From Alphaproteobacteria bacterium (GTDB taxonomy: Bacteria > Pseudomonadota > Alphaproteobacteria > Reyranellales > Reyranellaceae): a stretch of DNA of 46,859 bases. The position numbers and the translations under genes are program-made. The stretch is from positions 1 to 46,859 of the forward strand of contig RGPT01000005.1 of the NCBI GenBank assembly GCA_010032545.1. Direction: 5' to 3'. The notes under the pieces were generated by a model. The model was not told the origin of the DNA. It ran no database searches and worked only from the letters and a program-made list of their open reading frames with translations. Positions 1-46,859 of this stretch are shown here, in pieces. The stretch's first letter is position 1. The number at the start of each line of letters is the position of its first letter.

Positions 1-99
1 GGCCACGATGACGACGAAGCCGGCCACGATCAGCAGGCTCATCACGATGACGAGCACCTTCAGCCAGCGTGGTGCGGAAGCCTGAGCAGGAGACGCCAA
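1..99 (-). CDS. Small membrane protein, N-terminal part only (DUF6476-like)
   Basis: The minus strand reads leftward off the window edge as a short Ala/Pro/Ser-rich head followed by the segment PRWLKVLVIVMSLLIVAGFV, a typical single transmembrane helix. The first plausible start is TTG at 97-99, ten bases from the divergent rluD start. In many alphaproteobacteria a DUF6476 protein of this shape sits divergently beside rluD, upstream of rpoH, which is why I suggest the family. Only about 33 codons are visible, so function and true start remain uncertain. An ATG in another frame overlaps this stretch but gives a protein without recognisable features. Confidence 0.5.
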   Translation of the reverse strand, partial: MASPAQASAPRWLKVLVIVMSLLIVAGFVVIVA

Positions 100-108
100 G
101 TAAACCCC

Positions 109-1080
109 ATGAGCGATGCTGCCCGCCATATCGTGACTTTCGACGACAGCGCCTCCGGCGAGCGGCTGGACCGAGCGCTGGCGACTGCCTTGCCGACCCT
201 CACGCGAAGCCGCGTGAAAGCCCTGATCGAAGGCCGCCGTGTGACGCTGGCCGACGGCAGGACGATAGAAGAGCCGTCCCGGAAGGTCAAAACAGGCGAT
301 TGCTTCGTGGTCGATGTTCCGGAGCCCGAACCGGCTGTGCCGCTGCCGCAGGCACGGGCGCTGGACATCCTCTATGAAGACTCCGACTTGCTGGTGCTCG
401 ACAAGCCGGCCGGCCTGGTCGTCCATCCGGCGCCCGGCAATCCCGACCACACCCTGGTCAACGCCCTGCTGGCCCATTGCGGGGACAGCCTGTCGGGCAT
501 TGGCGGAGTGCGCCGACCCGGCATCGTCCATCGTCTGGACAAGAACACCTCCGGCGTCATGGTCGTCGCCAAGAACGACCGCACCCATCAGGGCCTTTCC
601 AGGCTGTTCGCCGCCCACGACCTCACGCGCATCTACCAGGCCCTGGTCTGGGGAGAGCCCAAACAGCCGTCCGGCACTATAGAGGCGGCCATCGGCCGTC
701 ATCCTGTCGACCGCAAGCGCATGACCGTCCGCAAGACCAGCGGGCGGCCGGCCGTCACCGAGTACTGGCTGGAAAAGCGCTTCGGGCCTCCGTTGCACGC
801 CCAGGCGAGCCTGGTCGGCGCCAAGCTGGGCACCGGCCGGACGCACCAGGTGCGTGTCCATTTGGCCCATATCGGCTGCCCGGTGGTGGGCGATCCGGTC
901 TATGGCCGGAAACTCCGGAACAACGCGGTGCCCGAGGCGTTGAAAGCCTTCCCGCGGCAGGCACTGCATGCCGCGAGGCTCGAGTTCCGCCACCCCGGCA
1001 CCCATAAAGTGATGCGCTTTGCCACAGAATTGCCTCAAGACTTCCAGATGTTGGTCGCCTCGCTGAACGGCGTTAAGTAA
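109..1080 (+). CDS. rluD: RluA-family 23S rRNA pseudouridine synthase (RluD type)
   Basis: This 323-residue protein should isomerise uridines to pseudouridine in 23S rRNA (the RluD role is helix 69). An S4-type RNA-binding region occupies about residues 15-75 (ERLDRALA...TRSRVKALIEGRRV). The catalytic domain follows, with GIVHRLDKNTSGVMVVAKN holding the catalytic Asp at residue 144. Further family signatures are LVLDKPAGLVVHPAPG near residue 96 and GRTHQVRVHL near 245. The length is normal for RluD. The ATG at 109 has a GGAG-type ribosome site about 15-20 bases upstream. It lies directly upstream of rpoH, a common alphaproteobacterial arrangement. The choice of RluD over RluC or RluA is likely but not proven. 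Confidence 0.9.
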   Translation: MSDAARHIVTFDDSASGERLDRALATALPTLTRSRVKALIEGRRVTLADGRTIEEPSRKVKTGDCFVVDVPEPEPAVPLPQARALDILYEDSDLLVLDKPAGLVVHPAPGNPDHTLVNALLAHCGDSLSGIGGVRRPGIVHRLDKNTSGVMVVAKNDRTHQGLSRLFAAHDLTRIYQALVWGEPKQPSGTIEAAIGRHPVDRKRMTVRKTSGRPAVTEYWLEKRFGPPLHAQASLVGAKLGTGRTHQVRVHLAHIGCPVVGDPVYGRKLRNNAVPEALKAFPRQALHAARLEFRHPGTHKVMRFATELPQDFQMLVASLNGVK

Positions 1081-1116
1081 TCCCCTTAATACCTGAGTGG
1101 GTTAGTCGGATTTAGA

Positions 1117-1144
1117 TTGACCCGGTGTCCATCCGACTTTTAGA
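1117..1144 (+). promoter_or_regulatory. Candidate sigma-70 promoter of rpoH
   Basis: TTGACC at 1117-1122 and TTTAGA at 1139-1144 are separated by 16 bases, a reasonable housekeeping promoter. The predicted transcription start would be near 1151, immediately before the CIRCE-like operator. The -10 region lies in an inverted repeat (ATCCGACT 1131-1138, AGTCGGAT 1144-1151). A further AGTCGGAT copy at 1104-1111 could pair alternatively with the middle arm. The motif match is seen; the activity is inferred. Confidence 0.45.
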
Positions 1145-1151
1145 GTCGGAT

Positions 1152-1178
1152 TTAGCAGTCGACGGGTGAGAGTGCTAA
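1152..1178 (+). promoter_or_regulatory. CIRCE-like operator (HrcA site) upstream of rpoH
   Basis: The sequence is TTAGCAGTC, nine bases, GAGTGCTAA. The CIRCE consensus is TTAGCACTC-N9-GAGTGCTAA, so 17 of 18 arm positions match and the spacer is exactly nine. It sits just downstream of the predicted start site and 41 bases before the rpoH ATG, the usual place for HrcA repression. CIRCE normally marks groESL or hrcA/dnaK operons, so this implies that HrcA represses the heat-shock sigma factor in this organism. hrcA itself is not in the window. Confidence 0.75.
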
Positions 1179-1219
1179 ACGCCCGTTCAGTCCAGTCCGG
1201 AGTACGAAAGAGAGCCGCC

Positions 1220-2158
1220 ATGAGCGCAGCCATCAGTGCAGATAACGCCAACCTTCCCGCCCTGCCGTCGTCCCTGACGCCGGAAGGCAACCTCAGCCGC
1301 TACCTGCAGGAGATCCGTAAGTTTCCCCTGCTCGAGCCGCAGCAGGAATTCATGCTGGCCAAGAGCTGGCGCGAGCACGGCGACTCCAAGGCCGCCCATC
1401 AGCTGGTCACCAGCCACCTGCGACTCGTGGCCAAGATCGCCATGGGCTACCGCGGCTACGGCCTGCCGGTGGCCGAACTGATCTCCGAGGGCAACGTCGG
1501 CATGATGCAGGCGGTGAAGCGGTTCGACCCGGATCGCGGTTTCCGCTTGGCGACCTATGCCATGTGGTGGATCCGCGCCTCGATCCAGGAATACATCCTG
1601 CACAGCTGGTCGCTCGTGAAGATGGGCACGACGGCTGCGCAGAAGAAGTTGTTCTTCAACCTGCGCAAGCTCAAGGGCCAGATGCAGGCCATCGAGGAGG
1701 GCGACCTGTCGCCCGAACAGGTGACCAAGATCGCCACCCGCCTCGGCGTGCCCGAGGAGGAGGTGGTCAACATGAACCGCCGCCTCGCCGGTCCCGACTC
1801 CTCGCTCAATTCTCCGGTCAAGGCCGACGGGGACATGGAGTGGCAGGACTGGCTGGTCGACGACAGCCCGAACCAGGAAGCACGCCTTGGCGAAAGCCAG
1901 GAACTCGGCCAGCGCAAGCAGATGCTGGCGGCGGCGCTCCGCCAGCTCACCGACCGCGAGAAGAACATCATCGTCGAGCGCCGGCTCGTCGACGAGCCCA
2001 AGACGCTCGAGGATCTGTCGGCCAAGTACGGCATCAGCCGCGAACGCGTGCGCCAGATCGAGGTGCGCGCCTTCGACAAGCTGCAGAAGGCGATGAAGAA
2101 CATGGTGGTGGAAGCCGCTACCAAGCCCACCACCCAGCCGGCTCTCGCGCGCGGCTGA
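1220..2158 (+). CDS. rpoH: RNA polymerase heat-shock sigma factor sigma-32
   Basis: This 312-residue protein directs RNA polymerase to heat-shock promoters. Sigma region 2 is clear (LVTSHLRLVAKIAMGYRGYG, then LATYAMWWIRASIQEYIL). It is followed by the RpoH box QKKLFFNLRKLK, which distinguishes RpoH from other group 3 sigmas. Region 4 contains the helix-turn-helix TLEDLSAKYGISRERVRQIE. The ATG at 1220 fits homologue starts; an upstream in-frame start at 1166 would lie inside the CIRCE operator. Expression is likely controlled through the CIRCE-like site at 1152-1178. The C-terminal tail after region 4 (KPTTQPALARG) is short and unremarkable. Confidence 0.96.
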   Translation: MSAAISADNANLPALPSSLTPEGNLSRYLQEIRKFPLLEPQQEFMLAKSWREHGDSKAAHQLVTSHLRLVAKIAMGYRGYGLPVAELISEGNVGMMQAVKRFDPDRGFRLATYAMWWIRASIQEYILHSWSLVKMGTTAAQKKLFFNLRKLKGQMQAIEEGDLSPEQVTKIATRLGVPEEEVVNMNRRLAGPDSSLNSPVKADGDMEWQDWLVDDSPNQEARLGESQELGQRKQMLAAALRQLTDREKNIIVERRLVDEPKTLEDLSAKYGISRERVRQIEVRAFDKLQKAMKNMVVEAATKPTTQPALARG

Positions 2159-2164
2159 GCGACT

Positions 2165-2176
2165 CGGAACGTTCCG
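2165..2176. promoter_or_regulatory. 12-bp perfect palindrome after rpoH
   Basis: CGGAACGTTCCG is a perfect palindrome six bases after the rpoH stop codon and just before the larger hairpin at 2180-2211. It could be an operator for the downstream gene or a small 3'-end hairpin. Nothing in the sequence decides which. Confidence 0.3.
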
Positions 2177-2179
2177 TGC

Positions 2180-2211
2180 GGTAGGCTCCCGGGATCACCC
2201 GGGAGCCTGCC
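2180..2211 (+). promoter_or_regulatory. Hairpin sequestering the ribosome-binding site of the enoyl-CoA hydratase gene
   Basis: Positions 2180-2193 pair with 2198-2211 across the loop ATCA: 14 base pairs with one G-U. The 3' arm contains GGGAG (2201-2205), the only evident Shine-Dalgarno for the ATG at 2212, six bases further on. The hairpin ends on the base before the start codon. It may block initiation until opened, or serve as a U-less terminator of rpoH. There is no T-run. Confidence 0.55.
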
Positions 2212-3063
2212 ATGACGACTTCGCCCATCCTCTACGAGACGCTGCCGAGCGGCATTGCCCGCATCGTCCTCAACCGTCCCGAAACGCGCAACGCGCAGGA
2301 CACGGCGTTCCTCTATGCGCTGAACGAGGCCTTCGATCGCGCCGCGCACGACGACACGGTGAAGGTGATCGTGCTGTCGGCCAACGGGCCGCACTTCTCC
2401 TCGGGCCACGACCTGCGCGAGGTCGACGGCCACGGCAACATGGCGAAACACGAAACGGTCGGCACCTGGGGCGGCTTCGGCAAGCCCGGCGCCGAGGCGC
2501 AGTACGCGCGCGAGCAGGAGATCTACCTCGGCTTCTGCGAGCGCTGGCGCAACATTCCCAAGCCGACGCTGGCCCTGGTCCACGGCAAGGTGATGATCGG
2601 CGGCCTGATGCTGATGTGGCCGTGCGACCTCATCGTCTGCTCGGAGGATGCCGAATTCCTCGACCATTCGGTGGCGATGGGCGTGGGCGGTGCCGAGTTC
2701 TTCGCCCATCCCTGGGAGATGGGCATCCGCAAGGCCAAGGAATTCCTGTTCACCGCCGACTGGATCGGGGCGGCCGAGGCGCATCGGCTGGGCATGGTGA
2801 ACCATGTCGTGCCGCGGGCCGAGCTCGAGTCGTTCGGCATGGCCATGGCCGGGCGCGTCGCCCAGAAGCCGCTGTTTGCGCTCAAGCTCGTCAAGCAGGC
2901 CATCAACGCCGCCCAGGACGCGCAGGGCCGCGTGGGCGCCATGCAGACCTCGTTCGCGCTCCATCACCTGGCCCATGCCCACAACATGCTGGCGCACGGC
3001 AAGCTGGTCGATCCGACCGGCCTGATGCCGGCCATCAAGAAGCACGAGAAGGCGGCGGAGTAG
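2212..3063 (+). CDS. Enoyl-CoA hydratase/isomerase (crotonase) family protein
   Basis: This 283-residue crotonase-fold enzyme probably acts on an acyl-CoA. The N-terminus carries IARIVLNRPETRNAQD. The first oxyanion-hole segment is ANGPHFSSGHDLREVDG near residue 60-70, and the second is ALVHGKVMIGGLMLMWPCDL near 123-140, where the usual AxGxxxGGG is KVMIGGL. The catalytic Glu pattern of classical hydratases is not obvious, so hydration is unproven. The length is slightly above the usual 260. It starts directly after the hairpin at 2180-2211 and is probably controlled by it. The neighbours (rpoH; a convergent ThDP enzyme) give no pathway. Confidence 0.85.
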   Translation: MTTSPILYETLPSGIARIVLNRPETRNAQDTAFLYALNEAFDRAAHDDTVKVIVLSANGPHFSSGHDLREVDGHGNMAKHETVGTWGGFGKPGAEAQYAREQEIYLGFCERWRNIPKPTLALVHGKVMIGGLMLMWPCDLIVCSEDAEFLDHSVAMGVGGAEFFAHPWEMGIRKAKEFLFTADWIGAAEAHRLGMVNHVVPRAELESFGMAMAGRVAQKPLFALKLVKQAINAAQDAQGRVGAMQTSFALHHLAHAHNMLAHGKLVDPTGLMPAIKKHEKAAE

Positions 3064-3088
3064 TCCCGCCCGTCAGCGGTTTATCTCG

Positions 3089-4762
3089 TCAGCTCTTCAC
3101 CATCACCTCGATCAGCGTCGGCCCATCGGTGCGGGCGAGCGCCTTGTCGAGGGCCGCATCGAAGCCGGCCGCCGTGTCGACGCGCTCGGCCGCGAGGCCG
3201 AAGCCCTCGGCGATCCGGGCGATGTTCATCGCCGGATCGTTGAAGTCCATGCCGATCGGCTTATCGTTGCCATGGAACAGCTTCAGGCGGTTCTTGAGGA
3301 TCTGGTAGCCTTGGTTGTTGGTGATGACGAAGATCACCGGCAGGTGCTGGTTGGCCGCCGTCCAGATCGCGGTGATCGAATACATGGCGCTGCCGTCGCC
3401 GATCACGGCGACGACGCGCCGCTTCGGTTCGGCGATCTGCACGCCCACGGCCGCGGCGATGCCCCAGCCGATGCCGCCGCTCACGTTGCCGAAGAAGCTG
3501 TTGCGGTCGCGGAACGGGAAATAGTTCATCAGCGTCGCCGTGCTGGTGAGGCCTTCCTCGACGATGATCGCGTCCTTCGGCAGCTTGTCGGTCAGTCGCA
3601 TCATCGCCCACTCGGCCTGCAGCGGCTTCTCGCTCGTGGGCTGGGTGAGCTTGGCCGCGCGCGCCTTGCGCTGGGCGCTCCAGTTGCGCGGCGCGATCTC
3701 GGCCAGGGATGCCCGGGCGCGCTCGGCAAGTTGGGCACCGCCCAGTTTCTTCAGGAGCGGCACCAGCGCCTTCAGCGTCTCCTTCACGTCGGCGCGGAGC
3801 GCAATCTCGGCCGGGAAATTCTTGCCCATCTCCCAGTCGCGCAGGCCCACCATCGCCACCGCCGTGGACTCGGGCAGCGGCTCGGTCTCGCTCCACACCG
3901 ACATTTTCAGTACGTCGGCGCCGACGCAGAACATCAGGTCGTAGTCGCTGAGCACGCGGCGCACGTATTTCTGGTCGCGGTTGAGCGCGCCCAGGTAGGC
4001 CGGATGCTCGGAGGGGAAATGCGCGCCCCAGGCCACGGTCTGCTGCAGCACCGGCGCGCCCAGCACCTCGGCCAGCGCCGCGGCCTCGGCGAAGGCATCC
4101 GACGTGGCGATCTCGTGGCCGGCCAGGATGACAGGCTTCTTCGCCGAAAGGAGACGCTTGGCGAGCAGCTCCAGCGCCGCATCGGAGGGACGCACGGCGG
4201 TATCGACCCGTGTGACCTCGCCCATGTCGATGGCGGCCTCGTTGTTCAGGATGTCGCCGGGCAGCGAGATGAACACCGGCCCGGTCGGCGCCGTGGTGGC
4301 GATCTTGGCGGCGCGGCGCAGGATGCGCGGCAGGTCTTCGATGCGGCTCACTTCGGTCGCCCACTTCACGACCGGCGTCGCGATCGGCACCAGCGGCGCG
4401 TAGAGCAGGGGCTCGGTCAGCCCGTGGCCCTGTTCCTGCTGGCCCGCCGTCACGATCATCGGCGTGCCCGACATCATGGAGGTGTAGATCGAGCCGATGG
4501 CGTTGCCGAGGCCGGGCGCCACATGGACGTTGCACGACACGAGCTTGTACGAGGCCCGCGCGTAGCCGTCGGCCATGGCGATGACCACGGCCTCCTGCAG
4601 CGCCAGCACATAGCCCATCTCCGGTGCCGAGGAGAGCGCATGCATGATCGGCAGCTCGGTCGTGCCGGGATTGCCGAACATCTTTACGACGCCTTCGTCG
4701 GCGAGCACGCGGAGAAAGGCGTCGCGGCCGGTGATGGTGTTGGCGATGGGGGCGTCGGGCAC
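3089..4762 (-). CDS. Thiamine diphosphate-dependent decarboxylase/acetolactate synthase family (benzoylformate decarboxylase-like)
   Basis: This 557-residue protein has the three-domain ThDP fold. The N-terminal PYR domain carries FGNPGTTELP and the cofactor-activating Glu in LALQEAVV (residue 57). A central domain follows. The C-terminal PP domain holds the metal/ThDP motif AVIGDGSAMYS with NNQGYQ about 27 residues later. The GNPGTTE start resembles benzoylformate decarboxylase (MdlC) more than IlvB, and no regulatory-subunit gene is adjacent. I chose the GTG at 4762 because AGGGAG lies just upstream; no ATG fits the conserved N-terminus. The 2-oxo-acid substrate cannot be told from sequence. 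Confidence 0.85.
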   Translation of the reverse strand: MPDAPIANTITGRDAFLRVLADEGVVKMFGNPGTTELPIMHALSSAPEMGYVLALQEAVVIAMADGYARASYKLVSCNVHVAPGLGNAIGSIYTSMMSGTPMIVTAGQQEQGHGLTEPLLYAPLVPIATPVVKWATEVSRIEDLPRILRRAAKIATTAPTGPVFISLPGDILNNEAAIDMGEVTRVDTAVRPSDAALELLAKRLLSAKKPVILAGHEIATSDAFAEAAALAEVLGAPVLQQTVAWGAHFPSEHPAYLGALNRDQKYVRRVLSDYDLMFCVGADVLKMSVWSETEPLPESTAVAMVGLRDWEMGKNFPAEIALRADVKETLKALVPLLKKLGGAQLAERARASLAEIAPRNWSAQRKARAAKLTQPTSEKPLQAEWAMMRLTDKLPKDAIIVEEGLTSTATLMNYFPFRDRNSFFGNVSGGIGWGIAAAVGVQIAEPKRRVVAVIGDGSAMYSITAIWTAANQHLPVIFVITNNQGYQILKNRLKLFHGNDKPIGMDFNDPAMNIARIAEGFGLAAERVDTAAGFDAALDKALARTDGPTLIEVMVKS

Positions 4763-4791
4763 TTTCGTTCTCCCTGGAGATGTGGCGGTAT

Positions 4792-4843
4792 CCGTCGTCC
4801 TGAGCGGAGCCGCCCAAAGGGCGGCATCGTCGAAGGACGACGG
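4792..4843. repeat. Palindromic intergenic repeat, copy 1
   Basis: CCGTCGTCC (4792-4800) pairs with GGACGACGG (4835-4843), and an inner CGCCC-AAA-GGGCG hairpin forms the tip. The core GTCCTGAGCGGAGCCGCCC with a GTCGAAGGAC end recurs at 13072-13183. It lies between the divergent ThDP enzyme and kinase genes, a typical REP-like position. Confidence 0.7.
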
Positions 4844-4921
4844 AAGAGGGGCCTGCTGTGGGGGGCGAGGGTAGCGCGCCACCGGCCCGCATGGAATGAT
4901 CGTGTCGGGGAGGCACGCGCG

Positions 4922-5767
4922 ATGCGAAAGGACGACCTGGAAAGCAGGCTTGCGCGCCTCGCCTGCTGGCGCGGCCCGGTGACCCTGGCGCCGCTCGAGG
5001 GCGGCCTCACCAACATCTCCTACGTCGCCGACGACGGCCGGGAGAAGTTCGTCGTGCGCTGCGGCGCCGACATTCCCGTCCATCATGTTTTCCGCGACCG
5101 CGAGCGCGCGGCCTCCAACGCCGCCTTCGAATCGGGCCTTTCGCCCGAGGTCGTCCATGCCGAGCCCGGCATCCTGGTGCTGCGCTTCGTCGACGGCCGC
5201 ACTTTTGGCGAAGCCGACCTCGCGGCCCACGCCGACCGCATCGTGCCGCTGCTGAAAACCTGTCACGCCGAGGTCGGCCGCCGCGTGCGCGGCCCGGCCA
5301 ACGCGTTCTGGGTGTTCCACGTCATCCGCGACTATGTGCGATTGATCGATGCCGATCCCAAGTACCTCACGCTGGCCGACGCGCTGGAGCGGGTGCAGGT
5401 GCCGTTGCCGACCGTCTTCGGCCACCACGACCTGCTGCCGGGCAACTTCATCGACGACGGCGCGCGGCTATGGCTGATCGACTGGGAGTACGGCGGCTTC
5501 GGCACGGCGATGTTCGATCTCGCCAACCTGTCCTCGAACGGCGCCTTTGGCGCGGCCGAGGACGCGGCGCTCCTCGACGCCTACTTCGACGGCAAGGTGC
5601 CGGCCGACCTGCGCCGCGCCTTCGACGCCATGAAGGCGGCCAGCGCGCTCCGCGAGGCGCTGTGGGCGATGGTCTCCGATGTCCACCTGAAGACGCCCGG
5701 CGTCGACTACGCCGCACACGCGCGGGACTATCTCGCGCGGTTCGAGAGACTCATCGCCCGCCCATAG
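4922..5767 (+). CDS. Phosphotransferase of the APH/choline kinase family
   Basis: This 281-residue protein has the aminoglycoside phosphotransferase/choline kinase fold. The N-lobe opens with LAPLEGGLTNISYVADDG, a glycine-rich nucleotide loop like that of choline kinases. The catalytic loop is FGHHDLLPGNF (near residue 170) and the metal-binding Asp is in WLIDWEYGGFGTAMFDLANL, which closely resembles choline/ethanolamine kinases. It probably phosphorylates a small alcohol such as choline or thiamine. The ATG at 4922 starts just before the conserved N-lobe. The frame stays open far upstream, antisense to the ThDP gene, but that extension has no domain. It stands alone, divergent from the ThDP gene. 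Confidence 0.8.
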   Translation: MRKDDLESRLARLACWRGPVTLAPLEGGLTNISYVADDGREKFVVRCGADIPVHHVFRDRERAASNAAFESGLSPEVVHAEPGILVLRFVDGRTFGEADLAAHADRIVPLLKTCHAEVGRRVRGPANAFWVFHVIRDYVRLIDADPKYLTLADALERVQVPLPTVFGHHDLLPGNFIDDGARLWLIDWEYGGFGTAMFDLANLSSNGAFGAAEDAALLDAYFDGKVPADLRRAFDAMKAASALREALWAMVSDVHLKTPGVDYAAHARDYLARFERLIARP

Positions 5768-5796
5768 TCTTCCCGACCGCGCGCGTCCCACGCGCC

Positions 5797-5853
5797 CGGA
5801 CTCATGAGCGAGTCGCGCGGGGTAACCCCAGCGCTGAGGAGGCTCGCGGTCCG
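5797..5853. repeat. Left arm of inverted repeat flanking a methyltransferase gene
   Basis: CGGACTCATGAGCGAG (5797-5812) and GAGGCTCGCGGTCCG (5839-5853) recur in inverted orientation at 6816-6831 and 6798-6812. Between them here is a 26-base insert containing GCGCGGGGTAACCCCAGCGC, itself a hairpin. The same GCGCGGGGTAACCCC core is found again at 8171-8190. Confidence 0.75.
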
Positions 5854-5999
5854 AAAGAGAAAACGTCCCTTAACTTCCCGTCGAGGCATGGCTGGCCAGG
5901 CGGCACACCTGCCCGAAGCCTTGCGGAATTGATCGTATGCAGAGGCCAGGATGCCTGTGATAAGTTGGACCGCAAGTGGAGCGTGTGGAAGCAGTTCAT

Positions 6000-6788
6000 A
6001 TGGAAGACACAGGCGGAGACGCGCGTCCCGCAAGACCTGCCCTTCTGCCGCGCCTTGCGGCAATGGCCAGGACCGTTGTTTCAAACTTCGTCTACATGTA
6101 CCGCACGTCGGCGCCCCTGCGTGTTCATCTCGCGTATGCATCGACCCTGGCGATACGCTTCTTCCTGAAGCGGAAGTATCGCGCCCGTGAAGACGCCTTC
6201 AGGGCCGCGATGCGGGCCGGTCGCTTCTCCACCGATTGGTTCAGTCCGAAGATCCCGTTCTGGCTCCATGCCTTTGGCGGGCTGGATGCCGGTGCGAAGA
6301 CCCTGGATGTGCTGGAGATCGGCAGTTGGGAGGGGATGAGCGCCTGCTTCATCCTGAAGACGCTCCCCAACGCGCGCCTCACCTGCGTCGATACCTGGGG
6401 CGGCAGCGATGAGCACGTGGGCATGGCGGCGCTCGCCCGGATCGAGGCGAACTTCGATTTCAATACCGCGGACCATGGCGACAGGCTGACGAAGCGGAAG
6501 CAGCCGTCCGCGGCCTTCTTCGACTCGTGCCCCGAGCAGTCGCAGTTCGATTTCATCCATGTCGACGGCTCGCACCACGCCCGCGACGTGATGATCGACG
6601 TCACGAAGGGCTTCGCGCACCTCAGGGTCGGCGGGTTGATGATCCTCGACGACTATCTCTGGCGTGACTACGCCGCGCTGAACGACAATCCCGCGGTGGC
6701 CATCAATGCCTTCCTGAAGACCAATGCGGGCAAGTGCGCGTTGGTGCTGGTCAACTACCAGGTCTTCCTGAAGAAAATCGCGGCGTAA
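6000..6788 (+). CDS. Class I SAM-dependent methyltransferase (Methyltransf_24-like)
   Basis: The Rossmann-type SAM site begins DVLEIGSWEGMSACF, with the acidic strand-2 residue in LTCVDTWGGSDEH and strand 4 in FDFIHVDGSHHARDV. The motif GGLMILDDYLW follows. This pattern matches the Methyltransf_24 and glycan-associated methyltransferases. I use ATG 6000, which has GGAAG upstream; GTG 5976 and ATG 6063 are alternatives. The gene is bracketed by a 16+15-base inverted repeat (5797-5853 and 6798-6831), which hints that it moved as a cassette. The substrate is unknown. It ends 9 bases before the right arm. Confidence 0.75.
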   Translation: MEDTGGDARPARPALLPRLAAMARTVVSNFVYMYRTSAPLRVHLAYASTLAIRFFLKRKYRAREDAFRAAMRAGRFSTDWFSPKIPFWLHAFGGLDAGAKTLDVLEIGSWEGMSACFILKTLPNARLTCVDTWGGSDEHVGMAALARIEANFDFNTADHGDRLTKRKQPSAAFFDSCPEQSQFDFIHVDGSHHARDVMIDVTKGFAHLRVGGLMILDDYLWRDYAALNDNPAVAINAFLKTNAGKCALVLVNYQVFLKKIAA

Positions 6789-6797
6789 CGAGTCTTG

Positions 6798-6831
6798 CGG
6801 ACCGCGAGCCTCTGGCTCGCTCATGAGTCCG
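6798..6831. repeat. Right arm of inverted repeat; compact hairpin copy
   Basis: CGGACCGCGAGCCTC, three bases, then CTCGCTCATGAGTCCG: the inverted copy of the left arm at 5797-5853 without its 26-base insert. GCGAGCC-TCT-GGCTCGC (6804-6820) forms a perfect 7-bp hairpin that could also end transcription of the methyltransferase gene. Confidence 0.75.
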
Positions 6832-6835
6832 AGTG

Positions 6836-7025
6836 CTCAGGCGACGGCTTCGAGTCCATGGGCATGGACATGGGCATGGGCGTCGGAGAAGGGCGTGAGC
6901 GGGCCCTCGGCCATGACGATGCCGGTCTTGCCGCGGATATGGCCCGGCACGCGGATATGGCCGGAGACAAAATCGTTTCGAACCCGCACCCGCTCGCCGC
7001 GCTGGAAGGACTTGCGATCGGCCAC
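6836..7025 (-). pseudogene. Duplicated 3' fragment of the nitrile hydratase beta-subunit gene
   Basis: The segment is nearly identical to part of nthB: 6846-7023 aligns with 8331-8496, and its last codons match those at the 3' end of nthB. It encodes about 62 residues (start GTG at 7025) beginning ADRKSFQRGERVRVR and ending HGLEAVA. The central 34 codons of the tail are missing, apparently by joining two LEA-coding stretches. A 12-base insertion lengthens the HAH run. With only part of the SH3-like beta domain left, it is probably a remnant of a tandem duplication. A small stand-alone protein resembling an NHase activator cannot be excluded. Confidence 0.75.
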
Positions 7026-7133
7026 CGATGACTTCCCCGTTATGCGGCAGAGTGTTAGCGTTTGCCCCGGTCCATGGGGTCATCATCCGGCAAATGTCGG
7101 TTCGGTCCGGCCCAGGACGCAGCGGGGTAAAAA

Positions 7134-8117
7134 GTGAAGCGGCGGGAGTCGATCATACTGCTGGCGACGGCGGCGGCAGCCTATCCGCTCGCCGCCACGG
7201 CGCAGCCTGCCGGCTCCACCCGGCGTATCGCCGTGCTTCTGGGCAACGTCGAAGGCGATCCGGTTATGCAGGGCCGTCTCAAGTCGTTCCGCGATGCGCT
7301 GAGGCAGTTGAACTGGATCGAGGGCAACAACCTGCGCATCGATATCCGCTGGGGTGGCGGCGACCCGGAGCGCATCCGCGCTCAGGCGGCCGAGGCCGTG
7401 GGCCTCGCGCCCGACGCAATCCTCACCAACACCACCCCGCCGACGCGGGCGGCGCAGCAGGCGACGCGGACCATCCCCATTGTCTTCGCCGGCGTTAGTG
7501 ACCCGGTGGGCGACGGCTTCGTCGCCAGCCTCTCCAGGCCGGGTGGCAACATCACCGGCTTCAGCAATATGGACGCCGCCATGGCCGGCAAGTGGATGCA
7601 ACTCCTGAAGGAGGTCACGCCGGGCGTGAAGCGCATTGCCGTGCTCTACAATCCCGACACCGCGCCGCATTCGATCTACCTGCCGGCACTCGACGCCGCC
7701 GCGCTGCCGCTCGGCGTGACGCTGGTTCGCGCAACCGTGCGCGAGCCGGGCGCGATCGATGGCGCCGTCGCGGGCCTTGCCGGCGATGCGAGTCTTGCCG
7801 TCATGCCCGATGTCTTCATGACGCTCAACCGTGCCGCGATCATCGCCGCCGCCGCGCGGCACCGGGTGCCCGCCGTCTATCCCTTCCCCTACTTCGCCAG
7901 CGAGGGCGGGCTGATTGCCTACGGCCCCGACAGCGGCGACCAGTTCTGGCGCGCCGCCGCTTATGTCGACCGCATTCTCAAGGGCGCCAAACCGGCCGAC
8001 CTCCCGGTGCAGGAGCCAGCCAAGTTCGACTTCGTCGTCAACCAGAAGACTGCCCGCGCGCAGGGCATCGTCATGTCGCCGTCGATGCTCGCCCGCGCCG
8101 ATGAAGTGATCGAATGA
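7134..8117 (+). CDS. ABC transporter substrate-binding protein (ABC_sub_bind family)
   Basis: This 327-residue protein resembles the TrpX/ABC_sub_bind periplasmic proteins. It has a short signal region (residues 1-23, ending ATAQPA), then RRIAVLLGNVEGDPVMQ, a long-name-dehydrogenase-free two-lobe fold, VFAGVSDPVGDGFVASLSRP with NITGF, and VPAVYPFPYFASEGGLIAYG. These motifs are characteristic of orphan binding proteins common in Bradyrhizobium-like genomes. The start is GTG 7134 with a G-rich ribosome site. No permease or ATPase gene is adjacent. It is enclosed by the two nitrile hydratase beta copies (6836-7025 and 8214-8831), so it may have been carried by the same duplication. The ligand is unknown. 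Confidence 0.85.
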   Translation: MKRRESIILLATAAAAYPLAATAQPAGSTRRIAVLLGNVEGDPVMQGRLKSFRDALRQLNWIEGNNLRIDIRWGGGDPERIRAQAAEAVGLAPDAILTNTTPPTRAAQQATRTIPIVFAGVSDPVGDGFVASLSRPGGNITGFSNMDAAMAGKWMQLLKEVTPGVKRIAVLYNPDTAPHSIYLPALDAAALPLGVTLVRATVREPGAIDGAVAGLAGDASLAVMPDVFMTLNRAAIIAAAARHRVPAVYPFPYFASEGGLIAYGPDSGDQFWRAAAYVDRILKGAKPADLPVQEPAKFDFVVNQKTARAQGIVMSPSMLARADEVIE

Positions 8118-8157
8118 AGCGGCGCGCGTTGGTGAGCCTGAAGCCGGGCTTCAATTT

Positions 8158-8206
8158 GTCGTCCTGAGTCGCGCGGGGTAACCCCCGCGCTGAAGCGAAG
8201 GACCTG
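8158..8206. repeat. Palindromic intergenic repeat, copy with GGGGTAACCCC core
   Basis: GTCCTGAGTC opens and GAAGCGAAGGAC closes the element; between them GCGCGGGG-TAAC-CCCCGCGC forms a perfect 8-bp hairpin. It combines the outer ends of the 4792/13072 family with the core of the insert at 5813-5838. It lies between convergent genes and may act as a terminator. Confidence 0.65.
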
Positions 8207-8213
8207 GCGCTGC

Positions 8214-8831
8214 TCAGGCGACGGCCTCGAGATAGCTCTGGAACACGGCGACGTGGATGACGGCCTGCTCCGCTCCGCCGGGCCAGAGATCTTCGCTCCG
8301 GAACTGCACGTCGTAGGTCGGCTCGTCGGCGGCTTCGAGTCCATGGGCATGGGCGTCGGGGAAAGGCGTGAGCGGGCCCTCATACATGACGATGCCGGTC
8401 TTGCCGCGGATGTAGCCCGGCACGCGGATATGGCCGGGGACAAAATCGTCTCGAACCCGCACCCGCTCGCCGCGCTGGAAGGACTTGCGGTCGGCCGCAT
8501 TCGTGCGGCCGCCCGTGCCCCGATGCGACAGCGCAAAACCGCCGCCGGCGAGTTCTTCCAGTTCTGCCTGGGTCGTCACGCCCTTTTCGACCAGCAGCGT
8601 CGCGATGGCCGTGATCACCTTTTCATAGTAGCTGGCGCTCATCGCGTGGCGCGGGTCCATGCGTTCGACGGCATGGCGGTACTCGTCGATGTTGTAGATG
8701 CCGAGCTGGATCGCCATGGCGCGCAGCGCATAGGCGCGCTGCTCCCACGGCGCCTGGAACGGCGACGCCTTCGGGGCGAACCCGACCTTGCCGAAACCCT
8801 GGCGCCCGCCCAGGTCATGCATGCCGTCCAT
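8214..8831 (-). CDS. nthB: Nitrile hydratase beta subunit
   Basis: This 205-residue beta subunit pairs with the alpha subunit to hydrate nitriles to amides. The N-terminus, MDGMHDLGGRQGFG, is the classic beta-subunit opening. A helical region follows (YRHAVERMDPRHAMSASYYE). The C-terminal SH3-like barrel carries RVRVRDDFVPGHIR and PGYIRGKTGIV. Its ATG (8831) lies two bases after the alpha stop codon, so the two subunits are translationally coupled. The last half is duplicated at 6836-7025. The length is near that of the low-molecular-mass cobalt enzymes. A thiocyanate hydrolase relative is the main alternative, but that enzyme has three subunit genes. Confidence 0.93.
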   Translation of the reverse strand: MDGMHDLGGRQGFGKVGFAPKASPFQAPWEQRAYALRAMAIQLGIYNIDEYRHAVERMDPRHAMSASYYEKVITAIATLLVEKGVTTQAELEELAGGGFALSHRGTGGRTNAADRKSFQRGERVRVRDDFVPGHIRVPGYIRGKTGIVMYEGPLTPFPDAHAHGLEAADEPTYDVQFRSEDLWPGGAEQAVIHVAVFQSYLEAVA

Positions 8832-8833
8832 CG

Positions 8834-9436
8834 TCAGCCCCCCTTTGCCGTGAGGCGCGCGACCCCGATCAGGGAATCGCGCGTGACGATCGCGGCGAGT
8901 TTCTCCTCGGGCCAGCCGATCGTCTCGGGCGGCTGCATCGGCAACACCATGAAGCGCGTGTCCGCGGTCGTGTCCCAGACGCGGACTTCCGTCTCGGGCG
9001 CCACCGGGCAGCCCATCTCCTGCAGGACGGTGCGCGCCTCGCGCACGACCCGCGCCCGGTACTCCAGATCCTCGTACCAGTTGGGCGGCGGGCCGATCAG
9101 GGTCGTGGCGGTGCAGGAACACAGCGTGCAGACGATGACGTTGTGGACCGAAGGCGTGTTTTCGAGCACGTAGACTTGGCGCTGGATCGCCGGCAGGCCG
9201 ATGCCGAATTCGGCGATCGCCGCCTTGCCGTCGGCCAGCAGGCGCTGGCGAAAGGCGGGGTCGGTCCAGGCGCGCGCGACGACCTTCGCGCCATTCTCGG
9301 CGATCAGCTTTTCTTCCACCCACTCCATCGTGTGGTCGACCGACAGGCCCTTGTCGTGCGCACGCACCTCCAGCACGCGTTCGACGGCCGCGAGGCGCTG
9401 CTCCGCGGAGGCGTTGGGCGCTTGTTGAGAAGCCAT
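8834..9436 (-). CDS. nthA: Nitrile hydratase alpha subunit, cobalt type
   Basis: This 200-residue catalytic subunit holds the metal in the claw motif C103-T-L-C106-S-C108 (VCTLCSCT). Thr rather than Ser after the first Cys is the mark of the Co(III) class; iron enzymes have CSLCSC. Downstream, GPPPNWYEDLEYRARVV and EVRVWDTTADTRFMVLP are conserved family segments. The ATG at 9436 has AGGAGA about nine bases upstream. The alpha-beta gene order is more typical of iron-type operons, while many cobalt-type operons run beta-alpha-activator. No activator/chaperone gene is adjacent unless the remnant at 6836-7025 represents one. Confidence 0.95.
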   Translation of the reverse strand: MASQQAPNASAEQRLAAVERVLEVRAHDKGLSVDHTMEWVEEKLIAENGAKVVARAWTDPAFRQRLLADGKAAIAEFGIGLPAIQRQVYVLENTPSVHNVIVCTLCSCTATTLIGPPPNWYEDLEYRARVVREARTVLQEMGCPVAPETEVRVWDTTADTRFMVLPMQPPETIGWPEEKLAAIVTRDSLIGVARLTAKGG

Positions 9437-9645
9437 GCCGGGTTCTCCTCTGAATTTTGATGGCGGAAAGCAGCACGAGAGATACCGCTGCAACTGTTTC
9501 GATCGTGGCGGCAATTTCATACCAACCACATCGCTGACGCAAGGCAGCGCCGGGCGGCTATAGGGCCGGGGGATCAGCGGCAGCCCCGGGCGTGCGCGCA
9601 TGGAACAGCGCAGACCTTCCTGCGGGTGGCCCGCCCGAGCGCCGT

Positions 9646-10278
9646 TCAACAATTACTGGTGTCGTTGTTGTAAGTGAGCGTGTGAACACCTCGCCCCGAG
9701 TCGCCGTGCGTCGTCGCTTGTATCGTGGCAGTAAAATACCCGCGGCGCGGCTCCCGGCGCGGGCACCCGCCCCACCGGAACCTGACCTGCAGTTCTTCGC
9801 CCATCTGCAGGTCTACGGGATAGGTACAGCGGTGCCGGGTCCAGGCCCCGTCCACGAAGGCAGGGTAGCAGGCGGGAACGATGGGCGTCGGCTGGGGGAG
9901 TGCGAGGGCAACAAATGCGCCCTTGTAGACAGCGATCAGCTCGGGCGTATTGAAGGGTCCGTTCTCCCCCTCACGTGTCACATGAGACACCACCAGGGTC
10001 ACATCACGGGCTTTTCCCCGGCCGGCGTTGGTCACCGTGAACGCATTGACGGTCGTCTGGAAGTGCCCTGGCCTCGTTTCCAAACAACAAATAGCGCCGA
10101 ATGTTAGTGTCAGCTGAGAGGGGCTGAGGGTGATGTGCGGAGGAGGAGCGGGCAAGGTCCGTTGAGGGGCGCTGCGCTCGATAGGAGGTTGAGCAGAGGG
10201 CAATGTCTGGGAATGAACAGGCCCTGGTCCCATCAGGACGGCCGCTGCCAGGCAGGCGATGGACAGTAGATGTTTCAC
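9646..10278 (-). CDS. Secreted protein of unknown function
   Basis: This 210-residue protein has a clear signal peptide (MKHLLSIACLAAAVLMGPGP, cleavage after about VHSQ), followed by a Pro-rich linker (SAQPPIERSAPQRTLPAPPP). A beta-rich domain begins ITLSPSQLTLTFG. Segments such as TVTNAGRGKARDVTLVVSHV and GEELQVRFRWGGCP suggest an immunoglobulin-like fold of the CARDB or DUF11 kind, which is my guess from the pattern. Six cysteines in the mature part may form disulfides. The start is GTG at 10278. There is no operon partner; the nearest minus-strand neighbour is the small secreted protein upstream. Confidence 0.6.
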   Translation of the reverse strand: MKHLLSIACLAAAVLMGPGPVHSQTLPSAQPPIERSAPQRTLPAPPPHITLSPSQLTLTFGAICCLETRPGHFQTTVNAFTVTNAGRGKARDVTLVVSHVTREGENGPFNTPELIAVYKGAFVALALPQPTPIVPACYPAFVDGAWTRHRCTYPVDLQMGEELQVRFRWGGCPRREPRRGYFTATIQATTHGDSGRGVHTLTYNNDTSNC

Positions 10279-10575
10279 GTTGACTGTTTCCTGCTGACTT
10301 CATTTGCAAACGACAAGTCTGCGTCGAGTCCATCAGGCAATCAACGCCGGAATCCACAATGCGCGTGCATTCCCTGGCGGTCGCTGAGTCCGGGCCGATA
10401 CAATCCGGGATCAGGCCCTTATTCGGGGAGCCAGGATGAGCCGCCTGGGGCTTTTCGGATTTGGTCCAGTACTATGGAGGCGGCGTCCATGCCCACGGCT
10501 GCGTGCCGGCGTGGGAGGCGAACGCACCGGCAGAAGTAGCCCGCCAGTGCTCGCAAAAAGACGACGGGCGATGCG

Positions 10576-10869
10576 TCAGCACTGAGCAATGCGCTGGCGG
10601 TAGCCGTCATAATATTGGCTGCCGCACAGGACCTGCTGCTGCACGACCTTGTCTGGATACCCGTTCTGGCCGCGGTTCGTCACCGTTACCGTCGTATAGC
10701 GCTGACCGTTGTACGGGTTGTTGGGCGGCCAGCCTTGCGCCTGCTGAGGACCGTAACCGTTGCTGTCGTAGCCTGGCGGTGCCCCGGAGCCGTCGTCCTG
10801 GCCCAGCGCCCCGGTGATACCGATACCTGCGACAAGCACCATTGCCAGAGAGAGCTTCAACATATCCAT
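10576..10869 (-). CDS. Small secreted protein, unknown
   Basis: This 97-residue protein has a signal peptide (LKLSLAMVLVAGIGITGALG) and a Gly/Pro/Tyr/Gln-rich middle (PPGYDSNGYGPQQAQGWPP). It ends with TTVTVTNRGQNGYPDKVVQ and two cysteines. The composition suggests an exported, perhaps surface-associated protein. I recognise no family. Between it and the next minus-strand gene (10279-10575) I see no convincing gene. Confidence 0.5.
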   Translation of the reverse strand: MDMLKLSLAMVLVAGIGITGALGQDDGSGAPPGYDSNGYGPQQAQGWPPNNPYNGQRYTTVTVTNRGQNGYPDKVVQQQVLCGSQYYDGYRQRIAQC

Positions 10870-11023
10870 GCCTCCGTGAAATTTTGTCTTCTAAAGCAGG
10901 GCAACGGCCTGGGCATTGAACAGGTTCCTGCTTAGACGCCGCCGTGCGCAGGTTCTAGAGGCCGCGTAGGGAAAGACATGATCTGCCTCGCGCCGCTCGA
11001 TTCCAATCCGCCCCGACTGCGCT

Positions 11024-12019
11024 CTACTCCACGCTGATCTTGCCGGCCTTCGCGATGGCGCCGAAGTCGGCACGCTCCGCCTTGATGAAGGCGAGCGTCT
11101 CGGCCGGCGTCGTGATTCTCGGTGAGGCGCCCAGCTCGCGGATGCGCGTGGCTATGGCCTCTTCGCCCAGCGCCTGATTGATCGCGGCGTTCAGCTTCTG
11201 GATGATCTCGTCCGGCGTTCCCTTGGGCGCCATGAAGGCGTACCAGGCGACCCATTCGCGCTTGTCGAGACCGAGTTCGAGCATGGTCGGCACGTCGGGC
11301 AGGCGCTCCGAACGCCTGGCGGAGGTGACGGCGAGCGCCCGCAGCTTGCCGCCCGCGATGTGGCCGGCGCTGGCGCCCAGGCTGTCCACCGTGATCGGCA
11401 CTTCGTTGGAGATCACCGCCATGAGGGATTGCGGCGTGCTGCGGTAGGGCACGGCGGGCATGTCGAGCTTGTGGCGGATCTTGAAGTCTTCCGCGACCAG
11501 GTGGGGGATGCTGCCGGAGGCGGGCAGGGCATAGCGCCACTGGCCCGGTTCCGCCTGCACCTTGGCGAGGAACTCCGGCATCGTCTTGAAGGGCAGCGAC
11601 GGGTTGATCGCCCACACCAGCGGCGAGGTGACGGCCACCGAGATCGAGGCGAGATCGTCCACCGGATCGAGCGGCATGTTGGGATAGATGCTGATGCCGA
11701 TGGAGATGGCGCCGACATGGGCGAACATGAAGGTGTAGCCGTCGGCCGGGCTGCGCTGGACGTCCTGCATGCCGATGATGCCGTTGGCGCCGGGCTTGTT
11801 GTCGACCACCACGGGCTGGCCCAGCAGTTCGGCCAGCCGCGGCGCCAGGATGCGGGCATAGACCTCGTAGCCGCCGGCGGCGCTCGGCACGAGGAGCCGA
11901 AGCCGCTTGTTGGGCCAGGCGGATGCCTGCGCGAAAGCAGAGGGCGCGAACGCGGGCGAGGCGGCGAGAGCCGGCGACGTTGCCAGAAGGCCGAGGGTGG
12001 TGCGGCGAGTCAGGCGCAT
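11024..12019 (-). CDS. Bug/TctC-family tripartite tricarboxylate transporter binding protein
   Basis: This 331-residue periplasmic solute receptor has a Tat-like leader (MRLTRRTTLGLLATSPALAA with twin Arg). The family core is RLLVPSAAGGYEVYARILAP, then GQPVVVDNKPGANGIIGMQD and LPDVPTMLELGL near residue 245. Bug proteins bind carboxylates for TctAB permeases or for sensing. No tctA or tctB lies here, so it is an orphan of the kind common in Betaproteobacteria and some alphaproteobacteria. The ATG at 12019 has AGGAGG seven bases upstream. It is divergent from the HTH gene at 12210, with the operator-like cluster 12118-12159 between them. Confidence 0.9.
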   Translation of the reverse strand: MRLTRRTTLGLLATSPALAASPAFAPSAFAQASAWPNKRLRLLVPSAAGGYEVYARILAPRLAELLGQPVVVDNKPGANGIIGMQDVQRSPADGYTFMFAHVGAISIGISIYPNMPLDPVDDLASISVAVTSPLVWAINPSLPFKTMPEFLAKVQAEPGQWRYALPASGSIPHLVAEDFKIRHKLDMPAVPYRSTPQSLMAVISNEVPITVDSLGASAGHIAGGKLRALAVTSARRSERLPDVPTMLELGLDKREWVAWYAFMAPKGTPDEIIQKLNAAINQALGEEAIATRIRELGASPRITTPAETLAFIKAERADFGAIAKAGKISVE

Positions 12020-12117
12020 AAAAGTTTCCTCCTGCAGGTCAGCGCCTGCTTTCCGGCAGCCTAGCCGCGTCGGGCGGGGCAGGGCCACAGCGCGTGCTGG
12101 CAAAGTGCCGGCATGCG

Positions 12118-12159
12118 ATAGGGGCTACCCCCTATATAGGACCTATTGACATATCCTAT
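12118..12159. promoter_or_regulatory. Operator-like cluster of ATAGG/CCTAT palindromes
   Basis: ATAGGGG-CTAC-CCCCTAT (12118-12135) is followed at once by ATAGG-A-CCTAT (12136-12146) and another CCTAT at 12155. CCTAT recurs at 12131, 12142 and 12155, spaced 11 and 13 bases. A TTGACA (12146-12151) overlaps the array and could be a -35 box. It lies between the divergent Bug and HTH genes. Confidence 0.45.
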
Positions 12160-12209
12160 CCGTCTGATATTCCTGTCGCCGAAAGAGAGGAAGCACAGGA
12201 GAACCACGC

Positions 12210-12986
12210 ATGACCGCACAGGAAGCTCTCGAACGCTGGGAGGTGCATGGCGAGGGGAGCCATATCCCGTCGATCTATCGCGAGATGGGTCTGACCCGGC
12301 TGCGCATCCTGGCCGCCGAGGAGGCCAAGCCCAGCCCGCCGAGCGCCATGGACCGCATGCCGGTGCCGCGACTCACCTACAATCCGCTCGACCGCGCGCT
12401 GGGACGGGAAACGCCGCCGCCGCCGGCGCCGGTCGCGGCGCCCGAACCGCAGAAGCACGACCCGCAACCCAGGTCCCTGCGCGACCGCGCGCTCACCAAT
12501 CCCGCGCGGCTGCGCACGCCGGCCCGCAAGCGGGCGTCGTTTCGCTATCATCTCTCGGTCTGCGGCAGCGTGAGCGAGGCGGCGGCGCGGGCGCACGTCA
12601 GCCGCAGCACGCTCTACCACTGGCGCGAGGCGCTGCCCGGCTTCGCCGCCCTTTGGGACAAGTCGATCGCCCGGTGCCAGCGTGCCGTGGGCGACGACAT
12701 CGTGCTGCAGGCGGGCCAGGTGGGACAGGGCCGCAAGGTCAGCGCGCAGCTGCTGATGCATGTGCAGAAGCGGCTGGATGCCGACCGCCGCCGCGCCGAG
12801 GACCGTGCCGAGCGCCGCGAGCTGGCGGAACTGCGCGCCAAGCCTCTGGATGAGGAAGCGCTGGCGGTCCGGCTGCTCGCCCTGATGGAACAGCGACGTG
12901 AAACGAGTCATCCGGTGTCCAATGACCCGGAGCCGGAAACACCGGATTCGCCCAGCAAGAACAAGGACCTGGACAAGGCGGCGTGA
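12210..12986 (+). CDS. Helix-turn-helix protein, terminase-small-subunit-like, unknown
   Basis: This 258-residue protein has three visible parts. The N-terminus (1-75) contains IPSIYREMGLTRLRILAAEE. A Pro-rich linker follows (TPPPPAPVAAPEPQ). A HTH segment near 113-135 reads GSVSEAAARAHVSRSTLYHW and continues REALPGFAALWDKSI, a pattern common in small-terminase-like or phage-derived DNA-binding proteins. The C-terminus is a long charged, probably coiled-coil stretch (DADRRRAEDRAERRELAELR) and a disordered tail. No other phage genes are present. The palindrome cluster just upstream suggests autoregulation, which is inference. Confidence 0.6.
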   Translation: MTAQEALERWEVHGEGSHIPSIYREMGLTRLRILAAEEAKPSPPSAMDRMPVPRLTYNPLDRALGRETPPPPAPVAAPEPQKHDPQPRSLRDRALTNPARLRTPARKRASFRYHLSVCGSVSEAAARAHVSRSTLYHWREALPGFAALWDKSIARCQRAVGDDIVLQAGQVGQGRKVSAQLLMHVQKRLDADRRRAEDRAERRELAELRAKPLDEEALAVRLLALMEQRRETSHPVSNDPEPETPDSPSKNKDLDKAA

Positions 12987-13051
12987 GGGCCGGGCGACGT
13001 GAGACCGTGTCCAACGGACTCCTTCTTCCTCCCCCGTCATTCGACGTGGCG

Positions 13052-13202
13052 ATCGCATATGGCCTGTTCTCCGTCGTCCTGAGCGGAGCCGCCCGCAGGG
13101 CGGCGCAGTCGAAGGACCTTTTTGCTGTCGTCTACCGACGAAAAGAGGTCCTTCGACTACGCTGCGCTCCGCTCAGGACGACGAAACTGCCTCATATGCG
13201 AT
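13052..13202. repeat. 151-bp inverted-repeat element made of two palindromic repeat units
   Basis: ATCGCATATG (13052-13061) and CATATGCGAT (13193-13202) form the outer ends. Inside are CGTCGTCCTGAGCGGAGC (13072-13089) with its inverse at 13166-13183, and GTCGAAGGACCT (13108-13119) with its inverse at 13146-13157. The centre has a small GTCG/CGAC hairpin. Each half resembles the single unit at 4792-4843. The layout is like a BIME or a small MITE. It lies between the convergent HTH and purA genes, in a gene-free stretch (12987-13250). Confidence 0.75.
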
Positions 13203-13250
13203 GACCCTGCGTCTCGGAGGAGGTGCCCCGCGAAGGGGAAGAGAAAGAGA

Positions 13251-14373
13251 CTAATCCCTAAAGGGGTCCGTCATCAGGATCGTGTCCTCGCGCTGCGGGC
13301 TGGTGCTGACCAGCGCGACGGGGCAACCGATGAGTTCCTCGACGCGGCGCACGTACTTGATGCAGGTCGCCGGCAGTTCGGCGAAGGAGCGCGCGCCCTG
13401 CGTGCTTTCGCTCCAGCCGTCGAACTCTTCCCAGATCGGTTTCAGCCGGGCCTGCGCGCCCATGGTGAAGGGGAAGCGTTCGATGCGCTTGCCGTCGAGT
13501 TCGTAGCCGACGCAGACTTTTATGATCTTCTCGCCGTCGAGCACGTCGAGCTTGGTGAGGGCGATGCCGTCGATGCCGTTCAGCTTCACCGCCTGGCGCA
13601 CCATCACCGCGTCGAACCAGCCGCAGCGCCGGGGCCGGCCGGTGTTGGTGCCGAACTCCTTGCCGCGATGGCCGAGTCCCTGGCCGATCTCGTCGAGCAG
13701 CTCGGTCGGGAAGGGGCCGTCGCCGACGCGCGTGGTGTAGGCCTTGGCGATGCCCAGCACATAGCCCACCGCGCCGTTGCCCATGCCGCTGCCGATCATG
13801 GCTTGCGCGGCCACCGTGTTGGACGAGGTGACGAACGGATACGTGCCGTGGTCGATGTCGAGCATGGTGGCCTGCGCGCCCTCGAACAGGATGCGCTGGC
13901 AGCATGTCGGGCTCGCCGAGATCGCCGACGCGGATGGCGCGGCGGCCGACCTTGTCCTCGTAGGCGGGGCCGATGCCGCGCCGCGTCGTGCCGATCCGGA
14001 TGACGCCGGGCGCGTCCTCGCGCCAGCCGTCGAGATCGCGGTGCAGCGGCAGGATGAGAACGGCGTGGTTGGCGATCTTGAGGCTTTCGGGCGTCACCGA
14101 CAGCCCCTGGGCGTTGACCTTCTTCACTTCCTCGAGGAAGTGCCAGGGATCGATCACGACGCCGTTGCCGATGATCGAGAGCTTGCCCTGGCGCACCACG
14201 CCCGAGGGCAGCAGCGCGAGCTTGTAAGTCTGGTTGCCGATGACCAGCGTATGGCCGGCATTGTGGCCGCCCTGGAAGCGCACCACGACCTCGGCGCGCT
14301 CGGAGAGCCAGTCCACGATCTTGCCCTTGCCTTCGTCGCCCCACTGGGCGCCGATCACTGCCACGTTGGCCAT
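13251..14373 (-). pseudogene. purA: Adenylosuccinate synthetase, with internal deletion and frame change
   Basis: PurA joins IMP and Asp using GTP, the first step to AMP. The N-terminal frame from ATG 14373 carries the GTP loop and catalytic residues ([28 protein letters not shown]) and [17 protein letters not shown]. Near 13900 the frame changes straight to [20 protein letters not shown], then VTSSNT and a normal C-terminus to 13251. From the family layout about 55-60 residues between GDLGEPDML and the FEGAQ motif are missing. Both halves are otherwise well preserved with no other stops, which points to a recent event or an assembly error. It follows hisZ, separated by a terminator-like hairpin. 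Confidence 0.85.
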
Positions 14374-14406
14374 TGTCTTGTCCCGATCCGGCATGCAGAC
14401 ACGAAA

Positions 14407-14437
14407 ACGCCTCCCCGGGCCGAGTCCGGAGAGGCGT
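14407..14437 (-). terminator. Terminator-like hairpin between hisZ and purA
   Basis: ACGCCTCCCCGG (14407-14418) pairs with CCGGAGAGGCGT (14426-14437) at 11 of 12 positions with a 7-base loop. On the minus strand the stem is followed by TTTT (complement of 14404-14407). It stands 74 bases after the hisZ stop and ends 33 bases before the purA start. It could terminate hisZ transcripts or act as an attenuator before purA. Confidence 0.65.
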
Positions 14438-14510
14438 GATGTCGGATAGCACTTCCCCTCCCGCGAGGCGAGGCGAATCGATCCTCAGCGCGTGTTCACA
14501 GAGTGCGCGT

Positions 14511-15689
14511 TCACAGCGGCACGGCGTCGCCGTCGATCAGCGCATGGCTGCAGTTGAGGCGCTTGGCTTCGGTCCGTGCCTCGGCGGCGGCGGCGACGGC
14601 GCGCACGACGGCATAGCCCTTGGCCTGCCACGCCGCCGCCTCGCGCCAGGCAATCCCCAGCGGCATATAGAGTCGTGGCTGTTGAGGCGTGGCTTCCGAC
14701 GCGGCCAGCACCGCATCCATGTAGACGGTGAACCCGGTCGCCGGCTCGCTCGCACCATCGTCGGGGTAACCCGCCGAATAGCGCCCGCCCCGCGCCAGCT
14801 CCTGGCGGCCTTTGAGTGCGAAGACCGAGAACGACACGCCGGTCTGGTATTCGAGGCCGCGGTACTCGACCGGATCGACGGTGAGCGGCAGGTCGGGGTC
14901 GGCGGCCCGAACCAGCTTCACCACCTCGGCCAGTCGTGCCGCTTCCGCGGCGCCGGCGGCCGGCAGCTTCAGCCCGATGAGCCTGGCGATGCCGCTTTCC
15001 GCCGGTCCTGCGGCGCGCAGGAGGCCGACGAACAGGTCGGCCGCCTTCTTGTCGCCCCCCATTTTGTCACCAAGCGCCTTGGCAACCGCCGCCTCGTCCT
15101 TGCGGTCCAGTGCGCGGCGCAGGCGGCGAAGTGCCTCGGCCGGCAGCTTGAGGCCGGCGGCGACGGTGGCGACCAGGGTCGGCAGGTTGAGATCGACCGT
15201 GAGGTCCGCCACGCCGATCGCGCGCAGGGCATCGACCGCGAGAAGGACGGCCTCGGCGTCGGCCTCGGCCGAATCGACGCCGATCAACTCGGTGCCGACC
15301 TGGGCGAACTGGCGCTCGGGCTTGAGCGCGCTGCCGCGCACGCGGATGACGTTGCCGCCGTAGGACAGTCGCAACGGCCTGGGCTCGTGCCTCAGCCGGG
15401 TGACGGCGATACGCGCCACCTGCACGGTCATGTCCGGCCGCACGCCCATCATGCGCTGCGAGACCGGGTCCATGAGCCTGAAAGTCTGCGGGCCGAGCGC
15501 GGCGCCCGGGCCACCCAACAGCGATTCCTCGAATTCGACGAGGGGCGGTTTCACGCGTTCGTAGCCGAAGGCCGCGAAGCGCTCGATGGCGAGGTCGATG
15601 GCGCGGGCCTCGCGCGCCGCGTCTGGCGGCAGCAGGTCGGCGAGGCCGGCCGGCAGCAGGCCGCGATGGTCGTTGTCGTTGGAACTCAT
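14511..15689 (-). CDS. hisZ: ATP phosphoribosyltransferase regulatory subunit HisZ
   Basis: This 392-residue protein is a HisRS-like paralogue that activates short-form HisG in the first step of histidine synthesis. The opening GLLPAGLADLLPPDAARE and FAAFGYERVKPPLVEFEESL (class II synthetase motif 1 region) are typical, as is MGVRPDMTVQVARIAV. It lacks the anticodon-binding domain of HisS, and the length fits HisZ. The ATG at 15689 directly precedes the conserved N-terminus. hisG is not adjacent in the window; purA lies downstream, an arrangement seen in other alphaproteobacteria. Confidence 0.9.
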   Translation of the reverse strand: MSSNDNDHRGLLPAGLADLLPPDAAREARAIDLAIERFAAFGYERVKPPLVEFEESLLGGPGAALGPQTFRLMDPVSQRMMGVRPDMTVQVARIAVTRLRHEPRPLRLSYGGNVIRVRGSALKPERQFAQVGTELIGVDSAEADAEAVLLAVDALRAIGVADLTVDLNLPTLVATVAAGLKLPAEALRRLRRALDRKDEAAVAKALGDKMGGDKKAADLFVGLLRAAGPAESGIARLIGLKLPAAGAAEAARLAEVVKLVRAADPDLPLTVDPVEYRGLEYQTGVSFSVFALKGRQELARGGRYSAGYPDDGASEPATGFTVYMDAVLAASEATPQQPRLYMPLGIAWREAAAWQAKGYAVVRAVAAAAEARTEAKRLNCSHALIDGDAVPL

Positions 15690-15785
15690 GATGTCGCTTG
15701 ATAGCCCATCGCGCGCCCGAAGGGGAGGACGAGAAAGGGGAGGGAACGCTTGTTTCCGGCTGCCGATGGGCTATTGGTCGCGGTC

Positions 15786-16745
15786 ATGACCGACCCTTCC
15801 CGCCCGGCGCTTTCCGTGGTGGCGCCTTGCTACAACGAGCAGGACGTCCTGCACGAGTTCCTGCGCAGGGTCGGCGCCGTGCTCGACGCCATCGGCGGCA
15901 CCAGCGAGATCGTTCTGGTCGACGATGGCTCGCGGGACCGCACCTGGGAGATCATGGCCGCTGCGGCGACGGCGGACCCCAGGGTCGTGGCCGTCCGGCT
16001 GATGCGCAACCACGGCCACCAGCTCGCGCTGACCGCCGGACTTTCGATCTGTCGCGGTGAGCGCATCCTGATCATCGACGCCGACCTGCAGGATCCGCCG
16101 GAGCTGCTGCCTGACATGATGGCGCTGATGGACGGATCGGACGGCAAGGGTGGAGCCGACGTGGTCTACGGCCAGCGCCGCCAACGTCACGGAGAAAGCC
16201 TGTTCAAGCGCGCGACCGCTGCCGCCTTCTATCGTCTGATCGACCGGGTGACCGACGTCGATATTCCCGCCGACGCCGGGGATTTCCGTCTTGTGACCCG
16301 TCGGGTGCTCGATCTGCTGCTGGCCATGCCCGAACGCCACCGCTTCATCCGCGGCATGGTGGCGTGGATCGGCGGCCACCAGGTGCCGTTGCTCTACGAT
16401 CGCCACGCCCGTGCCGCCGGCGAGAGCAAATATCCGCTCAAGAAGATGATCCGCTTTGCAGCCGACGCCATCACCGCCTTCTCCGTCGTGCCGCTGATGG
16501 CCTCGATGACGATCGGCTGGATCATGGCGTTGGTCGGTTTCGGCTTCTTCGTCTATTCGATGATCGGCTGGTTGATGAACGCCAATCTGCCGGGCTGGAC
16601 ATCGATCATGGCGGCGATGGGACTGCTCGGTGGCATGCAGTTCCTGATGCTGGGCATCATCGGCGCCTATCTCGGCCGGCTCTACGACCAGAGCAAGGGC
16701 CGGCCGCTGTTCATGATCCGCGACATCGTCGGCGGGCCGAAGTGA
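15786..16745 (+). CDS. Family 2 glycosyltransferase with two C-terminal membrane helices (GtrB/DPM1-like)
   Basis: This protein of about 319 residues has a GT-A domain starting LSVVAPCYNEQ, with VLVDDGSRDRTWE and the metal-binding DADLQDPPELL near residue 99. A middle stretch follows (DAGDFRLVTRRVLDLL). Two transmembrane segments near residues 240-295 are characteristic of polyprenyl-phosphate glucosyl/mannosyl transferases. It likely loads a sugar onto undecaprenyl phosphate at the inner membrane. The start is ambiguous: ATG 15786 matches homologues but lacks a ribosome site, whereas TTG 15750 has GGGAGGGA well placed. It overlaps the next gene by four bases. Confidence 0.88.
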   Translation: MTDPSRPALSVVAPCYNEQDVLHEFLRRVGAVLDAIGGTSEIVLVDDGSRDRTWEIMAAAATADPRVVAVRLMRNHGHQLALTAGLSICRGERILIIDADLQDPPELLPDMMALMDGSDGKGGADVVYGQRRQRHGESLFKRATAAAFYRLIDRVTDVDIPADAGDFRLVTRRVLDLLLAMPERHRFIRGMVAWIGGHQVPLLYDRHARAAGESKYPLKKMIRFAADAITAFSVVPLMASMTIGWIMALVGFGFFVYSMIGWLMNANLPGWTSIMAAMGLLGGMQFLMLGIIGAYLGRLYDQSKGRPLFMIRDIVGGPK

Positions 16746-17485
16746 CCGCGACGGATCCCGTTTCGTGGTCCGGCGAACCGGCGGAGTTCGACGACTACGC
16801 CGCCGAGTACAAAGGCGGCCTCGACAATCCGGTCAAGCGCCTGCTGGGCAACTCGCCCGACCAGTTCATCGCCGTCAAGGCGCGCTGGCTGATGCGCCAC
16901 GAGCCGATGCTCGAGACCGGCGGGCTCGCCGTCCTCGACTATGGCTGCGGGGTCGGCAGCCTGATGCGGGTGCTGGCGGAGACCGGCGCGCGGGCCGAGT
17001 TCACCGGCTGCGATATCTCCACCGGCATGCTGCGCGAGGTGGAGAAGCGCTGGCCGGCCGAGCTGGGCAAGGCGCCGGCGCTCGCGCCGCAGCAAGGTGC
17101 GCAGACGCCGTTCGCGGACGGCCGCTTCGATGTCGTCACCGTGAGCGCGGTGCTGCATCACGTGCCGGTCGCCGAGCGGTCGGCGGTCTACGCCGAGCTG
17201 GGTCGCGTGCTGAAGCCCGGTGGGCGGCTCTATGTCTTCGAGCACAATCGGCGAAATCCGCTGGTACGCCATGTCATTGCCCGCACGCCGATCGACAGGA
17301 ACGCGATCCTGCTCGACGCGGCGGAGGTGCGGCACGCTCTGCTCGACACCGCGCGCTATGACCTCGACACCGACTATCTGATGTTCATGCCGCCCCGTCT
17401 GGCGTTCTTGCGGCCGGTCGACCGGATGCTGGCCTGGATGCCTCTTGGCGCGCAGTATGTCGTGGCGGCCCGCAAACCGGTTTGA
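16742..17485 (+). CDS. Class I SAM-dependent methyltransferase (UbiE/SAM type)
   Basis: This 247-residue methyltransferase begins with GTG overlapping the glycosyltransferase stop codon (GTGA), so the two are translationally coupled. The SAM site is VLDYGCGVGSLMRVLAE near residue 65, with FTGCDISTGMLREVE, DVVTVSAVLHHVPV and LGRVLKPGGRLYVFEHN in the usual order. The following NRRNPLVRHV segment is common in methyltransferases encoded next to GtrB-like transferases. It may modify a lipid-linked sugar or related intermediate. The substrate is not identifiable. Confidence 0.85.
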   Translation: MTATDPVSWSGEPAEFDDYAAEYKGGLDNPVKRLLGNSPDQFIAVKARWLMRHEPMLETGGLAVLDYGCGVGSLMRVLAETGARAEFTGCDISTGMLREVEKRWPAELGKAPALAPQQGAQTPFADGRFDVVTVSAVLHHVPVAERSAVYAELGRVLKPGGRLYVFEHNRRNPLVRHVIARTPIDRNAILLDAAEVRHALLDTARYDLDTDYLMFMPPRLAFLRPVDRMLAWMPLGAQYVVAARKPV

Positions 17486-17497
17486 CAGGGGGAGGCG

Positions 17498-17764
17498 ATG
17501 GATCAGGCGACGTTCGAAGCGGAATTGAAGCGCGACGGCTACGAGGTGATTGTCAACACCACCCCGGGCGCAAAGGTCAATCCGGAGCACAGCCATCCCT
17601 TCGACGTGCGCGCGATGGTCGTGCAGGGCGCGATGACGCTCACCCGCGACGGCCATGCCCGGACGTACAATGCCGGCGAGACTTTCTCGATGCCCAAGGG
17701 CTGCCTGCATTTCGAGAGCTACGGCCCCGAGGGCGCGGTGGTTATGCTGGGTCGCAAGCACTGA
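17498..17764 (+). CDS. Small cupin-domain protein
   Basis: This 88-residue single cupin barrel has the first metal motif HSHPFDVRAMVVQGAMTL, with His pairs and the usual G spacing. The second motif is reduced (GETFSMPKGCLHFESYG), with one His. Such proteins bind metal and a small ligand or act as sugar-processing or sensing domains. An SD (GGGGGAGG) lies just upstream of ATG 17498. It is 12 bases after the methyltransferase stop, in the same apparent operon. Confidence 0.8.
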   Translation: MDQATFEAELKRDGYEVIVNTTPGAKVNPEHSHPFDVRAMVVQGAMTLTRDGHARTYNAGETFSMPKGCLHFESYGPEGAVVMLGRKH

Positions 17765-17792
17765 AAATTTGAGCTGGACGATTGGAAGCACA

Positions 17793-19195
17793 GTGAAGAG
17801 TCTGGACCTCCGCGGGCAACTTGCGCTCGTGTTCGTCGTGTCGCTCGCGGTTCTGTGCGGCCAGATCGTCTGGCTGGAGAACGTTCACATCCTGACGACC
17901 AACGGGATGTACAAGAGCCTGCAGGGGGAGCCGTGGATTCTGGATCCGGCGCGCGCCACCCTCGACCCGTCGAACTATCTCTATTTTCCGATGTACGGCG
18001 TCCTGTGCCGGTTGCTCGATGCGGTGGGATTCCTGCCCGGCGCTGCCTGGAAGCAGTTCGCCTATCTCAATGCGTTTTGGGCCAGCCTCTGCGTCACTTT
18101 CGTTTATGCCTTCATCCATCGCCTGACCGCGAGTGCGGGTGCGGCGGCGCTTGCTGCCGGCTTTCACCTCGGCTGCGGCTATTTCCTGCTTCTTGCGACG
18201 ATCAACGAAGACATCATGTCCGGCTACACGGTCGTGTTCGCGGCCATGGCGCTCGCCGGCCTGTGGTTCGACCGGCCGACGTACCGGCGCGTCGTTATCG
18301 TCAGTGTCGTCTTCAGCGTGGGCTGGCTGCTCGAATGGCGTCTTATGTTCCCGACCTTGCCCGCATTTGTGCTGGCGCTGGCGCTGTCGGAGGGAACCCT
18401 GCAGCGGCGGCTGGTCCTGATCGGAACACTGTTTGCCTCGATCGTGGCAGTGGCTGGCCTCGCTGCCCTGGTGACGATCGGACACCCGGGATCCGTCGGG
18501 CCGGAGGGCCTCCTGTGGACCGGCAAGGGAGTCGAGACGGGCTGGGCCGGATTGAACTGGGACAAGGCCTGGATGATGCTCGGCGGCATCGGCAGCTATC
18601 TCCTGATTTTCGGCCCGCTCATCGACCTGCCTGCCATTCGGGTGGCGGCTGTTCCGCTGGTGGTTTCGGTGCTGATCCAGGCAGCTCTCTTGGCGGCCAC
18701 GCTCGTTGCCTTGTGGCCGAGGCGCGGCGACCGGCGTCTGCGTGCCGTCGCCATTTACCGCCCGAGTCGACGGTCTTTCTATACTGGGGCTTCGAATCCA
18801 TCACGACATGGCAATTCGCGCTGTGGAGCCACACCTGGGATTCCGACGTCTGGGGCACCGACCGGGCTCCGGCGCTGGCGCCGGCACCGTCGGCTCATCC
18901 GAAATTCAAGTGGATCGCGATCACGGCCGGCGGCGTCCGTCATCCCGGCTGGACAGCCGAGGAGCATGCCGCTGCACTGAAGCGCGACATCGACCGGGCA
19001 CTCGACCTCGGATACGAGGTGGTGGCGTCCAACTTCTGGGATTGGGACGTCACCGAACTGGCGAGTCAGCTCAGCAGTCTCTCGGCGGCGAACCGCGCAC
19101 CGGCCATCTACAAGATGCTGCACGAAAACTACCAGGCGTCGCCGGTCTTCTATGCGCGGGGTGTAGCCATCTACTTCGAGCTGCAGCGCCGCTGA
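17793..19195 (+). pseudogene. Polytopic membrane protein (glycosyltransferase 39-like), broken by a frame change
   Basis: From GTG 17793 the frame encodes a membrane protein with about eight or nine hydrophobic helices, starting SLDLRGQLALVFVVSLAVLC. A loop (ILDPARATLDPSNYLYFPMY) resembles large periplasmic loops of lipid-linked sugar transferases. Near 18750-18765 the frame changes. The continuation in another frame (STVFLYWGFESITTWQFALW onward) gives a soluble C-terminal tail of about 145 residues ending at 19195. A typical family member would have more helices in between, so some sequence is probably lost as well. The GT39 assignment rests on topology only. It follows the cupin gene, likely in one operon. 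Confidence 0.65.
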
Positions 19196-19198
19196 GGC

Positions 19199-20425
19199 CT
19201 ATCCGCCTCGCCGGCATCGGCCCGGCGCGGCGCGGGCAGGGGGGCTGGAACCGAGTGCCGTCAGTGTCGGCCCCAGCAGCGCGTTCGCCAGGACCTGCTG
19301 GCCGGCATAGTTGGGGTGCACCGAATCCGCGTAGTGCTGCAGCTTTTCGCCCTTGTCGAAGACGCGGGTGAGGTCGATGAACTTGGCGCGATGGGCGCTG
19401 GCCGCGACCTTGTCGAGCAGCCGCCGGTAGAGCTGCACCATCCGTTCCTGAGACAGGATGTCGTCGCTCTGCACGCCGAGATGTGCGGCGGTGACGGAAC
19501 GGGCGGGCTGGATGCCGACGAGACAGACCTGCCCACGCCCTTCGCAGGCACCCAGTACCTCGTTCATGTTCTCGACGTAGATGTCGGTGATCGCCTCGGC
19601 CTGTCTGGCGAACACGGCGTCGTCCTCGTTGAGCAGGCGGCGGTAGCGGGCGACATGTTCGTTGAATTCATTCTGGAGAATTGTGTGTGCGATCGCACTG
19701 TGGCGGGCCAACCACCACATGAAGCCGTCGTTGAAGAGCTGGCTCAGCCGCAGGCCGAGCTGAAAGGGATCGCCCGGGCGCACGGCGGAGTTGGCCGGGA
19801 TGGTGACGTCGTTGTAGCCGTTGACGATCAGCACCAGGCTGGCGCGTCGCGGCGCCACGGCAAGATGATAGGCGAGCCGCTCCTGCAACGATACGAAGCC
19901 ACCCATAGCGCCGTTGAAGACGTAGATGTCGCGGCGGCGGAGCCTGTCGCGGAGCAGATTCTCGAGCCTGGCGTGCCAGGTGTCGCGCGATTCGTCGGCC
20001 GAGAAACCCTGGGCAACCGAGCCGCCAAGGACATGGACCAGCACGGCGTCGGGCTCGGCACAGGTGATGCGATCGACGTCGGTGGCATTGTAGCGCGCAT
20101 GCCGGTGCGCATAGAGGAAATCGGTCAACGTGGTCGAGGAATCGGGTGGTGCAGTCGTGGCGTCGTAGTAGAGGCCGAACGGGCCTTCGCGGTAGCCCAG
20201 TGCCACGGGTCCGCCCGGCACGTACGGCAGTTTCTCGTTCGGCATGAGGTAGTGATAGTCGCCGGACACGAAGACCGGCTGGTATGGGCGTCGGTATTGC
20301 AACGTGTCGAGGCCGAAGAAGGCGCGCGCCGCAAACTCCGCCGCGCATGCCGACACCAGCAGAACGGCAGCTGTCGCGACAATTGACCGGGCCCAGTTGC
20401 GGGCCGGCTTTTTTTGTCCACCCAT
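19199..20425 (-). CDS. SGNH-fold hydrolase/O-acyl-modification-like membrane-anchored protein
   Basis: This 408-residue protein has an N-terminal membrane anchor (ARSIVATAAVLLVSACAAEF). The SGNH hydrolase pattern follows: block I VLGGSVAQGFSADESRDTW (nucleophile Ser), block III VNGYNDV, and block V YADSVHPNYAGQQVLAN with the Asp/His pair. Such proteins deacylate or modify surface polysaccharides from the periplasmic side. It converges on the glycosyltransferase operon with only 3 bases between stop codons, consistent with a shared envelope role. A second SGNH protein of related layout is at 39775-41277. Confidence 0.75.
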   Translation of the reverse strand: MGGQKKPARNWARSIVATAAVLLVSACAAEFAARAFFGLDTLQYRRPYQPVFVSGDYHYLMPNEKLPYVPGGPVALGYREGPFGLYYDATTAPPDSSTTLTDFLYAHRHARYNATDVDRITCAEPDAVLVHVLGGSVAQGFSADESRDTWHARLENLLRDRLRRRDIYVFNGAMGGFVSLQERLAYHLAVAPRRASLVLIVNGYNDVTIPANSAVRPGDPFQLGLRLSQLFNDGFMWWLARHSAIAHTILQNEFNEHVARYRRLLNEDDAVFARQAEAITDIYVENMNEVLGACEGRGQVCLVGIQPARSVTAAHLGVQSDDILSQERMVQLYRRLLDKVAASAHRAKFIDLTRVFDKGEKLQHYADSVHPNYAGQQVLANALLGPTLTALGSSPPARAAPGRCRRGG

Positions 20426-20470
20426 GGTTCTTTTTCACATGTTTTGCTGGTCTGCGACAATCATCCCGCA

Positions 20471-20499
20471 TTGACCGTGGCGTTGGCCGTCCTTATACG
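20471..20499 (+). promoter_or_regulatory. Candidate promoter of the serC-serA operon
   Basis: TTGACC (20471-20476) and TATACG (20494-20499) are 17 bases apart. The predicted start near 20506 would make the serC RNA element the very 5' end of the transcript. Confidence 0.5.
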
Positions 20500-20509
20500 G
20501 GCCGCGGGC

Positions 20510-20546
20510 CACGCTCCCCCACCGGAGTGCAGCTCTTCTGTAAGGG
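20510..20546 (+). ncRNA. serC-type leader RNA (two small hairpins before serC)
   Basis: Hairpin 1 pairs CAC/TCC (20510-20517, two-base bulge) with GGAGTG (20524-20529). Hairpin 2 pairs CTCTT (20533-20537) with AAGGG (20542-20546), holding part of the ribosome site AAGGGAGAGG. Position, size and sequestered SD match my memory of the alphaproteobacterial serC RNA motif. I could not run a covariance search. Its function, if real, is translational control of serC. Confidence 0.5.
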
Positions 20547-20554
20547 AGAGGTAA

Positions 20555-21724
20555 ATGATGAAGCCGAACATGCGTCCGGCACGTCCCGACTTTTCGTCCG
20601 GACCGTGCGCCAAGCGTCCCGGGTGGACGCCAGAAGCCCTGAATGATGCGGCAATAGGCCGTTCCCACCGTTCAAAGATCGGCAAGTCGAAGATCGTAGA
20701 GGCGGTCGATCGCACGCGCGCGCTGCTCGGTGTTCCTGCCGACCATCGCATCGCCATCGTGCCCGCGTCGGATACCGGCGCCGTGGAAATGGCGCTGTGG
20801 TCGCTGCTCGGCGCGCGTCCCGTCGACATGCTGACCTGGGAAAGTTTCGGTGAAGGCTGGGTCACCGATGTGGTGAAGCAACTCAAGCTGAAGGACGCGC
20901 GCGTCCTGAAGGCGCCGTATGGCCAGATCGCCGACCTCAAAGCCGTTGATTGGCAGCACGATGTCGTCTTCACCTGGAACGGCACGACCTCGGGCGTGAA
21001 GGTGCCGAATGGCGACTGGATCGCGGCCGACCGGGAGGGATTGGCGATCTGCGATGCCACCTCGGCCGTCTTTGCCATGGAGCTGCCGTGGCAGAAGCTC
21101 GATGTCGTCACCTGGTCGTGGCAGAAGGTGATGGGCGGCGAGGGCGCGCACGGCATGCTCGTGCTGAGCCCCCGCGCGATCGCCCGCCTCGAGAGCTACA
21201 CGCCGGCCTGGCCGATGCCCAAGATCTTTCGCCTGACCTCGGGGGGGAAGTTCTCGGAAGCCATCTTCAAGGGCGACACGATCAACACACCATCGATGCT
21301 CTGCGTCGAGGACGCCATCGACGGTCTGCGCTGGGGCGAGAGCGTCGGCGGTCTGAAAGGCCTGATGGCCCGTTCCGAAGCCAATCTCGGCGTGCTCGAG
21401 AAGTTCGTGGCCAGCCGCGCGTGGGCGGCCTTCCTGGCGAACGACAAGGCCGTTCGCTCGAACACGTCAGTGTGCCTCGTCATCAAGGCGCCGTGGTTCA
21501 CCGCCCTGCCGGCCGACCAGCAGGCCCGGGCCGCCAAGAAGATGGCCGATCTGCTCGAGGCGGAGAAGGCCGGCTACGACCTGGGCTCCTACCGCGACGC
21601 CCCGCCGGGCTTGCGCATCTGGTGTGGCGCCACTGTCGAGAAGGCCGATCTCGAGGCACTGCTGCCGTGGCTTGACTGGGCCTACGGCGAGATCGAGCGC
21701 GAATTCGGCAAAGCGGCGGCCTGA
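20555..21724 (+). CDS. serC: Phosphoserine aminotransferase
   Basis: This 389-residue PLP enzyme converts 3-phosphohydroxypyruvate to phosphoserine. It opens with [18 protein letters not shown], the typical alphaproteobacterial SerC N-terminus. The PLP lysine is K191 in [31 protein letters not shown] and [15 protein letters not shown] are further family segments. The ATG at 20555 follows the SD held in the leader hairpin. serA begins 11 bases after its stop, so the two form one operon for serine synthesis. Confidence 0.95.
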
Positions 21725-21735
21725 GGAGACAGAAA

Positions 21736-23319
21736 ATGGCGAAACCCAAGGTGCTCATCTCCGATGAGCTGTCTCCCCGTGCTGTCGAGATTTTCGCGGA
21801 GCGCGGCTGCGACGTCGATTTCAAGCCCGGCCTGAAGCCCGCCGAGCTGCGTGCCATCGTCGGCAACTACGAGGGCCTGGCCATCCGGTCGGCGACCAAG
21901 GTCACGGCCGAGGTTCTGGCCGAGGCGAAGAAGCTCAGGGTCGTGGGGCGCGCTGGAATCGGCGTCGACAACGTCGACATCAAGGCCGCTACCGCGCATG
22001 GCGTTGTCGTCATGAACACGCCGTTCGGCAATGCCATCACCACCGCCGAGCATGCCATCGCCCTGATGTTTGCGGTGGCCCGGCAGGTGCCGGACGCCAA
22101 CACCAGCACCCAGGCCGGCAAGTGGGAGAAGAGCCGCTTCATGGGCACCGAGCTCAGCTTCAAGACGCTGGGTCTGATCGGTTGCGGCAACATCGGCGCG
22201 ATCGTGGCCGAACGGGCACTCGGCCTGAAAATGCGGGTGCTGGCCTACGATCCGTTCCTGAGCGACCAGCGCGCCGCCGAACTTGGCGTCGAGAAGGGCA
22301 CCCTCGACCAGGTGCTGGCGCGGGCCGATTTCATCACCATCCACACGCCGCTCACCGACCAGACCAGGAACATCCTGAGCCGCGCCAACCTGATGAAGAC
22401 CAAGAAGGGCGTGCGCGTCGTCAACTGCGCGCGCGGGGGCCTGGTCGACGAGCTGGCGGTGCGCGACCTGCTGGTTTCGGGCCACATCGCCGGCGCCGGG
22501 TTCGACGTCTTTGTCGAGGAACCGGCCAAGGACAACGTGCTGTTCGGCGCCCCCAACCTGGTCTGCACGCCGCATCTCGGCGCTTCCACGCTGGAGGCGC
22601 AGGAGAACGTGGCGCTGCAGGTGGCCGAGCAGATGGCCGACTACCTGCTGACCGGTGCGGTCACCAATTCGCTCAACATGCCCAACGTCTCGGCCGAGGA
22701 TGCGCCCAAGCTCGCGCCCTACCTCGATCTTGCCGAGAAGCTGGGCTCGTTCGCGGGCCAGCTCACCGACCGCGACATCAAGGCGGTGTCGATAGAGTAC
22801 GAGGGTGCCGTCGCCCAGCTCAACATCAAGCCGCTGACCCAGGTGGCGCTGATGGGCGTGCTGCGGCCGCAGCTCGATTCGGTGAATATGGTCAATGCAC
22901 CGGTGATCGCCCGCGAGCGCGGCATCGACGTGGCCGAAGTCAAGCACGAGCGCGACAGCGACTACACCGCACTGGTCAGGATTTCAGTAACCACGGACAA
23001 ATACACGCGCTCGGTATCGGGCACGCTGTTCGGCGGCTTGCGGCCGCGCATCGTCGAGATCAAGGGCATCGAGATCGAGGCCGAGTTCGCCCCGCACATG
23101 CTCTACATCACCAACGACGACAAGCCGGGCTTCATCGGCCGGCTGGGAACGCTGCTGGGTGAGAGCAAGGTCAACATCGCGACCTTCCATCTTGGCCGCG
23201 ACAAGCCCGGCGGTTCGGCCATTGCGCTGGTGCAGGTCGACCAGCCGATCTCGGCCGAGCTGATCGCCAGAATCGCCGCCGTCGAGGGCGTGGTGCAGGC
23301 GAAGGTTCTGGGATTCTGA
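21736..23319 (+). CDS. serA: D-3-phosphoglycerate dehydrogenase
   Basis: This 527-residue enzyme oxidises 3-phosphoglycerate with NAD in the first step of serine synthesis. The substrate domain (KPKVLISDELSPRAVEIF) is followed by the NAD domain with GLIGCGNIGAIVAERALG, the Asp of VLAYDPF, and VVNCARGGLVDE. The catalytic His is in CTPHLGASTLEAQ. An intervening ASB domain and a C-terminal ACT domain (MLYITNDDKPGFIGRLGTLL) follow. The long form with ACT may bind serine. The SD GAGGAGA lies just before the ATG. It shares an operon with serC. Confidence 0.96.
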   Translation: MAKPKVLISDELSPRAVEIFAERGCDVDFKPGLKPAELRAIVGNYEGLAIRSATKVTAEVLAEAKKLRVVGRAGIGVDNVDIKAATAHGVVVMNTPFGNAITTAEHAIALMFAVARQVPDANTSTQAGKWEKSRFMGTELSFKTLGLIGCGNIGAIVAERALGLKMRVLAYDPFLSDQRAAELGVEKGTLDQVLARADFITIHTPLTDQTRNILSRANLMKTKKGVRVVNCARGGLVDELAVRDLLVSGHIAGAGFDVFVEEPAKDNVLFGAPNLVCTPHLGASTLEAQENVALQVAEQMADYLLTGAVTNSLNMPNVSAEDAPKLAPYLDLAEKLGSFAGQLTDRDIKAVSIEYEGAVAQLNIKPLTQVALMGVLRPQLDSVNMVNAPVIARERGIDVAEVKHERDSDYTALVRISVTTDKYTRSVSGTLFGGLRPRIVEIKGIEIEAEFAPHMLYITNDDKPGFIGRLGTLLGESKVNIATFHLGRDKPGGSAIALVQVDQPISAELIARIAAVEGVVQAKVLGF

Positions 23320-23347
23320 GAGGTCGCGCCGGAAGCCGGCCGTCTGC

Positions 23348-26300
23348 CTACCAGTTCACCCTGAGGCCGCCATTGAGGGCATGGGTGCTGGTGCCGGTGG
23401 CCACTTCGCCGTCGTAGCGGGCGTAGAGCGATACGCCCTGGGCGACGACGGTGCTGGCGGCGAGGCTGAAGACAGCCGAGTCGGTCTGCGGGGCGGCCCC
23501 GAACACGGTGAAGTTGGCGCCCGGTGCGCCGGCGAAGCTGGCCGTCACCGGCCGCGCGGTGTTTGCATATTCGTGCGCCCAGCCCAGCCGCATCTGCAAC
23601 GCGAGCTTCTCGCGACCCTCGACCCCGAAGGCGCCGGCGAACTCGGCGCCCAGCACGCTGCGGGCCGCGCCGGTGGTCTGCGCCGCGACGTTGAGGTTGA
23701 GCGCGCCCGCACCGCTTTCGCTAAAACCGTTCTGGCTGTTGGTCGTGCCCTGGAAGCGGACGAACGGGCTGATCGACGCCGCCGCCGGCTCATAGAGGCC
23801 GATCCTGTAGCCGGCCTCGACCTGGGCCAGGAACTGGTTGGCGCCGGTGCGGCCCTGCGCGGTGCGCGCGGCGAGATTGGGCAGCGCGATCTGGCGCGTC
23901 ATCTGGTTGTCGTTGTAGCCGTAGCCCGCCAGGCCATCGAGATAGAAGGCGCGCTGCGTGAAGGAGGCGTAGAGGCTGGCCTGGTAGCTGCTGGTGGTGC
24001 CCAGGCCGCTGAAGCCGCTGGCCCACTGGTTGCCGGTGCTGAAGCCGACGCCGATGCCGGCCAGGAAGCCGGGATCGAAGCGATAGTCGACGCCGGTGGC
24101 GACGCCGCCGGCATTGTAGGTGAGCGTGCCGGCGTTGCCGTTGCCGGCAACGCTGCCGGTGCCGCCCATCGCGCTGCCCCACAGGCTCCACGGGCTGGCC
24201 TCGCCGTCGCAGGCCTCGGAGTCGGCGAGGACCACGTCGCAGGCCTGTGCGACGGCCACACGGGTGCCGCCGCCGAAGCCGCCGCGGGCCAGGCCCATCT
24301 GCTGGCCCAGCGCGTTCATGAACAGCAGGCCGCCGCCCAGGTTGGCGGAGCCGAAGCCGGAATAGTTCTGTCCGCTGATGGCGTTCATGGCGGCCTGGCC
24401 CTGCGCCGAGGTGTAGGTCGCCATGGTGCCGATGACGGTGGCGAGATCGCCGCTGGCACCGGCGACGCTCTGGTCGAGGACGCGGCCGACGGCGGCCTGG
24501 TTGGGCGTGGCGGCCCCGGCGCCGAAGCGTAGACGCCGGTTGCCGCCGTCAGGGTCACGGTGCCGCCGTTGAGGGTGGCGGTGCCGGGCGCACCGCTCAC
24601 GTTGATGCGGTCGGCCTGGCCGGCGCTGTTGGTCTCGACCTGGTAGGTGCTTCCGGCGGCCTGGGTGTAGCTGCCGGAGACGTTCAGCGTGCCGATGGAA
24701 TTGCCCGGTGCGACGATGCCGTTGTTGTTGACCGTGCCGGTGATGGTGCCGGTGCCGCCGAGGTTGCCGCCGGCGCCGACCGTCACGTTGCTGGTGATGC
24801 TGCCGTTGATGGCGAGCCGGCCGCCCGAGACCGTGGTCGGGCCGGTGTAGGTGTTGGTGCCGGTCAGGTTCAACGTGCCGCTGCCCGTCTTGGTGATGCC
24901 GCCCGTGCCGGTGAGGGTGCCGGCGAAGGTCGTGCTGCCGGTCTCCGCGACCGTAAGCGTGCTGGCGCCGAGCGACAGCGTGCCGCCGACGCCGGCGAGC
25001 GAGCCGATGGCGTGCCGGCGTTGATCGTGGTGCCGCCCATGTAGCTGTTGGCGCCCGACAGGGTGAGGATGCCGGTGCCGGCTTTGGTGAGGCCGCCACT
25101 GCCGGTGATCGCCGTGCTCACCACGATGTTGTTGCCGTTGGTGTCGATCGTGCCACCACCCATGCCCAGCGAAACCTGTCGCGCGATGGTGAAGGCCGAT
25201 GTCGGTGCAGCGTGCCGCCGGTGAAGGTGAGGCCACCCGAGGCGGCGCCCATGGCGGCGTCGGCGCCGGCGCGCAGGATGCCACCCGAGGCGATCGTCGT
25301 CCCGCCTGTATAGGTATTGTTGCCGGTGAGAGTGACCTGGCCGCTACCGATCGTGAGCCCGCCGGACCCCGAGATCACGCTGGATATGGTCCCGCTGCCG
25401 CTTTGAAGCAGCGTCGTGCTGCCCATCAGGAAGGTGGGGAGGCTGTTGGAAAAGCCATCCTGTAGGCTGACATCGCCGGTCAGCGAAAGCCCTGGTGTCA
25501 CCTGCCCGATGGCACCGGCTGCACCAGCCCAAGCGTAGCCGACGAACCCGCCGATCGGATCGTAGAGATAGTCAAAGCCCTGGAAGAACTGACGGCCGGT
25601 GTTCAGGAAGATCGACGGTCCGTTGGGGATCACTTCGACAGTGTTGTTGGGATTGAGCGGATTGCTGCTGGAGCCGGCCGTGAGCGTGTAGCTGTAGCTG
25701 GCCGGCTGTGACGTGCTTTGTCCCGGCAGGAAGACCTGGACCTGCGCGCCGCTGGACGGCGTGATGCAGTTGCCGCCGCCCGGCGGATTAGGGCAGGGAA
25801 AGGTGGCAAGCGCAAAGCCAGGCGGCGGTGTGAGGAACGAGTAACCGATACCGGCGTCGGGCAGGATCTGGCCGTTGCCGGTCACGCCGCCCACGGTGAT
25901 CGCCATGGGCGCCTGCTGCCAGGCGGGCGCCGGCTGGCCCGAGTTCGGCGTGTTCGGCGTCAGCTTTACGACGGCGAAGTTGCTGCCGGGATTGTTGCCG
26001 TTGATGTCGGTCGTATTGCTGAGACCCAGGGTGACGCCGCTGTTGGTGATGAGGTAGCCTTGGCGCAAGGTGTTCATCGAGGCGCTGACACCTGGGGCGA
26101 TCGAGACGATGTTGATGAAGGGATTGGTATTGTTGTTGGCGGCGGGCGGATTGATCGAGCTCGCCCCGCGATCGAAGCCGACGCCCATATAGGCGATACC
26201 GGACGGCGTTCCGCCGGGAGGCGTCGGCGTGCAGGCCCTGTCGGGGATCGTGCAGGTCTGATTGGTCACCAGCAGGACCGTAACTTTCGATGTCGCCAAG

Positions 26301-26752
26301 GCGGTGGGGGTTCCACCAGGCGCCGGTGTCTGGTTGATGACGACGTTCGTCTCATAGAAGGTGCCGGTCGAGAGCAGTCCACTGCTGCTGTAGAACTGGC
26401 TTCCCGTTCCGACAGCCAAGTCGTTCGGTCCCGGCTTGAAGTTGTCCGGCGAGACGATAATGCCCGTCGAGCCCGTGTCCATGACGAATTTTGTCGGGTT
26501 TGAGCCTGTCATCGAGAGATAGACGCTGGCCCCGGTGCTCGTGCCCATCGGGCCGTCAGCAAACGCAATGGTGGGGAGACTGGTGTAGCCGCCGTACAGG
26601 TTCCAGCTCTGCGCCCGTGCCGGGGCGCCTGCGGCCAACGCACTGGCGAGCACTGCGCTGCCCGCAGATAAAAGCCGGCGATACCTGATCGCCGCGCGGG
26701 CCCCGCTTCCGGCGACTGACAAGATCGGTCCTGCTCGAAAATAAATACGCAT
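23348..26752 (-). pseudogene. Autotransporter with aspartic-protease-like passenger; three frame changes
   Basis: The start ATG (26752) gives a long leader ending near APARAQ. The passenger carries a pepsin-type motif, FVMDTGSTGIIV, and later a degenerate second motif PDAGIGYSFL and SIFLNTGRQFFQGFDYLYD. It continues into autotransporter repeats (NTYTGGTT, NSYMGGTT, NTYTGPTT). Beta-barrel residues end in LNGGLRVNW at 23348. The frame changes near 25208 and 25010, each explainable by a one-base loss. It changes again near 24528, where about 55 residues before the barrel linker (FGAGAATPNQAAVGRVLDQ) seem missing. With three lesions it should not yield a full protein unless the assembly is wrong. 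Confidence 0.8.
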
Positions 26753-26965
26753 CGAGAGTGCAATGTTAGTTCGGGGTCACGAAGAAAGCAACCCTTGCGA
26801 CGTCGGAGGCGTCTCCGGCCGCTGTCTTCGAGAGGCTGCGGGCGACGAGGCGGGCTGCGGACGATTACATCATCGCCATCACGCGCGCATGAGAAAAGGT
26901 TTGTCGTGGAAGGCGTGACAGGGGCGTAGCGTCCGACCCGTCGACAACGATCGGGAGTCTGTTTC

Positions 26966-27520
26966 ATGCCGCGCGTAACCGAGATCGAGGAGGATGGTGG
27001 CGATCCGACTTTGAAGGCGATCTTCGACAAGCAGCGCGAATTGTTCGGTGGCCTGCTGAATCCCACCAAGGTGCTGGCGCATTGTCCGCCGATCCTGCGG
27101 GCCGCCGGGCTGCTCGGCCAATCGATCGAGCAATCGGGCCTGCTGCCGAAGTCGCTGCCGCCGCTGCTCTATCTGCGCGTGGCCGCGATCAACGGATGTC
27201 CCTTTTGAATGGACATCAATTCCAGCCGTGTGCTGGAAACGACCGAAGGCGGAATGGAGAAGCTGGCTGAAGTAGCGAGCTGGCGCACGAGTTCGTTGTT
27301 CAGCGCGATGGAGCGCGTCGCGCTCGAGTATGCCGAGCGCATCACCTACACCGACCAGAAGGTGGACGACGCTTTCTTCGCCGAGGTGAAGAAGCACTTT
27401 TCGGACGCTCAGATCGTCGAACTGACGGCGGCGATCGCGCTCGAGAATTTTCGCTCGAAATTCAACCCTACCCTGGGCGTCGAGGCCCAGGGATTCTGCA
27501 TGGTGCCGCCGAGGAAGTGA
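26966..27520 (+). CDS. Putative selenoprotein: carboxymuconolactone decarboxylase/AhpD-like with CxxU (UGA at 27206)
   Basis: From ATG 26966 the frame runs 80 codons to C78-P-F then UGA, and continues in the same frame for 103 more codons. Reading UGA as selenocysteine gives 184 residues, a normal length. Both sides match the CMD/AhpD-like family: LYLRVAAINGC before, MDINSSRVLE, then WRTSSLFSAMERVALEYAER and ELTAAIALENFRSKFN after. Family members have CxxC here, so Sec would replace the resolving Cys of a redox pair used in peroxide or thiol chemistry. A hairpin at 27220-27238 fits a bSECIS. Alternatives are a Cys-to-stop nonsense mutation or reinitiation at ATG 27209. The AhpD proton-relay Glu and His are not evident. 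Confidence 0.7.
27206..27238 (+). promoter_or_regulatory. UGA codon with candidate bacterial SECIS hairpin
   Basis: Eleven bases after UGA, TTCCAGC (27220-27226) pairs perfectly with GCTGGAA (27232-27238) across loop CGTGT. Counting the U of UGA as 1, loop bases 23 and 24 are G and U, the two loop bases SelB needs at these positions in E. coli fdhF. Position 17 is C, and no bulged U is seen; U occupies 15 and 16 instead. Confidence 0.6.
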
Positions 27521-27531
27521 CGGCCAGGGAA

Positions 27532-27552
27532 GTGACGGCCGGGGGCCGTCAC
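27532..27552. terminator. Hairpin between convergent genes
   Basis: GTGACGGCC-GGG-GGCCGTCAC is a perfect 9-bp stem. It lies between the putative selenoprotein stop (27520) and the tctC stop codon (27549-27551), which is inside the 3' arm. AAGTGACGGCC occurs twice in tandem here (27515 on and 27530 on). There is no T-run, so the terminator call is by position. Confidence 0.5.
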
Positions 27553-28354
27553 TCCATATCGACCTTCAGTTCCTTGAGCTTCTTGCCCCAGAAGGCGTGC
27601 TCGTCGGCGACGAGCTTGGTGAAGTCCGCGCGGGTGCGGTCGGGCGGCATTTCGAGCCCGTCCCGGGCCAGCGCCTCTTCCCACTTCGGATTCTTCATCG
27701 CCTCCTGGGTGACCTTGGCGATCTTGTCGAGTATGGCCGGCGGTGTCTTGGCGGGGGCGAACAGGCCCTGCCAGCTGGTCACGACGACGTCGATGCCCTG
27801 CTCTTTCAGCGTCGGCACGTCGGGCAGGGACGCGCGAACAGCGCGCCGGCGAGGTGATTGTTGCCGCCCACGCCCGACGACGAGAAGGTGAGCGTGTCGG
27901 GATCCTTCTTGGCCAGCGCCACCAGCTCGGCCGCGTTCTTGACCGGCACCTTGTTGCCCACGACCAGCACGTACTGGTAGTCCGTCACCTGGCAGATCGG
28001 CGCGAGGGTTGCGAGGGTGTCGATCATGCCCTTCTGGACGTGCGGGTTGATGATCACGTTGGTGCCGACCGCAACGAACAGCGTCTGGCCGTCCGGCTTG
28101 GCATTCGCGACGGCGCGCAGGCCGATCGAGCCGGCCGCGCCGCCCTTGTTGTCGATGACGATCTGCTGGCCGATGATCGGCGTCATGACGTGTGCGAGTT
28201 CGCGGGCAATGATGTCCGTGCTGCCGCCCGCGGCGTAGCCGACGACGAAGGTGACCGGGCCGGCCGGCCACGCGGCCTGGGCGCGCAAGCCGGAGGGCAG
28301 GAGGAGGGCGCCCGTTCCAAGGGCAAGCGCGTGTCGGCGGTTGAGGGCGTTCAT
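27549..28354 (-). pseudogene. TctC/Bug-family binding protein with internal deletion
   Basis: From ATG 28354 (SD GGAGGAAA) the protein has a leader (HALALGTGALLLPSGLRAQA) and family motifs PVTFVVGYAAGGSTDIIARE, GQQIVIDNKGGAAGSIGLRA and SSSGVGGNNHLAGALF. Near 27834 the frame changes directly into LPDVPTLKEQGIDVVVTSWQ and a normal C-terminus. Bug proteins are about 320 residues; here roughly 270 codons remain, so some 50-70 residues of the second lobe are missing. It sits 16 bases upstream of... on the same strand as tcuA, which precedes it? The order on the minus strand is tcuA's neighbour: this gene starts before 28371 ends, i.e. it follows tcuA by 16 bases. The intact form would import tricarboxylates. 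Confidence 0.8.
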
Positions 28355-28370
28355 GTTTTCCTCCCGTGTC

Positions 28371-29861
28371 CTAATTCTTGCCGGCAACGTAGCGGCCGGC
28401 GCCGTCGCCGGCCAGCTTTCCGAGCACCGCGCCCGAGACGAGCCCCGTGCCGCCGGGATAGTTGTGATAGAACAGCCCGCCCACCAGCTCGCCGGCGGCG
28501 AACAGGCCGGGAATGGTGGTGCCGTCGGTGTTCTCGACCTCGCCTTCGGTGCTGATCTTGAGCCCGCCGAAGGTGAAGGTGAGCCCGCAGGTGACGGCGT
28601 AGGCCTCGAACGGGGCCTGGTCGATCGTGTTGGCCCAGTTGCTCTTCGGCACCGCAAGCCCTCGCGTGCTTCGGCCGTCCTTGACCGCGGGATTGAACGG
28701 CACCTCGGTCATGACGGCTTCGTTCCACTCCTTGATCGTCTTCAGGAATGCCGTCGGGTCGACACCCTCGAGCTTGGTGGCCAGCTCCTCGATCGTGTCG
28801 GCGCGGACCTTGGTCATGCGCTTGATGCGGTATTCGTCGCGCAGCTTGTCGAGCACCTTCGAATCGAAGATCTGCCAGGCAAACTGCTGCGGCTGAGACA
28901 GGATCACGGCGCCGTACTTGGCATAGGTGTAGTTGCGGAAGTCGGCGCCCTCGTCGACGAAGCGCAGGCCGTTGGCGTTCACCATGATGCCGAGCGGGTA
29001 GGAGTGCTTCTGGAAATTGTCGCCGACTTCCAGGTCGCCGAATTCCGGCGCGTTCATGTCCCAGCCGACCGCGTGGCCGCCCGACCAGTTGCCGTGCGGC
29101 TTGGCGCCGATGGCGAGCGCCATGTTGATGCCGGCGCCTGTGTTGAAGCGCGTACCGCGTACCTTGGCCAGATCCCAGGTCGGCCCCAGATAGCGCGTGC
29201 GCATCTCGGCGTTGCTCTCGAAGCCGCCGCAGGCCAGCACGACCGCCTTGGCGCCGATCCGCACCTTGCGACCTTTATGTCTGGCGATGACGCCGCGCAC
29301 GACGCCGTCCTCCTCGATCAGCGACACCGCCGCGGTCTCGTAGTGGATCGGAATACCGGCTTTCACCGCGGCCTTGTGCTCGAGGTCGACCAGGCCGGGG
29401 CCGCCGCCCCACGCCTCGACCGCGAGGCCGCCCCAGAACTTGTACTTGCCGTTCACCTTGAAGGCCTGCCGGCCGTAGGAGGGCTGGAAACGTACGCCCT
29501 TGGTGCGCATCCACTTCAGCGTCTCGAAGCTGCGGCCGATCAGGATGTCGGTAAGCTCGGGGTCGCAGCGGTAGTTGGTGACGCGACCCATGTCGTCTAG
29601 GAACTCGTCGGCCGAGTAGCTGCCGAAGTCGACGTCGCGCTGCTCGTCCGGGGTGAGGTCGTAGAGCTGGACCAGGTCCTTTACGCCATTGAAGACGACG
29701 CGCATGGCGCCGGCAGTATAGGTGCTGTTGCCGCCGCGCTCGGCCTCGGGGGCTGCTTCCAGCATGGCGACCGTGGCGCCCTTTTCGCGGGCGGCAAGCG
29801 CTGCACAGGCCGCGGCGTTGCCGGCCCCCACCACCAGTACATCGACCTGAAAATCGTCCAC
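28371..29861 (-). CDS. tcuA: FAD-dependent tricarballylate dehydrogenase-like flavoprotein
   Basis: This 496-residue protein is a fumarate-reductase-type flavoprotein. The FAD site is VDVLVVGAGNAAACAALAAR at residues 5-24, followed by AERGGNSTYTAGAMRVVFNG, a hallmark of TcuA. The C-terminus has the second FAD segment TTIPGLFAAGELVGGLFYHN and YPGGTGLVSGAVLG. TcuA oxidises tricarballylate to cis-aconitate. The start is GTG 29861 with GAGGAG upstream. The damaged TctC-type receptor follows 16 bases downstream on the same strand. No tcuB gene is here, and other substrates of the FAD-binding dehydrogenase family are possible. Confidence 0.82.
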   Translation of the reverse strand: MDDFQVDVLVVGAGNAAACAALAAREKGATVAMLEAAPEAERGGNSTYTAGAMRVVFNGVKDLVQLYDLTPDEQRDVDFGSYSADEFLDDMGRVTNYRCDPELTDILIGRSFETLKWMRTKGVRFQPSYGRQAFKVNGKYKFWGGLAVEAWGGGPGLVDLEHKAAVKAGIPIHYETAAVSLIEEDGVVRGVIARHKGRKVRIGAKAVVLACGGFESNAEMRTRYLGPTWDLAKVRGTRFNTGAGINMALAIGAKPHGNWSGGHAVGWDMNAPEFGDLEVGDNFQKHSYPLGIMVNANGLRFVDEGADFRNYTYAKYGAVILSQPQQFAWQIFDSKVLDKLRDEYRIKRMTKVRADTIEELATKLEGVDPTAFLKTIKEWNEAVMTEVPFNPAVKDGRSTRGLAVPKSNWANTIDQAPFEAYAVTCGLTFTFGGLKISTEGEVENTDGTTIPGLFAAGELVGGLFYHNYPGGTGLVSGAVLGKLAGDGAGRYVAGKN

Positions 29862-29908
29862 GCGTCGCTCCTCGATTTCGGCACCAAACTTGCGGTAGAA
29901 TAGGGCCA

Positions 29909-30556
29909 ATGGGTGATCGTTTCGACCGTCTAGGGGTCCGGCATACCAATGTCGAGGCTCTGCTGCGCCGGCCAGGCATCGGGCACAACAACGGCCCGAC
30001 CTTCGACATGTCCTGGGAGGCCTGGGTTTGGCGGCGTGCCAGCGCCCGGGCATGGAAGGCACCGAAGCCCGAAGTAGCGATGATGCGCCTGAAGCGGGCC
30101 GAACGGCTGGGCATCACCTACAAGGAATTGACCTCGGCGCTGATGGACTCGGGTGCCCATCTCGGCGCCGCCGTGCTGCCGCTGTCGCTGGCCGCCCGCG
30201 TGCGACGCGGACCGAACCGCGAAATCGTCGTCGAGCCGCGCAACAGCATCGCCGCCCTCGTTGCGAAATTCCGCGGCCGCCTCTTTATTCTTGGCGACCT
30301 CGACGCCGTGCCGGGCCTCGAAGATGCCGAGCGCGGCGAATTCCTGTCGCTCCTGAACCGCGCCTTCGACGGCAAGGTCGAGGCGGTGGGCTGGGGCCAT
30401 GACGGCAAGGCGATCCGCACGATGCTCAAGGCCAACGCCGTTCCGCATCAGGAGGCATTCCTGGTCGGCGCCGGCATCGGCCATCAAGTGCTTGGTGAGG
30501 CCGCCGGCCTGCCGCTCACCAAGGACATCGATACGTGGCTCAGCCCCTCGGGGTGA
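29909..30556 (+). CDS. Conserved protein of unknown function
   Basis: This 215-residue protein is divergent from tcuA by 47 bases. It contains RRPGIGHNNGPTFDMSWEAW; the GHNNGP signature is frequent in uncharacterised proteins of rhizobia and relatives. A segment KRAERLGITYKELTSALMDS looks like a small helical domain. The C-terminal part (SIAALVAKFRGRLFILGDLD, then FLVGAGIGHQVLGEAAG) has an alpha/beta look. I assign no function. It may be co-transcribed with the CoA transferase that starts 16 bases later. Confidence 0.65.
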   Translation: MGDRFDRLGVRHTNVEALLRRPGIGHNNGPTFDMSWEAWVWRRASARAWKAPKPEVAMMRLKRAERLGITYKELTSALMDSGAHLGAAVLPLSLAARVRRGPNREIVVEPRNSIAALVAKFRGRLFILGDLDAVPGLEDAERGEFLSLLNRAFDGKVEAVGWGHDGKAIRTMLKANAVPHQEAFLVGAGIGHQVLGEAAGLPLTKDIDTWLSPSG

Positions 30557-30571
30557 GGTATCTGATGAGGC

Positions 30572-31762
30572 ATGACCTCATCGTTTGAACCGCCCCTGAA
30601 AGGCGTCCGCGTCGTCGAACTCACCCACACCATCCTCGGGCCGTCCTGCGGCATGATCCTGGCCGATCTCGGCGCCGAGGTGATCAAGGTCGAACCGGTG
30701 GACGGCGACCGCACGCGCAAGCTCAGGGGCTTCGGCGCCGGCTTCTTCGGCTACTTCAATCGCAACAAGAAGAGCCTGGCGCTCGACGCCGACTCGGCCG
30801 AGGGCCGGGCGGCACTCGTCAAGCTGCTGCAATCGGCCGACGTGCTGATCGAGAACTTCGCGCCCGGCTCCATGGCCAAACGCGGGCTGGGGCCGAAGGA
30901 TCTCGAGAAGATCAACCCGCGCCTCGTCTACTGCGCCCTGAAAGGCTTCCTGCCCGGACCTTACGAGAAGCGGCCAGCGCTCGACGAGGTCGTACAGATG
31001 ATGGGCGGGCTCGCCTACATGACCGGTCCCAGCGGCCGGCCGCTGCGCGCCGGCACGTCGGTGATCGACATCGTGGGCGGCATGTTCGGCGCCTTCGGCA
31101 CAGTGCTGGCGCTGAAACAGCGCGACAGGACAGGCAAGGGCGGGCTGGTCGAGAGCGCGCTGTTCGAGTCGGTGGTCTTTCTGATGGGCCAGCATCTCGC
31201 CATCACCGCGATCAACGGCGCCGCGCCGCCGCCGATGCCCGAGCGCGTGAGCTCGTGGGCGGTCTACGAGATATTTAACACCGCCGACGATCTGCAGGTC
31301 TTCGTCGGCATCACCAGCGACGGCCAGTGGAAGCGCTTCTGCGAATTCTTCAAGCAGCCGGAGCTCGCGGGCGATGCCAGGCTCGCCACCAACAACCTGC
31401 GCATCGAGGCCAGGCCCTGGCTGGTGCCGAAGGTAGCCGCGGTCTTCAAGGCCTATGCCAAGGACGAGCTCGAACGGATGTGCCTGGACGCCGACATCTC
31501 CTTTGCGCCTGTGGCGCGGCCGCAGGACCTGTTCGACAACCCGCACCTTCTGGCCAACGGCTCGCTGGCGGCCACGACGTTGCCGGGCGGCGTGAAGACG
31601 CGCCTGCCGCTGCTGCCGTTCCAGATGTTCGGCTGGCGACCGCCGCTCACGAGCGATCCACCGGAAATCGGGCAGCACAACGAAGAGGTACTGGGCGCGC
31701 TGGGCTACGATGCGGCCGCCATCGCCGCACTCAGGACAGCGAGACTGCTGGGACCGACGTAG
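30572..31762 (+). CDS. CaiB/BaiF-family (class III) CoA transferase
   Basis: This 396-residue enzyme moves CoA between carboxylic acids. It begins LKGVRVVELTHTILGPSCGM and continues LGAEVIKVEPVDGDRTR and YFNRNKKSLALD, all family hallmarks. The catalytic Asp is in GTSVIDIVGGMFGAFG, near residue 166, the position of Asp169 in formyl-CoA transferase. The length is normal. It lies in a carboxylate-handling neighbourhood (tcuA, TctC), but the acyl substrate is not evident. Confidence 0.92.
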   Translation: MTSSFEPPLKGVRVVELTHTILGPSCGMILADLGAEVIKVEPVDGDRTRKLRGFGAGFFGYFNRNKKSLALDADSAEGRAALVKLLQSADVLIENFAPGSMAKRGLGPKDLEKINPRLVYCALKGFLPGPYEKRPALDEVVQMMGGLAYMTGPSGRPLRAGTSVIDIVGGMFGAFGTVLALKQRDRTGKGGLVESALFESVVFLMGQHLAITAINGAAPPPMPERVSSWAVYEIFNTADDLQVFVGITSDGQWKRFCEFFKQPELAGDARLATNNLRIEARPWLVPKVAAVFKAYAKDELERMCLDADISFAPVARPQDLFDNPHLLANGSLAATTLPGGVKTRLPLLPFQMFGWRPPLTSDPPEIGQHNEEVLGALGYDAAAIAALRTARLLGPT

Positions 31763-31887
31763 GGCTCGCGATACAGACGATACGAATTTCCGAACTGGCG
31801 ACACGGCGCTGATACGTGGCGCCGGTAAACAGAGTGCACGGGCACGGGCAATATAGCCCAGCCGCCTTGAGCTTCCGGGGATACGTC

Positions 31888-32082
31888 ATGTTCCAGATCT
31901 TCGGTTCCGTCCTGGCTGCGGCCACGATTGTCGTCACCCTCGCGGCCGCACCGGTCTATGGCCTTGTCCTGGCCTTCGCGACGCTCGGCTGGGTCGTCAA
32001 GGCGAGGCCCGCCCCGGTGTCGGCTGCGACGTACGACGCCCCGCAAGGTGGCATCGTCGTCTTCCTCGGCCGGTTCCGCTGA
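31888..32082 (+). CDS. Small hydrophobic protein, unknown
   Basis: This 64-residue protein has one transmembrane stretch (FGSVLAAATIVVTLAAAPVY) followed by GLVLAFATLGWVVKARPAP. It ends QGGIVVFLGRFR. The ATG at 31888 is inside a longer frame whose upstream part has no recognisable features. I recognise no family. Confidence 0.4.
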   Translation: MFQIFGSVLAAATIVVTLAAAPVYGLVLAFATLGWVVKARPAPVSAATYDAPQGGIVVFLGRFR

Positions 32083-32149
32083 TCCGCCGCTCCCGTTTCC
32101 GGCTGAGCCGCGTCTCCGTCCAACATCGCTATCCGTCGACCTCGGCCCG

Positions 32150-32236
32150 CGCCCGCTGAACCTCCACGGCGAGCGGCCCGAGGCGATCCGGACCGTACGC
32201 GGCATCGGCTACATGTTCGTGCCGCCCAAGGAGTGA
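32150..32236 (+). pseudogene. C-terminal remnant of an OmpR-type response regulator
   Basis: The last roughly 25 codons read GERPEAIRTVRGIGYMFVPP and a stop at 32236. This is the recognition-helix and wing end of winged-helix response regulators (IRTVRGxGYxF). No receiver domain or remaining winged-helix sequence is found upstream, where the small protein at 31888 ends. It is therefore a decayed remnant. Confidence 0.6.
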
Positions 32237-32318
32237 GGGGCGGCGGTAATCCATCGGAGGTCACGATGAAGATGCGGCAGGTCGTCAGCGGACGGCAAGG
32301 ACGGCAAGGCCATGGCTT

Positions 32319-32576
32319 TCGATCGACGAGGGTCCGCGCGATGTCGTCTCGCTCCGGCCGCAGGCGATCGTCACCAACGTCTGGTCGACTGCGGGGGGCG
32401 ACATGCGCGAACAGCGCGGCACGATCCACGGCTGGATCAAGCGGTCGGACAAGCCGTGCGTGATCGCTTTCGTCCTGATCGATGCCCGCCCCGTCGAACA
32501 AGGTGGGAAGACCTTGCCTGCGCATGGCTGGTCGGCGACGGCAACGGATCGTGTGGGCTTAAGGGAACATAGCTAG
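32319..32576 (+). other. Possible decayed coding fragment before recA
   Basis: An open stretch without a good start reads SIDEGPRDVVSLRPQAIVTN, then DMREQRGTIHGWIKRSDKPC, and ends at TAG 32574-32576. Codon use looks like that of real genes in the window. An upstream piece (DGKDGKAMAF) is in another frame, suggesting a frameshift near 32320. I do not recognise a family. Between 32083 and 32723 I otherwise see only the response-regulator remnant and the recA promoter region. Confidence 0.3.
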
Positions 32577-32632
32577 AACTTGTGTCAATAAGGTAAATTA
32601 AATCATGGGGTTAATTCCCCACTTGCTGACTG

Positions 32633-32647
32633 GAACAAAATAGGTAC
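32633..32647 (+). promoter_or_regulatory. LexA (SOS) box upstream of recA
   Basis: GAAC-AAAATAG-GTAC matches the alphaproteobacterial LexA consensus GAAC-N7-GAAC with one change. It is 77 bases before the recA ATG, where LexA repression of recA is expected. Confidence 0.65.
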
Positions 32648-32723
32648 ATTGGCGCTCTACCCGCTGCGGACTTATCCGCATTGCTGCTCCTGACAGGGGC
32701 ATGGGATACCGAGGAGACAGCCA

Positions 32724-33797
<1,074 letters not shown>

Positions 33798-33864
33798 TCG
33801 CCGCCGTCACGGACTACCCTTCGAAATAAGAGAGTCTTAGCGGCCCGATCCCCTGTCTCGGGTC

Positions 33865-33943
33865 CCCGGGCGGTGCTGCATCCCCACGCGCGGCACCGCC
33901 CACCTTTTCATCCACGCCCCAAGGGCGTGGATGAAAAGGTGGG
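33865..33943. repeat. Tandem hairpins after recA, including a perfect 21-bp stem
   Basis: 33899-33919 and 33923-33943 are exact inverse complements (21 bp) with only three loop bases (CAA), reading CCCACCTTTTCATCCACGCC at the 5' side. Just before, GGGCGGTGC and GCACCGCCC form another 9-bp stem overlapping its edge. The position between convergent recA and the YkgJ-type gene suggests a bidirectional terminator, but there is no T-run after the stem. It may be a repetitive extragenic palindrome. Confidence 0.8.
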
Positions 33944-33959
33944 TTGGCGGCAGCGCTTT

Positions 33960-34664
33960 CTAGGCGCCTTTGAAGGCGCCCAGGAAGCGCTGTACCCACT
34001 CCGGCCCTGTCCGCCGTCTGTCGCTCTTCGGTCGGGTCTTGGCCCACTTCATCAGCAGCGCCAAGGGAAACCAGTCGTCGTCGCCTTGCAGGCCGCGCGC
34101 GGCCATCGAGACCTTGGGCACGGCGACCGGGGTCACTCCTTCCTGGACCGGACCGGCGCAGAGCTCGGCCGGTGAAGTCACCAGATATTCCCGGCACACC
34201 AGCGGGCGATCGGGATGGATCGAGCAGCTCTCGTCCTCGAGGAACGGACAGGGCAGGCGGAGCGCGAAGTAGGCCAGCGACAGTTCGCGGTCGTGGCGTC
34301 CGGCACGGTCCGCGAGGCCGGCGGCGTCGATCGCCGCCTCCGCGGTCGCGAAGCGCTGGCGCAGCCGTTCGCGCTGCTCGCCGGGCAGGGTCCTGACCAG
34401 CGCGAGCAGCCGCTCGCCTTCGGTGCGCGAGACCGGAACGAGCTGGCGGCAACAGGCGCCGCAGCCCTTGCGGCAGGAAATCGCCCCTCCGCTCTTCAGG
34501 AGGCTGGCCTCGGCCGCATCGACCACCGCATTGACCAGTCCTTGCAGCGCCGGCACGACGTCGGTCGCGGGCACCCGGCCGGATGGCACGGTGATCGGAT
34601 GGACGATGCGGAGATCGCCGACGGTGAGCCTCAGAGTGGCGGTAGAATGGGCCTCGGCGGCCAT
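33960..34664 (-). CDS. YkgJ-family cysteine cluster protein (zinc/iron-chelating)
   Basis: This 234-residue protein carries the CxxGCGxCC pattern [20 protein letters not shown] at about residue 64. The second cluster follows, [20 protein letters not shown] then CREY. These Cys-rich clusters are thought to chelate zinc or iron; the family's biochemical role is not settled. The N-terminal 60 residues look like a helical/beta lead-in. It is divergent from alaS, with 58 bases between start codons, and convergent with recA. Confidence 0.85.
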
Positions 34665-34722
34665 TTTTTCGCTCGGCTCCCTGTTCTGGACTTGGCCGGC
34701 TGGCGCACGCTACAAGGCCGGC

Positions 34723-37292
34723 ATGCAAAGCGTCAGCGACATCCGCCGCACCTTCCTAGAATATTTCGGCAAGAACGGCCACGCGATCGTGGAATCGAGC
34801 CCGTTGGTGCCGCGCAACGACCCGACCCTGATGTTCACCAACGCCGGCATGGTGCAGTTCAAGAACGTCTTCACCGGCCTGGAGACGCGCTCCTATGCGC
34901 GCGCCGCCACGTCGCAGAAGTGCGTGCGCGCCGGCGGCAAGCACAACGATCTCGAGAACGTGGGCTACACCGCCCGCCACCACACCTTCTTCGAGATGCT
35001 GGGGAACTTCTCGTTCGGCGACTACTTCAAGGAACGGGCGATCGAGCTTGCCTGGAACCTGCTGACCCGCGACTTCGCCCTGCCCAAGGACAAGCTGCTC
35101 GTCACCGTCTATCACACCGACGACGAGGCGGCGGGCTTCTGGAAGAAGATCGCGGGCCTGCCCGACAGTCGGATCATCCGCATCCCGACCTCGGACAATT
35201 TCTGGGCGATGGGCGAGACCGGCCCGTGCGGGCCCTGCACCGAGATCTTCTACGACCATGGCGAGGGCATTCCCGGCGGTCCGCCGGGCAGCGCCGACCA
35301 GGACGGCGACCGGTTCATCGAGATCTGGAACCTGGTCTTCATGCAGTACGAGCAGCAGACCAAGGACCTGCGGGTGCCGCTGCCCAAGCCCTCGATCGAC
35401 ACCGGCATGGGGCTGGAGCGGCTGGCGGCCGTCCTGCAGGGCAAGCACAACAACTACGACATCGACCTGTTCCGGGCGCTGATCGAGGCTGTGGCGCACG
35501 AGACCGGGGTCGATCCCGACGGTCCGCAGAGCGCGTCGCACAAGGTCATCGCCGATCATCTGCGCACCACGGCGTTCCTGATCGCCGACGGCGTGCTGCC
35601 GTCCAACGAGGGCCGCGGCTACGTGCTGCGCCGTATCATGCGCCGCGCCATGCGCCACGCCCATATCCTGGGCGCGCAGGAGCCGATGATCTACCGGCTG
35701 GTGCCGGTGCTGGTGCACGAGATGGGCGACGCCTTCCCCGAACTCGTGCGCGCCCAGCCGCTGATCACCGAGACGCTCAAGCTCGAGGAGGGGCGCTTCA
35801 AGCGGACGCTCGGCACCGGGCTCAAGCTGCTCGAGGACGAGACGCGCGCCTTGAGCGCCGGTGGCACGCTGCGCGGCGACGTCGCCTTCAAGCTCTACGA
35901 CACCTTCGGCTTTCCCCTCGATCTCACCGAGGACGTGCTGCGCGCGCGCGACATCAAGGTCGACAACGCGGGCTTTGAAGCCGCGATGGACGAGCAGCGC
36001 GCCAAGGCGCGTGCCGCCTGGGCGGGCTCGGGCGAGACGGCCGACCAGGCGATCTGGTTCGACGTCCGCCAGAAGGCAAGCGCCACCGAGTTCCTGGGCT
36101 ATGACACCGGGCGCGCCGAGGGCCAGATCAAGGCGATCGTGCTCGACGGCAAGGAAGTCCAGGCGCTGCAGGCCGGCCAGACCGGATGGATCGTCGTCAA
36201 CCAGACGCCGTTCTATGCCGAGTCGGGTGGCCAGCAGGGCGATGCCGGCCGCTTCGCAAGCGGCGCCAACGAGGCCGCGATCGCCGACGTGCAGAAGATG
36301 GTGGGCGATCTGCACGCCCATCACGCCACGATCGAGAAAGGCGAGCTCAAGGTCGGCGACGCCCTGGTCATGACCATCGACCCGAACCGCCGCGCCCAGC
36401 TCCGCGCCCACCACTCGGCGACGCATCTGCTGCACGAGGCGCTGCGCCGCCGTCTCGGCACCCATGTCTCGCAGAAGGGTTCTCTCGTGGCGCCCGATCG
36501 GTTGCGCTTCGACATCAGCCACAGCAAGCCGGTGTCGGCCGAGGAACTGCGCGCGATCGAGGACGAGGTCAACGACCGCATCCGCCAAAATTCGGCGGTC
36601 GAGACCCGGCTGATGACTCCCGACGAGGCGATCGCCGCCGGCGCCATGGCGCTGTTCGGCGAGAAGTACGGCGAGGAGGTGCGCGTGCTCTCGATGGGCG
36701 AGGGCGAGGACGGCGAGAAGTATTCGGTCGAGCTCTGCGGCGGCACCCATGCCCGGCGCACCGGCGACATCGGCCTGTTCAAGATCGTGGGCGAGGGCGC
36801 AGTCTCCTCCGGCGTACGCCGCATCGAGGCGCTGGCCGGCGCCGCGGCCGAAGCCCATGTCCGCCACCAGGCCGACCTGCTGGCGGAGGCGGCGGCCACG
36901 CTCAAGACGCGACCGGAGGATCTGCCGGCCAGGCTTGCCACGTTGGTCGACGGCCAGCGCCGCATCGAGCGCGAGCTCTCCGACGCGCGCAAGGCTCTGG
37001 CGCTTGCGGGCGGCGGCGGGGCGTCGTCGGCGACGGCAGACGAGGTGCGCGAGATCGCCGGCATGAAACTGGTCGGCCGCGTGTTGAACGCAAGGCGGCC
37101 AATGTCGCCACCTTCAGCTCGAGCGTGGTGAGCCAGGGCTACGATGCGGTCAAGGTCGTGAAGGCCGGAGTTACGGTGCTCGGCGGCAAGGGCGGCGGCG
37201 GGCGCCCCGACATGGCGCAGGGCGGCGGCCCGGAGATCGACAAGGCCAACGAGGCGCTGAAGGCGATGGAAGCGGTTTTGGTGGGGGGCTAG
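34723..37292 (+). CDS. alaS: Alanyl-tRNA synthetase, frame change near the 3' end
   Basis: The enzyme charges tRNA-Ala. The catalytic core opens [20 protein letters not shown] and [20 protein letters not shown]. The editing domain has [12 protein letters not shown] and [13 protein letters not shown], with the zinc residues in place. The first frame runs to about 37088 ([12 protein letters not shown]), then a run of unrelated residues would end at 37131. The conserved C-terminal tail continues in another frame ([18 protein letters not shown] to [14 protein letters not shown]) to 37292. From the family about 30 residues of the C-Ala domain plus the frame are lost. As the gene is essential, an assembly error or a rare allele is likely. 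Confidence 0.9.
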
Positions 37293-37631
37293 ATGAAGGC
37301 GTTCGTCCTTCTGGTTGCACTGGCGGCGCTGCTCGGCGGCTGCGGCAAGACGAACTATCCGAAGGACGACGCCCAGGCGGCAGCCTACGCCAGGGACGAA
37401 GCCAACTGCCGCACCCAGATGCGCCAGCAGGCACAAAGCGAGCGCAACATCGAGGACCAGCGGCGTGCCACCTTCGAAGGCGAGCGGGAGCGGTTCGGCC
37501 AGGAGGATCTGTACAAGACCATGGCCAACCAGGGCTACGTCAACAACCTCGACCGCCTGATCGCACGCTGCATGGAAAACCGCGGTTGGTCGGCCAAGCG
37601 GACATTGCCGTTTCCCAAGCTGAGCTGGTAG
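37293..37631 (+). CDS. Small lipoprotein, unknown
   Basis: This 112-residue protein has a lipoprotein signal (AFVLLVALAALLGGCGKTNY, lipobox LGGC). The mature part is charged and probably helical (DEANCRTQMRQQAQSERNIE), with three more cysteines. It starts on the base after the alaS stop codon, so it is probably co-transcribed with alaS. No family is recognised. Confidence 0.65.
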   Translation: MKAFVLLVALAALLGGCGKTNYPKDDAQAAAYARDEANCRTQMRQQAQSERNIEDQRRATFEGERERFGQEDLYKTMANQGYVNNLDRLIARCMENRGWSAKRTLPFPKLSW

Positions 37632-37768
37632 CGACGCCATCCTCGCCGCCACCGGCCAAGGCGCTGTGAACGGCGCCGATGTGCGCCGCCACGACGTCGG
37701 GAAGTGCGGTGCCCGTCGAAACGGCGGGCAGGTAGACGAGAATAAGCCCGTGCTGGCAAAGTGCTGGT

Positions 37769-38485
37769 ATGAAGATATTCAGCCTCTGCCTGTTGATCGC
37801 GATGTCGTGTCTCGCCCGTCCGGGGTGGGCGCGCGACGAACTCGTCTCGACCGCCGTGACGTCGGGCGGCGAGACCGTCCCCTATATCCTGACGACGAAG
37901 GATGGCACGCCCGCCTATGCCGTCATCCTGATGCCGGGCGGCAAGGGCGTGCTCAATCCGCGCATGGAAGGCGGCAAGCTGGTCTTTGCGTTCGGCGGCA
38001 ACTTCCTGATTCGCTCGCGTGAACTGTTCGCCGACGGTCGCTTCGTCGCCGCCTCGACCGACGCCACCTCGACGCCGGCACGCATCCTGGCCATCGTCCA
38101 GGATCTGCAACGCCGCTACGGCCGGATCGCGGTCTATGTGGTCGGCACCAGCCGCAGCACCGAGGCCACGATGGCACTGAGCGCCCCGCTCGACGGCCAG
38201 GTGGCGGGCTTCGTCCACACCTCGTCGATGACCGGCATTTCGGGCTTCGACACGCGCAGGTTCTCGAGCCGGCACCTCATCGTCTGGCACCGCATGGACG
38301 CCTGCCGCGTGACCAAGCCCTCGGCGAGCGCCGGCGCGGGTGCGAGCTACGGCACTGCGACCATCGAGATGGACGGCGGCACCTCGGTCGGCGACGACTG
38401 CGAGGGGCGCGCACATCACGGCTACAACGGCATCGAGGCGGAGACGGTCGCCAGGATCAAGGCCTGGATCACCGCCGGCCGATAG
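37769..38485 (+). CDS. Secreted alpha/beta-hydrolase-like protein
   Basis: This 238-residue protein has a signal peptide (SLCLLIAMSCLARPGWA). The alpha/beta fold is suggested by YAVILMPGGKGVLNP, then IAVYVVGTSRSTEATMAL with a GxSxx-type nucleophile Ser, and a C-terminal His in GRAHHGYNGIEAETV. An acid residue is not certain. The substrate is unknown. It has no close operon partner; the SOUL gene converges on it with 8 bases between stops. Confidence 0.65.
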   Translation: MKIFSLCLLIAMSCLARPGWARDELVSTAVTSGGETVPYILTTKDGTPAYAVILMPGGKGVLNPRMEGGKLVFAFGGNFLIRSRELFADGRFVAASTDATSTPARILAIVQDLQRRYGRIAVYVVGTSRSTEATMALSAPLDGQVAGFVHTSSMTGISGFDTRRFSSRHLIVWHRMDACRVTKPSASAGAGASYGTATIEMDGGTSVGDDCEGRAHHGYNGIEAETVARIKAWITAGR

Positions 38486-38493
38486 CGCGCGAC

Positions 38494-39150
38494 CTACCGC
38501 GTCCGCGCGACCACCGGCACAGAGACCTCGTTGCGGCGCAGCCACGGCAGCGTCCAGGGCGGATCGTAGAACCACGCCGACGCCGGACCGTCGGGACGCC
38601 ACGCTGCCGCCGCCAGCGCGTCCAGCAGCAGCCGTTGCTTCGCGGCGACGGCCGCGGCCGAGCGGTCGCCGGTGAAGCGCAGGACCGCGACCTGCTGTGC
38701 CGGGACTTCGACGATGTCGACGGCGGAGTCGTTGGGCCGCGGCAGGGTGGCCAGGGTGTAGCGCCCCGGCATGAAGAAGCGGATGCGCCAGCGCCCGGGT
38801 GTCACGCTCTCCTGGGCGACGGGCGCGGTCATGGCGATCGATTCGGACGTCTGCGCCACCGGGGCGGTCATGGCGATGTCCTGCTTCGCCGTGTTGCCGC
38901 CGAAGATGTAGGCGGCCAGCCGGCGGAAGCCTGCGTTGCGGGCGGCTTCCTCGTCGGCGTCGACGAAGGTCTCGGCGGCCAGGCGCGGGCCGTAGGTCCT
39001 GACCTCGACCTCGCCGGTCGTGGCATCGCCGATCCGGGCATCGACCGTGTAGGGCGGCTCCTCGGTGCCGCCACGCACGCCCACCACCGAGCATCCCGCC
39101 ACGGCCAGGCCGGACAGCAGCGCCATTGCCTTGTTCATCAACATCCCCAT
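38494..39150 (-). CDS. SOUL-family heme-binding lipoprotein
   Basis: This 218-residue protein has a lipoprotein leader (ALLSGLAVAGCSVVGVRGG) and the SOUL/HBP fold. Segments include EVEVRTYGPRLAAETFVDAD, AAYIFGGNTAKQDIAMTAPV (the IAMTxPV motif occurs twice in tandem) and RFFMPGRYTLATLPRPN. SOUL proteins bind heme; their bacterial role is little known. Its ATG overlaps the stop codon of the MAPEG gene by one base, indicating coupling. Confidence 0.85.
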   Translation of the reverse strand: MGMLMNKAMALLSGLAVAGCSVVGVRGGTEEPPYTVDARIGDATTGEVEVRTYGPRLAAETFVDADEEAARNAGFRRLAAYIFGGNTAKQDIAMTAPVAQTSESIAMTAPVAQESVTPGRWRIRFFMPGRYTLATLPRPNDSAVDIVEVPAQQVAVLRFTGDRSAAAVAAKQRLLLDALAAAAWRPDGPASAWFYDPPWTLPWLRRNEVSVPVVARTR

Positions 39151-39551
39151 CACATGAGTCCGGCGCCGCGGACGAGCACGCCCCACAGGCAGGCGGCGGC
39201 GGCAAGACCGATCATCCAGAAGGTGGCCATCACGCCGGCGACGCGGAAGGTGAAGTTCTCGTCGGGCTGGGACATGCCGAAGGCGTGCGAGATCCGGCCG
39301 GCCAGCAGGGCGATTCCCAGCCCGTGCAGCAGCCAGGCGTGGGTGCCGAGGCTTTCCGCCAATGCCAGCAGCAGCAGCGCCAGCGGCACATACTCGGCGA
39401 AATTGGCGTGCACGCGCATGCGGCGCGCGAGAACGGCATCGCCGCCGTCGCCTACCGCGACGCGCACCGCGCGGCGGGCGCGGATCACACGGCCGGTCAG
39501 CAGCAGGAAGACGGGGGCCAGCAGGCTGGCGTAGAGGGCGGTGATGGGCAC
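39150..39551 (-). CDS. MAPEG-family membrane protein
   Basis: This 133-residue protein has four hydrophobic segments starting TALYASLLAPVFLLLTGRVI. The conserved MAPEG stretch is RRMRVHANFAEYVPLALLLL, followed by GRISHAFGMSQPDENF. MAPEG enzymes include glutathione- and eicosanoid-linked membrane proteins; the bacterial role is unclear. The start GTG 39551 precedes the first helix. It is coupled to the SOUL gene downstream. The following gap, 39552-39774, holds nothing recognisable. Confidence 0.8.
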   Translation of the reverse strand: MPITALYASLLAPVFLLLTGRVIRARRAVRVAVGDGGDAVLARRMRVHANFAEYVPLALLLLALAESLGTHAWLLHGLGIALLAGRISHAFGMSQPDENFTFRVAGVMATFWMIGLAAAACLWGVLVRGAGLM

Positions 39552-39774
39552 GCCGGAGGTCCTTCGGTCTGTCGTCCGTGCAGAAATGGCAACGGCTCGT
39601 CCCCTTAAACGCGGCGACCGGACGGGTGGATCAGCCGTCATTCGCGGTCGGCCGGACCAGGCCTGGATGGCGGGCCGCAGTCGCACTTCCCGGCCCCTCC
39701 GGCACCGTAAGACGGTGACAACGCTGCTTGCGACGCATGCGGAGGAAGGCGACTTCGCTTCGGTCGAGAAGGCG

Positions 39775-41277
39775 TCAATTGCAGGTGAAGGTGATCTGGC
39801 GCGGCGTGAAGGTGGGCAGCGGCGAGGGTGCGCCGGCAGGCCAGGGCCGGGGCCACGATCCCTCAGCCAGGCGCTTCTCGATCACGGGCAAGAGCTGGTT
39901 GAAGACGACCCAGCCGCGCACGCGCGAACCTGCCGGGTTGGTGTGGATGGCATCGACGAAGAGGTCCGGCTCGAACGGCGTCGTGCCGGCGATGTCGATG
40001 AAGGCGAGCCCGTGCGTCCTTGCGTACTTGGCGAACACGCGGTTCTGGAACGCGGCCAGCCGTTCGAGGTCGCGATAGCGCATGGGATAGTTGGCGATGT
40101 TGAGTTGCTGCAGCACGTACTTGTGCCGGATCGGATCGAGCACAAGCCCGTCCTTCACCAGCCAGAAATACGAGCTCAAGGCGAGTTCACTGCCGATGGT
40201 GGAAAGATCGGCACGGATGCGGTCGAGATCGCGTTGGATCGCGCCCAGGCTGACGGGCAGGTGCTGGTAGGAGAGATCGGGATCGCGCTCATCGAGACCG
40301 GCGGGCCAGGCGAGACGATACCCAGGCTTCGGCGGTTCGCGGCCACCGCCATTCGACGTGGTGGCGCCGACCGCTGCCTGGACACGGCCCGCGACGGCGG
40401 AGTAACGCGCCGCTGTTGCCAGCCAGGAGGATGCTGCTTGCGTCGGCGGTGGAGCGCCGGCAGGCTCCTTCTCCAGGTCTTCGACGACGGAGGCCAGCCG
40501 GAACTGGTTGGCGCCTTCGTAGTAGACAACGAGGTCGGGCCTGAGCGGCAACACTTCGGTGCGAACGATGGCGGCAATGTCGGTCGAGGAGATGCCTTCG
40601 CGGCCGGCGTTCAGCACCTCGAAGCGGACCGGCAGCCGCTTGGAATCCGCCCACACGTTGAGCCAATGGCCCACGAACTCCGGCCAGGAGAAGGGCTGGA
40701 AGTGTGCGTCGACCGTGGTCGAGGCGCCGACGAATACGATCCGCACCGTCTCGAGGCCGCGTGGACTCCCGATCGGCGCGCCGCGCCAGCCGGCCTGGTT
40801 GGTGACCAGCCCGCTCGGCAGCGTGGCGTCGGGCAGGAAGCGGTAGGGCGGCGAGGGCTTGCCGTCGGCCGGGTCGTTCACGAACAGCCGGCCGGGCGCG
40901 CCGCTCAGATGACGGCTGGTGCAGGGATCGCCAGCGAAGACCGCGTTCCAGGCCTTGAACATGTCGGCGGCCCGAAAATCCAGCAGGCCGGGGCCCTTGT
41001 CCTGGAGGGCGCGATAGAGCCGCGTCCATTCCTCGGGCACCGGCCGCCGGTTGGGCAGCGGCGGCGGATCGCCGTAGAACCACGCGCGTTCGACACCCGC
41101 TGCGCGGGGAATTCGCTCCACGAGGTCCGCCCCGACGCGGGCCGGGCCGGTCGGCGTGTTGAGGCGCAGCGCGCCCATCGCATAGCCGTCGAGGGCGCGA
41201 ACGATCGCTTCGGCGGCGAGCAGGCTCAGCACGACGGAGGCGCAGACGAGGAGGATGTTGCTCAGCCGGGGCGACAC
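39775..41277 (-). CDS. SGNH/GDSL hydrolase-like membrane-anchored protein
   Basis: The protein has about 500 residues. From GTG 41277 it has an N-terminal anchor (NILLVCASVVLSLLAAEAIV). The SGNH blocks are RIVFVGASTTVDAHFQPFSW (nucleophile Ser), VLNAGREGISSTD, YYEGANQF and the Asp/His pair in DAIHTNPAGSRVRGW. The family modifies surface sugars or lipids. The upstream part of the frame reaches through the neighbouring terminator and is therefore not coding. A weak ribosome site leaves the start uncertain. A shorter relative is at 19199-20425. Confidence 0.75.
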   Translation of the reverse strand: MSPRLSNILLVCASVVLSLLAAEAIVRALDGYAMGALRLNTPTGPARVGADLVERIPRAAGVERAWFYGDPPPLPNRRPVPEEWTRLYRALQDKGPGLLDFRAADMFKAWNAVFAGDPCTSRHLSGAPGRLFVNDPADGKPSPPYRFLPDATLPSGLVTNQAGWRGAPIGSPRGLETVRIVFVGASTTVDAHFQPFSWPEFVGHWLNVWADSKRLPVRFEVLNAGREGISSTDIAAIVRTEVLPLRPDLVVYYEGANQFRLASVVEDLEKEPAGAPPPTQAASSWLATAARYSAVAGRVQAAVGATTSNGGGREPPKPGYRLAWPAGLDERDPDLSYQHLPVSLGAIQRDLDRIRADLSTIGSELALSSYFWLVKDGLVLDPIRHKYVLQQLNIANYPMRYRDLERLAAFQNRVFAKYARTHGLAFIDIAGTTPFEPDLFVDAIHTNPAGSRVRGWVVFNQLLPVIEKRLAEGSWPRPWPAGAPSPLPTFTPRQITFTCN

Positions 41278-41301
41278 ATCCCGTGTGTAGCCGCAATGGC
41301 G

Positions 41302-41347
41302 ACCGACAAAAAGGCGGCCCCCTTGTCGGGGGCCGCCTCTTGTCGGT
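41302..41347 (-). terminator. Rho-independent terminator of the OmpA-like gene
   Basis: AGGCGGCCCCC (41312-41322) and GGGGGCCGCCT (41328-41338) form a perfect 11-bp stem. On the minus strand it is followed by TTTTT (complement of 41308-41312). Outer arms ACCGACAA/TTGTCGGT extend it to 46 bases. It lies 16 bases after the OmpA-like stop codon. Confidence 0.9.
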
Positions 41348-41363
41348 TGGTCTTGTTGTAAAG

Positions 41364-42041
41364 TTAGTACGGCGCCGTGAAGGGCTGGCCGGGCCAGCGG
41401 TAGCCCGGTGCGGGCAGCGGCAGCCTGTTGTCGATATGGGACTTCTCGAGCGTCGCGATGCCCGGCTCGTAGTTGCCCGCCTCGCACTGGGCGATGGCTG
41501 CGGCTTCGACCGTGTCGACCTGCGAGGTGCGGAACTGGCGCCACTTGTCGCTCAGCGCCTTACAGTAGGCGGCCGGGTCGCGGAAGATCGCCGGAATGCC
41601 AGCCTGGCCGTCCATCACGATCTCGACGCGGCGGTTCTGCGGCTCGCGGATGCCGTCGCCGGTCGAGACCAGCGGGGCGGACTCGCCTCGACCGATGACC
41701 GCAACGGCCGTAGCCGGCACGCCCTGCTGGACGAGGGCGTCCTTGACGGTGTTCGCACGGCGCAACGAGAGTGCCATGTTGTAGGCTTCCGAGCCCGAGG
41801 TGTCGGTGTGGCCGGTGGCCGTGACGCGGGCGCTGCCGCGCGACTTGTAGGCGGCGGCGGCCTGCTGAATGGTGCTCATCGCCTGGGCGCTGAGGTTCGA
41901 GCGGTCCCAATCGAAGAAGACCATGAACGAAGTGGGCGGTGGTGGCGGCGGTGGCGGCGGCGGAGCTGCCTGCGGCGACGGGCTATCGCACGCCCCCAGG
42001 ACTAACGCGGCGATACCGGCAACGAGCAGCTTCTTGAGCAT
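41364..42041 (-). CDS. OmpA-family peptidoglycan-associated lipoprotein
   Basis: This 225-residue protein has a lipobox (AGIAALVLGACDSPSPQAAP) and a ten-Pro linker (PPPPPPPPPPTSFMVFFDWD). The OmpA C-terminal domain follows: FFDWDRSNLS, TATGHTDTSGSEAYNMALSL and GRGESAPL, ending NRRVEIVMD. It probably anchors the outer membrane to peptidoglycan. The last 80 residues (FRDPAAYCKALSDKWRQFRT and on) are an extra domain absent from Pal. The leader upstream contains competing hairpins. Confidence 0.9.
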   Translation of the reverse strand: MLKKLLVAGIAALVLGACDSPSPQAAPPPPPPPPPPTSFMVFFDWDRSNLSAQAMSTIQQAAAAYKSRGSARVTATGHTDTSGSEAYNMALSLRRANTVKDALVQQGVPATAVAVIGRGESAPLVSTGDGIREPQNRRVEIVMDGQAGIPAIFRDPAAYCKALSDKWRQFRTSQVDTVEAAAIAQCEAGNYEPGIATLEKSHIDNRLPLPAPGYRWPGQPFTAPY

Positions 42042-42232
42042 GAGTGGTTCCCCTCAGAGTTTTGGACCCGCCTCGAAAGAGACGCGGTCGCTAGGGGACT
42101 AACGCCGCTGTCTCGCCTTGGTTCCCGGATGCTGCAGGTTTTCTGATGGTGGCTGAACCACGGGGCCTTCAGGGGGCTTTTTCCGACGGCGTTCCATCCA
42201 AACTGGCCGACCGGTGCGCCAGGGGCGGGCAG

Positions 42233-42278
42233 GAGAGGAGCCCGCCCAATACGCCGGACGGGCTCCTCCGGGCCCCAT
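42233..42278 (-). promoter_or_regulatory. Two mutually exclusive hairpins upstream of the OmpA-like gene
   Basis: 42233-42240 pairs with 42250-42257 (8 bp, GGGCGGGC/GCCCGCCC), and 42245-42254 pairs with 42269-42278 (10 bp, GAGGAGCCCG/CGGGCTCCTC). The stems share 42250-42254, so only one can form. Upstream on the same strand GGTTGC/GCAACC (42344-42368) is followed on the plus strand by T7. The rest of 42042-42391 holds no gene I can see. Confidence 0.4.
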
Positions 42279-42391
42279 CGTTCATCTGGGGGGATGTTCG
42301 AAGAATATGGACCCAGTGATCTGAAACGGTGAACCGGCGGAATGGTTGCGCCCAATTCGCCGGCAACCGACTTTTTTTCCGGCGTGACGTC

Positions 42392-42742
42392 TCAGGCCCT
42401 GGCGTAAAACCCCTCGCTGTCGATCCGCCAGCCCTCGTCGCTCCTGACGAGCACGAAGAAATCGGTGTAGCGTGTGCTGCGCCAGTCGAGGGCTTCGAGG
42501 CGGGCCATGGCGGCGCCGCAGGCGTACTCCATCGACACGACCCGCGCCTGCAAACCCGGAGCCGCACCGCCCTTGGCGACGGCGTCGCAGAACTCGGGCA
42601 GCGCCCAACTCACCGGCTTGCCACCGTAGCTGAGCCTATCGATGAAGGAGTATTGAGGCGCTATCGGGATGAGTACGACGAGATAACAAAGCAATGTCCG
42701 TACAATCATGATCCCGTCGATGACGTACTGTTCCGTGCCCAA
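42392..42742 (-). pseudogene. NTF2/lumazine-binding-like protein, 5' part replaced
   Basis: From about PQYSFIDRL onward (near 42665) the protein resembles the NTF2-like/lumazine-binding fold, with LPEFCDAVAKGGAAPGLQAR and a C-terminus TDFFVLVRSDEGWRIDSEGF. The first 24 codons of the frame lie opposite the low-GC gene on the other strand and look unrelated. The normal N-terminal helix is therefore missing. The breakpoint is near 42655-42665. A shortened product is possible. Confidence 0.55.
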
Positions 42743-42991
42743 AAGCCAGACAATTTCAAAGACGCCTCAGGGAATGCGCAGTTTGGATTTCGTGGCTGGC
42801 TATGGGCGCATGCCCGATATGGGCTAAGTTCAATTATTTACTTCGGTATATTCTGGGTGGTGATCGCCTGCCTATTGTGGGTGCTTTGGGTGACACCTTG
42901 GGGAAGCGTACCCAAAGGACACCATATGCATGGCGGAGCTGTGCAGCCCGTGACTGAGGGGCCACCAGCGCGCACCGAGTCCAAACAATAG
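42653..42991 (+). CDS. Small low-GC membrane protein, possibly 5'-truncated
   Basis: From TTG 42653 the frame encodes 112 residues: a charged head (RYRDEYDEITKQCPYNHDPV), a Trp-rich stretch (QFGFRGWLWAHARYGLSS), one strong transmembrane helix (IIYFGIFWVVIACLLWVLWV) and a hydrophilic tail. The DNA is clearly lower in GC than its neighbours, with codons such as ATA, AAT and CAA that are rare around it. The SD-like AAGGAG is only two bases from TTG, and the gene may have lost its true start at the junction near 42655. No family is recognised. Confidence 0.45.
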   Translation: MRRYRDEYDEITKQCPYNHDPVDDVLFRAQKPDNFKDASGNAQFGFRGWLWAHARYGLSSIIYFGIFWVVIACLLWVLWVTPWGSVPKGHHMHGGAVQPVTEGPPARTESKQ

Positions 42992-43006
42992 TCTATTTGG
43001 CGACAT

Positions 43007-44224
43007 CTACTCCGCCGCGCGCACAGTCTGCGTCGCCGGAGCCACCGCCTTCATCGTGCCGCCGTAACGATCGGTGAAGGCCGTCGTGTCGATCTCGTCG
43101 AGCACGATCTCGCGGTTCAGCACCTTCTGCTTCCACTGGAGCAGCTTGGGATGCGCGGCCTGGAACTCGGGCATCACTTCCTGCGCAAACAGCTCGAGAG
43201 ATTCGCAGATGTCCTCGTGGCGGTTCTTGCCGGCCTGGTTCAGCAGCACCACCTGGTCGATGTTCGACTCCTGGAACTTCTTCAGCTTGCGCCGGATCGT
43301 CTCCGGCGAGCCGATCAGTCCGCCGCGCAGGGAGGCTGCGTGCGCGTCGGGGTTGGCCTTCTTCCACTTCTCGTATTCTTCCCACATGTTCACGGTGCCG
43401 GCGGGCGGGCGGCGGCGGTCGGCGGACTGGCCGTAAAAGCGCAGCGCGAACTGGAAGAAGGTGTCGCCGTCGGCGCGGGCGCGCGCTTCTTCGTCCGTCT
43501 TGGCGCACATGAAGAAGCTGACGAGCGCGATGTTGGGGTTGGTCGCGTAGTCGGCGAGCTTCTGCTGCCGCTTCACGAAGGCGTTGTAGTAAGCGTGCAC
43601 CCAGGCATGGGCGGCATCGGCCGAGACGAACTGGAAGCCGAGCGCGCCCATGCCCCATTCGCCGGCCTTGGTGAGCGTCTGGAGCTGCGAGCAGGCGACC
43701 CACAGCGGCGGATGCGGCTTCTGCAGCGGCTTGGGCACCACCATGCGCAGCGGAATGTTCCAGACCTTGCCCGCGTGCTCGCTGGGGCCGTCCTTGAACA
43801 TCGGCATGATGGCGCGCACGGCCTCCTCGAAGATCTCGCGCTTGTTCTCCATGGTGACGCCGAACGGTTCGAGCTCGGTGATCGAGGCGCTCTCGCCCAT
43901 GCCGAACTCGCAACGGCCGTTGGAGAGAAGGTCGAGCGTGGCCACGCGCTCGGCGACACGCGTCGGATGGTTGGTGGTGACCTGGAAGATGCCGTGGCCA
44001 AGGCGGATGTTCTTCGTGCGCTGGCTGGCGGCGGCGAGGAAGGATTCTGGCGAGGGCGAGTGCGAGTACTCTTCCAGAAAGTGATGCTCGACCTGCCAGG
44101 CGTGGTCGTAGCCCAGCCGGTCGGCCAGCTCGATCTGGTCGAGCGCGTTCTGGTAGAGCCGGTGCTCGTCGCCGGGATTCCAGGGACGGGGAAGCTGCAG
44201 CTCGTAGAAAATGCCGAATTTCAT
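43007..44224 (-). CDS. Luciferase-like flavin monooxygenase (LLM class)
   Basis: This 405-residue protein belongs to the bacterial luciferase superfamily. It opens MKFGIFYELQLPRPW with ELADRLGYDHAWQVEHHFLE, the usual beta-alpha start and substrate region. NIRLGHGIFQVTTNHPTRVA and GRCEFGMGESASITEL follow, then LWVACSQLQTLTKAGEWGMG. FMN-dependent oxidation of an organic substrate is the likely reaction. The ATG at 44224 has a GGAGG-type site. It has no clear operon partner. Confidence 0.9.
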   Translation of the reverse strand: MKFGIFYELQLPRPWNPGDEHRLYQNALDQIELADRLGYDHAWQVEHHFLEEYSHSPSPESFLAAASQRTKNIRLGHGIFQVTTNHPTRVAERVATLDLLSNGRCEFGMGESASITELEPFGVTMENKREIFEEAVRAIMPMFKDGPSEHAGKVWNIPLRMVVPKPLQKPHPPLWVACSQLQTLTKAGEWGMGALGFQFVSADAAHAWVHAYYNAFVKRQQKLADYATNPNIALVSFFMCAKTDEEARARADGDTFFQFALRFYGQSADRRRPPAGTVNMWEEYEKWKKANPDAHAASLRGGLIGSPETIRRKLKKFQESNIDQVVLLNQAGKNRHEDICESLELFAQEVMPEFQAAHPKLLQWKQKVLNREIVLDEIDTTAFTDRYGGTMKAVAPATQTVRAAE

Positions 44225-44321
44225 GGGGCGTCCTCCGAGGAGGGAGGATGCCGGTAAATCATGCCGGTGCAAGAGGCCGGGCGAAGGTGTTTCGCTGGAA
44301 GAGACGGCCCGAGCCGAACGT

Positions 44322-45383
44322 TCAGCGGCCGGTCGTGAAGTAGAAGCGGGAGACCACGGGAAGATGGTCGGAGAAGTTCATCTTCATCGCCTTGAAAAGG
44401 AGCTGACGGTCGGGCGTGCTCAGGCTCTCCAGGTGGTCAAAGAGGCGCCACTGGATCACGACGCCCTTGTCCTTGGCTGCCTTGGTTGCGTCCCGGCTGT
44501 TGGTGATCAGATGCATGTCCAGTCTCGTTCCCGCCGGGCCGGATTTGTTCAGCCTGGCGATATGGGTGATCTCATCCTTCGGGTTGATGGATCGGAAGCT
44601 CACCTTCTTGTCCTTCTCCATTTCCTCGAAAACCTTCCACTCCGATTCGTCGGGCACGGCGTTCCAGTCTCCGAAGATGAGGACATCCTGATCGAAGTGT
44701 TCGGCGGGAGAATCGATCCAGTCGGCCAGCCGCCGGGCAGCCTCTTCGCGCTGGCGCACGCCGCCGCGCCCGGAGTAGCCTTTGGGCGGCATCTGACTTT
44801 TCAGGTGCACGCCGACCAACTCGAAATCGAAGCCTTCGCGGCCCGGTCGGTCGGGCAGAGCCTCAAAGTAGCCCCATAGCGGACGCCGCGGGAAAATCTC
44901 ATGCTTCCGGCCATCCTCGGCGACAGTCAGCGGATTGTCGGTGAACAGTTCGGCCGGGTTGCGCTTCAGGCGGACCCAGTCGCGATCCCAGAGGAGCACG
45001 ACACGCTGCTGGCCACCGGTGGTGCCGTAGTGGGCGGAATAGAAACCGACGTTGCGATCCTTCAGTGCCTCGACGACAGCATCGAGTGCGCCGTCCTCGG
45101 CGATTTCGGTGAGGACGAAGATGTCGCCGTTGATGGCGGCCATCACCTCGGTGATCGCCTCGACGCGGCGGTCGTCCTGATGATCGAACCAGCGAATGTT
45201 CCAGGAAACGATGTCGAGGAACCGGTCGGTGCCGCGGAAGCGCTCGGGTACCATCTGCGACGCATTGAGCAGACGGCCGATCTTGTCGGGCACGTCACCG
45301 CGATCGAAGAACTCCAGTTTTGGCGTAATTTTGCCGCCGCCGCCCGCGTTCTTGCGCTTTGCCGTCACCTTCTTCGTTGCCAT
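44322..45383 (-). CDS. Endonuclease/exonuclease/phosphatase family protein
   Basis: This 353-residue protein has a basic head (MATKKVTAKRKNAGGGGK) and the EEP fold. DIVSWNIRWFDHQ carries the catalytic Asn, FVLTEIAEDG the metal-binding Glu, LIFGDWNAVPDESEW the Asp/Asn pair, and MNFSDHLPV the catalytic His. All catalytic positions are present. It could cut DNA or dephosphorylate a lipid or sugar. The basic tail could favour nucleic acid. There is no signal peptide. Confidence 0.85.
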   Translation of the reverse strand: MATKKVTAKRKNAGGGGKITPKLEFFDRGDVPDKIGRLLNASQMVPERFRGTDRFLDIVSWNIRWFDHQDDRRVEAITEVMAAINGDIFVLTEIAEDGALDAVVEALKDRNVGFYSAHYGTTGGQQRVVLLWDRDWVRLKRNPAELFTDNPLTVAEDGRKHEIFPRRPLWGYFEALPDRPGREGFDFELVGVHLKSQMPPKGYSGRGGVRQREEAARRLADWIDSPAEHFDQDVLIFGDWNAVPDESEWKVFEEMEKDKKVSFRSINPKDEITHIARLNKSGPAGTRLDMHLITNSRDATKAAKDKGVVIQWRLFDHLESLSTPDRQLLFKAMKMNFSDHLPVVSRFYFTTGR

Positions 45384-45513
45384 GCCTGCGCCCTCCCGTG
45401 GACTGAAGACAGGTCGGCAATCTAGCGGGTAGCGCACGCGCTTTCCACCCGCTACGGGCGCAGGGGACGGTGACAATCGTCCTACAGTTGCATGACGACT
45501 GGCCCGAGGATGC

Positions 45514-46859
45514 CTACTCCGCCGCCGCCTTCATCGCCTCCGGGTTGCGCCACTGGTGCAGCAGCTCGGCTTCCTTCTGCTTGGCCTTCACCAGATGCGC
45601 GTCCTTGACGTGGCCGTACCCCTTGATGTCGTCGGGGATGGCGGCGAGTTTCACGGCGAGCGCGTGGTTGGCGGGCGTCAGGCCCTTCAGCAGCTCGGCC
45701 ACCAGTGCCTCGTACTGGCCGATCAGGGCGCGTTCGGTCTTGCGCTCCTGCGTGTAGCCGAAGATGTCGAAGCGGGTGCCGCGCAGGCCTTTCAACTTCG
45801 CCAGCATCCTGAAGGCCGGCAGCATCCAGGCGCCGAACTCCTGCTTGATCAGGTGGCCGGTCTTGGGATCGCGGCTGGAGAAGATCGGCGGCGCCAGGTG
45901 GAACTTCAGCTTGTAGTCGCCTTCAAACTGACCGGCGATCCGGGCGGCGAAGGCGGCATCGGCATGGAGGCGCGCCACCTCGTACTCGTCCTTGTAGGCG
46001 AGCAGCTTGGAATAGTTGCGCGCGACCGCCTCGGCGAGGATGGTCTGGCCAGGCGTTGCCTTCCGTTCGGCGGAAGCCACGGCATCGACCAGCGCCTTGT
46101 AGCGTTGGGCGAGCGCCTCGTTCTGGTAGCCGGCCAGGTGCTTCATCCGCACCGCCACGATCTCGTCGAGCGTCTTGGCGATCTTGGTGAAAGGCACCAC
46201 CGTCGCCGGTGGGGCCGCGAGCTTCTCGACGGCGGCGCGGTCGGCAGCGGCACGGCGGCCCCAGCGGAAGGCCTGGGTGTTCATGGCCACGGCGGCGCCG
46301 TTCAGCTCGATTGCCTTCTCCAGCGCCTCGTGGCCGATCGGGATCAGGCCCTGCTGGTAGGCATAGCCCAGCATGAACATGTTGGTGGCGATCGAGTCGC
46401 CCATCAGCCGCGTGGCGAGGCCGGTGGCGTCGAGGAAGTCGCAGGCATCGGCGCCGGCACCCGCCTCAATCGAGAGCCGCAGCGTGTGCGCGGGGAAGGC
46501 GATGTCGGGATGGCGGGTGAATTCGCCGGTGATGGTCTCGTGTGTGTTGACGATGGCGCGCGAGGCGCCCGTCTCGAGGCGGGCCAGCGCATCGGCGCTG
46601 GCGCTGACGACGAGGTCGCAGCCCAGCAGCAGGTTGGCGCCGCCGGCACCCAGCCGCACGGCATGCAACGCCTCGGGCGTGGCGCCGAGACGCACATGGC
46701 TGATCACCGCGCCGCCCTTCTGCGCCATGCCGAGCTGGTCGAGCACGGTGACGCCCTTGCCCTCGATATGGGCGGCCACGCCCATGATGGCGCCGATGGT
46801 GACGACGCCGGTGCCGCCAATGCCGGTGATGAGTACGCCATAGGGCTTTTCCGTCAGCA
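45514..46859 (-). CDS. Indolepyruvate:ferredoxin oxidoreductase, C-terminal part
   Basis: The visible 448 codons run off the right edge. They contain the gamma-type domain start (VLITGIGGTGVVTIGAIMGV), then GMAQKGGAVISHVRLG, LLLGCDLVVSASADAL and the DUF6537-like end (KLAAIPDDIKGYGHVKDAHL). This matches the fused, alphaproteobacterial form of indolepyruvate ferredoxin oxidoreductase, which oxidatively decarboxylates aryl-pyruvates to acyl-CoA. The ThDP and ferredoxin parts must lie upstream, outside the window. The stop at 45514 ends a normal C-terminus. Confidence 0.9.
   Translation of the reverse strand, partial: LTEKPYGVLITGIGGTGVVTIGAIMGVAAHIEGKGVTVLDQLGMAQKGGAVISHVRLGATPEALHAVRLGAGGANLLLGCDLVVSASADALARLETGASRAIVNTHETITGEFTRHPDIAFPAHTLRLSIEAGAGADACDFLDATGLATRLMGDSIATNMFMLGYAYQQGLIPIGHEALEKAIELNGAAVAMNTQAFRWGRRAAADRAAVEKLAAPPATVVPFTKIAKTLDEIVAVRMKHLAGYQNEALAQRYKALVDAVASAERKATPGQTILAEAVARNYSKLLAYKDEYEVARLHADAAFAARIAGQFEGDYKLKFHLAPPIFSSRDPKTGHLIKQEFGAWMLPAFRMLAKLKGLRGTRFDIFGYTQERKTERALIGQYEALVAELLKGLTPANHALAVKLAAIPDDIKGYGHVKDAHLVKAKQKEAELLHQWRNPEAMKAAAE

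Follow-up and report, generated by a model that had tools for sequence, protein, structure and literature searches.

The window, by which we mean the whole stretch of 46,859 nucleotides of DNA that was analysed, carries a gene with an in-frame UGA that is almost certainly, from its sequence, a selenocysteine (Sec) codon within a 184-residue protein of the CMD/AhpD-like family (Table 1). On the sequence evidence this is a genuine selenoprotein gene, and what makes it distinctive is that its orthologues appear to be Sec-only across two phyla and that it is kept in two single-contig genomes in which no Sec formate dehydrogenase exceeds the model's cut-off. The best overall explanation, and in our judgement a highly probable one, is that the product is a Sec-containing CMD/AhpD-like enzyme of the CxxU type, which would perform selenol/thiol redox chemistry, probably with Sec81 as the attacking residue.

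The gene represents a known kind of selenoprotein, since AhpD-like and CMD-like proteins with a CxxU motif had been described by 2005 among Sargasso Sea sequences (PMC1088965). AhpD-like selenoproteins have also been described from GOS (PMC2398784) and in sequenced bacteria (PMC1794560), and both types feature in reviews (PMC9312934; PMC13188914), the second of which, from 2026, notes 63 predicted selenoprotein genes in one Methylomirabilota MAG; here and below, what we take from cited papers is limited to the accessible parts of those papers. An earlier note, made from the DNA letters, had likewise pointed to AhpD-like selenoproteins reported from metagenomes. CxxU selenoproteins of the AhpD and CMD types are already known, but the conserved branch to which the window gene belongs is not described in the searchable literature: a search of the open literature on selenoproteins with Reyranella, Rokubacteria, YciW and Methylomirabilota gave no title or abstract describing it.

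Table 1. Position and supporting evidence of the features discussed (positions are those of the window unless loci are named)
Feature	Position	Strand	Description and evidence
Shine-Dalgarno-like GGGAG	26953..26957	+	8 nt 5' of the ATG; direct sequence reading
Putative selenoprotein gene, CMD/AhpD-like	26966..27520 including stop	+	184 residues, Cys78-Pro-Phe-Sec81; translation, Pfam CMD match, orthologues, constraint on both sides of the TGA
Predicted Sec codon UGA, residue 81	27206..27208	+	TGA in 85/85 copies, 58 distinct gene sequences
bSECIS-like hairpin	27220..27238	+	stem 27220-27226 with 27232-27238, loop 27227-27231 (CGTGT); covariation, fit to the model of PMC13188914
Sel1-repeat homologue on a sel stretch	loci L108-L113, L126, L166, L167, L168

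Reading frame and conservation of the UGA codon

Translation of positions 26966-27517 gives the 184 residues with a single internal TGA, at codon 81, in the context I-N-G-C-P-F-U-M-D-I-N, and the frame ends at a stop at 27518-27520. The earlier note had placed the UGA at the second Cys of the family CxxC, with family sequence on either side in one frame. Both points stand: codon 81 closes the motif as C-P-F-U, and in a profile search of the read-through protein the PF02627 (CMD) match (28.6 bits against a gathering score of 23) extends over residues 52-124 and so spans the TGA, while pN/pS in ten pairs is low on both sides (0.08-0.31 upstream of the TGA and 0.20-0.58 downstream). In an alignment of the window with 23 of the 55 loci described below (L095 and L103 were excluded) no variation occurs at Cys40, Cys78, residue 81 or Cys178 among the 24 sequences. 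Translation table 11 breaks the gene into two ORFs, of 80 and 103 residues, and the read-through protein scores below the cut-off of every NCBIfam model, so that ordinary annotation would probably split the gene or miss it.

At codon level, TGA occupies the Sec position in all 85 copies that were read, which come from two overlapping sets and represent the 58 distinct gene sequences. A protein search covering 101 genomes, 61 of them from the genus, found a full-length orthologue with an in-frame TGA in 56 of those 61, the window's own genome counted. The remaining five comprise G043, whose gene has a deletion 3' of the TGA, G026, in which just a C-terminal part was matched where a contig begins, and G007, G017 and G040 (stated completeness 73, 77 and 60%), in which this search found no orthologue. 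A second stop was listed in four genomes, and this is the terminal stop in G004 and G054 and a TAG at the end of a match running one codon further in G057, G027 being the fourth. A search of genome contigs gave the 55 loci, 54 of them close, at 66-87% identity; their record titles are mostly Reyranella, Rhodospirillales and Alphaproteobacteria with a few Burkholderiales, Hyphomicrobiales and Candidatus Rokuibacteriota, although the titles of MAGs may be wrong. Cultured Reyranella are among the carriers, to judge by titles: R. massiliensis (L075), R. soli (L090) and R. aquatilis (L071).

When CMD homologues were aligned at the UGA codon, Cys codons were found in homologues that are approximately 33-42% identical, and no Cys orthologue falls in the 25-row branch of the tree that holds the window (see below). 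This rules out that the strain alone has TGA where its close relatives have Cys. A sequencing or assembly error at 27206 might be entertained for a window drawn from an assembly of 567 contigs. However, the identical TGA occurs in other assemblies, including the single-contig G016, G021 and G058, and the hairpin 3' of it is nearly confined to TGA-bearing genes; with TGA in every copy we consider such an error ruled out, its probability being vanishingly small. It could also be argued that the UGA is a real stop and the downstream half either an independent ORF beginning at 27209 or a remnant in decay, as in the window an ATG directly follows the TGA and would open the second of the two ORFs. 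Yet the codon directly 3' of the TGA is ATG in just 18 of 57 copies and ATT, ATC, ATA, GTC or ACC in the others, so there is no conserved restart and one at 27209 is ruled out. Moreover, the downstream half is under constraint and the CMD domain is continuous over the TGA, and we regard a real stop as very improbable.

A bSECIS-like hairpin downstream of the UGA

Eleven bases 3' of the TGA begins a perfect hairpin of 7 bp, the loop of which has G at position 23 and U at position 24 when the U of UGA is counted as 1; direct reading of the sequence agrees with the earlier note in each of these respects. This placing of G and U is presumably comparable to that in the bSECIS of E. coli fdhF. The published bSECIS model asks for a loop of 3-9 nt, a stem of 4-16 bp, a G as the first or second loop base, a spacing of 16-37 nt between the UGA and the loop and an energy of -7.5 kcal/mol or lower (PMC13188914). 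With a 5-nt loop, its 7 bp, a G at loop position 2, a distance of 18 nt and an energy of -10.4 kcal/mol, the hairpin falls within all of these limits.

Folding energy is weak as proof of the hairpin, as the value for the 42 nt from the UGA is only modestly unusual (z -1.65; 13 of 200 shuffles as good) and the mean for the window's branch (-10.65) is not separated from that of the Cys rows (-10.4). Unlike mean energy, stem length and covariation do separate the two. In the window's branch, counting L102 and also L097 with its deletion, 54 of 57 copies have a stem of at least 6 bp. Such a stem occurs in 31 of 32 other Sec copies, against 1 of 26 Cys homologues. Covariation was assessed in 54 aligned copies (46 distinct), namely the window and 53 of the 55 loci, with L097 excluded for its deleted hairpin region and L105 as a distant hit. 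Both sides have changed in five of the seven pairs. The proportion of paired cells is 96.6% compared to 83.2% in shuffles and the covariation score 0.395 compared to 0.136, a score that none of 500 shuffles reaches, although the shuffles ignore kinship. Four of the five measures are reached by none of the 500 shuffles and the fifth, the number of further pair types, by one. Versions of the stem slid along the alignment have 29-54% of cells paired, although this control favours the structure, which was seen first in the window. RNAalifold recovers the same stem unaided.

The deletion in the G043 orthologue (L097/L118, contig C403) comprises 17 residues after the TGA and takes away the hairpin region with the rest remaining in frame, which may reflect decay, an assembly fault or another hairpin.

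Chance is excluded because TGA is found in all 85 copies, pN/pS is low and the stem covaries. The earlier proposal of a candidate CMD/AhpD-like selenoprotein is supported by the conserved TGA, the covarying and Sec-specific hairpin, the constraint downstream and the tRNA-Sec, selB and selD genes described next. We are therefore highly confident, from sequence, in a selenoprotein gene whose UGA would be read as Sec by SelB and Sec-tRNA(Sec) under the direction of the hairpin.

Selenocysteine machinery in the genome and genus

The window was noted earlier to hold no sel genes, and a search of its own genome (4.59 Mb in 567 contigs, completeness given as 100, contamination 3.84) placed those that it found on other contigs. 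This search for selA, selB, selC and selD was successful for selC, as a tRNA-Sec with the anticodon tca, for selB (446.7 bits) and for selD (172.3 bits, cut at a contig end), but selA was not found in the contigs of the genome. To judge by its relatives, the selA of this genome most likely sits beyond a contig end, because its selB contig ends within a Sel1-repeat ORF upstream of selB and close homologues of this ORF occur on the sel stretches of ten other genus genomes (Table 1), in nine of them on the selA stretch. Coordinates in G021 and G017 give the order selA, Sel1-repeat, selB, and no such homologue was found on the sel stretches of six other genomes (L106/L124, L107, L114, L115, L125 and L160). 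Sel1-like proteins are mentioned in alphaproteobacterial sel clusters (PMC8124441).

Within the genus, selA is over cut-off in 59 of 65 genomes and has some match in 61, that of G050 being weak only. A test for selB in 15 genomes gave 11 over cut-off. Counting against the selenoprotein reading, two drafts of the genus, G018 and G046, carry the Sec gene with neither selA nor selB over cut-off, G046 having a C-terminal piece of selB, and in the L099 genome selB likewise stays below cut-off; each of these three assemblies is a draft or has no stated quality. In 9 of 11 genus genomes, the window's own included, a formate dehydrogenase alpha subunit with one TGA exceeds the TIGR01553 cut-off, and its context was read as U-H-G-P in L219. 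As a separate observation, an integrase-domain ORF (L009, 94-879, minus strand, on contig C244 of the same genome) adjoins the tRNA-Sec gene and may belong to a mobile element at selC.

Relationship to other CMD proteins

The best NCBIfam match of the read-through protein is to NF053654, a YciW-related (seleno)protein, over residues 1-176, with 129.6 bits against a cut-off of 310. The peroxidase-related TIGR01926 scores 38.9 bits against a curated cut-off of 81.8 and the AhpD core domain TIGR00778 scores 18.7 against 27.8. While the window protein has in common with AhpD-like (COG2128/TIGR01926) and CMD-like (PF02627) CxxU selenoproteins the CMD domain, the CxxU motif and a hairpin after the UGA (PMC1088965; PMC2398784; PMC13188914), it differs from the AhpD-like ones in falling below the TIGR01926 cut-off, the comparison with published members being by description only.

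In the phylum of L102, a locus titled Candidatus Rokuibacteriota, NF053654 has a match in 55 of 95 genomes, three of them over cut-off, and among the matches listed all but four contain one TGA. All 30 loci read in this phylum are C-x-F-U; 17 of them group with the window and the other 13 with NF053654. Many genomes of the phylum have several CMD genes with one in-frame TGA each (L186-L215 and others), an apparent expansion of a Sec-CMD family. Two genomes of the Reyranella genus also have a second CMD gene with a TGA, which is similar to NF053654 (L122, 1037-1546; L123, 977-1501).

Phylogenetic analysis covered 93 rows (58 Sec and 35 Cys) with a midpoint root, after exclusion of six of 99 rows that were shorter than 140 residues. 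The window lies in a 25-row Sec branch (98/95), inside a 44-row group with the Rokubacteria-type Sec rows. The NF053654-like Sec rows share the C-x-F-U placement with the window gene but stand apart from its group (100/99). As drawn, the tree requires three Sec/Cys changes, one of which is demanded by the well-supported branches by themselves. A single Cys row, L155, falls within the 44-row group; its branch length is 3.01 and it was flagged as unsure. Cys homologues were found in three genomes of the genus as well as in the class and the phylum. Their motif surroundings are those of the Sec gene (C-x-F-C-x-D, in most cases with Asn at the fourth residue past the second Cys and a terminal QGFC or QGLC), but they differ from it in their Cys codon and in the near absence of the hairpin.

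Fold, active site and proposed mechanism

A structure model, calculated from the 24 sequences with Cys in place of Sec, has a mean pLDDT of 78.6, with residues 1-5 and 168-184 below 50, and predicts a mostly helical CMD/AhpD-like protein with the Cys78-x-x-Sec81 pair at the start of a helix. Foldseek matched the model to PA0269-type AhpD-like proteins, the debrominase Bmp8 and other CMD proteins. A helical core with the CxxC/CxxU pair, here CPFU, is shared with M. tuberculosis AhpD and P. aeruginosa PA0269 (TM 0.91 by target length for the PA0269-type 7xw1). However, AhpD-like proteins have a proton relay of Glu, Cys, Cys and His (PMC3141380), and all 24 aligned sequences have Asn at the His position, the fourth residue past the second Cys, whilst one of the 24 has Glu at the Glu position, 12 residues ahead of the first Cys. 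That the relay His and Glu are not kept speaks against a peroxidase of the plain AhpD type. The loss of the His is not due to Sec, since the Cys homologues carry the same Asn. A selenol is ionised at neutral pH, and because of this the relay is perhaps dispensable in a Sec enzyme.

Sec81 takes the position of Cys133 of M. tuberculosis AhpD, which, rather than the partly buried Cys130, bonds to Cys61 of AhpC (PMC6626918). By analogy, Sec81 would be exposed and act as the nucleophile towards an oxidised substrate, with Cys78 resolving the intermediate as a selenenyl-sulfide that a cellular thiol system would then reduce; we think this assignment probable. The earlier note had taken Sec to be the resolving residue, so the roles are probably reversed. 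Attack by Cys78 with resolution by Sec81, as that note proposed, would fit B. thailandensis AhpD, where the first Cys is more important than the second, but not M. tuberculosis AhpD, where the exposed residue that bonds to AhpC is the second (PMC6626918), and it appears unlikely.

Genomic neighbourhood was considered as a guide to function and dropped, as in the window the immediate neighbours of the Sec gene lie on the opposite strand and, outside the genus, ten neighbour proteins from seven loci are of unrelated families, one having no family. At the 54 close loci, many of which are short, matches to window genes include a Bug-type gene at 43, a TcuA-like gene at 39 and a PGDH gene at 34. 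The Bug-type gene of the window (27549-28355, minus strand), which codes for a substrate-binding protein and lies just past the Sec gene, is frameshifted and lacks approximately 172 nt relative to seven of seven relatives compared, and is either a pseudogene or an assembly fault. Elsewhere in the window, a serC leader RNA (RF00517, 20502-20554, plus strand, 45.6 bits) precedes an ORF at 20555 and a PGDH-type serA gene at 21736.

With Sec81 as the preferred nucleophile, a hydroperoxide is our tentative candidate for the substrate. Another possibility is that the Sec is genuine and the enzyme is not a peroxidase, reducing instead another substrate, for instance an organohalide or the disulfide of a protein or small molecule, with Cys40 or Cys178 perhaps serving as further redox residues. 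In line with this, the proton relay is not conserved, both of these Cys residues are invariant, and Bmp8 (6ohi, 6ohj), which also has a CxxC pair, is the second-ranked Foldseek row, matching in fold over approximately 170 columns and in sequence over nearly the full length. However, Bmp8 is just 22% identical in the structural comparison, has Cys rather than Sec and other residues after the motif, and scores lower in sequence than the PA0269-type AhpD-like proteins. Furthermore, the model is poor at 168-184 and does not give the place of Cys178, and no neighbour gene points to a disulfide or organohalide substrate, and we consider this possibility somewhat doubtful. The absent relay and the invariant Cys40 and Cys178 could be taken further, to a Sec-obligate CMD subfamily of Pseudomonadota and the Rokubacteria-type phylum with chemistry other than AhpD peroxide reduction, in which Sec would be the nucleophile of another two-electron reduction, such as a deiodinase-like reductive dehalogenation or a dedicated disulfide reduction, but we judge this improbable.

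Implications

The single-contig genomes G016 and G058 contain selA, selB and the Sec-CMD gene, with a tRNA-Sec seen in G016, and no TIGR01553-type formate dehydrogenase over cut-off. In these two genomes the Sec-CMD gene may be one reason to keep selenocysteine. The Cys homologues with the same active-site surroundings, some of them within the genus, would provide a natural test of what Sec adds.
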